From assembly GCA_902601705.1 (NCBI GenBank), contig CACKNV010000001.1, forward strand, positions 124,001 to 188,000: 64,000 nt of DNA. Reading direction: 5' to 3'. A program made the position numbers and the translations under genes. The notes under the pieces were generated by a model. The model made no database searches. It was not told the origin of the DNA and was given only the letters and a program-made list of their open reading frames with translations. This stretch comes from an uncultured Pelagibacteraceae bacterium (lineage in GTDB: Bacteria; Pseudomonadota; Alphaproteobacteria; Pelagibacterales; Pelagibacteraceae). Positions 1-64,000 of this stretch are shown here, in pieces (position 1 is the first letter of the stretch; every line of letters begins with the position of its first letter).

Positions 1-2440
1 TACAATTTATCTTCTTGCTCCAATAGTACGGGGAAGAAAAGGTGAATATAAAAAAGAAATTTTAAATTATAAAAAACGTGGTTTCTCAAAAATTAAAGTA
101 GATGGGAAATATCTTAATATTGATGAATTTCCGAATTTAAATAAAAAACTCAAACATGAAATTTCTATAATTGTAGATAGATTAATTTTAAATTCTAGTC
201 TCGGAAATAGATTGGCTGATAGTGTTGAAACTGCAGTAAATTTGTCTAATGGATTACTTGTGGTCGAGTATGAAAATGAAACTTTACCCAAAAAATTTAG
301 AAAACGAGAAACTATAACTTTTTCTTCAAAGTTCTCATGTCCAGAAAGTGGCTTCACTATTGAAGAAATTGAACCAAGACTTTTTTCTTTTAACTCTCCT
401 TATGGTGCATGCGAAGAATGTGAGGGAATAGGACATAATCTTAATGTTGACCCGAACCTGGTTGTTTCGGATCCAAAAAAAAGTCTTCAAGACGGAGTAA
501 TTGAACCTTGGGCTAAATCAACCTCCCTTTACTATGCACAAACTTTAGCATCAATTGCTAAACATTATAAAATATCAATGACAGATTCGTGGAGAAAAAT
601 TTCAAAGAAAATTCAAGATGTTATTTTATACGGTTCAGATGAAGAAGAAATTAAATTTTCATATGATGATGGATACGAGGCTTATACTACTAAAAAAACA
701 TTTGAAGGTGTAGTTAACAACCTTGAAAGACGATATTTAGAAACAGACAGTGAATGGAAACGAGAAGAAATATCTCAGTATCAAAGTGAGACAGCATGTG
801 AAAAATGCAAAGGGATGAGACTAAAAGATGAGGCTCTTTGCGTAAAAATTAATTCATTAAATATAAGTGAGGTTACAGAAAAATCAATTGATGAGGCTCA
901 AAAATGGTTTGAAAATTTACAAAATGTTTTAACAGAACGTGAAAACAAAATAGCTCAACATATTTTAAAAGAGATTAACGAAAGACTTAACTTCCTTTTA
1001 AATGTTGGTTTAAATTATTTAACCTTATCAAGAGAGTCAGGTACTTTGTCAGGAGGGGAAGCGCAAAGAATAAGGCTGGCTTCTCAAATTGGTTCAGGAC
1101 TAACAGGTGTTTTGTATGTGTTAGATGAACCTTCAATAGGTTTACATCAAAGAGATAATAAAAAATTAATCAAAGCACTTAAAAAATTAAGAGATTTAGG
1201 AAATACTGTGATTGTGGTTGAGCATGATATTGAAACTATGGAGAATTCAGATCACATAATAGATATTGGACCTGAGGCTGGATTAAATGGAGGACAAATA
1301 GTAGCAAATGGAACTGTCAAAGAAATAATTTCTAATGAAAAAAGTATAACTGGTGACTATTTATCTGGAAAAAAATTTATAGCAGTTCCTAAAAAAAGAA
1401 GATCTGCAAAGAATGGAAGATTTATTGAAATAAATGGTGCAAGTGGAAACAATTTAAAAAAAGTTAATTTAAAAATTCCAGTCGGAACTTTTACTTGTGT
1501 TACAGGAGTTTCCGGTAGTGGAAAATCAACTTTAATTTTACATACTTTGTATAATGCATTCAATTTAATGTTAAATAAAAATAAAAGTCGCAAAGTTCCA
1601 AAAGCTTTCACTGGTTTTAAAGGAACTGAATTGATAGACAAAATAATAGATATTGATCAATCCCCTATTGGAAGAACGCCTAGATCTAACCCTGCTACTT
1701 ATACAGGTGCGTTTGGACCTATTAGGGAATGGTTTGCAGGATTACCCGAGTCTAAAGCAAGAGGATACAAAGTTGGTAGGTATTCTTTTAATGTTAAAGG
1801 TGGGAGATGTGAAACATGTGAAGGTGATGGAGTAATAACCTATGAAATGCATTTTTTACCTGATGTATTTATTCCTTGTGATACATGTAAAGGTGCAAGA
1901 TATAATAGGGAAACATTAGAAATAAGGTTCAAAAATAAGAATATTGCAGACGTTCTAGATATGACTGTTGAAGAGGGATGCGAGTTTTTTGAGAACATAC
2001 AATCAATAAGATCAAAATTGATAACACTAAAACATGTCGGTCTTGGTTATATGAAAATAGGTCAACAAGCTACAACATTATCCGGCGGTGAAGCTCAAAG
2101 AATTAAATTAGCAAAAGAACTATCAAAAAGACCAACTGGAAGGACTTTATATATACTAGATGAACCCACAACTGGATTGCATTCGCACGATATAAAAAAA
2201 TTATTAGAAATTCTACAAGCATTTGCAAATACTGGAAATACGGTAGTTGTAATAGAGCATAATTTAGATGTTATCAAAACAGCTGACCATATAATTGATA
2301 TGGGTCCCGAGGGAGGAATAAATGGAGGGGAAATTATTGCTGAAGGTACTCCCGAAAAAGTGTCTACGGTCAAAGAAAGTTACACAGGCAAGTTTATTAA
2401 AGAAATTATGGGTGAAAATCCCATGAAAAAAACTGCCTGA
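1..2440 (+). CDS. uvrA: Excinuclease ABC subunit A, 5' end cut off by the window
   Basis: DNA damage recognition ATPase of nucleotide excision repair; it loads UvrB at lesions. The reading frame is open from base 2, so about 145 N-terminal residues (including the first Walker A) lie outside the window and 812 residues are visible. Seen in order: the [10 protein letters not shown] segment, a CxxC zinc-binding pair (CEECEG), the first ABC signature [14 protein letters not shown] with its DEPSIGLHQ Walker B, then the second ATPase with GVSGSGKST, a second zinc finger (CETCEG and CDTCKG) and [16 protein letters not shown] with [10 protein letters not shown]. This two-ATPase, two-zinc-module layout is diagnostic. 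The ATG-like TTG at 212 is internal and not the start. The gene ends 27 bases before the next one. Confidence 0.97.
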
Positions 2441-2467
2441 AATTGAAAAGTATGTTATAAAGGAATC

Positions 2468-3070
2468 ATGACAAGTATATTGCAATCACTCTCAAAAACT
2501 ATTCACCTTTCTCTAGGTATTGCTGTATTATTATTCTTAGGTCTACATTTCTTTGGTGATGGTTTTGCTTTTGATACAATATTTTGGAGCTGGTTGTTTA
2601 GATTCTTGCACGTTGTTGTTGCAACAATGTGGATAGGTTTACTATGGTATTTCAATTTTGTTCAGATCCCAAATATGCCTAAAATTCCAGACGAACAAAA
2701 ACCAGCAATAGGTAAAGTAATTGCACCAGCGGCACTATTTTATTTTAGATGGGCAGCAGCTATTACGGTTATATCTGGATTAATTTTAGCATGGATAAAT
2801 GGATATGTTCATAGCGCAATGATCTTAGGTCTTGATGGATCTGGGGGCAAAAATACTGCCATAGGTATTGGTATGTGGTTAGGGTTAATAATGGCCTATA
2901 ATGTTTGGTTTGTAATCTGGCCTAATCAAAAGAAAGCTCTTGGAATAGTTGAGGTTTCCCCAGAAGTAAAAGCTGCTTCAGCTAAAACTGCAATGTTATT
3001 TTCGAGAACAAATACACTTCTATCTTTACCAATGTTATTATCAATGGTGGCAGCTCAGAATCTCTATTAA
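2468..3070 (+). CDS. Integral membrane protein, PuuD/urate oxidase N-terminal-like
   Basis: A 200-residue, strongly hydrophobic protein with four to five predicted membrane helices (about 12-32, 38-61, 92-112, 133-153, 178-198). The segment around FLHVVVATMWIGLLWYFNFV resembles the N-terminal membrane domain of PuuD-type urate hydroxylases (COG3748), in which conserved His and Trp residues sit at the helix ends. It lacks the C-terminal cytochrome c domain of full PuuD, so a urate-oxidising role cannot be assumed; a haem or redox membrane role is possible. It follows uvrA on the same strand by 27 bases and meets secF tail to tail with one base between stop codons. The family call comes from motif memory, not a search. 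Confidence 0.6.
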   Translation: MTSILQSLSKTIHLSLGIAVLLFLGLHFFGDGFAFDTIFWSWLFRFLHVVVATMWIGLLWYFNFVQIPNMPKIPDEQKPAIGKVIAPAALFYFRWAAAITVISGLILAWINGYVHSAMILGLDGSGGKNTAIGIGMWLGLIMAYNVWFVIWPNQKKALGIVEVSPEVKAASAKTAMLFSRTNTLLSLPMLLSMVAAQNLY

Positions 3071-3071
3071 T

Positions 3072-3968
3072 TTAAGGTACTATTTTTTCTTCTTCTTTTT
3101 CTATAGTTTTATAGCTTACTTTAAAATATTTTAAAATTGGTGAAGCTACAAATATAGATGAATATGTGCCTATTAAAACACCTAAAATCATAGCAAAAGA
3201 AAATCCTCTTAAAATTTCACCACCTAAAATAAATATTGAAAATAATGCTAATAAAGTAGTTACAGATGTAATAATTGTCCGCGCTAAAGTTTCGTTAATC
3301 GATAAATTTGCTATATCTCTAATATCTAATTTATGAAATTTGCCAAGATTTTCTCTGATCCTATCATATATTACTACGGTATCATTCATCGAATAACCGA
3401 CAATAGTTAAAACAGCAGCAATTATTGAAAGATTTATCTCTAAAGATAAAAGTGAAAAAATACCAAGAGTTATTATTACATCGTGAAATAGTGCTATAAT
3501 AGAGCCTATGCTGAATTGCCATTCAAATCTTACCCAAATATAAAAAAGCATTGCGGCTAACGACAATGAGATAGCAATAATACCAGATTGTAATAATTCT
3601 GCACTTACTTTGGGACCTACATTTTCTACTCTTCTAAAGTTAACATCAGAATTTAAACTATCGGATAGATTTTTTTTAATTTCCGGAATTAATTTATTAT
3701 TATCTCCCTTTTCTTCAACTTTTATTAAAAAATCACTTTCTTTACCAAACTTTTTTACATTAACATCTCCTAAATCCATATTTTTAAGAACATCTCTAAT
3801 TGATGAAGCTTCAGTATTGTTTGATCTTAATTCAATAAGTGTGCCCCCCTTAAAATCAATTCCATAATTTAAACCTTTAAATGCAATCAAAATAATACTT
3901 ATAAAAAATAGAATTACTGAGAGAATATTGGCATGCTTGAATTTTGATGAAAAATTAAAATTTGTCAT
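3072..3968 (-). CDS. secF: Protein translocase subunit SecF
   Basis: Membrane subunit of the SecDF complex, which uses the proton motive force to pull secreted proteins through SecYEG on the periplasmic side. 298 residues, normal for SecF. Seen: TM1 at about 15-32, the hallmark GIDFKGG just after it, a periplasmic P1 domain, and a C-terminal bundle of five helices containing the SYSMNDTVVIYDRIREN-type TM4 segment (here GYSMNDTVVIYDRIREN). The start codon overlaps the secD stop by one base (TAATG), so the two are translationally coupled. It is the last gene of the leftward yajC-secD-secF set. Confidence 0.96.
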   Translation of the reverse strand: MTNFNFSSKFKHANILSVILFFISIILIAFKGLNYGIDFKGGTLIELRSNNTEASSIRDVLKNMDLGDVNVKKFGKESDFLIKVEEKGDNNKLIPEIKKNLSDSLNSDVNFRRVENVGPKVSAELLQSGIIAISLSLAAMLFYIWVRFEWQFSIGSIIALFHDVIITLGIFSLLSLEINLSIIAAVLTIVGYSMNDTVVIYDRIRENLGKFHKLDIRDIANLSINETLARTIITSVTTLLALFSIFILGGEILRGFSFAMILGVLIGTYSSIFVASPILKYFKVSYKTIEKEEEKIVP

Positions 3969-5512
3969 TAAATATTAATCTCTTTATTTTTTGTTTTTAA
4001 AACCACTAATGAAGTAAGGTGTCTTGCTAAAAAATATGCAGTAAAAAGTGTTGTAATAATTCCAATTCCTAAAGTAATAGCGAAGCCTTTAACTGGACCT
4101 GAGCCAAAAGCAAATAAAATAATTGCAGCAATTAAAGTTGTTATATTTGCATCTAAAACTGTTATTTTTGCTCTTGAATAACCCGAGTCAAACGCATGAA
4201 TTATTGATTTTTCTGTTTTTAATTCTTCTTTTATTCTTTCAAAAATTAAAACATTAGCATCAACAGCCATACCAACAGTTAAGATAATACCAGCGATACC
4301 AGGTAATGTTAGTGTTGCTTCTAAAATTGTAAGAACACCTATTAACATTAGTAAATTTGCAATTAGAGCTGTATTAGCAATTAATCCAAATAATTTGTAT
4401 TTATATAGCATGAACAAGATAACTAAAATAAATCCAACTATTAAAGATGTAACGCCAGACTTAATTGAGTCTTCTCCTAAATCTGGTCCTACAGTTCTTT
4501 CCTCTACTACAATTAATGGTGTAGGCAAAGCCCCGGATCTAAGTAATAACGCTAAATCTGTTGCTTCCTGAAAAGTAAAATTTCCCGAAATCATTCCATT
4601 ACCAGAGGTAATTGGCTCATTAATATTTGGAGCACTTACAATTTCACCATCTAAAACAATAGCTAATCTTTTTCCAACATTATCAGTAGTTGCTCTTCCA
4701 AATTTTTGTGCTCCTAACCTATCAAGTGTAAAAGATACTGTTGGTTCATTATTTTGATTTTGAATACTTGGTTGAGCATCTATAAGATTTTCTCCGCTCA
4801 TAATTATTCTTTTACTAATATTAAGTTTTTCCCCATTTTCAGAAATTAACTCATCTGTTCCAAATTCTTTGTTATCTGATACAAGTCTAAAATTTAATTG
4901 AGCCGTTTTACCTAATAGGGATTTTATTCTTTCTGGGTCTTTCAATCCCGGAAGCTCTACAAGTATTCTTTTTTCACCTCTTTGAAGAATTGTTGGTTCT
5001 TTCGTTCCTACATCATCTATTCTACGTCTGACTATTTCTATAGATTGCTTTAAAGCTGAATTGTTTATAGTTAATAATCCAAACTTTGAAAAAGATATTT
5101 CTATTTGGCCAGAGTTTATCTTTTTATATTCTAGTTCAAAAGATCTGTAATTATCGATGTAAGGATTAACAAGATTATCTTTTCTTGAATTAAATAATAA
5201 ATCAAATTTCTCAATATTATCTAAAGAAAAAGAAAGATTATTATCATTAATTTTAAAATTACTAAAATTTATTCCATTATCTCTTAGTAATTTTTTTATA
5301 GGTATAACTTTAGATTGAATTTTTTCCTTAACAAGACTATCTGAATTTATCTCTAAGAGTAAATACGAACCTCCCTGTAAATCTAATCCTAAATTAATTT
5401 TCTTTTTTATATATTGTTCATCTTCATTTTGAAAATTTAAAAATGCAAATATAGCTATAAATGTTAATAGCGAATAAATGATAAAAACGTTTATTTTAGA
5501 AAAATTTAACAC
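3968..5512 (-). CDS. secD: Protein translocase subunit SecD
   Basis: Larger partner of SecF in proton-driven protein export. 514 residues. Seen: TM1 at about 8-27 followed by LGLDLQGGSYLLLEI, which carries the DLxGG motif, a long periplasmic region with the FGRATTDNVGKRLAIVLDG P1 head portion, and five C-terminal helices with AGIILTVGMAVDANVLIFERIKEE in TM4. The P1 region is shorter than in E. coli (615 residues), as in most alphaproteobacteria. It starts 9 bases downstream of the yajC stop, and its stop is shared with the secF start. Confidence 0.96.
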   Translation of the reverse strand: MLNFSKINVFIIYSLLTFIAIFAFLNFQNEDEQYIKKKINLGLDLQGGSYLLLEINSDSLVKEKIQSKVIPIKKLLRDNGINFSNFKINDNNLSFSLDNIEKFDLLFNSRKDNLVNPYIDNYRSFELEYKKINSGQIEISFSKFGLLTINNSALKQSIEIVRRRIDDVGTKEPTILQRGEKRILVELPGLKDPERIKSLLGKTAQLNFRLVSDNKEFGTDELISENGEKLNISKRIIMSGENLIDAQPSIQNQNNEPTVSFTLDRLGAQKFGRATTDNVGKRLAIVLDGEIVSAPNINEPITSGNGMISGNFTFQEATDLALLLRSGALPTPLIVVEERTVGPDLGEDSIKSGVTSLIVGFILVILFMLYKYKLFGLIANTALIANLLMLIGVLTILEATLTLPGIAGIILTVGMAVDANVLIFERIKEELKTEKSIIHAFDSGYSRAKITVLDANITTLIAAIILFAFGSGPVKGFAITLGIGIITTLFTAYFLARHLTSLVVLKTKNKEINI

Positions 5513-5521
5513 GAAAAAGAA

Positions 5522-5806
5522 TTATTTTTTGACTTCTTCTTTTTTTAGTAAACTTGTAATTGTAGACCTTATTATTTGAACTTTTGTATTTTCTCCTATT
5601 GTAACTTCAATACGATCATCTTCCATTACCCGATCAACAACACCTATTATACCGCCTGACGTTATAACTTCATCGCCTCTTTTTAAAGACTCAACCATAG
5701 CTTTATGATCTTTAACTCTTTTTTGCTGAGGTCTTATTAGAAAAAAATAAAAAATTACAAAGATTAGTATTAGTGGTATAAACTGCGCTATTCCCTGTCC
5801 GCTCAT
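5522..5806 (-). CDS. yajC: Preprotein translocase accessory subunit YajC
   Basis: Small single-span membrane protein associated with SecDF-YidC. 94 residues. One N-terminal helix (about 8-23) is followed by FLIRPQQKRVKDH, the family hallmark, then the GDEVITSGGIIGVV beta-barrel-like segment. It is first in the yajC-secD-secF operon, 47 bases downstream of serS. In many alphaproteobacteria surE, pcm and a LysM peptidase gene sit between serS and yajC; here they are absent. Confidence 0.96.
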   Translation of the reverse strand: MSGQGIAQFIPLILIFVIFYFFLIRPQQKRVKDHKAMVESLKRGDEVITSGGIIGVVDRVMEDDRIEVTIGENTKVQIIRSTITSLLKKEEVKK

Positions 5807-5853
5807 GAAAGAACAATTATATGAAAAACTTTAGATAAACAAGTAAATTATAA

Positions 5854-7101
5854 TTAAATTTTTTCTAGATTATTCATGTACTTTTTTAATACATTTGGGA
5901 TGTTAATTGAACCATCCTCATTTTGATTGTTCTCCAGTAAAGCTATCATAAGTCTTCCAACAGCTAAACCAGACCCATTAAGTGTTCCTACAAAATCATT
6001 TCCATCGGAAGACTTATATTTAGCTCCCATTCTTCTAGCTTGAAATGAACCGCAAGAAGAGCAACTTGAAATTTCTCTAAATTTATTTTCTGAAGGGACC
6101 CAAGCCTCTATATCGTAGGTTTTTTCAGCACTAAAACCCATGTCTCCTGATGAAAGTAACACAACTTGATAAGGTATTTCTAATTTTTCTAAAATACTTT
6201 CAGCACACCCTAACATTCTTTCTAGTTCTTCTAAGCATTTACTTGGTTCCACTATACTAACTAGCTCAACTTTGTAAAATTGATGCTGTCTAATCATTCC
6301 TTTGGTATCTTTTCCATAACTTCCTGCCTCTTTTCTAAAGCAAGGCGTTGAAGCTACAAATCTTTTAGGTAATGAACTTTTTTCAATTATCGATTTTCTT
6401 ACTAAATTAGTTAAAACAACTTCAGCAGTAGGAATTAAAAATTTTCTTTGATCAGAGTTATCAAATTTTATCTCGAATTGATCCTCCTCAAATTTTGGCA
6501 ATTGCCCTGTACCAAACATAACATCCTCATTTACAATTAAAGGAGGTGAAATCTCTGTGTATTTAAAATCATTTATGTGAGTATCCAACATGAAATTTAT
6601 AAGAGCTCTTTCAAGCAAAGCAAATTTATCTTTTAACACTACAAATCTTGATCCAGATAATTTAATTGAGGTATCAAAATCAATATTTTTATTTTTAGCA
6701 CCAAGTTCAACATGAGATTTTATTTTAAATTCAAATTTTTTTATGTTTCCATTTTTTTTAATCAATTTATTTGAATTTTCATCTTTACCAATTGGTACAT
6801 CATGGTGAGCTAAATTGGGTAGTGAAAAAATTATTCTATCTAATTCGTTTTGACTTATATTTTGTTTTTTTACTAAATCTGAAATTTCTTCGGAAATTTT
6901 TTTAGATTTTTCAAAATTAGTCTTATCTTTGGATTTTGATAAGGATTTTTTTTCCTGTTCAAGCTTTTCTTTTTTGATGATTAAGTCTCTATTTAAATTA
7001 TCTTTTTTTTTAAAATCATTTAAATCAAAATTTACATTTCGGTCTTCAAATTTTTTTTTTAAATTATCTAAATTTTTTCTTAACTCTTTTAAATTATGCA
7101 T
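5854..7101 (-). CDS. serS: Serine--tRNA ligase
   Basis: Charges tRNA-Ser with serine, using ATP. 415 residues, usual length. Seen: an N-terminal antiparallel coiled coil rich in Lys and Glu (about 1-100) that binds the tRNA variable arm; class II motif 2 with CFRKEAGSYGKDTKGMIRQH; and motif 3 near the C terminus (GSGLAVGRLMIALLEN). Lies between tatC (3 bases upstream) and yajC. Start ATG at 7101 gives the expected MHNLKELR N terminus. Confidence 0.97.
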   Translation of the reverse strand: MHNLKELRKNLDNLKKKFEDRNVNFDLNDFKKKDNLNRDLIIKKEKLEQEKKSLSKSKDKTNFEKSKKISEEISDLVKKQNISQNELDRIIFSLPNLAHHDVPIGKDENSNKLIKKNGNIKKFEFKIKSHVELGAKNKNIDFDTSIKLSGSRFVVLKDKFALLERALINFMLDTHINDFKYTEISPPLIVNEDVMFGTGQLPKFEEDQFEIKFDNSDQRKFLIPTAEVVLTNLVRKSIIEKSSLPKRFVASTPCFRKEAGSYGKDTKGMIRQHQFYKVELVSIVEPSKCLEELERMLGCAESILEKLEIPYQVVLLSSGDMGFSAEKTYDIEAWVPSENKFREISSCSSCGSFQARRMGAKYKSSDGNDFVGTLNGSGLAVGRLMIALLENNQNEDGSINIPNVLKKYMNNLEKI

Positions 7102-7104
7102 TCT

Positions 7105-7860
7105 TTATATTTTCTTTATTGTTTTTTTTTCTGTGAATCGAACTGTTATTATAGATAATTCATAGAGTAATAGTAAGGGTATTGCGAGACCTACTTGTGT
7201 GATTGGATCTGGAGGAGTTAAGATTGCTGCTAATGTGAAAATAATTACAATTACATATCTTCTTGTTCTTTTTAAATATTCTGAGTTTACAACTCCAATT
7301 CTAGCTAACAAGTTGAGTAAAATTGGCAATTGAAAACTTATTCCAAAAGCAAAAATTAATCTCATAATTAAAGATAAGTATTCATTTACTTTTGCCTCTA
7401 ATTGTATCGGTAAATTTGTGTTTGAACCAATAGTTTCAAATGATAAAAAAAACTTTATAGCTAAAGGCATTACCAAATAATAAACAAGCATTCCTCCAAA
7501 TAAAAAAAGAACAGGTGTGCAAATTAAATAAGGTAATAACGCCTTCTTTTCATTTTTATATAAACCAGGTGCAATAAATTTATATATTTGAATTAATAAA
7601 AAAGGACTTCCTAAAAAAATAGCTGCAAAAAAAGCAACTTTTAAGTAAGTTATAAAAGTTTCGTGTAAAGCTGTAAAAATTAAACGTCGTGAAACTGGGT
7701 CATCTTTAACTGCTTCTGCGTAGGGACTGACTAAGAATGAGTATATATATTCAGCAAACGTATAAGAGACAACAAAAATTACAAAGATAAATATAAGAGA
7801 TTTTATTAACCTAGAACGTAACTCAACAAAGTGACTTGTAAAAGAATTATTATCACTCAT
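7105..7860 (-). CDS. tatC: Sec-independent (twin-arginine) translocase subunit TatC
   Basis: Multi-span receptor of the Tat pathway, which exports folded proteins with RR signal peptides. The start was placed at the internal ATG at 7860 (MSDNNSFTSHFVELRSRL), which overlaps the tatB stop by 8 bases; the open frame extends 13 codons further but that part resembles no TatC. About 251 residues. Seen: the N-terminal HFVELRSRL with the conserved Glu needed for signal peptide binding, six hydrophobic helices, and the PFLLIQIYKFIAPGLY loop. Third gene of tatABC. Confidence 0.95.
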   Translation of the reverse strand: MSDNNSFTSHFVELRSRLIKSLIFIFVIFVVSYTFAEYIYSFLVSPYAEAVKDDPVSRRLIFTALHETFITYLKVAFFAAIFLGSPFLLIQIYKFIAPGLYKNEKKALLPYLICTPVLFLFGGMLVYYLVMPLAIKFFLSFETIGSNTNLPIQLEAKVNEYLSLIMRLIFAFGISFQLPILLNLLARIGVVNSEYLKRTRRYVIVIIFTLAAILTPPDPITQVGLAIPLLLLYELSIITVRFTEKKTIKKI

Positions 7861-8089
7861 TCTCTTTATCATCTTTTTTAATGATATTTTTTTTATCAAT
7901 TATATCTTTTTCAATATCAATATTTTCGGTAACTGAATTTACTTCTCTTTGGAAATTGCTAAGTGTATTTTTTAATTTACCAAAATAAGACCCTATTTTC
8001 TTTAAGGCTATTGGAAACTCTTTTGGTCCTAAAACTAATATTGCAATAATAACTATGGCTAAAATCTCTAACCAACCAATTTGTGGCAT
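7853..8089 (-). CDS. tatB: Sec-independent translocase subunit TatB
   Basis: Forms the Tat substrate receptor with TatC. 78 residues, shorter than the 100-170 typical of TatB. One N-terminal helix (about 6-22) is followed by the LVLGPKEFP hinge, which matches the LGPxELP motif of TatB and not TatA, then an amphipathic helix (IALKKIGSYFGKLKNTLSNF) and a short acidic/basic tail. Six bases downstream of tatA and overlapping tatC. Confidence 0.92.
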   Translation of the reverse strand: MPQIGWLEILAIVIIAILVLGPKEFPIALKKIGSYFGKLKNTLSNFQREVNSVTENIDIEKDIIDKKNIIKKDDKENE

Positions 8090-8095
8090 ATAAGA

Positions 8096-8296
8096 TTATT
8101 TATTTTCAGAATTAGAATTATCAGAATTATTGTTAGAACTGTCGTTTCCTGATGTATTGTCATCTGACATACCCTTTTTGAAACTCTTTATCCCTTTTGC
8201 TAAATCACCCATTATACTGGATATCTTTCCTTTTCCAAATAGTATAACAACTAAAATTGCAATTATAATAATACCTGTCCAACCAATATTTCCCAT
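8096..8296 (-). CDS. tatA: Sec-independent translocase subunit TatA
   Basis: Pore-forming subunit of the Tat system. 66 residues. The N terminus [20 protein letters not shown] is one membrane helix, followed by the FG hinge ([21 protein letters not shown]) and an amphipathic helix; the tail is Asn/Ser rich ([12 protein letters not shown]). The name is supported by order: first of tatA-tatB-tatC. A 40-base gap separates it from scpB upstream. Confidence 0.93.
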
Positions 8297-8336
8297 GACT
8301 TGTTTATATACGATAATTTAAGTTAAATAAATACGT

Positions 8337-9026
8337 TTATTTTTCCTCATTTGGTGTTTTTTTAATAGCTTCATCAATTTCTTCATAAATATTATTTTGT
8401 TTTTCATTTACAGACTGTTCTTTGAAAAATTTACCAGTACCAAATATTGATTTATCAATAGCTGAAGTGTCAATCAGTCCAGCAGTTCCGAGTTCATCTA
8501 TAGTAGGCAAATCAGATAATTTTTGAATATTAAAATGATTTAAAAAATTTTCCGTAGTGGTGTATTGTATTGGTTTCCCGGGAATATCTTTTCTTCCAGC
8601 TGGTCTAACCCAATCTAATTCAAGTAAAATTTCAAGAGTATTGCTTGCAAAAGTAACTCCTCTTATCTCCTCAATTTCTGTTCTGGTTACGGGTTGATGA
8701 TAAACAATAATTGCTAATGTTTCAATTGTAGCTTTAGATAATCTTTTTTGAGTAGATTTTTGCAAGGACATTGTTTTAGATAAATCTTCAGCAGTTCTAA
8801 AAGACCATTTATTTTTAATACAAATTAAATTAATTCCACGTTTTTTATAAATTTCTCTAATATTTTCTAAAATTTTTTTTATGTTTGTATTTGTTTGAAC
8901 TCTTTTTTCAATAGTTTCTATATCCAATGGTTCTGATGCTGAAAATAAAATTGCTTCGACCTGACGCTCTAATTTAGTTGGTGCTGATGGAAAATTTATT
9001 ATATTATTTTTTTTTTTATTTGGCAT
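8337..9026 (-). CDS. scpB: Segregation and condensation protein B
   Basis: Kleisin-associated winged-helix protein that works with ScpA and SMC in chromosome organisation. 229 residues. Seen: LERQVEAILFSASEPL at about 19-34, typical of the first winged helix, and ATIETLAIIVYHQPVTRTEI then EIRGVTFASNTLEILLELDW in the second. It has an extended C-terminal tail of about 40 residues. One base separates it from scpA, as is usual for this pair. Confidence 0.95.
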   Translation of the reverse strand: MPNKKKNNIINFPSAPTKLERQVEAILFSASEPLDIETIEKRVQTNTNIKKILENIREIYKKRGINLICIKNKWSFRTAEDLSKTMSLQKSTQKRLSKATIETLAIIVYHQPVTRTEIEEIRGVTFASNTLEILLELDWVRPAGRKDIPGKPIQYTTTENFLNHFNIQKLSDLPTIDELGTAGLIDTSAIDKSIFGTGKFFKEQSVNEKQNNIYEEIDEAIKKTPNEEK

Positions 9027-9027
9027 A

Positions 9028-9762
9028 CTAAGATTTTTTTATCATCATTTTATCAAATGTTTGTTTTTGGGATAGTTTAGTTATACCCTCTTTGGTAAGT
9101 TCTAAACTTGCAGCAAAAATACCAGCAATTCCTGTTTTTTCCATTTTATTTTTTAAATAAAAATCTGGTATTAATTCAATTATGTTTTTCCAATCACTAA
9201 TTTTTTCTAAATTATTTTTAATTTGCTTTATACCTTCTTCCGTTGTCAAAACTGGTAATTTTGGAATATTAATATTTTGAAAAGTTTTTTTCATTTGAAC
9301 TCCTGCATAGCTCTTTAGTAGTTCGTAGAGCGATACATCGTAAACAGGCGTATTGATTGATCTTATGCCGCCCTTCATTCCTCTTGTAAAAATATGAACT
9401 CCTAATCTCTTTTTTTGAAGCATCTGATCTGACAAAATTCTTATAAGCTCTAGTTTCTTAAGTTGGAGTTTTAATTTTTCAGCTACTTCTAAAGCTTTGA
9501 AATCATCATCATCTTCTTCTGGTAAAAGTAATTTTGATTTTAAATAAGCTAACCAAGTAGCCATTAATAAATACTCAGATGCTGACTCTAAATTTAAATT
9601 TTTGCTTGTTTTTATAAATTCAAGGAATTGATCTGCTAATTTAGTAATTGAAATTTCTGCCAAGTCAACTTTTTGTGATTTTGCTAAATCTAATAAAGTT
9701 TCCAAAGGGCCATTATAATTTGGAATATTTATAGATATTTGATTTGTACTACTTGATTCCAT
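9028..9762 (-). CDS. scpA: Segregation and condensation protein A (kleisin)
   Basis: Bridges the SMC heads in the condensin-like complex. 244 residues. The N-terminal YNGPLETLLDLAKSQKVDLAEISI is the characteristic ScpA segment (usually FEGPLDLLLHLI). It is followed by the SEYLLMATWLAYLKSKLLLPEEDDD motif and a C-terminal winged helix (FAASLELTKEGITKLSQKQTF). It lies 8 bases downstream of nagZ. Confidence 0.95.
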   Translation of the reverse strand: MESSSTNQISINIPNYNGPLETLLDLAKSQKVDLAEISITKLADQFLEFIKTSKNLNLESASEYLLMATWLAYLKSKLLLPEEDDDDFKALEVAEKLKLQLKKLELIRILSDQMLQKKRLGVHIFTRGMKGGIRSINTPVYDVSLYELLKSYAGVQMKKTFQNINIPKLPVLTTEEGIKQIKNNLEKISDWKNIIELIPDFYLKNKMEKTGIAGIFAASLELTKEGITKLSQKQTFDKMMIKKS

Positions 9763-9770
9763 TAATAATT

Positions 9771-10715
9771 TTACCTCAAAATTTTATAAATTTCTGATGT
9801 TTTTTTTGAGGTAAATTTATCAATATAGGGAATAGATTTAATCAATTTGAAGTTGTCCTCAATATTGCCAGCACAATAAAGAACTAAATTACAGCCGGCT
9901 TCCAAAGCTTTTTTTGCATTAGAAATTAAATCATATTTAAGAGCTTTCATTGAAATGTCGTCAGTCATTAAAATTCCATTAAAACCAATTTTTTTTCTTA
10001 TGATTTTTTTAATTATTTTTTTCGAAAAAGTTGAAACATTTTTTGAGTCAATTTTTGAATATAGTATATGTGCCGTCATAGCCAATTTTGCTGTAGTTGA
10101 TTTAAATGGATAGAAGTCAATTTTGTTTAAAGTGCGTTCATCTAAACTCACTCTTGGTAATATTAAATGACTATCTTTTGATGAACAACCATGTCCAGGA
10201 ATATGTTTAATTACAGAAACTATATTATTAGAGCGACATTCCTTTATAGTTATTTTTCCTAAGTGTTTTATTATTTTGGTTTTTTCTGAAAAACTTCTTT
10301 CCCCTATAATTGAGTGAGTTTTTTTTCTAGAAACATCCAGAACTGGGATAGTATTTATACTAATACCAATTTTGTTTAATAGTTTACATAAGGATCTGAG
10401 ATATGTTTTATACAACATTACAGCAATTTTTTTATCTTTTTTATAAAGGTTCCCAAACATATTTGCATTAAAACCGTGATTGAAAATATTTTTAAGTCTA
10501 GATACTTTCACGCCTTCTTCATCTATCAAAATCGGAAATTTTTTATCTCCTGCGTGTTTTTGAATTTCTTTGACTAATTTTTGAGATTGTTTTAAAGATT
10601 TAATGTTTCTTTTAAATAAGATCAAACCCCAAGGCTTTTCTTTTGATAAAAGAAATTTTTCTTTACTGCTTAATCTTAATCCTTTGATGCTTATAATTAA
10701 TGCTTTTTTTCTCAT
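9771..10715 (-). CDS. nagZ: Beta-N-acetylhexosaminidase (GH3, muropeptide recycling)
   Basis: Family 3 glycoside hydrolase that removes GlcNAc from anhydro-muropeptides in the cytoplasm. 314 residues. Seen: LILFKRNI near the N terminus, IDEEGVKVSRL (family IDQEGGRVxRL), the catalytic loop IKHIPGHGCSSKDSH with its Asp-His pair, and the nucleophile segment MTDDISMKAL. No signal peptide, consistent with a cytosolic enzyme. Its ATG overlaps the stop of the upstream small membrane protein by four bases (ATGA). Confidence 0.93.
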   Translation of the reverse strand: MRKKALIISIKGLRLSSKEKFLLSKEKPWGLILFKRNIKSLKQSQKLVKEIQKHAGDKKFPILIDEEGVKVSRLKNIFNHGFNANMFGNLYKKDKKIAVMLYKTYLRSLCKLLNKIGISINTIPVLDVSRKKTHSIIGERSFSEKTKIIKHLGKITIKECRSNNIVSVIKHIPGHGCSSKDSHLILPRVSLDERTLNKIDFYPFKSTTAKLAMTAHILYSKIDSKNVSTFSKKIIKKIIRKKIGFNGILMTDDISMKALKYDLISNAKKALEAGCNLVLYCAGNIEDNFKLIKSIPYIDKFTSKKTSEIYKILR

Positions 10716-10975
10716 TCAGATTTAAGTAAATTCCAAAAACTCCTTGATTTATCATTTTTAATCTCATTTGAAAATCCATCATTAAATTCGATTACGTTTA
10801 AAGTATCAGATTCTAGAATTGGAAGATTAGAAATTTTTGCATTAATGATCTTTTCAATGTTATTTCTGTTAAAATTTTTTGCTTCAACATTTTTATTTGA
10901 TGAATAATATTTATATGTAGTAAAAAAAAAGATTAAAACAATTATTACCAAAAAAGAATTGATTAATTTTGTCAT
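10712..10975 (-). CDS. Small N-terminally anchored protein of unknown function
   Basis: 87 residues with one N-terminal helix (about 6-21, NSFLVIIVLIFFFTTYKYY) and a hydrophilic, probably periplasmic remainder with no motif I recognise. It is coupled to both neighbours: its start overlaps the argS stop (TAATG) and its stop overlaps the nagZ start (ATGA), which supports expression. In other alphaproteobacteria the slot between argS and nagZ usually holds a much longer SPOR-domain (peptidoglycan-binding) membrane protein, so this may be a reduced relative that has lost the SPOR domain. That is an inference from position only. Confidence 0.75.
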   Translation of the reverse strand: MTKLINSFLVIIVLIFFFTTYKYYSSNKNVEAKNFNRNNIEKIINAKISNLPILESDTLNVIEFNDGFSNEIKNDKSRSFWNLLKSE

Positions 10976-12696
10976 TACATTTTTTTTGGTAATGATACTC
11001 CAAGAATTTTCATTCCATTTTGTATTACCAGAGCGACAAGGTTAATAACTGATAGAATTTCTTTTCTTTTTATTTGATCTTTAATGATAAATTTATAGTT
11101 TTTATCCTCATTACCCCTACTCCAGTAAGAATGAAATAATGTGGACAGTTCATACAAATAAAAAGGAATTTTATGTAAATCAAATTTTCTTGATGCGGAG
11201 TCTATTATTTTTGGCCACTCAAAAACTTTTCTAATAATTTTTTCCTCCATTTCATTAAAATTTATTTGGTTTTCATTTAAAATAGAATTTTCAAATAAAC
11301 TTAAATTTAAGGTTCTTAAAAGAGAATTAATCCTAGCATATGCATATTGAACGTAAAAAACTGGATTATCCTTAGTTTTTTCTTTTACTTTATTAAAATC
11401 AAAATCCAACTCGACATCATTACTTCTATTGAGCATCATGAATCTTATTTGATCTTTTTCTACTTCATTTAAAAGATCTTGAGCAGAGATAAAATCTCCA
11501 GCTCGTTTTGACATTTTATATGGTTCCCCGTTTTTATATAGTTTTACAAGTTGGCATACTTTACAATTAAGTTTTACTTTGTTTTCAGATAAAGCTGATA
11601 CTGCAGCTGAGATTCTTTTTATATAACCGGTATGATCTGCCCCAAGTATGTTAATTAAATTGTTGTAATTTCTATTTACTTTATCCATATGATAAGCAAC
11701 ATCATTAGCAAAATAAGTCCAAGACCCATCATCTTTTTGAAGAGCTCTATCACTATCGTCACCAAATAAAGTTGATCTAAAAATTAATCTTTTAACTTTT
11801 TTCCAGTTTTCCTTAGTCTCTCCTTTTGGTGGCTGTAGAAATCCCTCATTTACAAAATTTTTTTCTTTTAGTTTTTTAATTGTCTTATTAACTAAATTAT
11901 TATTTACTATATATGTTTCTGAAAAAAAGTTGTCATGTGTAATGCCTAAGAGTTTTAGGTCTTTTTTAATTAACTCCATTGATGCTTTGATTGACTCTTC
12001 TTTTAAAAATTCAAAATCTTGTTTATAATTTTTGAAATCCATTTTTATATTTTTTTTTATTATATTTTCAGCAATATCTTTTATATAAAGGCCTGGATAT
12101 AAGTTTTCATTATTAGGGAATTCTTTTTTATATTTTATCTGTAGTATTCGGAAATGAACAGACTTAACAAAATTTTCAATTTGAGTACCATAATCATTTA
12201 TATAATATTCTTTCGTAACTTTGTTTCCATTAAACTTAAGCAAATTAGCTAAGACATCACCATAAATTGCCCCTCTACAATGTCCTACGTGCATCGGACC
12301 AGTTGGATTAGCTGAAACAAATTCAATATTATAAGTTTCATTACTTTTATTTGATCCATAAATATTATTTTTCAGGATTTCATTTATATTTTTTATTAAA
12401 GCTAATTTAGAAAGCTTAATATTTAAAAAACCAGGGCCAGCAATATCAATTTCTGAAAAGTTATTTATTTTATTTAAGAAAATGTCTTTGATCTTTAATG
12501 CTAGTATCTTTGGATTTATCTTATTTTTTTTTCCAAGCACCATAGCAATATTGCAAGATAAATCGAAATTAAACTGTTCTGGTGGCACTTCTAAATTAAC
12601 CCCATGCAAATCATCAACATCTTTTAATTTAAGAGAGTCTTTTTCAGAAATTATAAGTTTTTTAATTTCAGATAGATGATGTTCAAAAATGTTCAT
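10975..12696 (-). CDS. argS: Arginine--tRNA ligase
   Basis: Class I synthetase charging tRNA-Arg. 573 residues. Seen: the N-terminal ArgRS additional domain, the HIGH-like site ANPTGPMHVGHCRGA at about 128-142, the KMSKR loop (GEPYKMSKRAGDFISA) and the C-terminal DALR anticodon-binding domain ending LGVSLPKKM, with the usual terminal Met. It overlaps the dgt stop by four bases at its start. Confidence 0.97.
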   Translation of the reverse strand: MNIFEHHLSEIKKLIISEKDSLKLKDVDDLHGVNLEVPPEQFNFDLSCNIAMVLGKKNKINPKILALKIKDIFLNKINNFSEIDIAGPGFLNIKLSKLALIKNINEILKNNIYGSNKSNETYNIEFVSANPTGPMHVGHCRGAIYGDVLANLLKFNGNKVTKEYYINDYGTQIENFVKSVHFRILQIKYKKEFPNNENLYPGLYIKDIAENIIKKNIKMDFKNYKQDFEFLKEESIKASMELIKKDLKLLGITHDNFFSETYIVNNNLVNKTIKKLKEKNFVNEGFLQPPKGETKENWKKVKRLIFRSTLFGDDSDRALQKDDGSWTYFANDVAYHMDKVNRNYNNLINILGADHTGYIKRISAAVSALSENKVKLNCKVCQLVKLYKNGEPYKMSKRAGDFISAQDLLNEVEKDQIRFMMLNRSNDVELDFDFNKVKEKTKDNPVFYVQYAYARINSLLRTLNLSLFENSILNENQINFNEMEEKIIRKVFEWPKIIDSASRKFDLHKIPFYLYELSTLFHSYWSRGNEDKNYKFIIKDQIKRKEILSVINLVALVIQNGMKILGVSLPKKM

Positions 12697-13832
12697 TTTA
12701 TTTGATTATATAGATTTATTGCATATCTATCAGTCATTCCAGCAATATAATCACAAATAATTCGCTCTATATTTGAATTATTGTATTTTTGAGTATCAAT
12801 ATATTTTTTTGGATTTCTTTTTATTTGTAAAAACAATTTTGTTATTACTTCTCTTCCATAATTTGTTTTTGAATTTACGTTTTTATGAAAATACATTTTT
12901 TGTTTAAGAAAAGTTTTTATTTTCTTGTCAAATTGTTGCATGGGTTTTGAGAAATTAACTAGTTTATTTTTTGCTTTGTAAATATCATTTAAATTCTTGA
13001 TCTTATAGAGTCTTATATTTTTTTTGGTTGTATTAATAACATCACTTACCATTTCATTAATTATTTCTCTTATAATTTGTCTGATTACTAGATCAATGGA
13101 ATATCTTTTTAATTTTTTTTTATGTTTTGATATAATTTTATCAAGTACTGGTATACTTGTTAAATCGTCTAAATTAAACAAATTTGATTTTAATCCATCT
13201 TCAAGATCATGACTGTTATAAGCTATATCATCTGATATAGAAGAAATTTGAGCTTCGAGAGATGAATATAAAGAAAAATTAATTTTTTTTTTAAAAAAAT
13301 TATTTCCTAAAATTCTATTAAATTTGGTCAAATCTTTAATTGGTCCATTATGTTTAATTAAGCCATCTAATGTTTCAATTGATAGATTGAGGCCTTTAAA
13401 ATCATAATATCTATTTTCTAAAATTGTAATTATTCTAAGGGTTTGTATGTTGTGATCAAATCCACCAAAATTATTCATACAATCATTTAAAGCTTCCTCA
13501 CCAGCATGACCAAATGGAGTATGACCTAAATCATGCGCTAAACTTAAAGTTTCAGATAAATCTTCATTTAAATTAAAAAATTTAGAGAGTGTTCTAGCTA
13601 TTTGAGATACTTCAAGTGAGTGCGTAATTCTTGTTCGAAAGTGATCACCAGATGTATTTACAAAAACTTGGGTTTTATGCTTCAATCTTCTAAATGCAGT
13701 AGAATGTATAATTCTATCTCTATCTCTTTGAAAATCGTTCCTTAGATCGGTTTTTTTTTCTTTAAAAAATCTTCCTTTTGTAACTAAGGGTACTGCTAAT
13801 TTAGACAATATTTCAATTGATTTTTTTTGCAT
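12693..13832 (-). CDS. dgt: Deoxyguanosinetriphosphate triphosphohydrolase-like HD protein
   Basis: HD-domain dNTPase, releasing tripolyphosphate from dNTPs. 379 residues, matching the short alphaproteobacterial dGTPase-like group (about 390) rather than E. coli Dgt (505). Seen: RDRIIHSTAFRRLKHKTQVF, the first HD ligand in RTRITHSLEVSQIAR, and the HD motif LAHDLGHTPFGHAGE, then SSISDDIAYNSHDLEDGL. First gene of the leftward dgt-argS run; diverges from erpA across 38 bases. Confidence 0.93.
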   Translation of the reverse strand: MQKKSIEILSKLAVPLVTKGRFFKEKKTDLRNDFQRDRDRIIHSTAFRRLKHKTQVFVNTSGDHFRTRITHSLEVSQIARTLSKFFNLNEDLSETLSLAHDLGHTPFGHAGEEALNDCMNNFGGFDHNIQTLRIITILENRYYDFKGLNLSIETLDGLIKHNGPIKDLTKFNRILGNNFFKKKINFSLYSSLEAQISSISDDIAYNSHDLEDGLKSNLFNLDDLTSIPVLDKIISKHKKKLKRYSIDLVIRQIIREIINEMVSDVINTTKKNIRLYKIKNLNDIYKAKNKLVNFSKPMQQFDKKIKTFLKQKMYFHKNVNSKTNYGREVITKLFLQIKRNPKKYIDTQKYNNSNIERIICDYIAGMTDRYAINLYNQIK

Positions 13833-13870
13833 GCTTACTACATAGATTATATACTAGATATATTTCGTTT

Positions 13871-14185
13871 ATGGAAAAGAAATTAAATTTCACTGATCAA
13901 GCCTTAAATCAAATAAATTTGATAACCAAAGGCGATGAGAAAAAATATTTTAGAATCACCGTTCAAGGTGGAGGATGCTCTGGCTTTAAATATAGTTTTG
14001 GTTTTGACTCAAAACCGAATGAAGATGATATAATATTTGGAAAAACAATTATTGATAAATCCTCGCTAGATATTATTTCTGGATCTGTAGTTGATTTTAA
14101 AAAAGAGATGATTGGAGAGTCATTTGTGATAGACAATCCTAAAGCTACCGCTTCATGTGGCTGTGGCCTTTCTTTCTCTGTTTAA
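13871..14185 (+). CDS. erpA: Iron-sulfur cluster insertion protein (A-type carrier)
   Basis: A-type Fe-S carrier (ErpA/IscA family) that delivers clusters to target enzymes. The chosen ATG at 13871 (MEKKLNFTDQAL) gives 104 residues, the family norm; an upstream start at 13817 would overlap dgt and adds residues unlike the family. Cluster cysteines are in GGGCSGFKYSF and in the C-terminal ASCGCGLSFSV. In alphaproteobacteria this gene is commonly next to dgt, as here. Its stop overlaps the xth start (TAATG). Confidence 0.93.
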   Translation: MEKKLNFTDQALNQINLITKGDEKKYFRITVQGGGCSGFKYSFGFDSKPNEDDIIFGKTIIDKSSLDIISGSVVDFKKEMIGESFVIDNPKATASCGCGLSFSV

Positions 14186-14961
14186 TGAAAATTATTTCTT
14201 GGAACGTCAACTCTGTAAGGGCGAGAATAGAGAATATTAAAGATTATATTAAAGACACTAATCCAGATGTCCTTTTACTGCAGGAGATTAAAACTCAAAA
14301 TGAAAATTTTCCTAACGATGAGTTAAAGAAGCTAGGTTATACATCCTATGTTTTCGGTCAAAAAAGTTACAATGGTGTTGCAATTATTTCAAAAAATGAA
14401 TTAAAGAATGTAAATAATAACTTTATTAAAGATGATTTAAATCAATCACGAATAATCACTGCAGAATTAAAATTAAAAAAAAAAAAGATAGTACTGATAA
14501 ATATTTATGTTCCAAATGGAAATCCTGTGGATACAGAGAAATATGAATATAAAAAAAATTGGTTAAAAAAATTTATAACAAAGATTAAAAAAATATTTGA
14601 AAATAACCCAAATATTCTAATCGCAGGAGATTTTAATATTATTCCAGAAGAATTAGATGTTCATGATTTTAAAAGATATGAAAATGATGCTTTGGGTAGA
14701 TTGGAAATAAGAAAAAAATATAGAGAAATAATTAATCTAGGTTTCAAAGATGTTTATAGATTTAAAAATAAAACAAAACAAGAATATACCTTTTGGGACT
14801 ACTTTGCAGGTTCATGGCAAAAAAATTATGGTATGAGAATAGATCATTTTTTACTATCAAATAGTTTAATTGAAAATATCAAATCAATTAATATAAATAA
14901 AAAACCAAGATCCAAAGAAAAACCATCTGATCACACACCAATCGAACTTGAAATTATTTAA
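14185..14961 (+). CDS. xth: Exodeoxyribonuclease III
   Basis: Apurinic/apyrimidinic endonuclease and 3' exonuclease of base excision repair. Start chosen at ATG 14185 (MKIISWNVNSVRARI), coupled to the erpA stop. 258 residues. Seen in order: LLLQEIKTQ (metal-binding Glu), GDFNIIPEELDVHD, WDYFAGSW, RIDHFLLS and the terminal SDHTPIELE with the catalytic Asp-His. Its 3' end overlaps the 3' end of the opposite-strand manC-type gene by 8 bases, leaving no room for a terminator. Confidence 0.95.
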   Translation: MKIISWNVNSVRARIENIKDYIKDTNPDVLLLQEIKTQNENFPNDELKKLGYTSYVFGQKSYNGVAIISKNELKNVNNNFIKDDLNQSRIITAELKLKKKKIVLINIYVPNGNPVDTEKYEYKKNWLKKFITKIKKIFENNPNILIAGDFNIIPEELDVHDFKRYENDALGRLEIRKKYREIINLGFKDVYRFKNKTKQEYTFWDYFAGSWQKNYGMRIDHFLLSNSLIENIKSININKKPRSKEKPSDHTPIELEII

Positions 14962-16156
14962 CTCTTCCGTATATATCATGATATCTAACTATATCAGTTT
15001 CTTTTAAAATTGATCCTAGTTGAGCTTCAATTATTTTAACCGGTTTCTTATATGGATTTTCTATTCTGTGAATGGATTTAACTGGTATAAAAATAGTTTC
15101 ATTGGTTTTTAAAAAAAATTTTTTTCTATTAAGAGTTATTTTTGGAGTGCCTTGAGTTACTACCCAATGTTCAGAACGATGAAAGTGTTTTTGAAGACTT
15201 AAAACACCTTTAGGTTTTACATAAAGTTCTTTAATCAAAAAATTTTTACCGTTGTATAAATTTGTATATCTACCCCAAGGTCTGTAAAAAATATTTTTCT
15301 TTTTTTTATATTTATTCTTTAATTTATCATAGATTTTGCAAATTTCTTTCCAGCTACCTAGATCAGACCAAGGTATATTTAAGTTTATAGCATTTATATC
15401 TTTTGATTTTTCCAAAATTGCATAATCAAAAGAAATTGTCTTACATTTTAAAAAATCATTTTTATTAAGATAATAAATATTTTTTTTAAATTTTGCTTTT
15501 TTTACGGAATTAAGGCAATAATTAAAGTTTCTGTTTTGATACTTCTTAAAGTTATTAATTATTGATTTTTTAGTTAGAAAAAACATTCCTGAATTCCAAT
15601 TAGCATTTTTTTTAATGATTTTTTTTGCTATATCTAAATTTGGTTTTTCAATAAATTTTGAAACCTTGTATCTATTTCTAACCCGTTTTGATAAAAAATA
15701 ACCAAATTCAGATGAAGGGTTAGAAGGTTTAATACCAAATATAAAGATATTTTTATCTGTCAAGTATTTTTGGTGTTTTTTTATGGATTTATTAAACAGG
15801 TTTGTTTTCTGAATTAAATGATCTGATGTTAAATAAATTAAGGGTTGGTTGTCAGGTATTTCTTTTATTAACGCTGAACTGAGTATAGCAGCAGCAGTAT
15901 TTCTTTTTGCTGGTTCAAGAATAATTTTATATTTCTTAAAACCTTTAAATTTTAAATATTTTTTAATTTCTCTTATATATTTTTTATTAGTACTTATTAT
16001 TGGATAATCGAATATAGAATTTTTTATCCTCTCTAGAGTTTTTTCGAATAACGTCCAATTTCCAAAATCAATAAACTGTTTTGGTTGATGATGTTTTTGA
16101 TCAGGCCAAAGTCTCGTGCCAGAGCCGCCACATAAAATTACTGGACGTATTTTCAT
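14954..16156 (-). CDS. manC: Mannose-1-phosphate guanylyltransferase, bifunctional-type
   Basis: Makes GDP-mannose from mannose-1-phosphate and GTP; the fused cupin in this family may also isomerise mannose-6-phosphate. 400 residues, shorter than the usual 460-480 because the linker is reduced. Seen: the nucleotidyltransferase signature CGGSGTRLWP at about 9-18, the substrate segment FIEKPNLD, NSGMFFLTK, and a C-terminal cupin (RPWGRYTNLY, LQKHFHRSEHWVV, FIPVKSIHRIENP) with metal-binding histidines. It shares one base with ilvD upstream. GDP-mannose could feed glycan or mannosyl-solute synthesis; the window does not say which. Confidence 0.88.
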   Translation of the reverse strand: MKIRPVILCGGSGTRLWPDQKHHQPKQFIDFGNWTLFEKTLERIKNSIFDYPIISTNKKYIREIKKYLKFKGFKKYKIILEPAKRNTAAAILSSALIKEIPDNQPLIYLTSDHLIQKTNLFNKSIKKHQKYLTDKNIFIFGIKPSNPSSEFGYFLSKRVRNRYKVSKFIEKPNLDIAKKIIKKNANWNSGMFFLTKKSIINNFKKYQNRNFNYCLNSVKKAKFKKNIYYLNKNDFLKCKTISFDYAILEKSKDINAINLNIPWSDLGSWKEICKIYDKLKNKYKKKKNIFYRPWGRYTNLYNGKNFLIKELYVKPKGVLSLQKHFHRSEHWVVTQGTPKITLNRKKFFLKTNETIFIPVKSIHRIENPYKKPVKIIEAQLGSILKETDIVRYHDIYGRVK

Positions 16157-17874
16157 TAAATTTTTGAATATTCTTTAACTTCTTTTTTCTTACCTGGATG
16201 TGTTGGAGCACCGAGATAGGCAGGTCCTACTGTTTGAGCATATTTCCAAATCGTTCCCGACCCAAAACTTGATTTTTTTTCTTTCCATTTTTTTCTTCTA
16301 GCCTTTAATTGTGCTTTGGTAAGCCTTACATTGATTGATCCTTTTTTTGCGTCTATATCTATTACATCACCATTTTTAAGAAGTGCTATTGGACCGCCCA
16401 TTGCAGCCTCTGGACCCACGTGACCAACACAAAAACCTCTAGTAGCTCCTGAAAACCTTCCATCAGTTATAAGTGCAACTTTTTCACCTTTGCCTTGTCC
16501 ATAAATAGCTCCAGTTGTTGAGAGCATTTCCCTCATTCCTGGTCCGCCTTTTGGACCTTCGTATCTAATTATTATTACATCGCCGTCCTTATATTTTTTT
16601 GTCTGTACTGCTTTCATTGCATCTTCTTCATTATCAAAGCACCTAGCTTTACCTGTAAATTGTAATTTTTTTAATCCTGCGATTTTTACAATTGCTCCGT
16701 CCGGAGCTAAATTACCTTTTAATCCAACAACTCCACCATCTGGAGAAAGTGGCTTATTATATTCTCTTAAAACTTTTTGATTGGTATTAAAATTAATATT
16801 GGCTAAATTTTCTTTCATAGTTTTGCCTGTAACTGTCATACACTCGCCATGAATATATCCTCCGTCATATAAAGTTTTTAATAACATAGGAACGCCCCCA
16901 GCTTCCCACATGTCTTTAGCAACATATTTTCCTCCAGGTTTTAAGTCAGCAAGATAAGGTGTTTTTTTAAATATCTTTGCAACATCCATTAAATCAAATT
17001 TTACACCTATCTCATTAGCTAATGCGGGTAAATGAAGAGCTGCATTAGTGGAACCTCCAGTTGCAGCAACAATTGTTGCTGCGTTTTCTAAAGATTTTTT
17101 AGTAACTATTTCTCTTGGTTTAATTTTTTTCTCTAACAAATTCATAACTGCTTGACCGCTTTCATATGCATATTTATCTCTTTCCTCATAAGGAGCTGGC
17201 GTACCAGCTGAATAAGGTAAAGCCAATCCTATCGCCTCCGATACACACGCCATTGTGTTAGCTGTAAATTGACCTCCACAAGCCCCAGCACTTGGACAAG
17301 CTACTAATTCTAATTCTCTTAATTCTTCAGAAGACATTTTACCTGAAGAATGTTTACCTACTGCTTCAAACACATCTACAACTGTAACGTCTTTTCCTTT
17401 GAATTTTCCTGGCAAAATTGATCCACCGTAAATAAAAACACTAGGTACATTCAATCTCAACATAGACATCATCAAGCCTGGAAGAGATTTGTCACATCCA
17501 GCAATACCAACTAACGCATCATAACAATGTCCTCTCACCGTCAGTTCTGCTGAGTCAGCTATAACTTCTCTGGAAATTAAAGATGATTTCATGCCTTCAT
17601 GACCCATGGCAATACCATCTGTTACAGTTATCGTACAAAATTCTCTTGGTGTTCCGCCGGACTGTTTTACTCCTTTTTTAACTGACTGTGCTTGACGCAT
17701 TAAAGCTGTATTGCAAGGTGCAGCTTCGTTCCAAGTAGATACTACTCCTACAAACGGCTTTGCTACATCCTGTTCGGTTTCTCCCATTGCATAGTAAAAA
17801 GATCTATGTGGAGCTCTATCTGGTCCTAAGGATGTATGACGACTAGGTAGTTTTTTTTTATCAATTTTAGACAT
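16156..17874 (-). CDS. ilvD: Dihydroxy-acid dehydratase
   Basis: Fe-S enzyme dehydrating 2,3-dihydroxy acids to 2-keto acids in valine, isoleucine and pantothenate synthesis. The start at ATG 17874 ([15 protein letters not shown]) is preferred over one 7 codons upstream inside valS. 572 residues. Cluster cysteines are seen in [19 protein letters not shown] and [13 protein letters not shown]; the C terminus has [27 protein letters not shown]. It starts one base after the valS stop. Confidence 0.97.
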
Positions 17875-17875
17875 T

Positions 17876-20524
17876 TTAATTAATACTTGATACAATACTT
17901 CTTAATTTTTCATCTTCAATAGTTAATTCTTTAACTAAATTTTTATCGTTTTGTACAATTTCTTTAGGTGCATTTGTCACATAAGCCTTATTTTTGAGTT
18001 TATTATTTAAACTAGATATTTGTTTATTAATTGTCTCAATTTTTTGTAAAATTCTCTCTTTTTGAGATCCTAAATTTACATCCTCATTAAAATTTAATGA
18101 AAGTTTTTCTTTAAGAACCAAGATGTCTATTGAATTTTTATCTCTTATCTTTGTCGTAAGGACGTTATTTACTCTACCAACCTGTTTTATCAAATTTATA
18201 TTTTTATTTACCAATTTTTTTAGTTTCCCTGTTTTATCATCAAAAAATATATCACAGAATAATTTTGGTGTAATTTTTAACTCTGCTTTGGTAGATCTAA
18301 TGTTAGAAATTATTTCAATTAAATCATTTATATTGTTTTGATTATTGCTAAATTTATTGATTATCTTAAAATCTGGCCAACTGGAACAGATTAAAAAATT
18401 ATTGAAAATCTTTTTATAAGCATTTAAAGACCATAAGTTCTCAGTGAAAAAAGGGATAAACGGATGAAGAATTCTAAGAATATTTGCCATCATAAATGAT
18501 GAGAAAGCTTTAGCCTCTTTAATTTCAATTTTATTTTTTGAATTAAAAATGGGTTTTAAGAACTCTAAATACCAATCACAATAAGAATGCCAAACAAATT
18601 GATATGCATACCTAGCAGCCTCATCAAACCTAAATATTTCAATATTTTTAGTGATTAAATTTTGTGTTTTTATAAATTCGTTGTAAATCCAATGATTTAT
18701 TGGAAGTTTGATTGAGTTTAAATTTACCTTTTTATCTAATTTACAATTATTAAGTTTTAAAAAATTATTTGCACTCCAAATTTTTGTAATAAAGTTTCTA
18801 TTTCCAGTAACTCTATCTTTTGATAATTTTACATCTCGTCCTGGAGAGGCCATAGAAATTAAAGTAAACCTCAAACTATCTGCTCCATATTCATTTATTA
18901 AATCTAATGGATCAATCACATTACCTTTTGACTTTGACATTTTCTGTCCCTTTTCATCTCTTACCAGGGCATGAACATACACTTTATGAAAAGGTGTTTT
19001 TTTTCTAAAATAATTTCCCATCATCAACATCCTAGCTACCCAAAAGAAAATTATATCAAAACCAGTAACAAGAACTGAAGTTGGATAAAATTTATTAAGT
19101 TCTTTAGTTTTGTTTGGCCATCCAAGAGTTGCAAAAGGCCAAAGAGCTGATGAAAACCATGTATCTAAAACGTCTGTTTCCTGTCTTAACTTAAATTTTT
19201 TTTTTCCATTTTTTTTCTTTGCTAGCTTTGTTGCATCTTGTTCATTTTCTGCTACAAAAATATTTCCGTTTTCATCATACCAAGCAGGTACTCTGTGACC
19301 CCACCAAATCTGTCGAGATATACACCAAGGCTCAATTTCATTCATCCATTGAAAAAATGTCTTAGACCAGTTGTTTGGGAAAAAAGAAGTTTTACCTTCT
19401 TTAACTATTTTTATAGGTTTTTTAGATAATTTTTTTGCATCTACAAACCATTGTTCTGTTAAAAGTGGTTCGATTATAGTGTTTGATCTATCTCCATATG
19501 GAACTTTATTTTTTATATTTTCAATTTTTACTAAAGAACCTTTTTCCTTCAATTTTTTAATTAAAAGCTTTCTTGCTTCAAATCTATCTAAACCATGAAA
19601 TTCTTTAATCCCATTTGTATTTATTTTGCCATTTTTTTCAAAAATATTTATTATTTCTAATTTATTTCTCTTACCAACTTCGTAGTCATTAAAGTCATGA
19701 GCTGGTGTAATTTTAACAGCTCCTGAGCCTTGTTCTGGATCAGCATAATGATCAGAAATAATTTTTACAGTTCTATTAACAATTGGAATTAGAACATTTT
19801 TTCCAATTAAATTAATATATCTTTCGTCCTTAGGGTTTACGGCTATTGCGGTATCTCCCATCATAGTTTCAGGCCTAGTAGTCGCAATTGTAATTTTTTT
19901 ATCAGAGTTCTCGATTGAATAATCAATATAATATAATTGGGATTGAACATCTTTTTGGATAACTTCTAAATCAGAAATAGCAGTTTGAAGTTTAGTATCC
20001 CAATTAACTAATTTTTTATCCTTATAAATTAGCTTGTTGTTATAGAGATTAACAAAAACTTTAATTACAGCTTTAGACAAATCTTTATCCATAGTAAATC
20101 TTGTTCTTGACCAATCACAAGAACAGCCTAATTTCTTAAGTTGGTCTAAAATAATTCCACCAGATTCTTCTTTCCATTTCCAAATTTTTTGAATAAATTT
20201 TTCTCTTCCTAAATCATTTTTTTTAATCCCTTCTTTTAAAAGATTATTTTCTACAACGGCTTGGGTTGCAATCCCGGCATGATCAGTTCCTGGCTGCCAT
20301 AGAGTTTCGAGGCCCTTCATTCTATTAAATCTTACTAAAACATCTTGAAGGCTATTGTTTAAAGCATGTCCCATATGTAGTCTTCCAGTCACGTTAGGTG
20401 GAGGAATTACTATGGAAAATTTTTTATTTGATTTACTTTTTTTTGGTTTAAATAAACCTTTTTTAATCCAAAAATCTGAGATTTTTTTCTCTTCTTTAGT
20501 GTGATTGTATTTTTTAAATTCCAT
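17876..20524 (-). CDS. valS: Valine--tRNA ligase
   Basis: Class I synthetase for tRNA-Val with an editing domain. 882 residues. Seen: [17 protein letters not shown] (HIGH box), the editing-domain segment [17 protein letters not shown], the KMSKS loop [17 protein letters not shown], the anticodon-binding domain, and a C-terminal coiled coil (about 815-882) that touches the tRNA. A 32-base gap separates it from the glycoside hydrolase gene upstream, so it may share that transcript. Confidence 0.97.
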
Positions 20525-20556
20525 TTTGTTTGGTATTTAAAGATATATATCAGATT

Positions 20557-21819
20557 TCAAGATCTATTAAGTTTAAAATCTAGATATAAGGCAGCAGTCC
20601 AAGAAAAATTTTTAGCACCCATTCCTAAACCTGACTTACAACTATAATATTCACGAAATTTTTTTCTTTCGACTAAATTAATGGTCTTTTTTCTTATAAT
20701 TTCTGCAAATTTTTTATCTTTATTTTTCAATCCTTGATAAATAATCCAATTGCAATTAACCCATACTGGTCCCCTCCAGTACCTCTTTTCCTCAAAAGAT
20801 TTATGCTTAGAACTTATAGAAGGAAAAAAATATTTCTCGTTCTTATAATATTTTTTTAAACTTTTAATTAACTCTCTATTAATTAAATTATTATTTAAAT
20901 CAGCGAAAAGCATAAAAAAATTAGTTATTGATGGTATCTCTACTGAAGTATTATTTTTAAGATCTTTATTTTTAAATTTCATTTTTTTAGAATTGAATAA
21001 TTTTACAAGTTTGCTTTCATTTAAAAGAATATATTTTTTTAATAAAGAGCTACTCTTACCTATGAATTTTAGTAAAAAATCTAAATCTTTCAAAGCTTTT
21101 AAAAAAAGTGAGTTAAATCCTACATCAACAACATTAAATTTTGATTTGTAATAAAGTTTTTTAGGATCATAATTCAATTCTCTTAAGTGATTTTTGATCG
21201 TTACATACCTATCGTAATCAATTTTTAATGGTCTTTGACTTTTTTTAACAATTTTATTATCTTTTCTTTTGTAGCTAAGTTTAGAGTCTATTTTGATCTT
21301 GCTCATTGGTTTGTCCCATAAAGGGGAATTGTCATATCCACTTTCCCATGGATGAAGTATAGAAATTAAACCAGTTCTTTTTGGATCTCTGTATCTAATA
21401 AACCATTCTAAATATTTTTTAATCTTTAATATTAAAGTTTGATATCTTTTTATCTCTTTTTTTGAAAATTTTCGTCTCTCAATAATTATCCTTAAAATAC
21501 TCGCTAATATCGGAGGTTGAGTGATTCCAGATGAGGAAATTTTTTTACCACAATCCCAAGCTTTATAGTTAGGCGTATAATTTAAATCTTTAATATGAAA
21601 AAGAATATGTGGAATCATTCCATCATCCCACTGACCTGAAATTAAAGTTTCAATTTCTTTAAATGAGTAATCTAAATTGAAATAAGAGTATCCTAACGCA
21701 ATGAAAGCAGAATCCCAATTCCACTGAGCTGGATAAAGTTTAGTATTAGTGGGTAATGTATAATTTAATCTTCTGTTATTTATTAAGGTTCTCTTTGCTT
21801 CTTTAATTGAGCTATTCAT
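20557..21819 (-). CDS. GH63/MGH1-like glycoside hydrolase, cytoplasmic
   Basis: A 420-residue (alpha/alpha)6-type glycosidase with no signal peptide. Seen: YPAQWNWDSAFIALGY at about 29-44, SGQWDDGMIPHILF at 61-74, the family hallmark HPWESGYDNSPLWD at 156-169, and RYWRGPVWVNCNW near 349. These match the MGH1-like group of GH63, which includes mannosylglycerate and glucosylglycerate hydrolases. Its start overlaps the permease stop by one base, so it belongs to the ABC operon and should act on whatever is imported. Plausible substrates are glucosylglycerate, glucosylglycerol, mannosylglycerate or a small alpha-glucoside; the sequence alone does not decide. Confidence 0.82.
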   Translation of the reverse strand: MNSSIKEAKRTLINNRRLNYTLPTNTKLYPAQWNWDSAFIALGYSYFNLDYSFKEIETLISGQWDDGMIPHILFHIKDLNYTPNYKAWDCGKKISSSGITQPPILASILRIIIERRKFSKKEIKRYQTLILKIKKYLEWFIRYRDPKRTGLISILHPWESGYDNSPLWDKPMSKIKIDSKLSYKRKDNKIVKKSQRPLKIDYDRYVTIKNHLRELNYDPKKLYYKSKFNVVDVGFNSLFLKALKDLDFLLKFIGKSSSLLKKYILLNESKLVKLFNSKKMKFKNKDLKNNTSVEIPSITNFFMLFADLNNNLINRELIKSLKKYYKNEKYFFPSISSKHKSFEEKRYWRGPVWVNCNWIIYQGLKNKDKKFAEIIRKKTINLVERKKFREYYSCKSGLGMGAKNFSWTAALYLDFKLNRS

Positions 21820-23012
21820 TATCCTTTAACACCTCCAGCTGTTAAACCGCTTACTAAATATTTTTCAAAATATATGAAAATTAAAAGTATTGGTAAAGTA
21901 ACTACTACAGATCCAGCCATTAGATATTGCCGTGGCGTTTCGGCATCACCAGTTAAATGATTTATTGCTCTAGATAATGTAAATGTTTTTGGATTATCCA
22001 AAAACATAAGAGAAAATAAAAATTCATTCCAAGCTATCATAAATACATATAACGATACTGAAGCGATAGCAGGTAAACTAAGAGGAATTATTATTTTAAT
22101 AATTATTCCAAACCAATTTTGTCCATCTATAAGTCCCGCCTCTTCAATTTCTTTAGGTATGCTTTTAAAGTATCCTTGAAGCATATAGATGGCTACTGGT
22201 AAAGTGGTTGCTGTATAAACTATTAGTAGACCTTCCACAGAATTCCTTAAACCTAGTTGACTAAAAACAGTGTATAAAGGAATTACTAATACTATTGCTG
22301 GAAACATATAGATTATTAATATTGATGTTGAAAGAAAAGTCTTACCAAAGAAATTTAATCTTGCAACAGCGTACGCTGCAGGGATAGAAAAAAATAAGGT
22401 TATTAAAACAGTTCCAACTGATACATACGAGCTTGTAAGAATATATCTACCAAAATCATATGTTTTGAAAATAACAAAGTAAGATTTGAATATCTCAAAA
22501 ATATTTTTTGAAAAATCAATACTTAGATCAATCGGGTTTATTAATAAAGCTGTTTGCGTTTTAAAGCTAGTAACAAACATTATGTAAAATGGAAACAATA
22601 TGACTAATGCAAAAAATACTATTGCAAATAAAGATAAAAACTCAAACACAATTTTTTCAGATATAAAATCCTGATTTAAATATTTTAAATCATATTTTTT
22701 CAATTTATTTGTAAAAAATAAAATTAGTAAAAAAATACCTACTGAAAACCACATAGGGGAGTTCTCATTTAAAAATGTATATAAAATTGTAAATGATAAA
22801 GATAAAATAAAAATTTTTAAGTAATGATTAAACTTTTTTCCAATTAATACACAAGTTATAACTAGTCCTAGTGATAATAATAGATTTAGATTAAAGTTAA
22901 GATTTGAAAAACTTAAACCTTGCAAAGTTGCCAATATTTTCCATATACAAATTATTATTGTAAGAAAAATTGATGATGCAAGTAAAGTTATTATTAAAGA
23001 TTTAAATTTCAT
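21819..23012 (-). CDS. Sugar ABC transporter permease, MalG-like with N-terminal extension
   Basis: Inner membrane subunit of a carbohydrate importer. The ATG at 23012 (MKFKSLIITLL) is preferred over a TTG at 23027; either way the start overlaps the upstream permease. 397 residues, about 120 more than a normal MalG. The first 110 residues hold about four extra hydrophobic helices (near 5-25, 41-57, 66-82, 88-104). The canonical six-helix core follows, with the coupling EAA loop EEAGLIDGQNWFGIIIKIIIPL and the typical C-terminal end YLVSGLTAGGVKG. The role of the extension is unknown. Confidence 0.88.
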   Translation of the reverse strand: MKFKSLIITLLASSIFLTIIICIWKILATLQGLSFSNLNFNLNLLLSLGLVITCVLIGKKFNHYLKIFILSLSFTILYTFLNENSPMWFSVGIFLLILFFTNKLKKYDLKYLNQDFISEKIVFEFLSLFAIVFFALVILFPFYIMFVTSFKTQTALLINPIDLSIDFSKNIFEIFKSYFVIFKTYDFGRYILTSSYVSVGTVLITLFFSIPAAYAVARLNFFGKTFLSTSILIIYMFPAIVLVIPLYTVFSQLGLRNSVEGLLIVYTATTLPVAIYMLQGYFKSIPKEIEEAGLIDGQNWFGIIIKIIIPLSLPAIASVSLYVFMIAWNEFLFSLMFLDNPKTFTLSRAINHLTGDAETPRQYLMAGSVVVTLPILLIFIYFEKYLVSGLTAGGVKG

Positions 23013-24261
23013 TTGCCTTTTTTCCAATTAATTTGAAATAAATAATCATAAAAGTTATTAATAATAATACGATTACTATTGAAACTGCTGAGCCCATACC
23101 AATATTTGATATCGCAAATCCTTGTTGATACACACTTATCGGTAATGTCAAAGTACCCGAAGCACCACCAGTTAATAAAAATATATCTTCAAATTTGTTG
23201 AAGTTCCAAATAAATCTAATCATGAACAAAATTGATAAAATTGATGTTATTTGTGGAAGGGTAATATAAAAAAATTTTCTAAATGGTCCAGCACCGTCAA
23301 CATCCGCTGCCTCATAAAGATCTCTAGGAATAGCTTGTAGTCTAGCTAATATAAATAAAAAAGCTAAAGGAAAATATCGCCAGATCTCAAAAAATATCAC
23401 TGTCGTTAATGCTAATCTAAGTTTTAACTCAAATCCTAAAATATTAATAATTAAATACTTTTGTCCAAGTAAATTTATGGGTTTTTCAATTACTCCATAA
23501 TTAACTAGAAGAGAATTTATTGTACCGCTATTAGGATCTAAGAGTAAAGTCCAGGTATAAGCCAAAGCAACCACAGGTCCTACATAGGGAAAAAGCAGTA
23601 TACTTCGCATAAAAGTTCTTCCATAAAATTTTTGATTTACAAGTTGAGCAGCGAATATGCCAAGTAAAATAGCTCCAAGTGTTCCAAAAAAAGTAAAGTA
23701 AAAAGTCGTCATTAAAAGCTCAAAAAAATTGTTATTAATAAAAACGTTTTTAAAATTTTTGAGAGTAAAATCTGTAGTCAATAAAATATTATTTGATTTT
23801 CCATTCAAATCTGGTTTATTAGATTTAACGTATTTACTGTTGATAGCATTGTTATTCACATCTTTTACAAAAATTTCGAAATTTTCACGATAGCCTGCCT
23901 CCCAATCTCCAAAAAAACATTTTACTTTTTGTGACTTAAATTCACATCTTTTGTCCAAATTAACTGGTTCAATATTTTTTGGTAATTTATCTGAAAATCT
24001 AACTTCTCTAATATCTTGAATTAAAGAACTATTTCTTAATTTATAGATAATTTTTAATTCAGAATTGCTATCTTGTATATTTTTTACAATTTTTTTTGCT
24101 CTAGGCTCAGGAATTCTTATGTCTTTAAGCCCAACTTCTTTGAAACTAATCCAGACGTTTGCAAAAATTGGAAATAAAATTATTGCAAATACCAGGCATA
24201 CAGCAGGTAAGAGAAGTGTATATGCAGTCCTTTTTTCTATTTTTGATAATGTGGAGCTCAT
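23002..24261 (-). CDS. Sugar ABC transporter permease, MalF-like with periplasmic insert
   Basis: Partner of the MalG-like subunit. 419 residues. TM1 lies at about 14-36, followed by a roughly 130-residue hydrophilic region (about 40-175), then the MalF core with EAA loop YEAADVDGAGPFRKFFYITLPQ. The insert lies where E. coli MalF carries its P2 periplasmic domain, which contacts the binding protein, but resemblance is positional only. The ATG starts one base after a perfect 15-bp hairpin (24262-24296), leaving no free Shine-Dalgarno sequence when the hairpin is folded. Confidence 0.9.
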   Translation of the reverse strand: MSSTLSKIEKRTAYTLLLPAVCLVFAIILFPIFANVWISFKEVGLKDIRIPEPRAKKIVKNIQDSNSELKIIYKLRNSSLIQDIREVRFSDKLPKNIEPVNLDKRCEFKSQKVKCFFGDWEAGYRENFEIFVKDVNNNAINSKYVKSNKPDLNGKSNNILLTTDFTLKNFKNVFINNNFFELLMTTFYFTFFGTLGAILLGIFAAQLVNQKFYGRTFMRSILLFPYVGPVVALAYTWTLLLDPNSGTINSLLVNYGVIEKPINLLGQKYLIINILGFELKLRLALTTVIFFEIWRYFPLAFLFILARLQAIPRDLYEAADVDGAGPFRKFFYITLPQITSILSILFMIRFIWNFNKFEDIFLLTGGASGTLTLPISVYQQGFAISNIGMGSAVSIVIVLLLITFMIIYFKLIGKKANEI

Positions 24262-24296
24262 TTAAAAGCGGATAATAACCTATTATCCGCTTTTAA
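24262..24296 (-). terminator. Perfect hairpin between binding protein and permease genes
   Basis: A 15-bp perfect inverted repeat (24262-24276 and 24282-24296) around a 5-base loop. Read on the minus strand it begins 12 bases after the binding-protein stop, with arms containing GCGGATAAT and ATTATCCGC. The T-run of four is inside the stem, so it is a weak terminator by the standard model. It could attenuate read-through into the permeases, protect the 3' end of the binding-protein mRNA, or block ribosome access to the permease start, which it directly abuts. Confidence 0.75.
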
Positions 24297-24308
24297 GAAA
24301 TAAATTTG

Positions 24309-25631
24309 CTAGAATTTTGCTAATTCTGCATTAATTTTTTTAACCGCTTCATCAACAGTTATTTGGTCATCAATGTATTCTCTTGTAATTCTATTCAAGA
24401 ATTGAGCATTGATTATTTTTGATGCTCTTGAAAGTTCACCTTCCTTTACACCCCATCTATTTGCAGTATCTAATCCTGCAACAATGTTATTTATTACATC
24501 AGGTGAATACAGTTCGGTTAATGGTTTTTTTCTATCTACACCAACTGGTAATTTACTCCAAGCTTTTGTAAACGCAGCAGGATCTGAAGAATTTCCTCTT
24601 CTTACTGGAAATTTACCTTCAGGAGCGATTGCTAACGTGCTTGTGTAACCTTCGTCCATAGAATATTCCACAAACTTTTTAGCTTCATCAGTATCTGCAT
24701 CAGCTGTAATACCGAAATATCTTACATCTGCCCATGCAGCACCTTTCTTGTTATTTGGTCCACTAAAATTCGTTATGAAACCAGTTTTAGAAGCAAGTTC
24801 AGGTGATGTTGGATCGCTATTTATTGTTGGTGGAGCTGAATCTCTTAATCCAGCTAATTCATCCATAATGAATGGCGACCAAATTATCATTGGTGTTTTT
24901 CCTGCAAAATAAAGTTCCCTTGATTGTTTCCAAAATAATTCTCCCGGAGGACTAGCCTTAGCTATTATTTTGTAAAACTCTAAAGAATTCTTAAGAGCTT
25001 TTCCTTGTTTTTTTGTTCCACCTTTTTTAACAAAGTTAACTCCATTTGCTAATAGAACGTGTTCAAGAACTTGGCTCATAAAGTTTTCATCAGTTTTAGT
25101 TGCAGCAACAAAACCAAACATATCTCCTCCTGAAAGAACTTTTACAGCTTTAGTTATATTTTCATAACTTGTCGGTGGTTCAAGACCTGCTTGTTTAAAT
25201 AAGTCTTTTCTATAAACTACCATTTGTGTCCAACCATCAACTGGCACAGCAGCAATTTTTCCACCCTTCTTTGCCATATTCAATGCTCCCGGAGCAAAAG
25301 TTTTTTTTCCTAAGCTTTTCACAACATCGTTATTAGCATTTACATCAAGTATACCTGCCTCTGCCCAAGGTAAAACATATTGAAGTGTATGATAAATTAC
25401 ATCTGGAAGATTACCTGCGGCTGCAGCAGCAGTAGCTCTTGATCCTAAATCTTTTTCCTCTACCGGGATTACTTCGACTTTGATCCCAGTTTTAGATTCA
25501 AATGATTTAGCCATTTCCATTTGTTTTTCCATTCTTGCTGGCTGAACTTCTGTAGTCCAAAAAGTAATATCGGCAAAACTATTAGACGTTAAAAAAGTTA
25601 AAGCAAAAATGAAACCTACTATTTTTCTCAT
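24309..25631 (-). CDS. Sugar ABC transporter substrate-binding protein (MalE-like)
   Basis: Periplasmic receptor of the carbohydrate importer. 440 residues. A Sec signal peptide is seen (basic MRKIV, hydrophobic GFIFALTFL, likely cleavage after NSFA), then ITFWTTEVQPARMEKQMEMA, the usual beta1-alpha1 start of family 1 solute-binding proteins. A strong Shine-Dalgarno (AGGAGG) lies 5 bases before the ATG. It is the first gene of the leftward operon; the ATPase is transcribed divergently across 120 bases. The sugar bound cannot be read from sequence; the downstream GH63-like enzyme suggests a glycoside. Confidence 0.9.
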   Translation of the reverse strand: MRKIVGFIFALTFLTSNSFADITFWTTEVQPARMEKQMEMAKSFESKTGIKVEVIPVEEKDLGSRATAAAAAGNLPDVIYHTLQYVLPWAEAGILDVNANNDVVKSLGKKTFAPGALNMAKKGGKIAAVPVDGWTQMVVYRKDLFKQAGLEPPTSYENITKAVKVLSGGDMFGFVAATKTDENFMSQVLEHVLLANGVNFVKKGGTKKQGKALKNSLEFYKIIAKASPPGELFWKQSRELYFAGKTPMIIWSPFIMDELAGLRDSAPPTINSDPTSPELASKTGFITNFSGPNNKKGAAWADVRYFGITADADTDEAKKFVEYSMDEGYTSTLAIAPEGKFPVRRGNSSDPAAFTKAWSKLPVGVDRKKPLTELYSPDVINNIVAGLDTANRWGVKEGELSRASKIINAQFLNRITREYIDDQITVDEAVKKINAELAKF

Positions 25632-25751
25632 TTTTCCTCCTATTAATTATTTAAATAATGATTTAAGTTTAACAATAAGGTAATGAAATCTTCTATGATT
25701 AAAATGCATACTAGGTTTGATAAAATTTAAAATAATGAAAATTATTAAAAT
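25632..25751. promoter_or_regulatory. Divergent regulatory gap of the sugar transporter
   Basis: 120 bases between the divergent binding-protein and ATPase genes. It must hold both promoters. It contains a strong AGGAGG Shine-Dalgarno for the binding protein and a 14-base palindrome attatttaaataat (25646-25659), which could be an operator but is AT-only and so of low significance. No clear sigma-70 boxes could be assigned. Confidence 0.4.
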
Positions 25752-26807
25752 ATGACTTTTTTAAAATTTGAAGATATTGATAAATCTTTTGGTAAAAACA
25801 ATGTAATTAGTAATTTTAACCTAGAGGTTGAAAAGGGTAAATTTATAGTATTATTAGGCCCATCTGGTTGCGGGAAATCTACGCTACTAAGAATGATAGC
25901 TGGATTAGAAAAAATAGATAAAGGAAAAATACTTTTAGAAAATAATCTTTTAAATGATTTATTACCTTCAAAAAGAAAAATTGCGATGGTTTTTCAATCT
26001 TACGCTTTGTATCCCCATATGAATGTTTTTCAAAATATCTCTTTTGGTCTTAAAACTGAAAAAATTTCAAAAAATGAGATTACTGATAAAGTAATTGAAG
26101 CTGCAAAGATCCTAAAGATTGAGGAACTTTTAGATAGGAGACCAAAAGAACTTTCGGGAGGACAGAGACAGCGGGTTGCCATTGGAAGGGCTATAACTAG
26201 AAACCCTAAATTATTTTTGTTCGATGAACCACTTTCTAATTTAGATGCAGCGCTAAGGTCAGAAATGAGAGTTGAAATTTCAAAATTACATAAGAAATTA
26301 AAGAGCAATGTTGTTTACGTAACACATGATCAAATTGAAGCAATGACCTTAGCTGATAAAATTGTAATTATGAATAAAGGAAAAATTGAACAGTTTGGTG
26401 GTCCCGAAGATATTTACAATAATCCTAGAAATATTTTTGTAGCCGAGTTTATAGGTAATCCAAAAATGAATATTTTGAGGATTAATAGAAAAGATATAAT
26501 TAACAAAAATACATTAAAATTATTTAACAAAGATATCCATTTTGAAAATTTAAATTTTGAGAATGAACTCTATATAGGAATAAGACCTGAAGATATTTCA
26601 TTAGAAAATAAAAGTGAAATTTCAGTTAAAATTAAGATTGATCTAATTGAAAATTTAGGATCTGAGAAAATTATTTACACACACATAAATGGCTCAGAAA
26701 TAAGAATAAAAAGCGCTCAAAATATCAAAGATAAAAATATTACAATTTACTTACCAAAAAATAAGTTATATTTATTCGATGCTAATAAAAATAGATTTAA
26801 AACGTGA
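25752..26807 (+). CDS. Sugar ABC transporter ATP-binding protein (MalK/UgpC-like)
   Basis: ATPase expected to power the divergent MalF/MalG-like permeases. 351 residues. Seen: Walker A GPSGCGKST, Q-loop MVFQSYALYPHMNVFQN, signature LSGGQRQRVAIGRAI, Walker B LFLFDEPLSNLDA, H-loop VYVTHDQIEAMTLAD, then a C-terminal TOBE-like regulatory domain (IGIRPEDIS). No clear Shine-Dalgarno precedes the ATG; instead a six-codon frame starting at 25735 ends in TGA overlapping it (ATGA). Ends 27 bases before tRNA-Cys. Confidence 0.93.
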   Translation: MTFLKFEDIDKSFGKNNVISNFNLEVEKGKFIVLLGPSGCGKSTLLRMIAGLEKIDKGKILLENNLLNDLLPSKRKIAMVFQSYALYPHMNVFQNISFGLKTEKISKNEITDKVIEAAKILKIEELLDRRPKELSGGQRQRVAIGRAITRNPKLFLFDEPLSNLDAALRSEMRVEISKLHKKLKSNVVYVTHDQIEAMTLADKIVIMNKGKIEQFGGPEDIYNNPRNIFVAEFIGNPKMNILRINRKDIINKNTLKLFNKDIHFENLNFENELYIGIRPEDISLENKSEISVKIKIDLIENLGSEKIIYTHINGSEIRIKSAQNIKDKNITIYLPKNKLYLFDANKNRFKT

Positions 26808-26834
26808 TTTCAATCATGATTTTATCTAAAGAAT

Positions 26835-26908
26835 GGCCACGTGGCGGAATGGTTACGCAGAGGATTGCAAATCCTTTTATTCCAGTTCGATTCTGGACGT
26901 GGCCTCCA
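26835..26908 (+). tRNA. tRNA-Cys (anticodon GCA)
   Basis: A 74-base cloverleaf: acceptor stem GGCCACG pairs with CGTGGCC, the discriminator base is U (the Cys identity element), CCA is encoded. The anticodon stem GAGGA/TCCTT encloses TTGCAAA with GCA at 26867-26869, and the T loop is TTCGATT. The D-loop GG is present. Confidence 0.96.
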
Positions 26909-26955
26909 AAATTTCAGTTGTTTTATTTTACTAAAAAAAGTATGTTGCGTTTTAT

Positions 26956-27031
26956 TCCTCGGTAGCTCAGTTGGTAGAGCAGTTGACTGTTAATCAATTG
27001 GTCGCAGGTTCGAGTCCTGCCCGAGGAGCCA
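26956..27031 (+). tRNA. tRNA-Asn (anticodon GTT)
   Basis: A 76-base cloverleaf: acceptor TCCTCGG pairs with CCGAGGA, discriminator G, CCA encoded. The anticodon loop CTGTTAA places GTT at 26989-26991; the T arm is GCAGG-TTCGAGT-CCTGC. Lies 47 bases after tRNA-Cys, probably cotranscribed, and ends 2 bases before the opposing XRE gene's stop. Confidence 0.97.
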
Positions 27032-27033
27032 AA

Positions 27034-27399
27034 TTATACGACTTTTTCAAATTTAGAAGTGTTGTTCAATATCTGAAGAATTCTTTCTTTTTGACTCTTT
27101 GATAACGATGAAAAAGTTCTGGTTAAAAATGAGTAATTTAAATCATCATTCGTTGCTTCACCTGAATTAATATCTTTAAATTCTTTATAATCTTCAAAAA
27201 AATAAATTATAGGAACTTTTAAAAATTGAGACAATTGCATTAATCTATTTGAACTTACACCATTAGTACCTTTTTCATATTTTTGGATTTGTTGGAATGT
27301 TACATTAATTGCTTGAGCTACTTTTGTTTGAGTAAGACCTAATGAAAGTCTTCTCATTCTTAATTTTTTACCTAAATGAATATTGAAATTTTCTTCCAT
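27034..27399 (-). CDS. XRE-family helix-turn-helix regulator
   Basis: 121-residue DNA-binding protein. The start was set at ATG 27399 (MEENFNIHLGKKLRMRR), preceded by AAGGGAG at a good distance; the longer frame adds 25 atypical residues. The HTH_3 domain is seen at about 8-65: LRMRRLSLGLTQTKVAQAI, then NVTFQQIQKYEKGTNGVS as recognition helix and wing. The C-terminal half (FFEDYKEF onwards) resembles the small alphaproteobacterial Cro/CI-like regulators found in many genomes. No phage or plasmid genes are nearby, so it is probably a housekeeping regulator; its target is unknown. Confidence 0.88.
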   Translation of the reverse strand: MEENFNIHLGKKLRMRRLSLGLTQTKVAQAINVTFQQIQKYEKGTNGVSSNRLMQLSQFLKVPIIYFFEDYKEFKDINSGEATNDDLNYSFLTRTFSSLSKSQKERILQILNNTSKFEKVV

Positions 27400-27541
27400 T
27401 AGAACTCCCTTTTTTTTCAAATAGAACCTCAAAATGAACTTTTTATCAATAGACAAAAAAAATAAATTTATCACAAAAAAAGGTGAAAAAAATCGATTTT
27501 AGCTGTTGACTAAAGGTAAAAAAAACTGACCAAAATTTTAA

Positions 27542-28225
27542 TTAATTCACTTTTTTTAACCTATATTCCCAATATCCAGTCTTTTCAAATGCTGCTTTAA
27601 CCCATAAATATGTATTTTCTTCATACCATATATCTGTATTCAACCTCTTGCTGTATGGTAGAGTTTCGTCAGAAGATTTAAAATTAAAGCGAAGTGTTTT
27701 ATAAACTTTATCTCCAATTTTTATTTCTTCCTTGCCAATAAATGTTACTGTCTGCTCTATAATTCTTCCTGAAATTCCACTTATTTGGGCTTTCTTTTTA
27801 ACTATTTCGTGATTCCACCATGTCCCAACTATAAAATCTTTATTTGCGTCGCCTTTGTATGAAGATCCATCTATTATTAATTTTTTTTTATTTGGACCAA
27901 GTTTAATATTTACATATCTATCTTTTTTATTTTGTTTGGTCTCAGAAAAATAATTTTTGAAAATTCCTTTTTCATAATTTTCCTCACTTTTTGCAAAATA
28001 TTTATAAACAACAACCCCTAATTTTGAAATTTTAAAGTTAACTTCACTTTCGATTGAAAGACTATCTCCATTTCTATTGAAATTATACTTATGATAACCG
28101 ATTGGTTTGTTATTTCTAAGTAATTCGTATTCTAAATAATTATATTTCGCATAATGGTCAACATGACCTAAGGACTCTAATATAACCAATAAATAAATTA
28201 CAATTGAAAATGTTAACTTTTTCAT
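27542..28225 (-). CDS. Exported protein, DUF6134-like
   Basis: 227 residues with a signal peptide (MKKLTFSIVIYLLVILESLG) and a beta-rich mature part. Seen: YELLRNNKPIGYHKYNF near the start, IVGTWWNHEI at about 130-140, and the closing NTDIWYEENTYLWVKAAFEKTG. This pattern (a repeated-strand lipid-carrier-like fold starting with a GxH segment) matches my memory of the DUF6134 family, function unknown. It diverges from cysK with only 12 bases between start codons. Family assignment is tentative. Confidence 0.7.
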   Translation of the reverse strand: MKKLTFSIVIYLLVILESLGHVDHYAKYNYLEYELLRNNKPIGYHKYNFNRNGDSLSIESEVNFKISKLGVVVYKYFAKSEENYEKGIFKNYFSETKQNKKDRYVNIKLGPNKKKLIIDGSSYKGDANKDFIVGTWWNHEIVKKKAQISGISGRIIEQTVTFIGKEEIKIGDKVYKTLRFNFKSSDETLPYSKRLNTDIWYEENTYLWVKAAFEKTGYWEYRLKKVN

Positions 28226-28237
28226 ATATTTAATGTT

Positions 28238-29233
28238 ATGGAAACTAATTCTACTCTAAATCTAATTGGAAATACACCATTAGTAAGATTAAAACAAGCC
28301 TCGGAATTAACAGGTTGTCATATTTATGGAAAAGCTGAATATTTAAATCCCGGAGAGTCTGTTAAAGATAGAGCTGCCTTGTTTATTGTTCAAGATGCAA
28401 TTAAAAGAAAATTAATTTCTAAAGGTGGAACAATTGTTGAAGGAACAGCTGGAAATACTGGAATTGGTCTAGCAATCGTATGCAGAGAATATGATCTTAA
28501 ACTTAAGATTGTTATTCCGAAAACTCAATCTATTGAAAAAAAAGAAACTCTAAAGAAATTGGGAGCAGAGCTTATTGAGGTTGATGCTGTTCCTTACTCA
28601 AACCCAAAAAATTATATAAAACAATCACAAAAAATTGCTGAAGATTTGAATAAATCAAACTCTAAAGGGGTTTATTGGGCTAATCAATTTGATAATACTA
28701 TAAATACTGAGGCACATATCCAAACAACCGCAAAAGAAATTTGGAACCAAACAGCTGGCTCTATCGATGGATTTACGTGCGCTGTTGGTACAGGCGGAAC
28801 TTTAGCGGGTGTTTCAATTGGTTTAAAAGACAAAAATAAAAATATCAAAATTGCCTTATCTGATCCGATGGGTTCATCTCTATATTCACATATAAAAAAT
28901 GATAAACTTGAAAGTTCAGGTAGTTCAATAACTGAAGGAATTGGAACAGGTAGAATTACTAAAAATTTTGATAAAGCCTTGGTGGATGATGCTTTCCAAA
29001 CTGATGATACTGAAGCTCTAAATATAGTTTACGATTTAATTGAAAAACAAAAGATAATTTTAGGTGGTTCATCTGGGATAAACATAGCCGGAGCTATTAA
29101 ACTTGCAAATAAATTAGGTCCTGGAAAAACTATTGTGACAATACTTTGTGATCATGGAAAAAGATATGCTAGTAAAATCTTTAATAAAGAATTTTTAAAA
29201 AGTAAAAATTTACCTGTACCTAAATGGTTATAA
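28238..29233 (+). CDS. cysK: Cysteine synthase A family PLP enzyme
   Basis: O-acetylserine sulfhydrylase family: replaces the acetyl of O-acetylserine with sulfide to give cysteine. 331 residues. Seen: [12 protein letters not shown] at about 7-18, the PLP lysine in [11 protein letters not shown], the substrate loop [10 protein letters not shown] (usually [10 protein letters not shown]), the phosphate loop GTGGTLAG and a C-terminal extension ([11 protein letters not shown]...PKWL) typical of the alphaproteobacterial cysK group. Convergent with aapP, overlapping it by 6 bases at the stops. Confidence 0.88.
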
Positions 29234-29959
29234 AATTTGGCTTAAAAAAAGTTTAGTACGATCTGATTTAGGGCTTTCGAAAAATTCTTTTGTTTTAGCT
29301 CTCTCTACAATTTTACCTTCGTCCATAAAAATCATGTAATCAGCAACTTCTTTAGCAAAACCCATTTCGTGTGTTACAACTATCATAGTCATTCCACCTT
29401 TCGCTAAATCAACCATCACGTCCAACACTTCTTTAATCATCTCAGGATCTAACGCTGATGTGGGTTCATCGAATAACATTATTTTAGGTTCCATACACAA
29501 AGCTCTCGCGATTGCAGCACGTTGTTGTTGACCTCCTGAAAGTTGTCCGGGAAATTTTAGAGCCTGATCGTCAATTTGAACTCTTTTTAAATTATTCATT
29601 GCTATTTCTTCGGCTTGTTTTTTTGGTAATTTTTTTACCCATATAGGTGCCAGAGAACAGTTCTCTAAAATAGATAAGTGAGGAAATAAATTAAACTGTT
29701 GAAATACCATTCCAACTTCAGCTCTTATTTTTTCGATATTTTTTGTACTTTCAGAAAGTTCTATTCCATCTACAATAATATTTCCCTCTTGATGCTCTTC
29801 CAATCTATTTATACATCTTATTAATGTTGATTTACCAGATCCAGAAGGTCCGCATATAACAATCTTTTCTTGCGGGGCTACTTCAAGATCAATGTCTTTA
29901 AGAACTTGAAATTTATCAAACCATTTATTTACTTTTTTAAGTTCAATTATTTTTGACAT
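29228..29959 (-). CDS. aapP: General L-amino acid ABC transporter ATP-binding protein
   Basis: ATPase of the AapJQMP importer for many L-amino acids. 243 residues. Seen: Walker [27 protein letters not shown], signature [15 protein letters not shown], Walker [16 protein letters not shown] and [14 protein letters not shown]; all match polar amino acid ATPases. Last gene of the leftward aapJ-Q-M-P operon, 2 bases after aapM. Confidence 0.95.
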
Positions 29960-29961
29960 TA

Positions 29962-31215
29962 CTATCTTTCTGTACTTAATTTTTTCTCTAAATTTTGACT
30001 GTATCTACTCATTGCATAACATATTACCCAGAAAACTAAACCTGCAAAAACATAGCCTTCCATTGCCATTCCAAGCCATTTAGGATTAGTTTTTGCTAAG
30101 CCTATCATACCTGCTAATTCCATCAACCCTACAACGAAAATTAATGGTGTATCCTTAACTAAAGCTAAAAGAGTATTTGCTATTCCAGGTATCACTAATT
30201 TAAGTGCTTGAGGTAATATTATAAGCGCATTCATTCTCCAATAGCCCATTCCTAAAGATTTAGCAGCTTCATATTGACCTTTTGGTAAAGCTTGCAAACC
30301 GCCTCTAACAACCTCTGCCATGTATGCAGCTTCAAATAATGTAATTGCTATTAAAACTCTTATTAATTTATCTATGAAAGTTCCATCAGGCAGAAACATA
30401 GGAAACATTACAGCTGACATAAATAAAACTGTAATTAGAGGAACCCCTCTCCAAAGTTCAATAAAACCTATAGAAATATATTTGATTGCAGGCAAAGAAG
30501 ATCTTCTCCCAAGTGCTAAAATAACTCCAATCGGAAAACAGAAAAGTATAGCAAAAGCTGAAATAATAAAAGTTAATGAAAGACCTCCCCAAGCTGCACT
30601 TTCAACATATTCAAGCCCAAAACTTCCACCTGAAATAAGTTTAATTCCCAAGAATGGAAAAACAAATACCAGGAATAAGATGAAATATTTTTTAAGTTTT
30701 TCAGATACAAAAAAAGAAATTCCCACTAAAGCGAATAAAATTAAAAAAGCTGTATTTATTCTCCATTGTTCTGCGTCAGGATAAAGTCCATACATAAACC
30801 TATTAAACCAAACTTTTATAAAAACCCAACAAGCGCCGTCGCCTGTACAATCATCCTTAGAATTACCTGAAAAATTAGCCTCTAAAATAAACCAGTCCAA
30901 CATTGGAGGAATAGACTTTATAATAATAAAAATTGTGAAAAGTGTTAATAAAGCATTAAAATTATTTGAATTAATATTTTTATTTAAAATATCTAAATAA
31001 CGAACCTCGCTAAATTCAATTCTGATAAGGTAAAAACCTATAAAACCTAATATCATTGGTAAAAAATAACTAAATTTAGAAGGTAAAAATGCCATTAAGT
31101 TCAAATTAAAGAAAGCATTAACAAAAACATCTAAAAAACTTAAAGAGACAAGAGTCAAACCTATTGGAACATAGGTTTTAATATTCTCTTTTGAAGGTTT
31201 TGCAATTAAATTCAT
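29962..31215 (-). CDS. aapM: General L-amino acid ABC transporter permease
   Basis: Second membrane subunit of AapJQMP. 417 residues with about eight hydrophobic helices. The C-terminal half holds the HisM-type core with EAA loop [22 protein letters not shown] and [13 protein letters not shown]. The long N-terminal half, with extra helices and a CTGDGACW segment, is typical of AapM rather than short HisM proteins. Start overlaps the aapQ stop by one base. Confidence 0.94.
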
Positions 31216-32390
31216 TATTTTTCCTTTATTGCCATTTTTTTATTGTACCAATTCATAAATATAGAAATTGAAATACTTAAAGTTAAATAAGTAAGCATTG
31301 TGATAGAAATTATTTCAATAGCCCTACCCGTTTGCATTAAAGCAGTTCCCGCAAAAACTAAAACTATATCTGGATAAGCAATAGCAGCCGCTAATGAGGA
31401 ATTTTTTGTTAAATTTAAATACTGATTTGTAGTTGGTGGAATAATAATTCTCAATGCTTGAGGCATTACTACAAGTTTTAAAATTTGATTTTTATTTAAT
31501 CCTATACTTGCTGCAGCTTCTTTTTGACCCTTGCCAACTCCTAAAATTCCAGCTCTCACATTTTCAGCAATGAATGTTGCTGTGTACATTGATAAAGCTA
31601 AAGCTAATGCTATTAATTCTGGAATGATACTAACACCGCCCGCATATGTGAAGACTGTTGGAGAAAGTTGTTTTAATACAGGATACTCAAAAGTTAAAGA
31701 TACTCCAAGAAAAAGAAATGTTATTAAAGGAATTAATATTAATGTTGATAAAGAAATAAAAGTTGTTGGTATTTGTTTTCCAAATTCTTCTCTTTGTTTG
31801 GTTGCATAAGATTTAATAAAATAAATTGCTATAAACGCTGCTATTAATGATAAAAGAAAAATATTTAGATTTGTCCATATAAATTTTGGAACATACCAGC
31901 CTTTAATTGTTAAAAACGAAATATCATAAAAACTTATACCATTTTCAGGTAAAGGTAATGCTCTTAGCGCTGCAAAGTACCAGAAAAATATTTGCAAAAT
32001 TAAAGGAATGTTTCTAAAAATTTCAACGTACCATTCTGCTACTTTAGCAATTAAGTAGTTATCTGATAGTCTAGATATACCAACTATTACTCCTAAAATT
32101 GTTGCAAAAAATATTCCTATTACTGAGACTAAAATTGTATTTAATAAACCAACTAAAAATGCTCTACCATATGAATGCGAGCCATCATATTCAATCATTG
32201 AAAATGTAATATCAAATGATGCTTCTTGATTTAAAAAACCAAATCCGAAAGATATTCCTCTATTGCCCATGTTAATTTGTGCATTAGTTGCAAAATAAAT
32301 AATTACGGATAGTAAAGCTAAAACAGTTATTACTTGAGGTATTAAATCTCTTGCTTTTTTGTTTTCAATACTGAATTTTTTTAAAATCAT
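31215..32390 (-). CDS. aapQ: General L-amino acid ABC transporter permease
   Basis: First membrane subunit of AapJQMP. 391 residues. Seen: an N-terminal helix, GFGFLNQEASFDI (the AapQ-type periplasmic segment), EIFRNIPLILQIFFWYF, and the coupling loop KEAAASIGLNKNQILKLVVMPQ followed by TNQYLNLTKNSSLAAAIAYPD. Separated from aapJ by a strong hairpin terminator, so permease expression likely depends on read-through. Confidence 0.95.
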   Translation of the reverse strand: MILKKFSIENKKARDLIPQVITVLALLSVIIYFATNAQINMGNRGISFGFGFLNQEASFDITFSMIEYDGSHSYGRAFLVGLLNTILVSVIGIFFATILGVIVGISRLSDNYLIAKVAEWYVEIFRNIPLILQIFFWYFAALRALPLPENGISFYDISFLTIKGWYVPKFIWTNLNIFLLSLIAAFIAIYFIKSYATKQREEFGKQIPTTFISLSTLILIPLITFLFLGVSLTFEYPVLKQLSPTVFTYAGGVSIIPELIALALALSMYTATFIAENVRAGILGVGKGQKEAAASIGLNKNQILKLVVMPQALRIIIPPTTNQYLNLTKNSSLAAAIAYPDIVLVFAGTALMQTGRAIEIISITMLTYLTLSISISIFMNWYNKKMAIKEK

Positions 32391-32405
32391 TATTTTGAGA
32401 ATAAA

Positions 32406-32435
32406 AAAAAGGGCCAGATTAATCTAGCCCTTTTT
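32406..32435 (-). terminator. Rho-independent terminator/attenuator behind aapJ
   Basis: On the minus strand an inverted repeat with core AGGGCTAGA and TCTGGCCCT (one T-G wobble, loop TTAA) is followed by eight Ts. It begins about 15 bases after the aapJ stop and ends about 15 bases before the aapQ start. This placement suggests partial termination giving more binding protein than permease. Confidence 0.85.
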
Positions 32436-32449
32436 AATTTTATTAGCAA

Positions 32450-33496
32450 TTATCTTGCTGGTGGTACGTAAAGAATTCCACCTTTAGTCCATAATTGATT
32501 TGGACCTCTATTAGGTAAAATTCCAGTATCAGCTATATGTTTTTTATAGCTTTCACCGTAATTACCAACTTGCTCGATAATTCTTAAGCTCCAGTCATTA
32601 TCTAAACCGAAAGCTGCACCTAATTCACCTTCAGATCCAACTAATCTCTTGATAGCTGGGTTCTCAGAGTCTTTTAGGCTAGAAGCGTTAGATGAGTTAA
32701 CACCATACTCTTCAGCTTCGATCATAGTATTAAGAGACCATCTTACGATATCTTCCCATACTGCATCCCCTTGTCTTACAACAGGACCTAGTGGTTCTTT
32801 AGAGATCGTTTCAGGTAATACTTTGTGCTCATCTGGGTTTGACATTTTAGTTCTTTGTGCCGCTAAACCAGATTTATCTGTAGTGTAAGTGTCACATCTT
32901 CCAGCATCATAAGCTGCAACAACTTCGTCTGCTTTTTCAAACGCAATTGGTTCGTAACTTATGTTTTTAGAATTAAAGAAGTCTCTCATGTTAAGCTCGG
33001 TAGTCGTACCTGTATTTGTACAAGCAGAAATACCGTTTTTAAAATCATTCACAGAATTAATTCCTGAATTTTTTCTCACCATGAAACCTTGACCATCATA
33101 AAAGTTTACACCAACAAAAGTTAAACCAATGTCAGCATCTCTTGATAATGTCCAAGTAGTGTTACGTGCAAGTACATCGATTTCACCTGATGTTAGTGCC
33201 GTAAATCTTTCTTTAGCACTTAACGGAGTGTATTTAACTTTGTCTGCATCGCCTAATACAGCTGCAGCAACAGCTCTACATACATCTACGTCAATACCAG
33301 ACCAGTTCCCTGATTCATCTGCATTAGAGAAACCAGGTAGACCTTGTGAAACACCACATTTCACAAAACCAGCTTTCTTAGTATTGTCTAAAGTTTTAGA
33401 TTTTTTTGAACCAGCTCCTCCTCCGCCTTGGCCGCAAGCGACTAAAAGCAAAGATGCAAATCCAACTAAAATCCAAGTTTTGATTGATTTGATCAT
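32450..33496 (-). CDS. aapJ: General L-amino acid ABC transporter binding protein (lipoprotein)
   Basis: Extracytoplasmic receptor of the AapJQMP importer. Start set at ATG 33496 (MIKSIKTWILVG), with AAAGAGGA upstream; the longer frame adds 13 hydrophilic codons before the signal peptide. 348 residues. The signal peptide ends in a lipobox, LLVAC with Cys21, so it is probably lipid-anchored, whereas E. coli-like relatives are soluble. Seen: GFVKCGVSQGLPGFSN, GIDVDVCRAVAAAVLGD, VKYTPLSAKERFTALTSGEID, typical of AapJ/BztA. Its 5' region carries two inverted repeats. Confidence 0.94.
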   Translation of the reverse strand: MIKSIKTWILVGFASLLLVACGQGGGGAGSKKSKTLDNTKKAGFVKCGVSQGLPGFSNADESGNWSGIDVDVCRAVAAAVLGDADKVKYTPLSAKERFTALTSGEIDVLARNTTWTLSRDADIGLTFVGVNFYDGQGFMVRKNSGINSVNDFKNGISACTNTGTTTELNMRDFFNSKNISYEPIAFEKADEVVAAYDAGRCDTYTTDKSGLAAQRTKMSNPDEHKVLPETISKEPLGPVVRQGDAVWEDIVRWSLNTMIEAEEYGVNSSNASSLKDSENPAIKRLVGSEGELGAAFGLDNDWSLRIIEQVGNYGESYKKHIADTGILPNRGPNQLWTKGGILYVPPAR

Positions 33497-33523
33497 ATTA
33501 TTATAATCCTCTTTAGTTTTTAT

Positions 33524-33557
33524 TATTGTTAACAATATTTTTGAAACGAGGTTTCAA
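33524..33557 (-). promoter_or_regulatory. Paired inverted repeats in the aapJ leader
   Basis: Two symmetric elements lie 28-61 bases before the aapJ start: a 14-base palindrome tattgttaacaata (33524-33537) and, four bases further, ttgaaacgaggtttcaa (33541-33557), a 7-bp perfect stem with a 3-base spacer. They could be an operator pair or a leader RNA structure. I do not match them to a named riboswitch or regulator. The remaining 33558-33666 contains no gene. Confidence 0.35.
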
Positions 33558-33666
33558 AACGGGTGGATTATTATCCTTTTTGGTTCGAATTACAATTTTA
33601 AGCATGTACTAAATATAGATCGCTTTATAAAAAAAACTCCAATATATATGAAAATACTACTGAAAA

Positions 33667-34704
33667 TTAGGTACTTTTTGTCATTTCATATATTCTACTT
33701 ACTGATCGTTTAAAAATCGTAAAATGTTTTTTTGATGAACCTAAATTATCTAAACCTTCCTCAAGAGATAGAGTTAATTTAATTTTTTTTTCATAAAAAA
33801 TATCAACTAAAGTAATAAATCTTAATTGTTGATTTGAATTTTCATTGTTAAATATTGGTATCTCTTCGATAAATATATGGTGGCAAATACTAGCAATATT
33901 TATGTAATCTTCAGCTCCTAAATTTTTGTCACATAAATCCTTAAATTTAAATCTTGCAACTCCTGAATAGAAATTTTCAATTACAAAATTTCTTCCTTTG
34001 GTTGTAATTATTTTTTTTTCTACATTTTTATTTTTAGTTAACTCACGAAACCTTTGATTAATTTTAAAAGAAGTTTTTTCATTTAACGGAAAAAAAATCT
34101 CTTGAGGCTTTTTATTATTCTTGGTCCGGTAATCATCTTTAATTTTAAGCTCTTTTTGAATAGAAAAATTCTTGATTATTGAAATAAATGGTAGAAATTG
34201 TTCTCTTTGTAAACCGTCTTTATAAAGTTCATCAAGTTTTACATTTGTGGTAATTATGATTCTAATATTTTCTTCAAAAATTACCTCAAATAATTTTCCT
34301 AATATCATTGCATCAACGATATTTGAAACTTGGAACTCATCTAGATAAATTAAATCATAATTTTTTTTTAGTTTTTTAACAAAGTCTCTTATTGTGTTAC
34401 TATCCTTTTTTTCGTGTCGGAAATCATGAAAATTAATCATAAACTCATTAAAATGTTGTCTATGTTTATTTATTATTAGTTTATTGTACACAAAATCAAG
34501 TAACATAGTTTTGCCAACACCTACTTTTCCATGTAGATAAAAGCAAAGTTTTTTTCTTTTTTTTAAAAACCTCCAAAATATTGTTTCCTTTTGATTTAAA
34601 AATTTATCTAATAGATCAATTATCTCTATTTGTTGTGCATTTACTTCAAATTTATTTTGCTCACAAAATGCTTTAAATGAACTTTTTAAATTCATTTTTG
34701 ACAT
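33667..34704 (-). CDS. zapE: AFG1-like ATPase, cell division protein ZapE
   Basis: AFG1/ZapE-family AAA-like ATPase; ZapE acts at the Z ring in E. coli and AFG1 in mitochondrial protein quality control. 345 residues. Seen: FYLHGKVGVGKTMLLDFVY (Walker A at about 54), HFNEFMINFHDFRH, the Walker B segment LIYLDEFQVSNIVDAM, IIITTNVKLDELYKDGLQREQFLPFI, and the C-terminal RFITLVDIFYEKKIKLTLS. Starts directly after the stop of the dehydrogenase gene, so probably cotranscribed. Confidence 0.9.
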   Translation of the reverse strand: MSKMNLKSSFKAFCEQNKFEVNAQQIEIIDLLDKFLNQKETIFWRFLKKRKKLCFYLHGKVGVGKTMLLDFVYNKLIINKHRQHFNEFMINFHDFRHEKKDSNTIRDFVKKLKKNYDLIYLDEFQVSNIVDAMILGKLFEVIFEENIRIIITTNVKLDELYKDGLQREQFLPFISIIKNFSIQKELKIKDDYRTKNNKKPQEIFFPLNEKTSFKINQRFRELTKNKNVEKKIITTKGRNFVIENFYSGVARFKFKDLCDKNLGAEDYINIASICHHIFIEEIPIFNNENSNQQLRFITLVDIFYEKKIKLTLSLEEGLDNLGSSKKHFTIFKRSVSRIYEMTKST

Positions 34705-35772
34705 TTAATTTATGTTATCCTGAACAGCTTTTGCGCACTGAATTGTATTGCTTGCGCCTTGAAGGTCTTTTGTTCGATTTTCTTTGATAGATAGAGTTTT
34801 CTCTATTGAATTTAAAATTGATTTTGCAGCTTCTTTTTCACCTAAATGATCAAACATCAATGCACCAGACCATATTTGTCCTATTGGATTTGCAATTCCT
34901 TTTCCAGCAATGTCTGGTGCTGATCCATGAACCGGTTCGAATAAAGATGGATACTTGTTTTCAGGATTAATGTTTCCCGATGGTGCAATACCAATAGTTC
35001 CTGTACAAGCTGGGCCTAAATCAGATAAGATATCTCCGAACAAATTTGATGCAACTACTACATCAAACCATTCTGGAGTTAAAACAAATCTTGCTGTAAG
35101 AATATCAATATGAAATTGGTCAGTTCTAATGTCAGGATAATTTTTTTTAATTAAATTGAATCTTTCGTCCCAAAACGGCATCGTAATAGAAATGCCGTTT
35201 GATTTAGTTGCATTAGTAACTTTTTTTCTGCCCTTAGATTTAGCTAATTCAAAAGCATATTTTTGAACTCTATCTACGCCATGTCTTGACATTATTGTTT
35301 CTTGAATTGCAATTTCTCTATTTGTCTCTTTAAACATTCTTCCTCCAACAGAGGAATATTCTCCTTCGGTGTTTTCTCGAACAATTAACATATCTATATC
35401 ACCAGGCTGTTTATTTGCTAATGGACAGGGAACTCCATTAAATAATTTTACAGGTCTTAAATTTACATATTGATCAAATTCTCTTCTAAATTTTAATAGT
35501 GAACCCCATAAACTTATATGATCTGGTACTTTTGAGGGATCTCCAACTGCCCCGAAAAAAATTGCGTCATGAGACCCAATTTTTTCTTTCCAATCATCTG
35601 GAAGCATTTTCCCATGCTTTTGGTAATAATCACATGATGCAAAATCAAACTCATCAAATTGAATTTTAAACTGATGTTTTTTAGCTGTCTCTTTTAAAAT
35701 CTTTAAACTTTCAGGAAGAACTTCTTTTCCAATACCGTCACCTGCAATCGCAGCGATTTTGTAATTTTTCAT
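34705..35772 (-). CDS. D-malate/tartrate dehydrogenase-like isopropylmalate-family enzyme
   Basis: NAD-dependent beta-decarboxylating dehydrogenase. 355 residues. The N-terminal AGDGIGKEVLPESL, ASCDYYQKHGKMLPDDW, the long VPDHISLWGSLLKFRREFDQ block, NLRPVKLFNGVPCPLANKQP and RENTEGEYSSVGGR follow E. coli DmlA (YeaU, D-malate dehydrogenase) closely rather than LeuB, which has a different substrate-loop sequence. Catalytic Lys/Asp segments (TKSNGIS, VVASNLFGDILSDLGP) are intact. Expected reaction: D-malate or tartrate oxidation, with some isopropylmalate activity possible. Flanked by galE and zapE; no leuCD nearby. Confidence 0.85.
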   Translation of the reverse strand: MKNYKIAAIAGDGIGKEVLPESLKILKETAKKHQFKIQFDEFDFASCDYYQKHGKMLPDDWKEKIGSHDAIFFGAVGDPSKVPDHISLWGSLLKFRREFDQYVNLRPVKLFNGVPCPLANKQPGDIDMLIVRENTEGEYSSVGGRMFKETNREIAIQETIMSRHGVDRVQKYAFELAKSKGRKKVTNATKSNGISITMPFWDERFNLIKKNYPDIRTDQFHIDILTARFVLTPEWFDVVVASNLFGDILSDLGPACTGTIGIAPSGNINPENKYPSLFEPVHGSAPDIAGKGIANPIGQIWSGALMFDHLGEKEAAKSILNSIEKTLSIKENRTKDLQGASNTIQCAKAVQDNIN

Positions 35773-35773
35773 A

Positions 35774-36748
35774 TTAGTTTATTTTTCTTTCCCAAGTTAT
35801 ACAACTTTTTACAATTTTATTTAGATTATTAAATTTTGGTTTCCATTTAATAAATTTTTTAAGTTTTGTATTATTGCTTATAACTTTAACCATATCACCC
35901 TTCCTATTTGGAAATTTAACAATTTTCAAATTTTTATTTGCATATTTACTAAAACTTTTTATTGCATCGTTCACAGTTATTCCTTTTCCATAACCACAAT
36001 TTAAAACTGCGGAAGTATTATAATTATTTATTTTCAATAATACTTTATAATGAATATCTGAAATATCTGACACGTGGATGTAATCACGTATACATGTGCC
36101 ATCCTTTGTTTTATATTTTGTTCCATAAATTTTGAAAATTGGTTTTTTTTTCAGTACTTCTACAGATAAATTTTTAAATAATTGATCTCCTTTATTTATT
36201 TGACCTATTTTTCCAGAAATACTAGCTCCTGCCACGTTAAAATACCTTAAAATTCCATAGTTAAGTTTATTTTTTTTGCAGAAAATTTTGATTATTTTTT
36301 CACATTTTAACTTTGTGACTCCATACACACTTTTAGGACCTAGCATTGTTTTTTCATTAACATTAGTAAAACCATCTTTATAAACCGCACATGTAGAGGA
36401 AAAAATCAGATTTTTTACTTTAGTATTTTTAATCGACTCGAGCAGTTTTTTTGTCCCCTCAATATTAATTTTATTATATTTTTTTGGTTTTTTCTCACTC
36501 TCTCCAACAGATAAAACAGCTGCAAGATGTATAATCGAGTCAATATTATTTTTAACAATAATATTTTTTAATTTTTTTTTGTTTAAGATACTTGCTTTAT
36601 AAAATTTAGTTTTTTTTAAAATTAATTTTTTATAACCAGTTGACAAATCATCAACAATAAAAACTTTTTTATTATTTTTAATTAAAATTTCAGCTGTGTG
36701 TGCACCAATGTAACCTGCTCCCCCAGTAATAAGAATGTTTTTTACCAT
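35774..36748 (-). CDS. galE: UDP-glucose 4-epimerase
   Basis: Extended short-chain dehydrogenase interconverting UDP-glucose and UDP-galactose. 324 residues. Seen: GGAGYIGAHTAEIL (Rossmann loop) at about 8-21, VDDLSTGY, HLAAVLSVGESEKKP, the catalytic FSSTCAVY and YGVTKLKCEK (YxxxK), YFNVAGA, and GTCIRDYIHVSD. Separated by one base from the downstream dehydrogenase stop-to-start. tRNA-Arg precedes it by 19 bases on the same strand. Confidence 0.94.
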   Translation of the reverse strand: MVKNILITGGAGYIGAHTAEILIKNNKKVFIVDDLSTGYKKLILKKTKFYKASILNKKKLKNIIVKNNIDSIIHLAAVLSVGESEKKPKKYNKINIEGTKKLLESIKNTKVKNLIFSSTCAVYKDGFTNVNEKTMLGPKSVYGVTKLKCEKIIKIFCKKNKLNYGILRYFNVAGASISGKIGQINKGDQLFKNLSVEVLKKKPIFKIYGTKYKTKDGTCIRDYIHVSDISDIHYKVLLKINNYNTSAVLNCGYGKGITVNDAIKSFSKYANKNLKIVKFPNRKGDMVKVISNNTKLKKFIKWKPKFNNLNKIVKSCITWERKIN

Positions 36749-36767
36749 TTAATTATGAATCATAAAT

Positions 36768-36844
36768 TGGCGCGCCCTGAAGGATTCGAACCTACGACCC
36801 TCGGTTTAGAAAACCGATGCTCTATCCAGCTGAGCTAAGGGCGC
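36768..36844 (-). tRNA. tRNA-Arg (anticodon TCT)
   Basis: A 77-base cloverleaf on the minus strand: acceptor GCGCCCT pairs with AGGGCGC, discriminator G, CCA encoded. The anticodon stem TCGGT/ACCGA encloses TTTCTAA with TCT. D arm AGCTCAGCTGGATAGAGCA and T arm GTAGG-TTCGAAT-CCTTC are standard. It reads AGA codons, the main Arg codon in this AT-rich genome. Lies between fbpC and galE, all leftward. Confidence 0.97.
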
Positions 36845-36863
36845 AAAATATTATTATATTTAC

Positions 36864-37934
36864 TTAAAAACATACTAAGTGGTCAATATAAATCGGAGAT
36901 TTTACGCCAAATTGTTCTGATTTTTCATGTTGATGAATATGATGAGAGTGAACAAACACAGGCAAATGCTCTCCTTTTTTTGTTTTGAGTGTGTATATAA
37001 AATTTGTTCCTCTAAACTTTCTATCTACTACCTCTAATTTTAATTTACTTTGGTCATCGTGGATTAAATCTTCGGGTTGTAAAAGAAGTTTGACTTTGGA
37101 TCCAGATGGAAAATTATTTGATAATTTTCCTCTTATCTCCCCCAGCTCTTCGTGTTTCAACCTGTGAACAGCACATTCACTATCAACTACTTTAACATCT
37201 ATAAATATGCCCTTGTTTAAAAAGTTGGCTACATCAATCGAATTAGGCTCATGATGAACATTGTAAGGTATATCGTACTGTTTTAACTCTTGATTAAGTA
37301 TAATTCCACATTTGTCTGCCATTGAAAAAGCCTCGTATGAATCGTGGGTTACGATAATTGTGGTTAAATTAATTCTCTTTAGTAGTTTTTTTACTGAAAC
37401 TTGAATTTCTTCTTTTAAGCTTTGGTCTATGTTTGAAAACGGCTCATCTAATAATAATAAATCTGGCTTTGACATCAAAGATCTTGCTAATGAAACTCTT
37501 TGTGCTTCCCCAGCGCTTATTTGATGAGGAAATTTCTCTAAAATTGGCTCTATTCTCAACAATTTAATAATCTCTTTTACATCTAGAGACGAACCATTAC
37601 CATTAGATCTTTTCCCTCCAAAGTTTATATTATCAATAACTTTATAATTAGGAAAAAGTGAATTATCTTGAAATGAAAGAGCAACATTTCTTTTTTCTGG
37701 CTCAATATGTATATCATCAGAAGCCAAAATTTTTTTTCTAAGTTTAATTTTGCCCTTACTCAGTTTTTGTAGACCAGCAATAGTTCTTAATATAGTTGTT
37801 TTTCCTATCCCGGAGGGACCTAGCAAAGATACTATCTCACCTTGTTTTTCAATAATAAGGTTTACATTATTTACTTTATTCTTTTCACTTGCAGTAAAAT
37901 AACCACTTTGGATCTCAAAAAAATTCTCAGACAT
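36864..37934 (-). CDS. fbpC: Ferric iron ABC transporter ATP-binding protein
   Basis: ATPase for Fe(III) import. 356 residues. Seen: Walker A GPSGIGKTTILRTIAG, Q-loop LSFQDNSLFPNYKVIDN, a modified signature HQISAGEAQRVSLARSL (ISAGE in place of LSGGQ), Walker B LLLLDEPFSNID, H-loop TIIVTHDSYEAFSMAD and a C-terminal TOBE-like domain. The C-terminal end is rich in His (HSHHIHQHEK), possibly metal-related. Third gene of the binding protein-permease-ATPase operon, 12 bases after the permease. Confidence 0.9.
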   Translation of the reverse strand: MSENFFEIQSGYFTASEKNKVNNVNLIIEKQGEIVSLLGPSGIGKTTILRTIAGLQKLSKGKIKLRKKILASDDIHIEPEKRNVALSFQDNSLFPNYKVIDNINFGGKRSNGNGSSLDVKEIIKLLRIEPILEKFPHQISAGEAQRVSLARSLMSKPDLLLLDEPFSNIDQSLKEEIQVSVKKLLKRINLTTIIVTHDSYEAFSMADKCGIILNQELKQYDIPYNVHHEPNSIDVANFLNKGIFIDVKVVDSECAVHRLKHEELGEIRGKLSNNFPSGSKVKLLLQPEDLIHDDQSKLKLEVVDRKFRGTNFIYTLKTKKGEHLPVFVHSHHIHQHEKSEQFGVKSPIYIDHLVCF

Positions 37935-37946
37935 TTTATGATTATA

Positions 37947-39563
37947 TTAGTTTTTTTTTGAAAGTATATATCTAGATGATAGTAGAATTAATACTGTTGA
38001 CCAAAATATTAGAAAAAGTGATGGTAAAGCTGCAGCTTCTAATAAATCTTGAGAAGCATAAATATAAGCTTGAGTTGCAAACGTTTCAAAATTAAATGGT
38101 CTTAAAATTAAAGTTATTGGAAGTTCTTTAATTACCTCAAGAGAAATTAAAAGCATTATTAATATAATATTTGTCTTTAAATAAGGTATATGAATTTTTA
38201 AAAATGTTTTAATTTTTGAATATCCTAACAAATATGCGCTTTCATCAATTGAGTTATTTATTTTTTCATAACTCGATTTAATACCATTAAATGATAATGA
38301 AAAAAATCTTATGAAATATGCTAAAATCAATCCTAAAATAGAACCTATAAAAATTCCTTTTGTACTTTTAAAGTTTAAATTATAAGAAGCTAAATCACTA
38401 AGATTTGAAAAAAAAGTTATAAAAGCTACTGCTAAAATAACACCAGGAATTGCATATCCAGATATTAAAAAGTTTGTTAAATAATTTAAAATTTTACTTT
38501 TCGAAATTCTACTTCCGTAATTTATAAATAATGAAACAATTACTATAGATGCGCTTGCTAATAATACTAATATTAAAGTATTAATGTTTATATTCAGAAT
38601 GTTAATATCGTGTAAGTATTTTGGGAATTTTATTGTCCAATAAATCATTTGAGAAACTGGAAATAAAAAGCTTAAAAATAGAATTAAAGAACATACTGTA
38701 ATAGGAATAATAGATTTTTTGCCTTTTAACTTAATTTTTATAATAGGTTTGAATCCTCTTCCTGGTTGATGATATCTTGCATCTTTTCTCGAGTAAATTT
38801 CGATTGAGAATAAAAGTAGTATGAATAATAATAATATAAAAGAAATCTGATTTGCAGTATTTAAATCATCAAAAGAGAGCCAGGAGTTATAAATACCAGT
38901 AGTTAAAGTATTAACACTAAAAAAGGATACAGTTCCGAAATCTGACAAGCATTCCATGGACACTAACGCTAAACCAGCAATTATTGCTGGTCTTGCAGAT
39001 GGTAAAATTATTTTAAAAAAAGACTCCTTAGTAGAGAGACCTAAATTTTTTCCAACCTCTATATAATTATTTGATTGATAATGAAATGAAGCTCTAGTTA
39101 AAACGTAAACATACGGAAATAATGAAAATGAAATAGCTAATATAGCTCCAACAATTCCATCGATTTTAGGAATAATTGGATTATAATTATTTTCTCCAAA
39201 TAAATAAGTCAGTATTGAAAATGCAGTACCGTAATTTTCAAAAAAAGCGATTAAAGAAAAAGCATATATATAGCCTGGCACAGCGAATGCTAAAATTAAT
39301 GTCCAGCTAAAAAAATTAGAAAACGGAAATTCATAAAAAGAGACAAAGTATGCTGATAAAACACCTAAAATGAAAGTAACTAAAATTACAAAGAATAAAA
39401 TTATCATAGAATTAAAAATATAATCAAGAAGAAAGGTGCTTTTTAATAAGGTAAAATAATTGCTTGTTTCGTTAAAGAAACTAAAAAATACTGTAATTAT
39501 TGGTAATGAAACAATTAAAGCAATAAATAAAGAACTAAAAAACCAAATATTATATTTTGTCAT
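37947..39563 (-). CDS. fbpB: Ferric iron ABC transporter permease (fused double domain)
   Basis: 538-residue membrane protein made of two fused permease halves, about 12 helices, as usual for FbpB/FutB/SfuB. The first half holds the coupling loop YIEVGKNLGLSTKESFFKIILPS; the second holds DESAYLLGYSKIKTFLKIHIPYL. Conserved SGYAIPGVILAV in the second half and FAVPGYIYAFSL in the first are family hallmarks. 53 bases separate it from the binding protein gene, with no hairpin between them. Confidence 0.93.
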   Translation of the reverse strand: MTKYNIWFFSSLFIALIVSLPIITVFFSFFNETSNYFTLLKSTFLLDYIFNSMIILFFVILVTFILGVLSAYFVSFYEFPFSNFFSWTLILAFAVPGYIYAFSLIAFFENYGTAFSILTYLFGENNYNPIIPKIDGIVGAILAISFSLFPYVYVLTRASFHYQSNNYIEVGKNLGLSTKESFFKIILPSARPAIIAGLALVSMECLSDFGTVSFFSVNTLTTGIYNSWLSFDDLNTANQISFILLLFILLLFSIEIYSRKDARYHQPGRGFKPIIKIKLKGKKSIIPITVCSLILFLSFLFPVSQMIYWTIKFPKYLHDINILNININTLILVLLASASIVIVSLFINYGSRISKSKILNYLTNFLISGYAIPGVILAVAFITFFSNLSDLASYNLNFKSTKGIFIGSILGLILAYFIRFFSLSFNGIKSSYEKINNSIDESAYLLGYSKIKTFLKIHIPYLKTNIILIMLLISLEVIKELPITLILRPFNFETFATQAYIYASQDLLEAAALPSLFLIFWSTVLILLSSRYILSKKN

Positions 39564-39616
39564 CTTGGGACTGTTTCAAATATTTTCTTTTTTATTGTTG
39601 CGTCATATACTAGCAA

Positions 39617-40636
39617 CTACTTCCAACCTGCTGCTGTCATTACTTCTAAAGCATCTGCTTGCCTTTTTCCATAATTAACAACTTTAGTTTTTAAATCTTG
39701 TTTAAAATCTAATCCCATATTTACAACAAGTGGATGTGGAGACACGCTCTTTATCATTGGATACTCAAAAGTGTTATTTACAATATGATTTTGAGCTTCC
39801 TCACTTAATAAAAACTCAACTAATTTAATTGCATTAGCTTTATTAGGAGCTCCTTTTACAAGTCCTGCACCACTAATGTTCATATGAGTTCCTCTTCCAT
39901 CTTGATTAGGAAAGAATGGTTTTACTTTTTTAGCAGCTGCTTGTTGTTCAGAACCTTTTTTTCCTGAAAGCATAAGTGCTAAATAATAAGTATTTGCCAC
40001 TGCTATATCTGCTTCTCCTGCAGCAACAGCAAGTATTTGAGCTCTATCATTTCCTTTAGGCGATCTTGCCATGTTAGAAACCACACCCTTTGACCACTCA
40101 GCTACTTTTCCTTTTCCGTTATTTTTAATTAATGAAGCTACAAGTGATTGATTATATATATTGTTTGAAGCTCTTATAACTAATCTTCCTTTCCACTTTG
40201 GATCAGCTAAACTCTCATAAGTTAAACCTGATAATTCTGAACCACTTACTCTTTCTGGGGCAAAATAAATAATCCTAGCTCTCTTTGCTATACCAGTCCA
40301 TTTTGATGTTCTGAAGTTACTAGGTACAACAGATTTGATTGCTGGGCTAGTAAGTCCTCCTTGAAGATTAGCTTCAAAGGCTCCTAACCTTCCTGCATCT
40401 GCAGTTATGTAAAGATCTGCTTTACTATCTGCTCCTTCCTCAATTATTCTCTTTTCTAAAGCACCAGATTTTCCTGAAACAACATTCACTTTTATTCCTG
40501 TTTTTGCAGTGAATTTCTCATATAGTTGGACATCAGAATCGTAATGCCTTGCACTAAATATGTTTACTTCATTAGCTAATAGACTGCTTGTGAATGCTAT
40601 TAAAATTAAATAGCTAATGAACATAGTTTTTTTCAC
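39617..40636 (-). CDS. fbpA: Ferric iron-binding periplasmic protein (FutA/FbpA-like)
   Basis: Periplasmic Fe(III) receptor. 339 residues starting at GTG 40636, with GAGGG eight bases upstream. The signal peptide MKKTMFISYLILIAFTSSLL is likely cleaved before NEVNIFSARHYDSD. The RHYDSD segment and the VANTYYLALML double tyrosine correspond to the Fe-coordinating His/Tyr residues of FutA-type proteins. Two Fur-box-like palindromes precede it. First gene of the operon with fbpB and fbpC. Confidence 0.94.
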   Translation of the reverse strand: MKKTMFISYLILIAFTSSLLANEVNIFSARHYDSDVQLYEKFTAKTGIKVNVVSGKSGALEKRIIEEGADSKADLYITADAGRLGAFEANLQGGLTSPAIKSVVPSNFRTSKWTGIAKRARIIYFAPERVSGSELSGLTYESLADPKWKGRLVIRASNNIYNQSLVASLIKNNGKGKVAEWSKGVVSNMARSPKGNDRAQILAVAAGEADIAVANTYYLALMLSGKKGSEQQAAAKKVKPFFPNQDGRGTHMNISGAGLVKGAPNKANAIKLVEFLLSEEAQNHIVNNTFEYPMIKSVSPHPLVVNMGLDFKQDLKTKVVNYGKRQADALEVMTAAGWK

Positions 40637-40651
40637 TTATTTCCCTCGTTT

Positions 40652-40716
40652 TTGATAATGATTATCATTAACAATAAAATGATAATGATTATCATTCTCA
40701 TAATTGTCGCACCCAA
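40652..40716 (-). promoter_or_regulatory. Tandem Fur boxes over the fbpA promoter
   Basis: Two near-perfect palindromes of GATAAT hexamers: tgataatgattatcatta (40653-40670) and aatgataatgattatcatt (40678-40696), centre to centre about 26 bases. Both match the classic Fur consensus built from GATAAT repeats. On the minus strand a TTGGGT -35 (40711-40716) and a GATAAT -10 (40688-40693) are 17 bases apart, putting the -10 inside the upstream box. Iron-loaded Fur binding would therefore block RNA polymerase. The sites also lie upstream of the divergent small ORF at 40764. Confidence 0.8.
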
Positions 40717-40763
40717 GGTTTAAAAAGTGTTGATAACTCATATGAAATAGAGTTTATAGACTT

Positions 40764-40979
40764 ATGTTACAAATCAACCCTAAAAAATATAAGCCCATTA
40801 AAAATAAAACTATTCCAAACGCTATGAGGCCAAAGTTTAGAAATAAGGCTCAATCAAATATTTACTTCCTATCTCAAAGAAAAGTGACAAGTGAAAAAAA
40901 AGAAAAAATTTTAAAAAAAATTAAATTAATTAGTATTATAAGTTTTGTTTTGGTTGGTGGATATCTCTTATCTAACTAA
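40764..40979 (+). CDS. Possible small C-tail-anchored membrane protein
   Basis: 71 residues: a very basic N-terminal part (many Lys, Arg and Asn) and one C-terminal helix, IKLISIISFVLVGGYLLSN. No family recognised. In its favour: it fills an otherwise empty 340-base interval, opens downstream of the Fur boxes, and ends 8 bases inside the opposing hydratase gene, as neighbouring real genes do. Against: no clear Shine-Dalgarno and a Lys-rich composition expected by chance in this AT content. Confidence 0.5.
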   Translation: MLQINPKKYKPIKNKTIPNAMRPKFRNKAQSNIYFLSQRKVTSEKKEKILKKIKLISIISFVLVGGYLLSN

Positions 40980-41745
40980 TCTTTGTTGACACAGAGCCTA
41001 GATTGTCAATAACCCCCTTATAAACCCCTTTACCTAAAATAGGAACAACGCCTACAGAAGAACCTGTAAAAACATAAAAATTAGTTTTATTTTTAATTTT
41101 ATCTTTTTGTAATTTTTTTAAAACAAATAATAATGAATTCATTGGATTTATATATACAGTATTAGTATTGCCATTTACAAATTGATTTATTTTTTTATTA
41201 AAGATTTTTGTTTTAAGATTTTTTACATTTTGATTTTTAAATTTTTTTTTAGGACCAATTACAAATTTTACATTTGCACCAAAATCTGAACATAAATCAC
41301 CAAGGGTTTTAATTCCTTTCTTTTTTTGTCTATAGCCTACTACTTCAATGCATGGAGCGATATGAACGATAAATTTTTTTATATTTTTTTTTGAAGCTTT
41401 TTGCTTTAAATCAAAAAAATTCTTTTTAATGAGATAGCAAACTTCTAATTCTATGCCCATTGTAAATTTATTAATTTTTACAGTTTTTTTGTTTTTAAGA
41501 ACATTGTGCTTGTAAACAGATGCGTAAAATGGTTCTTTTTCTTTTAATTTTTTTAAAACAGGTAAACCTGTTCCAGCTGCTTTAAAACCACTTATGGGTT
41601 TTTGTATTTTACTCTCACATAATTTTCTAAATTTTTGAGCCTCTGAAATTTTTTTTGTATATCTTGAAGGCAATGGTGAAATAATTTTATTTTTAAGAAA
41701 TGCGTTAACAATTCTATTCGCGTACTTATTTAAATTATTATTCAT
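40972..41745 (-). CDS. 2-keto-4-pentenoate hydratase family protein
   Basis: 257 residues, similar in layout to MhpD-type hydratases of the fumarylacetoacetate hydrolase superfamily. Seen: ISGFKAAGTGLPVLKKL, MGIELEVCYLIKKNFF (metal-ligand Glu pair), IAPCIEVVGYR, LGDLCSDFGANVKFVIGP, and the closing VFTGSSVGVVPILGKGVYKGVIDNLGSVS. Such enzymes hydrate 2-oxo-4-pentenoate or act on related dioxo acids; the true substrate is unclear, as no aromatic meta-cleavage genes are present. The start overlaps the pfkA stop (TAATG), so it is translated with pfkA. The sequence is unusually Lys-rich. Confidence 0.75.
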   Translation of the reverse strand: MNNNLNKYANRIVNAFLKNKIISPLPSRYTKKISEAQKFRKLCESKIQKPISGFKAAGTGLPVLKKLKEKEPFYASVYKHNVLKNKKTVKINKFTMGIELEVCYLIKKNFFDLKQKASKKNIKKFIVHIAPCIEVVGYRQKKKGIKTLGDLCSDFGANVKFVIGPKKKFKNQNVKNLKTKIFNKKINQFVNGNTNTVYINPMNSLLFVLKKLQKDKIKNKTNFYVFTGSSVGVVPILGKGVYKGVIDNLGSVSTKIS

Positions 41746-42833
41746 TAAATATCATCTCCAATATAAATATCCAAAGATAAAGCAGTTTCTACTAAAGAGT
41801 CTTTTCTTTCAACGTTTTTATACGTTCTAATACCTTCATCTATAGGTACATCCACAACTTTTCTATCTCTCCAGGCTACCATTCTATCAAATTTTTTTTG
41901 ATTTAATAAATCAACGGCATATACCCCAAAAGCACTTGCTAAAATTCTATCACTAGCAGTTGGAGGGGCTCCTCGTTGTACATGTCCTAAAGAAGTTACT
42001 CTACATTCAACGTCAGTTTTTTTCATTAATTCTTGTGCTATATAATCCCCTATTCCACCTAATCTTTTTTCTCCATCCATATACTTATGTAAAACTGTAC
42101 TACCGTCTTCTTTTTTTACTGCTTCTGCAACAACAATCAAGGAATGTTGTATATCGTATTTTTTCATAGAATTAAGTTTTTTAATTATACCGTCTATAGA
42201 ATATTTTATTTCAGGTATAAGTATAATGTCTGCTCCACCCGCTATACCAGCGTTTAAAGCTATGTGGCCAGCATCTCTACCCATAACCTCGAGTATCATT
42301 GATCTTCTGTGACTTGCAGCAGTTGATTGTAAATTATCTAAAGCTTGCGTTGCAACATCAACAGCCGTGTGGAAACCAATTGAGCTTTCTGTTGCGCCAA
42401 CGTCATTATCTATAGTTTTAGGTATAGCTACAATTTTCATGCCACCCTCTTTAGCAAGCCTTTTTAAAATTTGCATACTACCATCACCTCCTATAATAAT
42501 TAGACCATCTAGTTTCAATTGATGGTAGCCCTCTATAATTTCTTTAGACCTATCCAAACTTTTTCCATCTTTAGTAGGAAATTTAAATGGGTTTCCTTTA
42601 TTAGTTGATCCTAGAAAAGTACCCCCTTGTCTTAGAAGATATCCTCCAAAGGTCTTATGAGTTAATTGAACAGCCGCGACTGGTCTTTTCATTAATCCTG
42701 CTGTTCCGTCTTTAATACCAAAAACGTCCATATTATATTTGTTTTTTGCTCTAAAAAAGATTGATCTAATTGCTGCATTGAGGCCTCCACAATCTCCTCC
42801 ACTTGTAAGAATTCCAATTTTTTTGTTACTCAT
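41745..42833 (-). CDS. pfkA: 6-phosphofructokinase
   Basis: Phosphorylates fructose-6-phosphate to the 1,6-bisphosphate, the committed Embden-Meyerhof step. 362 residues. Seen: LTSGGDCGGLNAAIRSI at 9-25, GGDGS at 115-119, PKTIDND at 138-144 and MGRDAGHIAL. Gly118 (ATP-type; PPi enzymes have Asp) is combined with Lys139 (as in PPi and some ATP enzymes), the mixed pattern of clade-X/group III PFKs, so ATP is the likelier phosphoryl donor. It diverges from pyk across 64 bases and is coupled to the hydratase gene downstream. Confidence 0.93.
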   Translation of the reverse strand: MSNKKIGILTSGGDCGGLNAAIRSIFFRAKNKYNMDVFGIKDGTAGLMKRPVAAVQLTHKTFGGYLLRQGGTFLGSTNKGNPFKFPTKDGKSLDRSKEIIEGYHQLKLDGLIIIGGDGSMQILKRLAKEGGMKIVAIPKTIDNDVGATESSIGFHTAVDVATQALDNLQSTAASHRRSMILEVMGRDAGHIALNAGIAGGADIILIPEIKYSIDGIIKKLNSMKKYDIQHSLIVVAEAVKKEDGSTVLHKYMDGEKRLGGIGDYIAQELMKKTDVECRVTSLGHVQRGAPPTASDRILASAFGVYAVDLLNQKKFDRMVAWRDRKVVDVPIDEGIRTYKNVERKDSLVETALSLDIYIGDDI

Positions 42834-42897
42834 TAATTTTAATTTTTCTTAAATATTTTTTTTTGAGATAAAGATGTTATAACATAAAAATTTCATA

Positions 42898-44310
42898 ATG
42901 GAAAAAAAAGCAAAAATCATCGCTACTCTAGGACCAGCTATTTATAGCAATACAAAACTTAAACAACTTGTTAATCTTGGAGTTGATGCTTTTAGAATTA
43001 ATTTCAGTCATAATACCAAAGGGATAAATAAAATTGTTTCAAAAATTAGAAAAATAGAAAAATCTGCAAATAAAAAATTGTCTTTAATAGCAGATCTTCA
43101 AGGTGTGAAGCTTCGTGTTGGGAAAATTAAAGAAGATAATCAAAGAATAAAATACAACCAAAAATATATTTTCGACACAAAAAAAAATATTGGTAATCAT
43201 TTAAGAGTAAACTTCCCTTATCCTAAAATTCTTAAAAAATTAAAAAAAGGAAACAAAATATTAGTTGATGATGGAAAATTTACTTTTGTGGTCACTGGTA
43301 AAAAAGGTCTAACTGTATCTACAGTTTGTAAAAGTCAAAATTGCTTTATAAAAAGCAATAAAAGTGTTCACATTCCTAATTTTGATATCGCTTTTAATAA
43401 TTTAACTTCTAAAGATAAAAAAGATATTAAATCTGCAATAAAACTAGGTTGTAATTGGATAGCCCTTTCATATCTTCAAAATGAAAAGCTAATTCTTGAA
43501 ACAAGAAAAATAATAAAAAAAGATATGGGAATAATTTCAAAAATTGAAAATAAACATGCATTAAAAAATATTATAAAAATAATTAAAGCTACAGACTCAA
43601 TAATGATTGCTCGTGGTGATTTGGCAATTGATATTGGTCATAGTGAAGTACCGAAAGTTCAATTAAGTCTTATAAAAAAATGTTCTCAATATTCCAAATC
43701 TGTTATTGTTGCTACTCAAATGTTGGAGAGTATGATTGAAAATAATACTGCTACTAGAGCTGAAATTAATGATATTGCCACAGCGATTTTTCAAGGAGCT
43801 GACACTGTAATGTTATCTGCTGAAGCAGCTATTGGTAAATTTCCAACTCAAGCTGTTTCAACAATGACAAAAACTATTCTTTCTACGGAAAAATATAAAA
43901 GACAGCATATTGAAGATTTTAAAAATTCAATAATTTCAAATAAAGATCCTGTAAAGTCTATTTTACTTTCAGTTAAAGATATCGCTTACAATTCAGATGT
44001 TAAAGCGATTATTGTTTTTTCAAATTCAGGAAAATCTGCAAAATTAGTATCTGCTATGAGACCTGCTGCAAAGATTGTTACAATCTCACCTAATATAAAT
44101 GTCTCTAGACAAGTATCGTTACTTTGGGGTGTTCAATCTATAAATAGTCGTGATGCAAGCGGATGGAAAGATATGATGTCTATTTCAAAAGAAATCATAA
44201 AAAAACTTAAATTTATTAAAAAAAATGATTTCGTGGTGATTACTGCTGGCTTACCTTTTGGAAAAGCAGGTATGACAAATATGATAAGACTTTATAAAGT
44301 AGGGTCGTAA
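42898..44310 (+). CDS. pyk: Pyruvate kinase
   Basis: Transfers phosphate from phosphoenolpyruvate to ADP. 470 residues. Seen: AKIIATLGPA at the N terminus, FRINFSHNT, LIADLQGVKLRVGKI, the MIARGDLAIDIGHSEVPKVQ catalytic region, IVATQMLESMIENNTATRAEINDIA and TVMLSAEAAIGKFP, then the C-terminal regulatory domain (IVFSNSGKSAKL). Divergent from pfkA, which suggests joint control. A small ORF overlaps its stop. Confidence 0.96.
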   Translation: MEKKAKIIATLGPAIYSNTKLKQLVNLGVDAFRINFSHNTKGINKIVSKIRKIEKSANKKLSLIADLQGVKLRVGKIKEDNQRIKYNQKYIFDTKKNIGNHLRVNFPYPKILKKLKKGNKILVDDGKFTFVVTGKKGLTVSTVCKSQNCFIKSNKSVHIPNFDIAFNNLTSKDKKDIKSAIKLGCNWIALSYLQNEKLILETRKIIKKDMGIISKIENKHALKNIIKIIKATDSIMIARGDLAIDIGHSEVPKVQLSLIKKCSQYSKSVIVATQMLESMIENNTATRAEINDIATAIFQGADTVMLSAEAAIGKFPTQAVSTMTKTILSTEKYKRQHIEDFKNSIISNKDPVKSILLSVKDIAYNSDVKAIIVFSNSGKSAKLVSAMRPAAKIVTISPNINVSRQVSLLWGVQSINSRDASGWKDMMSISKEIIKKLKFIKKNDFVVITAGLPFGKAGMTNMIRLYKVGS

Positions 44311-44480
44311 TGGAAAATAACTATAGTGTAGAAGAAATTTTGAGTGCAATTGATGACCTTCAAAAAATTAAGAAAGAAAAAAAAATTACTTCAGTAAAAA
44401 ATACTCCTAAAATTGAAAATTCTATTATTCCAAAAGATACTTTGAAACTAATTGAAGAAGCTGAAAAAAATAAAAATTAA
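44310..44480 (+). CDS. Small acidic/lysine-rich protein coupled to pyk
   Basis: 56 residues starting at the ATG that overlaps the pyk TAA (TAATG), ending in TAA at 44478-44480. The sequence begins MENNYSVEEILSAIDDLQK and is predicted helical and soluble. No family recognised. The tight coupling to pyk and absence of any other feature between pyk and gapA favour a real gene. Its end overlaps the end of gapA by 4 bases on the opposite strand. Confidence 0.65.
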   Translation: MENNYSVEEILSAIDDLQKIKKEKKITSVKNTPKIENSIIPKDTLKLIEEAEKNKN

Positions 44481-45481
44481 ATTAAGCCAGCAATTTGAAT
44501 AGCCGTATCACACATTCTGTTTGAGAATCCCCATTCGTTATCATACCAAGAAAGTACTCTACTAAACTTCCCTTTAATAACTTGAGTCTGAGTTAAATCA
44601 AAAATTGAACTGTGCGGATTATGATTAAAATCTTTAGAAACTAAAGGAGCTGAGTTTGTTGCTAAAATACCTTTAAGAGGACCGTTAGCAGCTTTAATCA
44701 TTGAATCATTAATACTTTCAGCTGTTACTTCCTTGTTTGGCACAAATGTAAGATCAATTAAAGATACATTAGGAGTTGGAACTCTTATTGCAGTACCATC
44801 CAATTTTCCTTTTAAACTTGGTAAAACAAGACTCATTGCTTTTGCTGCACCAGTAGATGTCGGTATCATTGCGTCTCCTGAAGCTCTGGCTCTCCTTAGG
44901 TCTTTATGAAGAGTATCTAATAATTTTTGATCACCTGTATAACTATGAATTGTAGTCATGTAGCCATACTCAATTCCAAAAGTATTTTCTAAAACCATCG
45001 CTACTGGAGCTAGACAGTTGGTTGTACACGATCCATTTGAGATTATATTATGTTCTTTTTTTAATTCTTTGCTATTAACCCCTTGAACAACAGTAAAATC
45101 TACCTCTTTAGCAGGAGCAGAAATAATTACTTTTTTAGCACCAGCTTCAATATGTTTTCCAGCTGAAGCTTTATCTAAAAAGAAACCTGTACACTCTAAA
45201 ACAACATCAGCACCAATTTTACCCCATGGAAGTTTAGCAGGATCTTTTTCAGCAAAAACTTTAATTTTTTGATCACCAATTTGAAACCCTTCTGATGAAG
45301 TTTTAACCTCTTGAGTTAAAGTACCATGAGTACTATCAAATTTTATTAAATGTGCATTGGCTTCGACTGAACCAAGATCATTAATTCCGACAACTTGAAT
45401 TTTACCTTTATAATTTTCTAGAAGAGCCCTTAAAATTAATCTTCCTATTCTTCCAAATCCGTTTATTCCGACTTTGATCAT
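44477..45481 (-). CDS. gapA: Glyceraldehyde-3-phosphate dehydrogenase, type I
   Basis: Oxidises glyceraldehyde-3-phosphate to 1,3-bisphosphoglycerate. 334 residues. Seen: INGFGRIGRLILRAL, VGINDLGSVEANAHL (Asp after beta2 suggests NAD preference), the catalytic SNGSCTTNCLAPVAMVL, and SWYDNEWGFSNRMCD. It is the last gene of the glycerol transporter operon, 2 bases after the DUF2160 gene, linking glycerol uptake to lower glycolysis. Confidence 0.97.
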   Translation of the reverse strand: MIKVGINGFGRIGRLILRALLENYKGKIQVVGINDLGSVEANAHLIKFDSTHGTLTQEVKTSSEGFQIGDQKIKVFAEKDPAKLPWGKIGADVVLECTGFFLDKASAGKHIEAGAKKVIISAPAKEVDFTVVQGVNSKELKKEHNIISNGSCTTNCLAPVAMVLENTFGIEYGYMTTIHSYTGDQKLLDTLHKDLRRARASGDAMIPTSTGAAKAMSLVLPSLKGKLDGTAIRVPTPNVSLIDLTFVPNKEVTAESINDSMIKAANGPLKGILATNSAPLVSKDFNHNPHSSIFDLTQTQVIKGKFSRVLSWYDNEWGFSNRMCDTAIQIAGLI

Positions 45482-45483
45482 TT

Positions 45484-45840
45484 TTATACGTATTTAAATA
45501 CAATCACAAAATATGCAACACAAATAATTGTTGCTATCCACAACATGCTACCCACTAAACCTAACCATGCCAAATGAATAAAAGCACTTCCTAATAAGGA
45601 TACAAAAAGTCTGTCTCCTCTAGTTGTATCTAATCCTAAAATTCCTTTTCTAGGACTCCCTCCTGGAGAATATTTTTCCCAAATTAACATTACTGTTATA
45701 CAAAGAGCTATGAAGATAAAAAATGAAGCTGTTTGCCAAGTCCATGCCATCCATGAAAATAAATCAAAATCAAAAAAACCTTTTTCTTTGGCTTTTCCAA
45801 CATCGCCCCAAGTGGCTGCATGTAATTTTGTAAAAATCAT
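45484..45840 (-). CDS. glpU: DUF2160 membrane protein of glycerol ABC transporter
   Basis: 118 residues with three predicted helices (about 30-52, 78-96, 98-116). It carries FDFDLFSWMAWTWQTASFF, EKYSPGGSPRKGILGLDTTRGDRLFVSLLGSAFIHL, matching the DUF2160 family found in glpSTPQUV glycerol operons of rhizobia. Function unknown; perhaps an accessory membrane subunit. Overlaps the glpQ stop by four bases (ATGA). The gene symbol is by operon analogy. Confidence 0.85.
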   Translation of the reverse strand: MIFTKLHAATWGDVGKAKEKGFFDFDLFSWMAWTWQTASFFIFIALCITVMLIWEKYSPGGSPRKGILGLDTTRGDRLFVSLLGSAFIHLAWLGLVGSMLWIATIICVAYFVIVFKYV

Positions 45841-46637
45841 ACTCGGCCCATCGCAAACCCTTTAGCAATATAATTTCTAACAAAGTAAATTACTATTGCT
45901 CCAGGAATTATTGTTAAACTTCCCGCTGCTGCAAGAAGACCTAGTTCGTATCCAGAGGTGCTCGCTGTTCTTGTCATCGTTGCTGCTATTGGTTTCGCCT
46001 CTGTTGCTGTTAAAGTTTTGGCCAATAACAACTCAACCCAAGAAAACATAAAACAGAAAAACATTGTGATACCTATTCCTGCAGCAATTGTGGGAATAAA
46101 TATTTTGAAGAAAAATCTATTAAAAGAGTAACCATCTACATAAGCTGTTTCATCTAACTCTTTTGGTACAGCTGACATGAATCCCTCTAAAATCCATACA
46201 GCTAAAGGAATGTTAAATAAGCAGTGTGAAAGAGCTACAGCTATATGAGTATCAAACAAATTAACAGATGAATAAAATTGGAAGAACGGTAAAGCAAATA
46301 CAGCCGGTGGTGCCATTCTATTTGTTAAAAGCCAGAAAAATAAATGTTTATCACCTAAAAATTTATACCTAGAAAAAGCATAAGCAGCAGGTAAAGCAGC
46401 TGCAACTGAAATAATCGTATTAAATACTGTATAGGTAATTGAATTTACATAACCCATATACCAAGTGCTATCTGTAAAGATCTTTACATAATTCTCAGTT
46501 GTAAATTCTCGTGGCCATAAAGAATAAGTATTTATAATCTCAGTCGTTGTCTTAAAGGACATGTTAATCAACCAATAAATTGGCAACATTAAAAAAATTA
46601 TATAAAGCGTTGGTACTAACCACTTATATTTCTTCAT
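45837..46637 (-). CDS. glpQ: Glycerol ABC transporter permease
   Basis: MalG-type permease, 266 residues, about six helices. Seen: IIFLMLPIYWLINMSFKTTTEI at the N terminus and the EAA coupling loop KELDETAYVDGYSFNRFFFKIFIP, ending VRNYIAKGFAMGRV as in MalG-like proteins. Overlaps glpP by four bases. Substrate assignment comes from its operon neighbours (large binding protein, two ATPases, DUF2160 and glpK). Confidence 0.9.
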   Translation of the reverse strand: MKKYKWLVPTLYIIFLMLPIYWLINMSFKTTTEIINTYSLWPREFTTENYVKIFTDSTWYMGYVNSITYTVFNTIISVAAALPAAYAFSRYKFLGDKHLFFWLLTNRMAPPAVFALPFFQFYSSVNLFDTHIAVALSHCLFNIPLAVWILEGFMSAVPKELDETAYVDGYSFNRFFFKIFIPTIAAGIGITMFFCFMFSWVELLLAKTLTATEAKPIAATMTRTASTSGYELGLLAAAGSLTIIPGAIVIYFVRNYIAKGFAMGRV

Positions 46638-47500
46638 GACCTAACCTCATTTTTCATCATTAAACTATAAAATACCCAACACACTAACAGCACTATAAAG
46701 AAATATATTAATGACATTGCAGCTGCAGGACCCAAATCAAATTGACCTAAAGCCATCTTAACTAAATCTATGGATAAAAATGCTGTTGCATTTCCTGGCC
46801 CGCCACCTGTTAACACGAATGGTTCAGTGTAAATCATAAAGCTATCCATAAATCTTAAAAGAATAGCTAACGTTAAAACTTTTTTCATTTTTGGAAGTTC
46901 AATGTATCGAAAAGTTGCCCAACGACTCGCCCCATCAATTTCAGCAGCCTGGTAATAAGCTGGTTGAATTGAATTTAATCCAGCATAAGATAAAAGCACT
47001 ACAAGTGAAGTCCAGTGCCAAACATCCATTAATATAGTGGTAAACCAAGCATCACCAGGTTGTTGAGTGAAATTGAAATCAAACCCAATAGCATTTAGAG
47101 AATAACCAAGAAAACCTATGTCAGGTAATGCAAATATATTCCACATTGCACCTACAACATTCCATGGAATTAAAAGAGGCATCGACATTAGAATTAAACA
47201 GACAGGAACACCCCAACCTTTTTTCGGCATTGTTAAAGCTATTCCAATACCAAGTGGTATTTGGATTAATAGAATTATAAATGTAAAAGCAATTTGTCTT
47301 CCTAAGGCATCGTGAAATCTCTCAGATAAAAGAATTTGTTTAAACCATCTTGTTCCCTCCCAAGCAAATACGTTGTTACCGAATGTCTCTTGGAAAGAGT
47401 AATTAACTACTGTCATTAATGGAATAGCTGCGTTAAACGCTACTAAGACAAAAACCGGAACAACAAAGAACCAAGCTTTTTGATTTATAGTTTTATTCAT
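46634..47500 (-). CDS. glpP: Glycerol ABC transporter permease
   Basis: MalF-type permease, 288 residues, about six helices. Seen: QKAWFFVVPVFVLVAFNAAIPL, coupling loop YQAAEIDGASRWATFRYIELPK, and MIYTEPFVLTGGGPGNATAFLS, common in the sugar/glycerol permease group. Its start shares one base with the glpT stop (TAATG), and it overlaps glpQ by four bases. Confidence 0.9.
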   Translation of the reverse strand: MNKTINQKAWFFVVPVFVLVAFNAAIPLMTVVNYSFQETFGNNVFAWEGTRWFKQILLSERFHDALGRQIAFTFIILLIQIPLGIGIALTMPKKGWGVPVCLILMSMPLLIPWNVVGAMWNIFALPDIGFLGYSLNAIGFDFNFTQQPGDAWFTTILMDVWHWTSLVVLLSYAGLNSIQPAYYQAAEIDGASRWATFRYIELPKMKKVLTLAILLRFMDSFMIYTEPFVLTGGGPGNATAFLSIDLVKMALGQFDLGPAAAMSLIYFFIVLLVCWVFYSLMMKNEVRS

Positions 47501-48561
47501 TATTCAATTATCCAGTTATCTCCATAAACGTAAGTATATTTTTGATTAAAGTTAATATGTGCACTTCCGCTTGGAATTTCTGTAGAAGCATTAGATAAAA
47601 CTTTGATTGTCCCCCCGGTACACTCTGTGTCAATTATTTTGTGTCTTCCAGTATTGCTAACTCTTTTTATTTTCACAGGAATGCCTTTGTCAGAAAAATT
47701 AATAAATTCTGGCCTTATTCCTAATTGTGTTTTTTGAAAATTATTTTTTTTAATATTTGAATTGCTTTGTATTTCTTGACCTGCAAAATTTATTTGTCCG
47801 TTTTTTATTTGGCAAGGTAAAATGTTCATTCCTGGAGATCCAATAAAGTGACCAACAAAAGTATGTTTTGGTTTTTCAAATAATTCTACAGGAGTTCCAG
47901 TTTGAACTATTTGCCCTTCGTGCATAACCACTACCTGATCTGCAAAAGTTAAGGCTTCCGTTTGATCATGTGTAACGTAAATCATTGTTCGGTTTATTTT
48001 TTGATGCAATTCTTTTAATTTAGATCTTAAAATCCATTTTAGATGTGGGTCAATCACAGTTAAAGGTTCATCAAACATAATTACATTAACGTCAGATCTG
48101 ACTAATCCTCTTCCCAACGAAATTTTTTGTTTACCATCAGCTGTCAAACCAGAGGCTCTATTATTTAAGGTTGATGTTAATTCTAACATTTCTGCTATTT
48201 CTCTAACTTTAGAGTCAATTTCTGTATCAGAAAGACTTCTATTTTTTAAAGGAAAAGCTAAATTGTCATAAACTGACATCGTGTCATAGATGACAGGAAA
48301 TTGAAATATTTGGGCTATATCTCTTTCAACAGGATTTAAAGATGTAACGTTTTTATCATCAAATAAAATATCTCCTTTAGACGGTTTTATTAATCCAGAA
48401 ATAATATTTAATAGTGTTGTCTTTCCACATCCTGAAGGACCTAATAATGCGTAAGCTCCTCCATCTTTCCAATCAATGTTTACATCTCTCAATACTAAAT
48501 CTGCATCAGTATAATTAGAAACGTAACTGTGGCTTAAATTATTTAGTGTTATTTTAGCCAT
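47500..48561 (-). CDS. glpT: Glycerol ABC transporter ATPase with degenerate signature
   Basis: 353 residues. Intact: Walker A GPSGCGKTT at 41-49, Q-loop IAQIFQFPVIYDTMSVYDN, Walker B IMFDEPL at 161-167, and H-loop YVTHDQTEAL with His198. The ABC signature is replaced by ASGLTADGKQKISLGR (136-151), lacking LSGGQ. A TOBE-like domain follows (LGIRPEFINFS). It would supply the nucleotide-binding half of a composite site whose signature comes from GlpS. Overlaps the glpS stop by 8 bases. Confidence 0.9.
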   Translation of the reverse strand: MAKITLNNLSHSYVSNYTDADLVLRDVNIDWKDGGAYALLGPSGCGKTTLLNIISGLIKPSKGDILFDDKNVTSLNPVERDIAQIFQFPVIYDTMSVYDNLAFPLKNRSLSDTEIDSKVREIAEMLELTSTLNNRASGLTADGKQKISLGRGLVRSDVNVIMFDEPLTVIDPHLKWILRSKLKELHQKINRTMIYVTHDQTEALTFADQVVVMHEGQIVQTGTPVELFEKPKHTFVGHFIGSPGMNILPCQIKNGQINFAGQEIQSNSNIKKNNFQKTQLGIRPEFINFSDKGIPVKIKRVSNTGRHKIIDTECTGGTIKVLSNASTEIPSGSAHINFNQKYTYVYGDNWIIE

Positions 48562-49618
48562 GATTTACTAGTCTATTGTTTTCATCAAAATATAAAAATT
48601 CATCTACGTTCATAAATAATTTTGTATTTTCACCAATATTTTTTTGCTGTATTCCATTAGATAAAGACACCCAATTTAAGTTACCATTAGTAAAATGTAT
48701 TAAACTTTCTGAGCCACTAAGCTCAGAAATTAAAACTTTTCCATTAATTTCAACCGTATTATTTCCCTCTTTGTAAGTTGTTATATTATGAGGTCTAATT
48801 CCTATTTTATAATTACCATCTTTAATTTTAACATTTGATTTCCACTGAACACTGTTATCAGTTAATTTGCAGGTATCTCCACTTTTAGAAATTTCTGCAA
48901 TATTCATTGGTGGATCACTGAATACTTTCGCTGAAGTTAAATTTTCAGGTTTATTATAAACATCTAAAGTCTTTCCATATTGAATAATTTTTCCTTCTAG
49001 AATAGTAGCTGTATTTCCACCAATCATAAGAGCATCAGATGGTTCTGTTGTTGCATAAACAACAATACATTCTCTGTCCTCAAATAATTTCGGAAGTTCT
49101 TCTCTTAGTTCTTCTCGAAGTTTAAAATCTAAATTTGCTAAAGGCTCATCTAATAAAATTAAATCTGAGTCTTTTACTAATGCTCTTGCTAAAGCTGTTC
49201 TTTGTTGCTGTCCTCCAGATAATTCGTCAGGTTTTTTATTTAGCATTGCAGATAATTTTAATAATTCTGCAACCTTTCCAACTCTTTCTTTTATTTCATC
49301 TGAATTAACGCCGATTATTTTTAAAGGCGATGCTATATTTTCAAATACTGTAAAACTTGGGTAATTAATAAATTGTTGATAAACCATAGATACATTTCTT
49401 TTTTGAACTTGTTTACCAGTAACATTTTCTCCATTAAACCAGATTTCACCTGAGGTTGGTTTGTCCAAGCCTGCCATGATTTGCATTAAAGTTGTTTTTC
49501 CAGCTAAAGTTGATCCAAGGAGGACATTAATGGTATTTTTTTCTAATTTAATATTTGTAGGATAAATATGAGTTTCTATTCCAACTTTTTTTTCTACGTT
49601 TTTTAATTCTAGGCTCAT
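48554..49618 (-). CDS. glpS: Glycerol ABC transporter ATPase lacking switch histidine
   Basis: Start set at ATG 49618 (MSLELKNVEKKVG); the longer frame runs into the preceding terminator. 354 residues. Seen: Walker A GSTLAGKTT at 35-43, Q-loop MVYQQFINYPSFTVFEN, canonical [15 protein letters not shown] at 133-147, Walker B LILLDEPLANLD at 153-164. The H-loop reads VYATTEPSDAL, with Thr191 where His is expected. C-terminal TOBE-like domain (IGIRPHNITTY). Partner of GlpT; the two proteins have complementary defects. Confidence 0.9.
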   Translation of the reverse strand: MSLELKNVEKKVGIETHIYPTNIKLEKNTINVLLGSTLAGKTTLMQIMAGLDKPTSGEIWFNGENVTGKQVQKRNVSMVYQQFINYPSFTVFENIASPLKIIGVNSDEIKERVGKVAELLKLSAMLNKKPDELSGGQQQRTALARALVKDSDLILLDEPLANLDFKLREELREELPKLFEDRECIVVYATTEPSDALMIGGNTATILEGKIIQYGKTLDVYNKPENLTSAKVFSDPPMNIAEISKSGDTCKLTDNSVQWKSNVKIKDGNYKIGIRPHNITTYKEGNNTVEINGKVLISELSGSESLIHFTNGNLNWVSLSNGIQQKNIGENTKLFMNVDEFLYFDENNRLVNHG

Positions 49619-49633
49619 AGTTTGTAATTTAGT

Positions 49634-49666
49634 TTTAAAAAAAGGGGGCAGCAAGTGCCCCCTTTT
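49634..49666 (-). terminator. Strong Rho-independent terminator behind the glycerol-binding protein gene
   Basis: An 11-bp perfect stem, AAAAGGGGGCA with TGCCCCCTTTT (49640-49650, 49656-49666), 5-base loop, followed on the minus strand by a run of Ts. It lies 20 bases after the binding-protein stop and 16 bases before the glpS start, inside the operon, so it should limit read-through into the ATPase and permease genes. Confidence 0.92.
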
Positions 49667-49686
49667 CAATTTAGATTAACCTCTAA

Positions 49687-51417
49687 CTATTTCCAAGCTC
49701 TCGCGTATGGAACAGTTTTTCCTTGAGGTTTCTCATTACGTTTAGCTTTTGGTGAACCTTTTTTATTTAACCAATAAGAAGCTTCTCTTGGTTTATTAAG
49801 TCTAGGTCCACATCCACCGTATGCGTTACTACCTTTATCAGCAGCTTCCATACGAGACATTACTAAGTCCATCTCTTCTGCAAGACGATCCATAGCTTGT
49901 TGTGGAGTAAACGCACCTGAGTTTACATCTCCAATTTGTTGCCACCAGATTTGTGCTAACTTCGGATAATCCGGAACGTTAATACCTGTTGGTGACCAAA
50001 TATTTCTATTGTCAGATCTGTAGAATTCTACAAGTCCACCTAATGCATCAGCTCTTTCTGTGAAAGATTTGTGATCGATTGAACTATCTCTAATGATAGT
50101 TAAACCAACGTGACTTTTCTTTAGGTCTACAGTTTTTGATACAACGAATTGAGCGTACAACCATGCAGCTTTTCTATTTTTAACTGGTGTAGACTTAAAT
50201 AAAGTCCATGATCCAGCATCTTGATATCCAAGCTTCATGCCTTCTTCCCAATAAGGTCCTTTTGGTGATGGACCCATTCTCCATAACGGCTTACCGTTAG
50301 AGTCAACAACTTTATTGTTAGGATTTTTTCCTACTAAAGATGCTGTGAACGCAGTGTACCAGAAAATTTGCTGAGCAACGTTTCCAGAAGATAGAGACGG
50401 TAAAGACTGATAAAAGTCCATTGCCGCTGCACCTGGAGGCGCATAGTTTCTTAACCACTCATCCCATTTTCTAATTGCGTATACTGCAGCTGGACCGTTA
50501 GCAGCTCCACCTCTTGTTACAGAAGCTCCTACAGGGTTACAAGAACCTTTTTCCATTCTTATTCCCCATTCGTCTACTGGTATACCATTAGGTTTTCCAA
50601 CATCACCTGCTCCAGCCATTGATAACCACGCATCAGTCATTCTCCATCCTAAGTCAGGAGCTCTCTTACCGTAGTCCATGTGACCGTATATTCTTACACC
50701 GTCAATATTTTTTACATCATTTGTAAAATACTTTGCGATGTCTTCATAAGCAGACCAGTTTAAAGGAACACCTAACTCGTATCCGTATTTCGCTTTAAAT
50801 CCTTTTTTAATTTCAGGTCTATCAAACCAATCTTTTCTAAACCAATAAAGGTTAGCAAATTGTTGGTCAGGTAATTGATATAAGTCTCCATCTGGTCCAG
50901 TTGTGAACTGTTTACCGATGAAATCATTTATATCTAAAGTTGGTAAAGTTACATCTTTACCTTCTCCAGCCATCCATTTTGTTAAATTAACTGCTTGTTG
51001 CATTCTAGCGTGAGTACCAATCAAATCAGAGTCATTGATGTACGCATCGTAAATACTAACGTTAGTTTGCATTTGTGTTTGCACAGCCATTACAACATCA
51101 CCTTCACCGAGTAACTGGTGATTTACTTTAATCCCAGTGATTTCTTCAAAAGCTTTTGTTAAAACTTTTGACTCATACTCGTGCGTTGGAATAGTTTCAG
51201 ACAATACTTTAATAGACATTCCTTTGAATGGCTTTGCAGCATTGTGGAACCACTCTAGTTCTTTCTCTCTCTCTTTTGCAGATAAAGTTGAAAGACTAAA
51301 TTCTCCATTAGACCATTTCTTGATTGCAGCCATATGACCGTCTGCAAAAGCACTAGAAATAGTTACGATTGAAAATGACACAGCAACAGCTAAGAAAGTT
51401 TTTAATGTTTTAAACAT
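49687..51417 (-). CDS. glpV: Glycerol ABC transporter substrate-binding protein
   Basis: Periplasmic receptor, 576 residues, the large size typical of GlpV-type proteins. Start set at ATG 51417 (MFKTLKTFLAVAVSF), with GGGGGA upstream; the longer frame adds 19 codons before the signal peptide. Signal peptide likely cleaved after SSAFA. Seen: KWSNGEFSLSTLSAKEREKELEWF near the N terminus and VPYARAWK at the end, features I associate with the glycerol group. First gene of the operon, separated from glpS by a strong terminator and from glpK by about 100 bases that hold its own leader. Confidence 0.88.
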   Translation of the reverse strand: MFKTLKTFLAVAVSFSIVTISSAFADGHMAAIKKWSNGEFSLSTLSAKEREKELEWFHNAAKPFKGMSIKVLSETIPTHEYESKVLTKAFEEITGIKVNHQLLGEGDVVMAVQTQMQTNVSIYDAYINDSDLIGTHARMQQAVNLTKWMAGEGKDVTLPTLDINDFIGKQFTTGPDGDLYQLPDQQFANLYWFRKDWFDRPEIKKGFKAKYGYELGVPLNWSAYEDIAKYFTNDVKNIDGVRIYGHMDYGKRAPDLGWRMTDAWLSMAGAGDVGKPNGIPVDEWGIRMEKGSCNPVGASVTRGGAANGPAAVYAIRKWDEWLRNYAPPGAAAMDFYQSLPSLSSGNVAQQIFWYTAFTASLVGKNPNNKVVDSNGKPLWRMGPSPKGPYWEEGMKLGYQDAGSWTLFKSTPVKNRKAAWLYAQFVVSKTVDLKKSHVGLTIIRDSSIDHKSFTERADALGGLVEFYRSDNRNIWSPTGINVPDYPKLAQIWWQQIGDVNSGAFTPQQAMDRLAEEMDLVMSRMEAADKGSNAYGGCGPRLNKPREASYWLNKKGSPKAKRNEKPQGKTVPYARAWK

Positions 51418-51518
51418 TGTTATTTCCCCCATTGTTGTTTTTAATGATGCATTATTGAACCAAAAATAACCCAAAGTGTACAGCCCTTTATTAGTTAATT
51501 ATGCAACTATAAAGTGTG

Positions 51519-53000
51519 TTAATTGCTTAAAGTTTTTTTGATTGCTGCTGACCAGCCTTTTAAAAGTTTATTTCTTGAAGGATTTTTCATTTTCGGTGAG
51601 AACTTTTTATCTAGATGCCAATTTTTAGAAATATCTTTTAAAGACTTGTAAACTCCAATTTGTAAACCTGCCATAAAAGCTGCGCCGAGAGCTGTAGTTT
51701 CTTGAACTTTAGGTCTAAGAACTTTTACATTTACTATGTCAGATAAAAATTGTGAAAACCAATTATTCATTACCATTCCACCGTCAACTTTTACAATTTT
51801 AGGTCTTAAACCATCGTGTTTCATAGCTTCAAATAAATCATAAGTTTGATAAGCAACAGCTTCTATTGTAGCTCTTACTATTTCCTTCGGACTTGTATCT
51901 CTAGTAATTCCACTTAGAACTCCTCTAGCGTTTGCATCCCAGTAAGGAGCTCCCAGTCCTGTAAAAGCTGGAACAAGATAAATATTATTGTTATCTTTTA
52001 AAGATTTCACAATTTTTTCTGTCTCTGGTGCTTTCTTAAAAAATTTCATTCTATCTCTGAGCCATTGGACACCTGCACCTGCTATAAAAATTGATCCTTC
52101 CATGGCATATGTTGTCTTGCCGTTAATTCTATATGCAATTGTTGTTAACAGTCTATTTTTTGAATAAATCTTTTTGCTACCTGTATTAAGTAAAACAAAT
52201 GCTCCAGTGCCATATGTGCTTTTTAGAGAGCCTGGTTCAAAACAACATTGGCCAATAGTAGCTGATTGCTGATCTCCTACTACTCCGTTAATTGGTATAG
52301 ACTTGCCTGTAATCGATGAATGAGTTTGACCGTAATCATCAGCACAATCTTTTACTTCAGGAAGAATATGTTTTTTGATCTTTAATAAATTTAAAATCGT
52401 ATCATCCCATTTATTTGAACTAATATTATAAATCATTGTTCGACTAGCATTTGAAGCATCAGTAGCGTGTATTTTTCCTCGAGTTAATCTCCAAATTAAA
52501 AAACTATCGATGGTTCCAAACAATAATTGTTTTTTGTTCATTAGTTGTTTAGCTTTAGAAACATTATCAAGTATCCATTTAATTTTTGTTCCTGAAAAGT
52601 AAGAGTCAATTAAAAGACCTGTTTTGTTAAAGATCATTGTATCTTTATTTTGTTTTCTTAATTTTTTGCAAAACTCTTCTTGTCTACGATCTTGCCAGAC
52701 TATTGCATTGTAAACTGGCTTACCTGTTTTTTTGTCCCACAAAACAGTAGTTTCTCTTTGATTGGTTATACCTATACTTAAAATTTCACCTCTTAGTTTT
52801 TTTGTTTTTTGAATAACATCTTTTAAAGTTTTTAAAGTTGTTCTCCAAATTTCTTCTGGATTATGTTCAACCCACCCACTTTTTGGAAAGTACTGTGTAA
52901 ATTCTTTTTGTGACGAATAAACTGGCTTTCCTTTTAAATCAAAAAGTATCGATCTGTTCGATGTAGTCCCAGCATCAATCGAGATAATAAATTTCTTCAC
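51519..53000 (-). CDS. glpK: Glycerol kinase
   Basis: FGGY-family kinase making sn-glycerol-3-phosphate from glycerol and ATP. 493 residues. Seen: SIDAGTTSNRSILFD at the N terminus, GITNQRETTVLWDKKTGKPV with the glycerol-binding Arg-Glu, IVWQDRRQEEFC, GVVGDQQSATIGQ, STYGTGAFVLLNTG and FTGLGAPYWDANARGVL. Overlaps the gpsA stop by four bases (ATGA) and precedes the transporter operon, so uptake and phosphorylation are adjacent. Confidence 0.96.
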   Translation of the reverse strand: MKKFIISIDAGTTSNRSILFDLKGKPVYSSQKEFTQYFPKSGWVEHNPEEIWRTTLKTLKDVIQKTKKLRGEILSIGITNQRETTVLWDKKTGKPVYNAIVWQDRRQEEFCKKLRKQNKDTMIFNKTGLLIDSYFSGTKIKWILDNVSKAKQLMNKKQLLFGTIDSFLIWRLTRGKIHATDASNASRTMIYNISSNKWDDTILNLLKIKKHILPEVKDCADDYGQTHSSITGKSIPINGVVGDQQSATIGQCCFEPGSLKSTYGTGAFVLLNTGSKKIYSKNRLLTTIAYRINGKTTYAMEGSIFIAGAGVQWLRDRMKFFKKAPETEKIVKSLKDNNNIYLVPAFTGLGAPYWDANARGVLSGITRDTSPKEIVRATIEAVAYQTYDLFEAMKHDGLRPKIVKVDGGMVMNNWFSQFLSDIVNVKVLRPKVQETTALGAAFMAGLQIGVYKSLKDISKNWHLDKKFSPKMKNPSRNKLLKGWSAAIKKTLSN

Positions 53001-54043
53001 CTAAATGACTCCCAGTCTAATTCTAATTTTTTGTCATCAACAATAGCATTGATCATGCCCAGCATTAAAGGTAATTTTTTTTGATCAAAATCTTCATTTA
53101 CCTTTTTTGCGATCTCTTTTGCTAAATCTGCTCCTTCAACTGTTACTTTTTCCATTTTTGTTTTTTTAGCCTCAGAAAAAGTTAATCCTTCTCCAATGTA
53201 AGATCCCATTTTTGCATTTCTTCCTCCACCTGAACTAACATAAAGGTCTCCTAAACCTGCTAGACCTTTCACAGTTTCTTTTTTGCCTTTAAGATGTTCA
53301 ACAAAAATTTCCATTTCGTGAATGGATTGTTTTATCAAAGCTGATGCCGTATTTAAGTAATTTTTTTCTCTTACTTCATCAGAAATATTTTTACTACACA
53401 AACCTTTTGCTGCACCAACTGCCATTGAAAAAATATTTTTTATTGCAGCTGAAACCTCTACACCATTTAGATCATCTGAATGTGATGTGTGGTAATAATT
53501 TGTATTAAGCATATCTGCTATTTTTTTTGCAGTTTGAATATCTTTATTTGCAATCACAACACTGCTGTGCACTCTATTGACTAAACCTGCTGCTAGACAT
53601 GGTCCGCCTACAGCTGAAATGTCTACTTTATAAACTCCTCTATCCTTTAATAATCTTTCAAGTTTATCTACTAATAATTCATATTGATTATTATGAATGC
53701 TTAAACCTTTTGTAAGCATAAGTAAGTTTGGAATTTTACCATTTTTAAAAAGTCTGCTTAATTGATCGGCAACCCACTCAATACCTTTAGAGCTTATGCC
53801 AAGGACAATTAAATCTACCTTTGATTTTAATAGTTCCTCAAATCTTTCAAATTTAAAGATTTTTATTTCTTTGGGAATCTTTGTGTTTAGACCTGGATGC
53901 AAATTATTATTTTTTTTAAACTGATCTATAAATTCATTCTCTAAATGAGTTCCAACTATATTAATATCATGATTATTATCTAAACAGGGTAAAGCAAAAG
54001 CTGACCCCATTGCACCTGCACCGATAATTACAATTTTTGACAT
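52997..54043 (-). CDS. gpsA: NAD(P)-dependent glycerol-3-phosphate dehydrogenase (GpsA type)
   Basis: Interconverts glycerol-3-phosphate and dihydroxyacetone phosphate. 348 residues. Seen: the dinucleotide loop IIGAGAMGSAFALP at 5-18, LMLTKGLS, the catalytic Lys region VEVSAAIKNIFSMAVGAAKGL and GLAGLGDLYVSSGGGRNAKMGS. Two segments are unusual: VGTHLENEFI where GpsA normally has a W or R-rich loop, and GPCLAAGLVNR in place of GPSFAxEV. Coupled to glpK, it probably serves glycerol oxidation as well as phospholipid synthesis. The start shares one base with the trkH stop. Confidence 0.9.
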   Translation of the reverse strand: MSKIVIIGAGAMGSAFALPCLDNNHDINIVGTHLENEFIDQFKKNNNLHPGLNTKIPKEIKIFKFERFEELLKSKVDLIVLGISSKGIEWVADQLSRLFKNGKIPNLLMLTKGLSIHNNQYELLVDKLERLLKDRGVYKVDISAVGGPCLAAGLVNRVHSSVVIANKDIQTAKKIADMLNTNYYHTSHSDDLNGVEVSAAIKNIFSMAVGAAKGLCSKNISDEVREKNYLNTASALIKQSIHEMEIFVEHLKGKKETVKGLAGLGDLYVSSGGGRNAKMGSYIGEGLTFSEAKKTKMEKVTVEGADLAKEIAKKVNEDFDQKKLPLMLGMINAIVDDKKLELDWESFR

Positions 54044-55455
54044 TAATCTTTAAATAATATTTTTCTGAAAATTAAAAAAATCGATATTAGCTCAATTTTT
54101 CCAATTATCATAAATAAAATTAAACTAATTTTTGATGATGTTAATAGATTAGCAAAATTTAAATTTTGCATATTATACATTTCAGAATTTACAGTATTCG
54201 TTAAAGTTAATATTGATAATTTAAACGATCTTTCAAAACCAATATCGTCAACGACTAAAAGACTTGATAAGATTAAAAGACTTAAAAAAAATGAAATAAA
54301 TATCAAAAAAGATATTTTGATATGATCATCTGAGATTTTTTTATCTGATCCAAATATTGTCTTATTAACTATACTATTTGGACTTATTAGTTTAATAATT
54401 TCGGAGGACGTAATTTTCAATAGTATATAAAATCTAGTGAGTTTAATTCCTGATGAATTAGAAATCAGAGAACCTCCGATAATTGTAATCAATAGAAAGT
54501 ATAAACTTAAATTGTTATCAGACTCCATTAGTGTAAGTCCAGAATTTGATAAACTACTAGTTACACTAATAATAATATCTAAACCTTCATAATTGTTAAA
54601 ATATATAAAACAACAGAGTATAATGGACAATAGTAGTAAATATAAATCTTCTTTATGATCTTTAATTAAAATATTCTTATTAAAAAGATTTAAAAGTAAA
54701 TAAAAATTCAGCATAGAAATAATAAACGATAAAATAATAATAATTTTTTGGAAATTTGACGAAATGATTTTACTCAAATTTTCTATTGGTAAAAATCCTC
54801 CACCAGAAATCAGTGTCATACTTAAATTAAGTGAATTAAATAATCGAACCCCTGATAAATTAAGTAAACTTAGAATTATGATACTAAGTAAAGAATAAAT
54901 TATAAATATTTTAAGTAAATTATCTTTTATATTATTCTCAAAACTAACATTATTATCTCCAGAATAAGTAAGATTAGTCATTTTATAATTAAACGATTTA
55001 TTTGAAAATATTATTAATAAAAAAAACAGAAAAAATAAACCTCCTAACCATTGTGAAGAAGATCGCCAAAGAATAAGGGTGGGATCAAGATATTTAATTT
55101 CTTTAAAAATTGAAAAACCTGTACCTGTTAATCCTGAGATAGACTCAAATATAGAATTAAGGAATGTGACTTGATAATTGCTTAAATAAAAAGGTATAGA
55201 TATTAGAATAGATGTTAAAATGTAAGTAAAAACTATCAGAATTAATTGCTCAATAAAATTAATTTTTTTTTGACTTTTTTTTCCATAATAGAAAAAACTT
55301 AATCCCATAAATACTGAAATTACTAAAGTAATAAGATAGGTTTCAATACTTAAAAAATAATCAAAATATGCTGCATATAAAATATTTATAAATGAGAGAA
55401 AACTTACTGGAAAACAAAATAAGCTTAGATAAAAACTAATCCTTTTGAAATTCAT
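54043..55455 (-). CDS. trkH: Trk potassium uptake protein TrkH
   Basis: Membrane subunit of the Trk potassium channel-transporter. 470 residues with about ten helices and re-entrant P loops. Seen: LTGTGFSIFKEI, RSSSQWLGGLFFLFFLL, SGGGFLPIENLS and NSGLTLM-type selectivity segments, where filter glycines are recognisable (TGTGFS, SGGGF, SNSGLT). Lower conservation than TrkA but the layout is right. Follows trkA by 5 bases. Confidence 0.9.
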   Translation of the reverse strand: MNFKRISFYLSLFCFPVSFLSFINILYAAYFDYFLSIETYLITLVISVFMGLSFFYYGKKSQKKINFIEQLILIVFTYILTSILISIPFYLSNYQVTFLNSIFESISGLTGTGFSIFKEIKYLDPTLILWRSSSQWLGGLFFLFFLLIIFSNKSFNYKMTNLTYSGDNNVSFENNIKDNLLKIFIIYSLLSIIILSLLNLSGVRLFNSLNLSMTLISGGGFLPIENLSKIISSNFQKIIIILSFIISMLNFYLLLNLFNKNILIKDHKEDLYLLLLSIILCCFIYFNNYEGLDIIISVTSSLSNSGLTLMESDNNLSLYFLLITIIGGSLISNSSGIKLTRFYILLKITSSEIIKLISPNSIVNKTIFGSDKKISDDHIKISFLIFISFFLSLLILSSLLVVDDIGFERSFKLSILTLTNTVNSEMYNMQNLNFANLLTSSKISLILFMIIGKIELISIFLIFRKILFKD

Positions 55456-55460
55456 TAATA

Positions 55461-56834
55461 TTATATTGTGCCTAGACTAAAAATATTCTCAACTGCTTTA
55501 AGCTCTTCTCTTTTAGCTAGAAATACTACAAGATCATTTTTTTCAAAGATAAAATTAGACCTTGGAATTATAACTTTATCTTTTCTTACAATTGCACCAA
55601 TTCTAATATCTTCAGGTAGATTTGAGTCTCGAATTTTTTTGTTTACTAATTCAGATTTCTCAGAGATTTTTGCTTCAATAAATTCATATTCTCCATCCAA
55701 TAATGAATACACTGTGCCTATACTTCCTCTATGTACATGTTCCATAATTCTTGAAACCGTAGTCATCCTTGGGTCGACTAGATCATCTATATTTAATGAA
55801 TCTTGTAGAAGATTGTAGTTAGTCTTATTAACTATTGCGATTGTTCTTTTTTTTAAGCCAGTCTTTTCTGCCAAAACACAAGCCATCATATTATTTTCAT
55901 CATCATTAGTTAGAGCTAAAACTGTTTCTGAACCTTCTAAATTAGCCTCTTTAAGTATTTCTTCATCTAAAGCATCGCCATTTATTACTATTGAGGAAGA
56001 TAATTCGTTTGCAATTTCTTCTGCCCTTTGTTTATTCTTTTCAATTATCTTAACTCTTACATCCTCAAAATTCTCTTCAAGCATTTTAGCTAATTGTAAA
56101 CCAATATTTCCTCCACCAATTATCAAAACATTTTTTGCAATTTTTTCTTCATGACCAAATGCTTTAAGAATCGGATTTAATTGATCGCTACTTACTACAA
56201 CATAAACATTATCATCTTCTAATATCTGATCATCTTTTTTTAAGTAAATAAATTTTTCTTTTCTCAAAGCACCTAATATATTTGCTTTAAAATCTGGAAA
56301 TTTCTCTGTTAATTTTTTTAATGGTATATTTTTTATTGGACAATTTTTTTCGATTGAAATTTCTAGCATTTTTACTTTATTTTTACCAAATGGTACATTA
56401 TCTAACGCTCCTGGAGCTTCTAACCTTCTGTATAAAGATTTAGCCACTTCACGCTCTGGAGAAATGATTACATCAATTGGAATATTTGATTTGTTGAATA
56501 GTTTACCCCATTTGCCCTCTAAAAAATCTTTTGTTCTAATACGTGCTATTTTTTTTGATACATTAAATAATGAACTAGCTAATTGACAAACAATCATGTT
56601 AGTTTCGTCATTTCTAGTAACAGCAATTATCATATCTGCTTTTTCGGCGCCGGCATTTTCTAATACAGAAGGTAAAGAAGCTCTTCCAACTATACCCTTT
56701 ACATCTTGTGCATCATTTATTTTTTTAATATCTTCTGATGATTGATCTATTATAGTAACTGAGTGACCTTGGGCAGACAGTTGTTTGCTTATCGAGAAGC
56801 CTACTTTACCGGCTCCACATATAATAATATTCAT
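55461..56834 (-). CDS. trkA: Trk potassium uptake regulatory protein TrkA
   Basis: Cytosolic nucleotide-binding gate of TrkH. 457 residues with two tandem RCK_N-RCK_C units. Seen: IICGAGKVGFSISKQLS at 3-19 and VLIGGGNIGLQLAKMLE at about 233 (both GxGxxG), TRNDETNMIVCQLA and LTNDDENNMMACVLAEK. Located between ntrX and trkH, the usual alphaproteobacterial order ntrY-ntrX-trkA. Confidence 0.95.
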   Translation of the reverse strand: MNIIICGAGKVGFSISKQLSAQGHSVTIIDQSSEDIKKINDAQDVKGIVGRASLPSVLENAGAEKADMIIAVTRNDETNMIVCQLASSLFNVSKKIARIRTKDFLEGKWGKLFNKSNIPIDVIISPEREVAKSLYRRLEAPGALDNVPFGKNKVKMLEISIEKNCPIKNIPLKKLTEKFPDFKANILGALRKEKFIYLKKDDQILEDDNVYVVVSSDQLNPILKAFGHEEKIAKNVLIIGGGNIGLQLAKMLEENFEDVRVKIIEKNKQRAEEIANELSSSIVINGDALDEEILKEANLEGSETVLALTNDDENNMMACVLAEKTGLKKRTIAIVNKTNYNLLQDSLNIDDLVDPRMTTVSRIMEHVHRGSIGTVYSLLDGEYEFIEAKISEKSELVNKKIRDSNLPEDIRIGAIVRKDKVIIPRSNFIFEKNDLVVFLAKREELKAVENIFSLGTI

Positions 56835-56836
56835 TT

Positions 56837-58204
56837 TTAATTTATTCCTTTAATTCCGAGAGATTTTAGCTTTCTATGTAAAGCAGACCTTTCCATACCT
56901 ATAAAGTCTGCAGTTTTCGAGATGTTACCGTGGTGTTTTTTTAACTGGGTTGTTAAATATTCTTTTTCGAAATGTTCTCTAGCTTCTTTTAAAGGCGATT
57001 GAAATGATTGTTCCAAGATGTTTTTATTCTCTTTTGTTTTATCAGATGAGTTAAGAACATCATCAATTATTTGATTAATTTTTTCTTTACTTTCGTTGTA
57101 AGATAATATGGTAATTCTTTCCACTAGATTTCTTAGTTCTCTAACGTTACCAGGCCAATTGTAGGTGTATAAATTATCATTTTTAATATCTATATCTGGT
57201 TTATGAACGCCGTTAATCTCTGAAAGTTTGTTTTTAAAATAATCAATTAATAAAGGAATATCCTCTGTTCTTGAGGATAATGAGTTTAATTCTATTGGCA
57301 CAACATTGAGTCGATGAAAAAGATCTTCTCTAAATTTTCCTTCATTAACTAATTCATTTAAATTTTTTGAAGTAGATGAGATAAGTCTAATATTTACATT
57401 AATATCTTTTGAGCCATTTAATCTCTTGAATTTTTGATCTATTAATACTCTCAATACATTTGCTTGGGTTTCATAGGGTATTTCTGAAACCTCATCAATT
57501 AATAAAGTGCCTTTGTTTGCTCTTTCTAAAGCACCAAAAGAAATATTTCCATCATCAAATTCCTCACCAAACAATTCTTTTTCATAAGTTTTTTCTTTTA
57601 ACAAAGCAGCATTTATAATTATAAACGGTTCTTTTTGACGTGATGAATTTTTATGAATTTTTCTTGCTACTAACTCTTTACCAGAACCTGTAGGTCCTGA
57701 AATTAATATTCTGCTATCGGATGACGATAATTTTTCTATAGTTTTTTTAACTTTAATTAAAGATGGACTTTTACCAATTAAATCAAAAGAATGAAATAAT
57801 TTATTTTCAATAATATCTTTTTCTTTTTTTAATAATGCAGATTCCAATCCTCTATTAACATAATTTAAAATTTTCTCTTTAGAGAATGGTTTTTCAATAA
57901 ATTCATAGGCGCCTAACCTAATAGCCTCTACAGCTATTTGGACAGTTGCATGACCTGAAATCATTATAACTGGCGTAAGCTTATTTTTTCTATTTACTAA
58001 TTTAAGTAGATCGATCCCATCTTTATTAGGTTTATCTAGTTTAATATCTATAATCGCAAGGTCTGGTAAACGATTATTAATTTCTATAATAGCCTGATCA
58101 TAGTTTGCTGCTGACCTTACTTTAAAATTTTGTTCCTCCAAAATATTACATATTAAAAAACGTATATCTGGATTGTCGTCAATTACTAATATTTCTTTAT
58201 GCAT
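56837..58204 (-). CDS. ntrX: Response regulator NtrX, without the sigma-54 GAFTGA loop
   Basis: Receiver-AAA+-Fis protein. 455 residues. The receiver domain has VIDDNPDIRF with phospho-acceptor Asp53 in IIDIKLDKP and a conserved Lys in IEKPFSKEK. AAA+ domain: SGPTGSGKELVARKIH, ELFGEEFDDGNISFGALERANKGTLLIDEVSEIP, WPGNVRELRNLVER. The C terminus is a Fis HTH (TADFIGMERSALHRKLKSLG). The GAFTGA sequence that contacts sigma-54 is replaced, so it should act without RpoN. Overlaps ntrY by 8 bases. Confidence 0.93.
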   Translation of the reverse strand: MHKEILVIDDNPDIRFLICNILEEQNFKVRSAANYDQAIIEINNRLPDLAIIDIKLDKPNKDGIDLLKLVNRKNKLTPVIMISGHATVQIAVEAIRLGAYEFIEKPFSKEKILNYVNRGLESALLKKEKDIIENKLFHSFDLIGKSPSLIKVKKTIEKLSSSDSRILISGPTGSGKELVARKIHKNSSRQKEPFIIINAALLKEKTYEKELFGEEFDDGNISFGALERANKGTLLIDEVSEIPYETQANVLRVLIDQKFKRLNGSKDINVNIRLISSTSKNLNELVNEGKFREDLFHRLNVVPIELNSLSSRTEDIPLLIDYFKNKLSEINGVHKPDIDIKNDNLYTYNWPGNVRELRNLVERITILSYNESKEKINQIIDDVLNSSDKTKENKNILEQSFQSPLKEAREHFEKEYLTTQLKKHHGNISKTADFIGMERSALHRKLKSLGIKGIN

Positions 58205-59978
58205 ATTTAGGTAGTGAAATTCTGACTATTGCCCCTTTTTTATTTTTTTTGTTTTTAATTGAGAATTTTCCTGAATGCTCATTTATAATTTTCGTTACTA
58301 TAGGTAAACCCAATCCCGTTCCTGTTGTTTTTGTAGTGAAATAAGGCGTCATTGCTTTCTTGGCGTCTGTAATACCTTTGCCGTTATCAATAATTAATAT
58401 GTCTATATAGTCATTATTATCAACTATTTCTATGTCAATATTTCCTTTAAAATTAGCCTCTTTTTGAGATTGTTCTAACAATGATTCTTCCGAATTTTTA
58501 ATAAGATTAATAAAGACTCTGTTTAATTGATCGATGTCTCCATTTATAAATATATTTTTAGATTGTTTGTTAAAATTAATTGAATTCTTTGAAGATAATT
58601 TTATAAAATCTAATGATTTATTGATTAATTTAATTATGTCAATTTTTTTAAGTATGGGTGCAGGCATTCTCGCAAAATTTGAAAATTCATTAACTAACTT
58701 TTCAATATCTTTTATCTGTCTATTAATAGTTTCTAAATATTTTTCAAAATTTTTACTATCGTTTGTTAATTTACTTTTGTATTTTTCACGCAGACTATCT
58801 ATTGAAAGTTGAATCGGAGTTAAAGGATTTTTTATCTCATGAGCTAATTTTCTGGCTACGCTTTCCCAAGCCTCATACCTCTCATTTATTAATAGTTTAT
58901 CTTGTTGCTCCTTGAGTCTTTCGATCATCAAATTAAAGTTTTGATTTAACTGCTTAAATTCCTCATCAGTTTCTAGTGCTTCAGGAACTTTTACATCTAA
59001 ATTACCTCTACTTATAGAATCAGAAGCACCAATCAAATTAATAATTGGTTTAGTCAATCTTGAAGCAAATGTAATGGCAATAGAGGTGGATAAAAATAAT
59101 AATAAAGTAACTACAATTATATAAATAATTGCAAAAGTAACTTTTATGCCAGTTTGACTGTTTTCTATGGAGTAATAAAAACTTACAGCTTGTTCTGTTT
59201 CATTAAGATATCTTAAAATTTCAGGATCAATATTTCTTGATATATATAAATACGTATCAACTAAGGAAGTTAATTTAGTCATTACAGTAGTTTTATTTTC
59301 TAAACTTCCTGAAATAAAAACTGGTTTTCCCTCTAATGCTTGATCATAATTTTCATCAGCGGGTATAATAAATTCCTCGGTAATATCCCTTACATCAGAT
59401 AACAATATATTGCCTAAGCTATCAATTAAATAAATGTCATCAATTCTTCTTAAAATTTTTTCCGATCTCATTATTTGTTTAAATCGATTAGGGTTTGAAT
59501 AGTAAAATGTAGAAGCACGATTTAAACCAACGCTCATTAAAATCACATCAGATAAAACATTTTCTTTGCTTTCTTCTAAATAATTTTTTGCAACATCATA
59601 TGAATTATTTACAGCGTTTGTAATTTGTTTATCGAAATATTTTTGTATACCAAAATTAAAAATAAATAATGAAAAAATCGCAACAATCAAAGATGGTATG
59701 ACTGTAAATAAGGAGAAAACAGAAATATATTTTAAATTTGTTTGTGATCCTTTTTTATTTTTTTTTCCAGTATAATAAAATCTGTAAAAATTTCTAAAAA
59801 TCAGTGTAAAAAAAACAAATAACAAGAAAATGTCGATAATTAATAATGTTTGTAAATTTTTATCAGTTAAAGGGATAAAACCCTCATTTATGAAAGTAAG
59901 AAATGTAGTAATCCCCATAAAAATACATAAAAATGAAGATAAAATAATCCAATTAAAATTTTTTATTATCCTAAACAT
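58197..59978 (-). CDS. ntrY: Sensor histidine kinase NtrY, PAS-less
   Basis: Membrane histidine kinase partner of NtrX. 593 residues against about 720-780 in typical NtrY. Seen: three N-terminal helices (about 8-30, 45-62, 84-108), a periplasmic domain (about 110-278), a fourth helix (280-303), HAMP (about 300-355), His380 in VARKLAHEIKNPLTPIQLS, and the ATPase boxes NLIKNSEESLL, DNGKGI and GTGLGLPIV. The HAMP leads directly into the kinase domain, so the usual PAS is missing. Divergent from ispDF across 48 bases. Confidence 0.93.
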   Translation of the reverse strand: MFRIIKNFNWIILSSFLCIFMGITTFLTFINEGFIPLTDKNLQTLLIIDIFLLFVFFTLIFRNFYRFYYTGKKNKKGSQTNLKYISVFSLFTVIPSLIVAIFSLFIFNFGIQKYFDKQITNAVNNSYDVAKNYLEESKENVLSDVILMSVGLNRASTFYYSNPNRFKQIMRSEKILRRIDDIYLIDSLGNILLSDVRDITEEFIIPADENYDQALEGKPVFISGSLENKTTVMTKLTSLVDTYLYISRNIDPEILRYLNETEQAVSFYYSIENSQTGIKVTFAIIYIIVVTLLLFLSTSIAITFASRLTKPIINLIGASDSISRGNLDVKVPEALETDEEFKQLNQNFNLMIERLKEQQDKLLINERYEAWESVARKLAHEIKNPLTPIQLSIDSLREKYKSKLTNDSKNFEKYLETINRQIKDIEKLVNEFSNFARMPAPILKKIDIIKLINKSLDFIKLSSKNSINFNKQSKNIFINGDIDQLNRVFINLIKNSEESLLEQSQKEANFKGNIDIEIVDNNDYIDILIIDNGKGITDAKKAMTPYFTTKTTGTGLGLPIVTKIINEHSGKFSIKNKKNKKGAIVRISLPKYA

Positions 59979-60026
59979 TCCAAATAACCATTAAAAATTT
60001 ATATAAATATAATATAAGTTAATACC

Positions 60027-61172
60027 ATGAGTTTTTGTTTAATTATTCTTGCAGGAGGTAATAGCCATAGATTTCGGTCTAAAATTGGCAAAGCTTATCA
60101 AAAAATAGGGGGCAAATCATTAATAGAAATTAACCTTATTAAAGCGCGTAAATTTAAAGAAATTAAAAAGATTATTCTTGTCTATAACAAAAAAGACATC
60201 AAACGAGTCAAGTCACTAAGTCTTAAAAATGTGAAATTGATAATTGGGGGAAAAAGTAGGCAACAATCAACATTTAACGCTTTAAAGAGTTTAAAAAATC
60301 AAAAAGGGATATCTAAAGTTTTAATACATGATGTTGCTAGACCTAATTTTTCAACAAAATTATTTAGCGCTATCATAAAAAATATGAAAAATGCTAGAGC
60401 AGTAGTGCCAAAAGTTAATGTTCAAGATGCAGTCAAACAAATAATCGACTCCAGTAAAGAGGAGTATATAGTTGGGAAAAAAAGACATAATCTTTTTTTG
60501 ACTCAAACACCTCAAGCTTTCAATTTAAAAGAAATTTATCATTTGCATAAAAGTAATTTTGGTAAATATAAAGATGACGATATTTCTTTGTATATGGATC
60601 TTAATAAAGTCAAATTCATTGAAGGTGAAAAAAATAACTTTAAAATTACTGATATCTCAGATTTTGAAAATCTTAAGAATATTTATAAATTTAAACAGCG
60701 CGTTGGAATAGGATTTGATGTGCACAGATTAGTGCCAAAAAGAAAACTTTATTTAGCTGGTTTAAGAATTAAATCGAAAGTAGGTACACTAGGTCATTCA
60801 GACGGAGACCCCGTTCTTCATTCAGTAACTGATGCTATTTTAGGTGCTTGTAAAATGGGTGATATCGGTCAAATGTTTTCAGATAAAAATAAAAAAATTA
60901 AAAACATAAGATCTACAATTTTACTTCAAAAAATAATGGAGCAAATAAGATTTAAAGGTTATTTCATAAATAATATTGATATTAATATTATTACTCAAAC
61001 ACCTAAAATCAAAAATTATAAAAACAAAATGATAAATAATATTGCTAAGCTTTGTGAAATTTCAAAAGAAAAAATAAATATTAAAGGGAAAACTGCGGAA
61101 AAACTTGGTGTGATAGGTAAAGAAAAAGCAATTGCATGTGAAGTTATATGTTCGGTAATAAAATATGATTAA
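60027..61172 (+). CDS. ispDF: Bifunctional MEP pathway enzyme IspD/IspF
   Basis: Fusion of MEP cytidylyltransferase (about 1-218) and MECDP synthase (about 224-381), two non-consecutive steps of isoprenoid precursor synthesis. 381 residues. IspD: ILAGGNSHRFRSKIGKAYQKI (nucleotide loop, diverged from the usual PKQ), LIHDVARP, TQTPQAF. IspF: RVGIGFDVHRL, GHSDGDPVLHSVTDAILGA with the zinc-binding His/Asp, and KGKTAEKLGVIGK. Fusion is common in alphaproteobacteria. Stop overlaps pgpA by 8 bases. Confidence 0.95.
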   Translation: MSFCLIILAGGNSHRFRSKIGKAYQKIGGKSLIEINLIKARKFKEIKKIILVYNKKDIKRVKSLSLKNVKLIIGGKSRQQSTFNALKSLKNQKGISKVLIHDVARPNFSTKLFSAIIKNMKNARAVVPKVNVQDAVKQIIDSSKEEYIVGKKRHNLFLTQTPQAFNLKEIYHLHKSNFGKYKDDDISLYMDLNKVKFIEGEKNNFKITDISDFENLKNIYKFKQRVGIGFDVHRLVPKRKLYLAGLRIKSKVGTLGHSDGDPVLHSVTDAILGACKMGDIGQMFSDKNKKIKNIRSTILLQKIMEQIRFKGYFINNIDINIITQTPKIKNYKNKMINNIAKLCEISKEKINIKGKTAEKLGVIGKEKAIACEVICSVIKYD

Positions 61173-61668
61173 AACTTTCAATTATTTATTTGTTACTTGT
61201 TTTGGTATTGGATCAATAAGATTTGCTCCTGGGACAATAACGTCTCTTATAACAACTATTTTTCTATACAGCTTATTTCATATAGTTAATTTATCAAACA
61301 ACGCTATTTTTATAATTTTATTAATAGTTTTTATTTATTCTTTTTATGCAGTGTCTGAATATATAAAATATAATGAAAACAAAGATCCTAAAGAAGTTGT
61401 TATAGATGAATTCATAGGACAATCTATCCCAATTTATCTATATGAAATAGCTCACGGAAGTTCGAAAGGATCTCATGAAGCAGTTCTATTTTATTTATAT
61501 TTTTTTATTTTGTTTAGATATTTTGATATCAAAAAGCCTTTTCCAGTCGATTTTTTTGATAAAAAATTTAAAAATAGTTTTGGAGTGATAATAGACGATG
61601 TAGTTGCTGGTTTGTATGTAGTTCTTACATTAATAATTTATATGGTAATAAAATCAAAATTTTTCTAA
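61165..61668 (+). CDS. pgpA: Phosphatidylglycerophosphatase A
   Basis: Removes the phosphate from phosphatidylglycerophosphate at the inner membrane. 167 residues, several helices. Seen: GIGSIRFAPGTITSLITTI (usual APGTxGS), VVIDEFIGQSIPIYLYE (metal-binding Asp-Glu) and FVLFRYFDIKKPFPVDFFD-like (LFRYFDIKKPFPVDFFD) followed by GVIIDDVVAGLY. Overlaps ispDF at the start and shares one base with the downstream gene. Confidence 0.92.
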   Translation: MIKTFNYLFVTCFGIGSIRFAPGTITSLITTIFLYSLFHIVNLSNNAIFIILLIVFIYSFYAVSEYIKYNENKDPKEVVIDEFIGQSIPIYLYEIAHGSSKGSHEAVLFYLYFFILFRYFDIKKPFPVDFFDKKFKNSFGVIIDDVVAGLYVVLTLIIYMVIKSKFF

Positions 61669-62138
61669 TGAGTTTAAATACAAAGATAATTTCATTAATC
61701 AAAAGAAAAAAGATGAAACTTGCGATTGCGGAATCTTGTACTGGGGGAATGTTGTCTAGCGCTATTACCTCTGTAAGCGGATCATCAAAAGTGTTTACAA
61801 TGGGATTAGTCACCTACTCAAATCAAGCCAAAATAAATATATTAAAAGTTCCTCAAAAAATAATAAAAAAATATGGCGCTGTAAGTGTTCAATGCTGTTT
61901 AGCTATGGTTAATAATTTAAATAAAATAAGCAAATCAAAAGTTTGTGTTTCAATAACAGGTATAGCCGGTCCTAAAGGTGGTTCTAAACAGAAACCAATA
62001 GGTTTAGTTTATATCGGAATTAGAGTTGGAAAAAAGGTTATTGTAAATAAATGTAACTTTAAAAATAGAGGTAGAGCTTTTATTCAAAGACTAACAGTAA
62101 AAAAATCTCTTAATCTATTATTAAAATTAATTAAATAG
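61668..62138 (+). CDS. pncC: Nicotinamide-nucleotide amidohydrolase (CinA C-terminal domain)
   Basis: Deamidates NMN to nicotinate mononucleotide, a pyridine nucleotide salvage step. 156 residues, the stand-alone CinA_C domain without the N-terminal MoCF part. Seen: LAIAESCTGGMLSSAIT with catalytic Ser, GLVTYSNQAK, YGAVSVQCC and SITGIAGPKGGSKQKPIGLVYIG. Third gene of ispDF-pgpA-cinA, a common alphaproteobacterial order. Ends 8 bases inside the opposing gene. Confidence 0.92.
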   Translation: MSLNTKIISLIKRKKMKLAIAESCTGGMLSSAITSVSGSSKVFTMGLVTYSNQAKINILKVPQKIIKKYGAVSVQCCLAMVNNLNKISKSKVCVSITGIAGPKGGSKQKPIGLVYIGIRVGKKVIVNKCNFKNRGRAFIQRLTVKKSLNLLLKLIK

Positions 62139-62442
62139 GATAACTAAATTCTGGGTTAACAATAAAATTCAGCAAATGAGCCGTAAAACTATTTAATAAT
62201 AAAAATATTCCAAAAGCGTTAAGATAAAGAATAAAAACTAAGAAATTTCTTGCTCTTTTTTTTGCTAAAAGATTTTTATTTTCAGGCACCCAATCTTTAT
62301 TTGGTGACTTAAAATCATAAGAAAACATCCAGTAAGTTATATCGCTTTCATTAGGATCGCCAGTTCTAATTTTTTTAATATATGAAGCTAAACTTTTAAA
62401 GGTAAAAATAAAAACTACTAATAAGACTGTTATAACTAACAT
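62131..62442 (-). CDS. Small two-helix membrane protein, unknown
   Basis: 103 residues, helices at about 2-20 and 70-95, joined by a hydrophilic loop (IRTGDPNESDITYWMFSYDF). No family recognised. It starts at the base shared with the Coq10-like stop, so it belongs to the lipA-coq10 transcript, and overlaps pncC by 8 bases at the 3' end. Its conserved-looking coupling supports expression. Confidence 0.7.
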   Translation of the reverse strand: MLVITVLLVVFIFTFKSLASYIKKIRTGDPNESDITYWMFSYDFKSPNKDWVPENKNLLAKKRARNFLVFILYLNAFGIFLLLNSFTAHLLNFIVNPEFSYPI

Positions 62443-62885
62443 TATTTATATAACCGCACTGCCCTTTCCTCAAAAGCTTTAGCAATTTTATTTAAACCAA
62501 GCTCGAAAGATTTTTTCATTATTCCATTTAAAACTGGATTTTTCAATTCAAAATCAATAAAAAATTCTAGTTGCGTATTATTATTTATTTCTTTGAAATG
62601 CCATTCATTTTTTAAGTGCTTTAGAGGACCATCTAAATTCGTAACAATAATTTTATCAGTTTTCTTGTGATAGGAAACATGGCTTGAAAATGTTTCATTT
62701 AAAATACTTTTACCAACTTTTAAATCACCATTAAAAGTAATTAGATCTGAACTTTCGTTCTTATCGAAAATCTTACCTTCAATGCACCAAGGGACAAATT
62801 CTGGATATTTTTCAATATCAAGAACCATTTCGACAAGTTGATCTTTTTTACAGGGAATAATTTTTTTTAGTGTTGCGGATGACAT
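62442..62885 (-). CDS. Coq10/RatA-family START-like protein
   Basis: 147 residues of the SRPBCC fold. Seen: [28 protein letters not shown] at about 12-39, the FNGDLKVGK strand and [20 protein letters not shown] at the C terminus. Homologs bind ubiquinone (Coq10) and support respiration, or act as RatA toxin in E. coli; in alphaproteobacteria next to lipA the ubiquinone-binding role is the standard annotation. Overlaps lipA by 19 bases. Confidence 0.9.
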
Positions 62886-63811
62886 ACAAGCTTTTTATTT
62901 CTTGCGTCTTGTAATCTTCTGAAATCTTCATCAGCGTGATATGATGACCTGGTCAATGGTGACGAAGAAACAAGTAAGAAGCCTTTTGTTTTTGCAATAT
63001 TCTCAAATTCTTTAAATTCATCCGGATGATAATATCGATCTAAAGGATGATGCTTTGCTGAAGGTTGGAGGTATTGACCTATTGTAATGAAATCAACTTC
63101 TGCTGATCTCAAATCATCCATCACTTGTATTACCTCCTCTTTTGTTTCTCCTAAGCCAACCATAATGCCTGACTTGGTAAAAACTTTTTTATTAAATACC
63201 TTTGCATTTTTAAGTAATTCTAATGAAGCAAAATATCGAGCGCCAGGTCTTACTTTTGTATAAAGTCTAGGAACTGTTTCTATATTATGATTGAAAACAT
63301 CTAAGTCTGCTGCTAAAACTTTTTTATATGCATCGCCTTTTCTTAAAAAATCAGGCGTTAGAACTTCAATAGAGGTCTCAGGATTTTTTTCTCTTGTAGC
63401 TTTAACAACTTTATAAAAATGTTCTGAACCTCCGTCTTCAAGATCGTCTCTATCAACAGATGTAATTACTACATGTTTTAAATTAAGATCTTTTACTGCA
63501 TTAGATATTTTTAATGGCTCAAAAATATCAAGTTCAGTTGGTTTACCAGTTTTTACATCACAAAATGCACAAGCTCTGGTGCATGTGTCTCCCATAATCA
63601 TAAAAGTTGCATGTTTCTTGCTCCAACATTCAGTTATATTTGGACAATTAGCTTCCTGGCAAACTGTTACAAGATTGTTTTGATTCACAATTTTTTTGGT
63701 TTGAAAGAATACTTGAGAGTCGACAATTTTAGATCTTATCCAGCCAGGTTTTTTCTTAATTGGATTAATAGGTTTGTTTACTTTCTCTGGATGTCTTGGT
63801 TTTTCACTCAT
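62867..63811 (-). CDS. lipA: Lipoyl synthase
   Basis: Radical SAM enzyme that inserts two sulfurs into protein-bound octanoyl groups. 314 residues. Seen: the auxiliary cluster [13 protein letters not shown] at about 48-60, the radical SAM motif [40 protein letters not shown], and the C-terminal [12 protein letters not shown] with the serine that ligates the auxiliary cluster. It starts at the ATGA that ends the ftsB-like gene. Confidence 0.97.
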
Positions 63812-64000
63812 TTTAATCTTATAATTATTTCGTCCTTAGTCACATAATTAAATTTCTGCCTGTACAACATATCTAAATAATCTGGATCATTTTTTTTTAC
63901 TAATTTAATTTTACGATCTAAATCTTCTAGTTTTGCTGTTAAAACTTTTTCTTCTTCAATCAATTCTTCATAAATATTTTTTTTATCAAAATATGAGATC
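63808..64000 (-). CDS. ftsB: FtsB/DivIC-like septum formation protein, 5' end outside window
   Basis: Partial gene running off the right edge; the last 63 codons are visible and end in TGA overlapping the lipA start (ATGA). Seen: a coiled coil ([20 protein letters not shown]) followed by [23 protein letters not shown], the conserved tail of FtsB/DivIC (family form ..DPDLLEExAReLLGYVxPdE..). The N-terminal membrane helix is missing from view. Role: links FtsL and FtsQ in the divisome. Confidence 0.85.

Follow-up and report, generated by a model that had tools for sequence, protein, structure and literature searches.

The glp cluster of the window

The window, a stretch of 64,000 nucleotides from an uncultured Pelagibacteraceae bacterium, carries on its minus strand genes for two ATPases, two permeases, a DUF2160 protein and a binding protein, a complete glpSTPQUV set. 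The features are as follows.

51519..53000, minus strand, glpK, glycerol kinase, above the curated cut-off of TIGR01311
49687..51474, minus strand, glpV, periplasmic binding protein (PF01547), ORF from a TTG at 51474
48554..49618, minus strand, glpS, MalK-type ATPase of 354 aa with ATG at 49618, assigned by its ORF, ABC ATPase family and PDB relatives
47500..48561, minus strand, glpT, MalK-type ATPase of 353 aa, assigned by its ORF, family matches and fold search
46634..47500, minus strand, glpP, permease (PF00528)
45837..46637, minus strand, glpQ, permease (PF00528)
45484..45840, minus strand, glpU, small membrane protein, DUF2160 (PF09928), the marker for glp operons in this work

The 20 relatives of glpV are 56-77% identical, and its start was taken as 51417, as opposed to the TTG, in later analyses. 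glpS and glpT overlap by 8 bp and both ORFs are intact. Glycerol is the predicted substrate, which the adjoining glpK supports. A GlpSTPQUV glycerol ABC transporter has been described in Rhizobium leguminosarum (Ding et al. 2012, as cited in an extract of PMC7912956), and it comprises the same six genes. Unlike the system in that extract, the window has glpV as the first gene of its operon, and no GlpD C-terminal domain turned up in the window's genome. GlpS residues 3-348 align with the solved MalK-type ATPase 1v43, and the predicted model of GlpT matched 2it1, MalK, MsmX and AlgS in the PDB (TM by query 0.83-0.90). A Pfam search gave an OB_MalK match for GlpT and none for GlpS.

Motifs of the two ATPases and their conservation

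With head-to-tail pairing of the nucleotide-binding domains, a GlpS-GlpT heterodimer would contain two composite sites. Site A would combine the A-loop, Walker A, Q-loop, Walker B, catalytic Glu and switch His of GlpT with the LSGGQ of GlpS, and site B would place the nucleotide side of GlpS, without A-loop aromatic and switch His, opposite the LTADxKQK of GlpT. The elements concerned are listed below.

49583..49585, minus strand, GlpS Val12 (codon 12 from the start at 49618), at the A-loop position, within VEKKVG (residues 8-13, 49580-49597)
49493..49516, minus strand, GlpS Walker A GSTLAGKT, residues 35-42, Lys kept
49199..49225, minus strand, GlpS signature ELSGGQQQR, canonical, LSGGQ being residues 133-137, predicted to serve site A
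49127..49156, minus strand, GlpS Walker B, catalytic Glu and D-loop LLDEPLANLD, residues 155-164
49046..49048, minus strand, GlpS Thr191 (YATTEP), at the switch-His position, putative site B lesion
48418..48441, minus strand, GlpT Walker A GPSGCGKT, residues 41-48, predicted site A
48124..48159, minus strand, GlpT RASGLTADGKQK, residues 135-146, at the place of the signature, Asp142 standing for the second Gly, putative site B lesion
48049..48078, minus strand, GlpT Walker B, catalytic Glu and TVID D-loop MFDEPLTVID, residues 162-171
47968..47970, minus strand, GlpT switch His198, predicted site A

In the translated window GlpS has LSGGQQQR with Thr191 replacing the switch His, and GlpT has intact Walker A and B motifs, catalytic Glu and His198 with LTADGKQK where LSGGQ is expected, such that the motif losses claimed in the original prediction are right to the residue. 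One canonical and one degenerate site, as also proposed there, would follow from the head-to-tail arrangement, and the loss of the GlpS A-loop aromatic would add a third lesion to the same degenerate site. This loss had gone unremarked in the prediction, as had the GlpT Asp at the second signature Gly and the GlpT TVID D-loop.

Homologous loci were sampled in two ways. In 398 genomes of the window's phylum, all 85 operons with a full-length DUF2160 protein contain the same six glp genes, both ATPases included. The second sample was anchored on the binding protein and consists of the best 80 of 595 matches; it is skewed to the window's relatives, with 19 of the 80 loci (L121-L139) titled Pelagibacteraceae or Pelagibacterales, and L141 titled SAR324 cluster. 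In the combined sample (the 85 DUF2160-anchored loci and the best 80 of 595 matches) both ATPases are found in 160 of the 165 loci, among them L131 and L181 in which GlpT is cut by a contig end, and the remaining five are themselves broken at contig ends. The two genes lie side by side in the uncut operons, and GlpS without GlpT occurs only at contig ends (L126, and L192 with a GlpT fragment). In L165, GlpT is split over two frames.

All 163 GlpS sequences in the combined sample have LSGGQQQR, and none has His at the switch position, which is Thr in 122 and Ser in 41; just two have an A-loop aromatic. Walker A Lys, Walker B Asp and catalytic Glu are each present in 162/162 distinct GlpS sequences. 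LSGGQ is absent from GlpT (0/159), and the switch His, the A-loop Tyr and DEPLTVID, hence the TVID D-loop, are found in 159/159, with the second signature Gly replaced by Asp in 158/159. Among the 158 distinct GlpT sequences, again including those from the best 80 of 595 matches, the Asp of the replacement motif is present in 157 and its Lys and Gln in 158 each, and the position of the signature Ser is Thr or Ser in 149 (110 and 39, respectively). A hydroxyl is kept at this position, as it is at the place of the GlpS His. The sole break of the Asp rule is the GlpT of L083, which has LGAAD with the Asp shifted one place later. LSGGQ and switch His are never combined in one chain among the 159 GlpT and 163 GlpS sequences, and the two proteins were therefore filed as a divergent branch and not as ordinary MalK. 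The prediction that the losses are a shared family trait and not a local mutation is borne out by these columns, in which no LSGGQ-bearing GlpT and no His-bearing GlpS was seen among homologues that include the best 80 of 595 matches.

By comparison, 43 MalK-type ATPases from outside glp operons and outside tandem pairs all have the switch His (43/43 versus 0/163 GlpS), the catalytic Glu and the A-loop aromatic, and their signatures read LSGG in 42 and MSGG in one. Twenty-four of these controls are the ATPases of the 23 UgpC-type best-hit loci listed, nine are from 18 hand-picked regions of the UgpC-type list after removal of tandem pairs (6 + 1) and two repeats, and ten are from the window or glp/DUF2160 loci. 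The set leans to canonical ATPases, with absence of a second ATPase judged within the fetched stretch, and a motif list of the window's own genome based on crude patterns was left out of the counts. Since both losses are fixed in all sampled homologues and absent from 43/43 controls, the pattern is beyond chance. The GlpT signature register is upheld in a multiple alignment, and in predicted single-chain models the post-signature helix begins at the third signature residue of each protein (A141 in GlpT, G135 in GlpS).

A proposed one-site model and its alternatives

Because both genes co-occur, we infer that GlpS and GlpT pair, and we think it likely that they form a heterodimer that is obligate and has a single catalytic site, within one GlpSTPQUV glycerol importer of the MalK/CUT1 type. 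In such a pair the three losses would all lie in a single composite site, leaving the other canonical. The competence of each site and the ATP stoichiometry we likewise infer: site A would hydrolyse ATP, whereas site B would at best bind ATP weakly and retain it, serving as a non-hydrolytic hinge, and the cost would be one ATP per transport cycle. A widespread bacterial glycerol importer probably runs, on this sequence evidence, on one working ATP pocket.

Elements of site A show at most conservative variation in the sampled loci (including the best 80 of 595 matches), and the conservation of the GlpT replacement motif argues against decay. The same GlpS and GlpT lesions are present in Rhizobium johnstonii 3841 pRL9, where the cluster glpR-glpD-STPQUV-glpK resembles the glycerol-use cluster of R. 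leguminosarum VF39 (extract of PMC7912956), and they are thus compatible with transport. By our own arithmetic, random placement of three lesions would put them all on one of two sites with a chance of 1 in 4; the placement alone is therefore weak and it is the invariance that carries the argument. As GlpS retains its Lys, Asp and Glu, site B could bind ATP or turn it over slowly, and another GlpS residue nearby could replace the A-loop aromatic.

Co-variation between predicted facing positions of site B is high for GlpS82-GlpT141 (percentile 99.99%), GlpS38-GlpT141 (99.96%) and GlpS191-GlpT141 (99.85%), but the signal derives mostly from one branch leading to 30 loci, and co-variation was dropped as proof of facing positions and retained as weak support. 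GlpS82 and GlpT141 share two branches, one of which is L165. No more shared branches than expected were seen for GlpS191-GlpT140, GlpS39-GlpT140, or GlpS80 with any position, and between the GlpS A-loop positions and the GlpT signature no consistent co-variation is seen, with percentiles from 0.8 to 96. The highest-ranked pair overall, GlpS161-GlpT185, is outside these motifs.

Some ABC proteins retain turnover when the switch His is lost, and both GlpST sites might hydrolyse ATP if the His-to-Thr and signature changes are tolerated and the asymmetry is cosmetic. The intact GlpS Walker A Lys, Walker B Asp and Glu (162/162 distinct) fit this reading, as does the Thr or Ser at signature position 2 of GlpT (149/158 distinct, including the best 80 of 595 matches). 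We nonetheless consider it unlikely, as three elements of one site are altered together, two of which, the His and the aromatic, are kept in all 43 controls, and no reversion to LSGGQ or His occurs in 158 distinct pairs from the same sample. The Asp at the second signature Gly in 158/159 GlpT also stands against it. This near-fixed Asp lies on the degenerate side, at the position that corresponds to G551D in CFTR. G551D causes a severe gating defect, according to an extract of PMC3434365.

A rather improbable extension is that GlpT LTADxKQK is a replacement part, with the near-invariant Asp, at the spot where LSGGQ clasps the gamma-phosphate, joining the invariant P-loop Lys of GlpS to make site B a latch, at one ATP per glycerol. 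Site B would then be built in, either nucleotide-independent or permanently loaded, and the LSVN[EI]LQ family described below would be a second, possibly independent, one-site importer of the MalK type.

MalK-type ATPases are usually homodimers with two canonical sites, which counts for separate GlpS and GlpT homodimers, or for one subunit being regulatory, with mixed composite sites absent. A GlpT homodimer, however, would have two signature-less sites and a GlpS homodimer two His-less ones, so that neither would be canonical. Taken with the adjacency of glpS and glpT in all uncut operons and the restriction of solitary GlpS to contig ends in the sampled loci (including the best 80 of 595 matches), this makes such arrangements very unlikely. 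A local mutation, a pseudogene state or an artefact of misalignment has next to no probability as an explanation of the window genes, mutation and pseudogenes being ruled out by the intact ORFs and the same state in 163 GlpS and 159 GlpT, and misalignment by the multiple alignment and the helix starts in both models.

Relation to other transporters

One-site asymmetry is well known in exporters. The heterodimers TM287/288, BmrCD and TAP and the full-length Pdr5 have one canonical and one degenerate site, like that proposed for GlpST, and the Pdr5 degenerate site carries substitutions of both its H-loop His and its signature, as in GlpST (extract of PMC7756269). Making all four motifs of that Pdr5 site canonical brought no gain, or a loss, according to this extract. 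It also names signature sequence changes for ABCG5/G8, which has a differing pattern, and reports that transport by ABCC1 is little affected by a change of the degenerate-site His. A missing catalytic Glu is named as a hallmark of the exporter degenerate site (extract of PMC7544095), whereas the Glu is retained in GlpS and its loss was not found in any of the 162 distinct sequences, including those from the best 80 of 595 matches.

According to the original prediction, such asymmetry is not known to have been described for importers of this group. This stands for MalK-type (CUT1) importers, for which no account was found in the open-access literature among the matches listed, and this version is, as far as found, apparently undescribed. 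A degenerate ATP site is, however, implied by sequence for the importers RbsA/NupO (extract of PMC11466899), and a restriction to exporters would be too strong. As described there, the RbsA/NupO ATPase domains are fused and lack the second Walker A Lys, whereas GlpS and GlpT are encoded by separate genes, keep the Lys, and are altered in the A-loop, switch His and signature. The dipeptide importer DppBCDF likewise has two different ATPase subunits, but DppD and DppF both have functional ATP motifs according to an extract of PMC12136057. The GlpT model shares its fold with CUT1 ATPases, among them the MalK subunit of MalFGK2.

With GlpST, nature would offer a MalK-type machine one of whose sites evolution has seemingly retired in a defined manner. 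Whether two hydrolysing sites are needed, and how much ATP is spent per substrate, are old questions for ABC importers. A glp transporter operon has already been deleted and studied in Cupriavidus (extract of PMC7912956), so that single-site mutants could be directly readable there, although strain CH34 retains growth on glycerol after loss of this transporter. Oligotrophic SAR11 cells would save energy with a pump that spends one ATP.

The same design, with different lesions (LSVN[EI]LQ), is seen in a second family of importers with tandem ATPases. The LSVN[EI]LQ ATPase and GlpT are apart in both a FastTree tree and a quick mixture-model tree, the latter built after removal of the columns for signature, H-loop and A-loop, and the lesions are possibly of independent origin. 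A single clade of the two was not rejected in an AU test (p 0.385), nor was a clade of the LSVN ATPase with its own partner (p 0.425). In the quick tree, GlpS and GlpT, considered as a possible duplication pair, are on one side of a branch, with a support of only 2.

The glp operon of the window and its motif changes

The names glpSTPQUV are taken from the original prediction and from PMC7912956, and the genes are arranged as follows.

glpV, 51474 or 51417 to 49687, minus strand, periplasmic binding protein
glpS, 49618-48554, minus strand, ATPase
glpT, 48561-47500, minus strand, ATPase
glpP, 47500-46634, minus strand, permease
glpQ, 46637-45837, minus strand, permease
glpU, 45840-45484, minus strand, DUF2160 (PF09928)
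glpK, 53000-51519, upstream of the glp operon, glycerol kinase
GpsA-type glycerol-3-phosphate dehydrogenase gene, 54043-52997, upstream of the glp operon and adjoining glpK

Every residue assigned to the two ATPases in the original prediction is found in the translated window. GlpT reads RASGLTADGKQK at residues 135-146 and has the switch His198, GlpS has LSGGQ at 133-137 and Thr191 at the place of the switch His, and both have the catalytic Glu (GlpS 158, GlpT 165). In predicted single-chain models (mean pLDDT 89.3 for GlpT and 93.2 for GlpS) the post-signature helix starts at the third motif residue in GlpT and GlpS alike, so that GlpT Asp142 occupies the place of GlpS Gly136. A PDB fold search with the GlpT model returned MalK-type ATPases.

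The dehydrogenase beside glpK is the sole PF07479 match in a profile search of the whole 1.08 Mb genome (94.85% complete), in which the GlpD C-terminal domain (PF16901) was not found; glycerol 3-phosphate may be oxidized in this cell by the NAD-dependent GpsA-type enzyme alone. Gene order is variable among the sampled loci (L-numbers): glpV leads the operon of the window and of several relatives (L051, L059, L065 and L080), giving V S T P Q U; many others, L032 and Rhizobium L201 among them, have glpV at the end and read S T P Q U V.

Conservation of the asymmetry

Two samples of loci were surveyed. The first was anchored on PF09928, for which 398 genomes of the window's phylum were scanned and 85 had matches; both ATPases are present in the operon at each of the 85 strong places (window included), with GlpS having LSGGQQQR in 85/85 and Thr (80) or Ser (5) at the switch position, and GlpT having LSGGQ in 0/85 and His in 85/85. 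The second was anchored on GlpV and consists of 80 named loci, the best 80 of 595 matches. GlpS is present in 77 of these loci, and in 73 GlpT was treated as complete. GlpT is absent or cut at a contig end in L126, L131, L181 and L192, the contig is cut before both ATPase genes in L136, L169 and L188, and the L165 GlpT is split over two reading frames, with the larger piece alone counted. GLTADGKQK is also read in the cut GlpT of L131 and L181; the L192 fragment stops ahead of the signature motif.

With the pRL9 locus of Rhizobium johnstonii 3841 (L201) the totals are 163 GlpS (162 distinct) and 159 GlpT (158 distinct). LSGGQQQR is present in all 163 GlpS, the switch position is Thr (122) or Ser (41) and never His, and the A-loop aromatic is kept in just two, both Phe. 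LSGGQ is found in none of the 159 GlpT, all of which have FQFP, DEPLTVID, the switch His and the A-loop Tyr, and 158 of which have Asp at the second signature Gly. The asymmetry is thus a shared family trait in the sampled glp loci, as had been proposed and, as read from these sequences, is real and fixed in a well-spread importer. The replacement motif in GlpT is itself conserved (Lys and Gln in 158/158 and Asp in 157/158 distinct sequences), which argues for selection rather than drift. All 43 distinct control ATPases, MalK-type proteins from outside glp loci and tandem pairs, have the His, the Glu and an A-loop aromatic (Tyr 24, Phe 17, Trp 2), with LSGG in 42 and MSGG in one, in a set tilted to canonical proteins because most came from best matches to a UgpC model.

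In R. leguminosarum VF39 glpSTPQUV is flanked by glpR, glpD and glpK, as described in PMC7912956, where the title of Ding et al. 2012 is cited as stating that an ABC transporter is required for glycerol utilization. The matching R. johnstonii 3841 cluster has the same gene set, and its GlpS and GlpT have the lesions of the window, which suggests that such lesions do not preclude transport; these were read in the 3841 sequence, VF39 being known here from its described gene set alone.

Among the best 80 of 595 GlpV matches the nearest named relatives are Pelagibacteraceae (SAR11 group) loci L121-L131, with GlpV 87-99% identical. The DUF2160 marker is patchy in the SAR11 family (17/60 genomes, many of them incomplete) and is present in 7/8 genomes of the window's own genus, the window included. 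In six of the 85 genomes a second, partial DUF2160 match (L085-L090) adjoins an importer of the MalK type whose single ATPase is canonical; of the non-glp loci compared, these have the permeases that score best against GlpP and GlpQ.

Predicted consequences for the two composite sites

If the ATPases pair head-to-tail, the GlpT nucleotide side and the GlpS signature would form a complete site A, and the GlpS nucleotide side and the GlpT signature would form site B. Each of the three clear losses, those of the A-loop and switch His in GlpS and of the signature in GlpT, would then lie in site B. GlpS retains the Lys, Asp and Glu of its nucleotide side, and site B may therefore still take up nucleotide. 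The probable arrangement, well supported by the sequences, is an importer in which site A would hydrolyse and site B would hold or latch. The Gly to Asp change in GlpT lies at what we take to be the position of CFTR G551D. According to PMC3434365, that substitution severely impairs gating while surface expression stays normal.

Covariation among 158 distinct GlpS-GlpT pairs (effective 90) favours, weakly, the facing of site B positions across the two proteins. GlpT141 ranks high with GlpS82 in the Q-loop (99.99 percentile), GlpS38 in Walker A (99.96) and GlpS191 at the switch place (99.85). On a tree built without the motif columns, most of the signal comes from one branch, leading to 30 loci, on which five site B positions (GlpS 38, 82 and 191 and GlpT 141 and 143) change jointly, a pattern that would fit a single rebuilding of the degenerate site. 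On this tree GlpS82-GlpT141 has two common branches versus 0.05 expected (L165 being one of the two) and GlpS38-GlpT143 two versus 0.33, whereas those of GlpS191-GlpT140, the GlpS80 pairs and GlpS39-GlpT140 are not above expectation. The GlpS A-loop and GlpT signature give no consistent signal in the 158 pairs, and the top-ranked pair overall, GlpS161-GlpT185, is outside these motifs.

An open-access literature search found, among the papers listed, no account of asymmetry in GlpS/GlpT or other MalK-type importers, which agrees with the original prediction and is not proof of absence. The asymmetry is undescribed within the literature searched, but importers with one degenerate site are already known: PMC11466899 notes one in RbsA and NupO of Bacillus subtilis, a likeness to GlpS/GlpT. 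In contrast, both sites of another importer ATPase pair, DppD/DppF, are reported functional in PMC12136057.

Tandem ATPase pairs outside glp loci

The control search also turned up tandem MalK-type ATPase pairs outside glp (L258-L263, L268 and L276-L282), of at least three kinds, in which the signature change is graded. Both ATPases have LSGG in L258 and L259, and the first is mildly changed (LAGG or LSSG) in 4/4 of L260, L261, L263 and L268. A third family, a second case of such asymmetry, comprises L262, Pararhizobium qamdonense p3 (L282) and matches in 6/385 genomes of the window's class (E up to 1e-90, five candidates scored per genome); LSVN[EI]LQ replaces LSGGQ in the first ATPase (8/8), the second has LSGGERQR (8/8), and the switch His is kept throughout. 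The second ATPase keeps DEP in 6/8 and has DDP in L262 and L282, a loss of the exporter type; by motif assignment, the LSVN and DDP changes in these two are both on one composite site. GlpT and the LSVN ATPase are apart in trees, with a single clade not rejected (AU p 0.385), and their differing motifs suggest two separate origins. The P. qamdonense LSVN pair adjoins LacI regulators and sugar-modifying genes.
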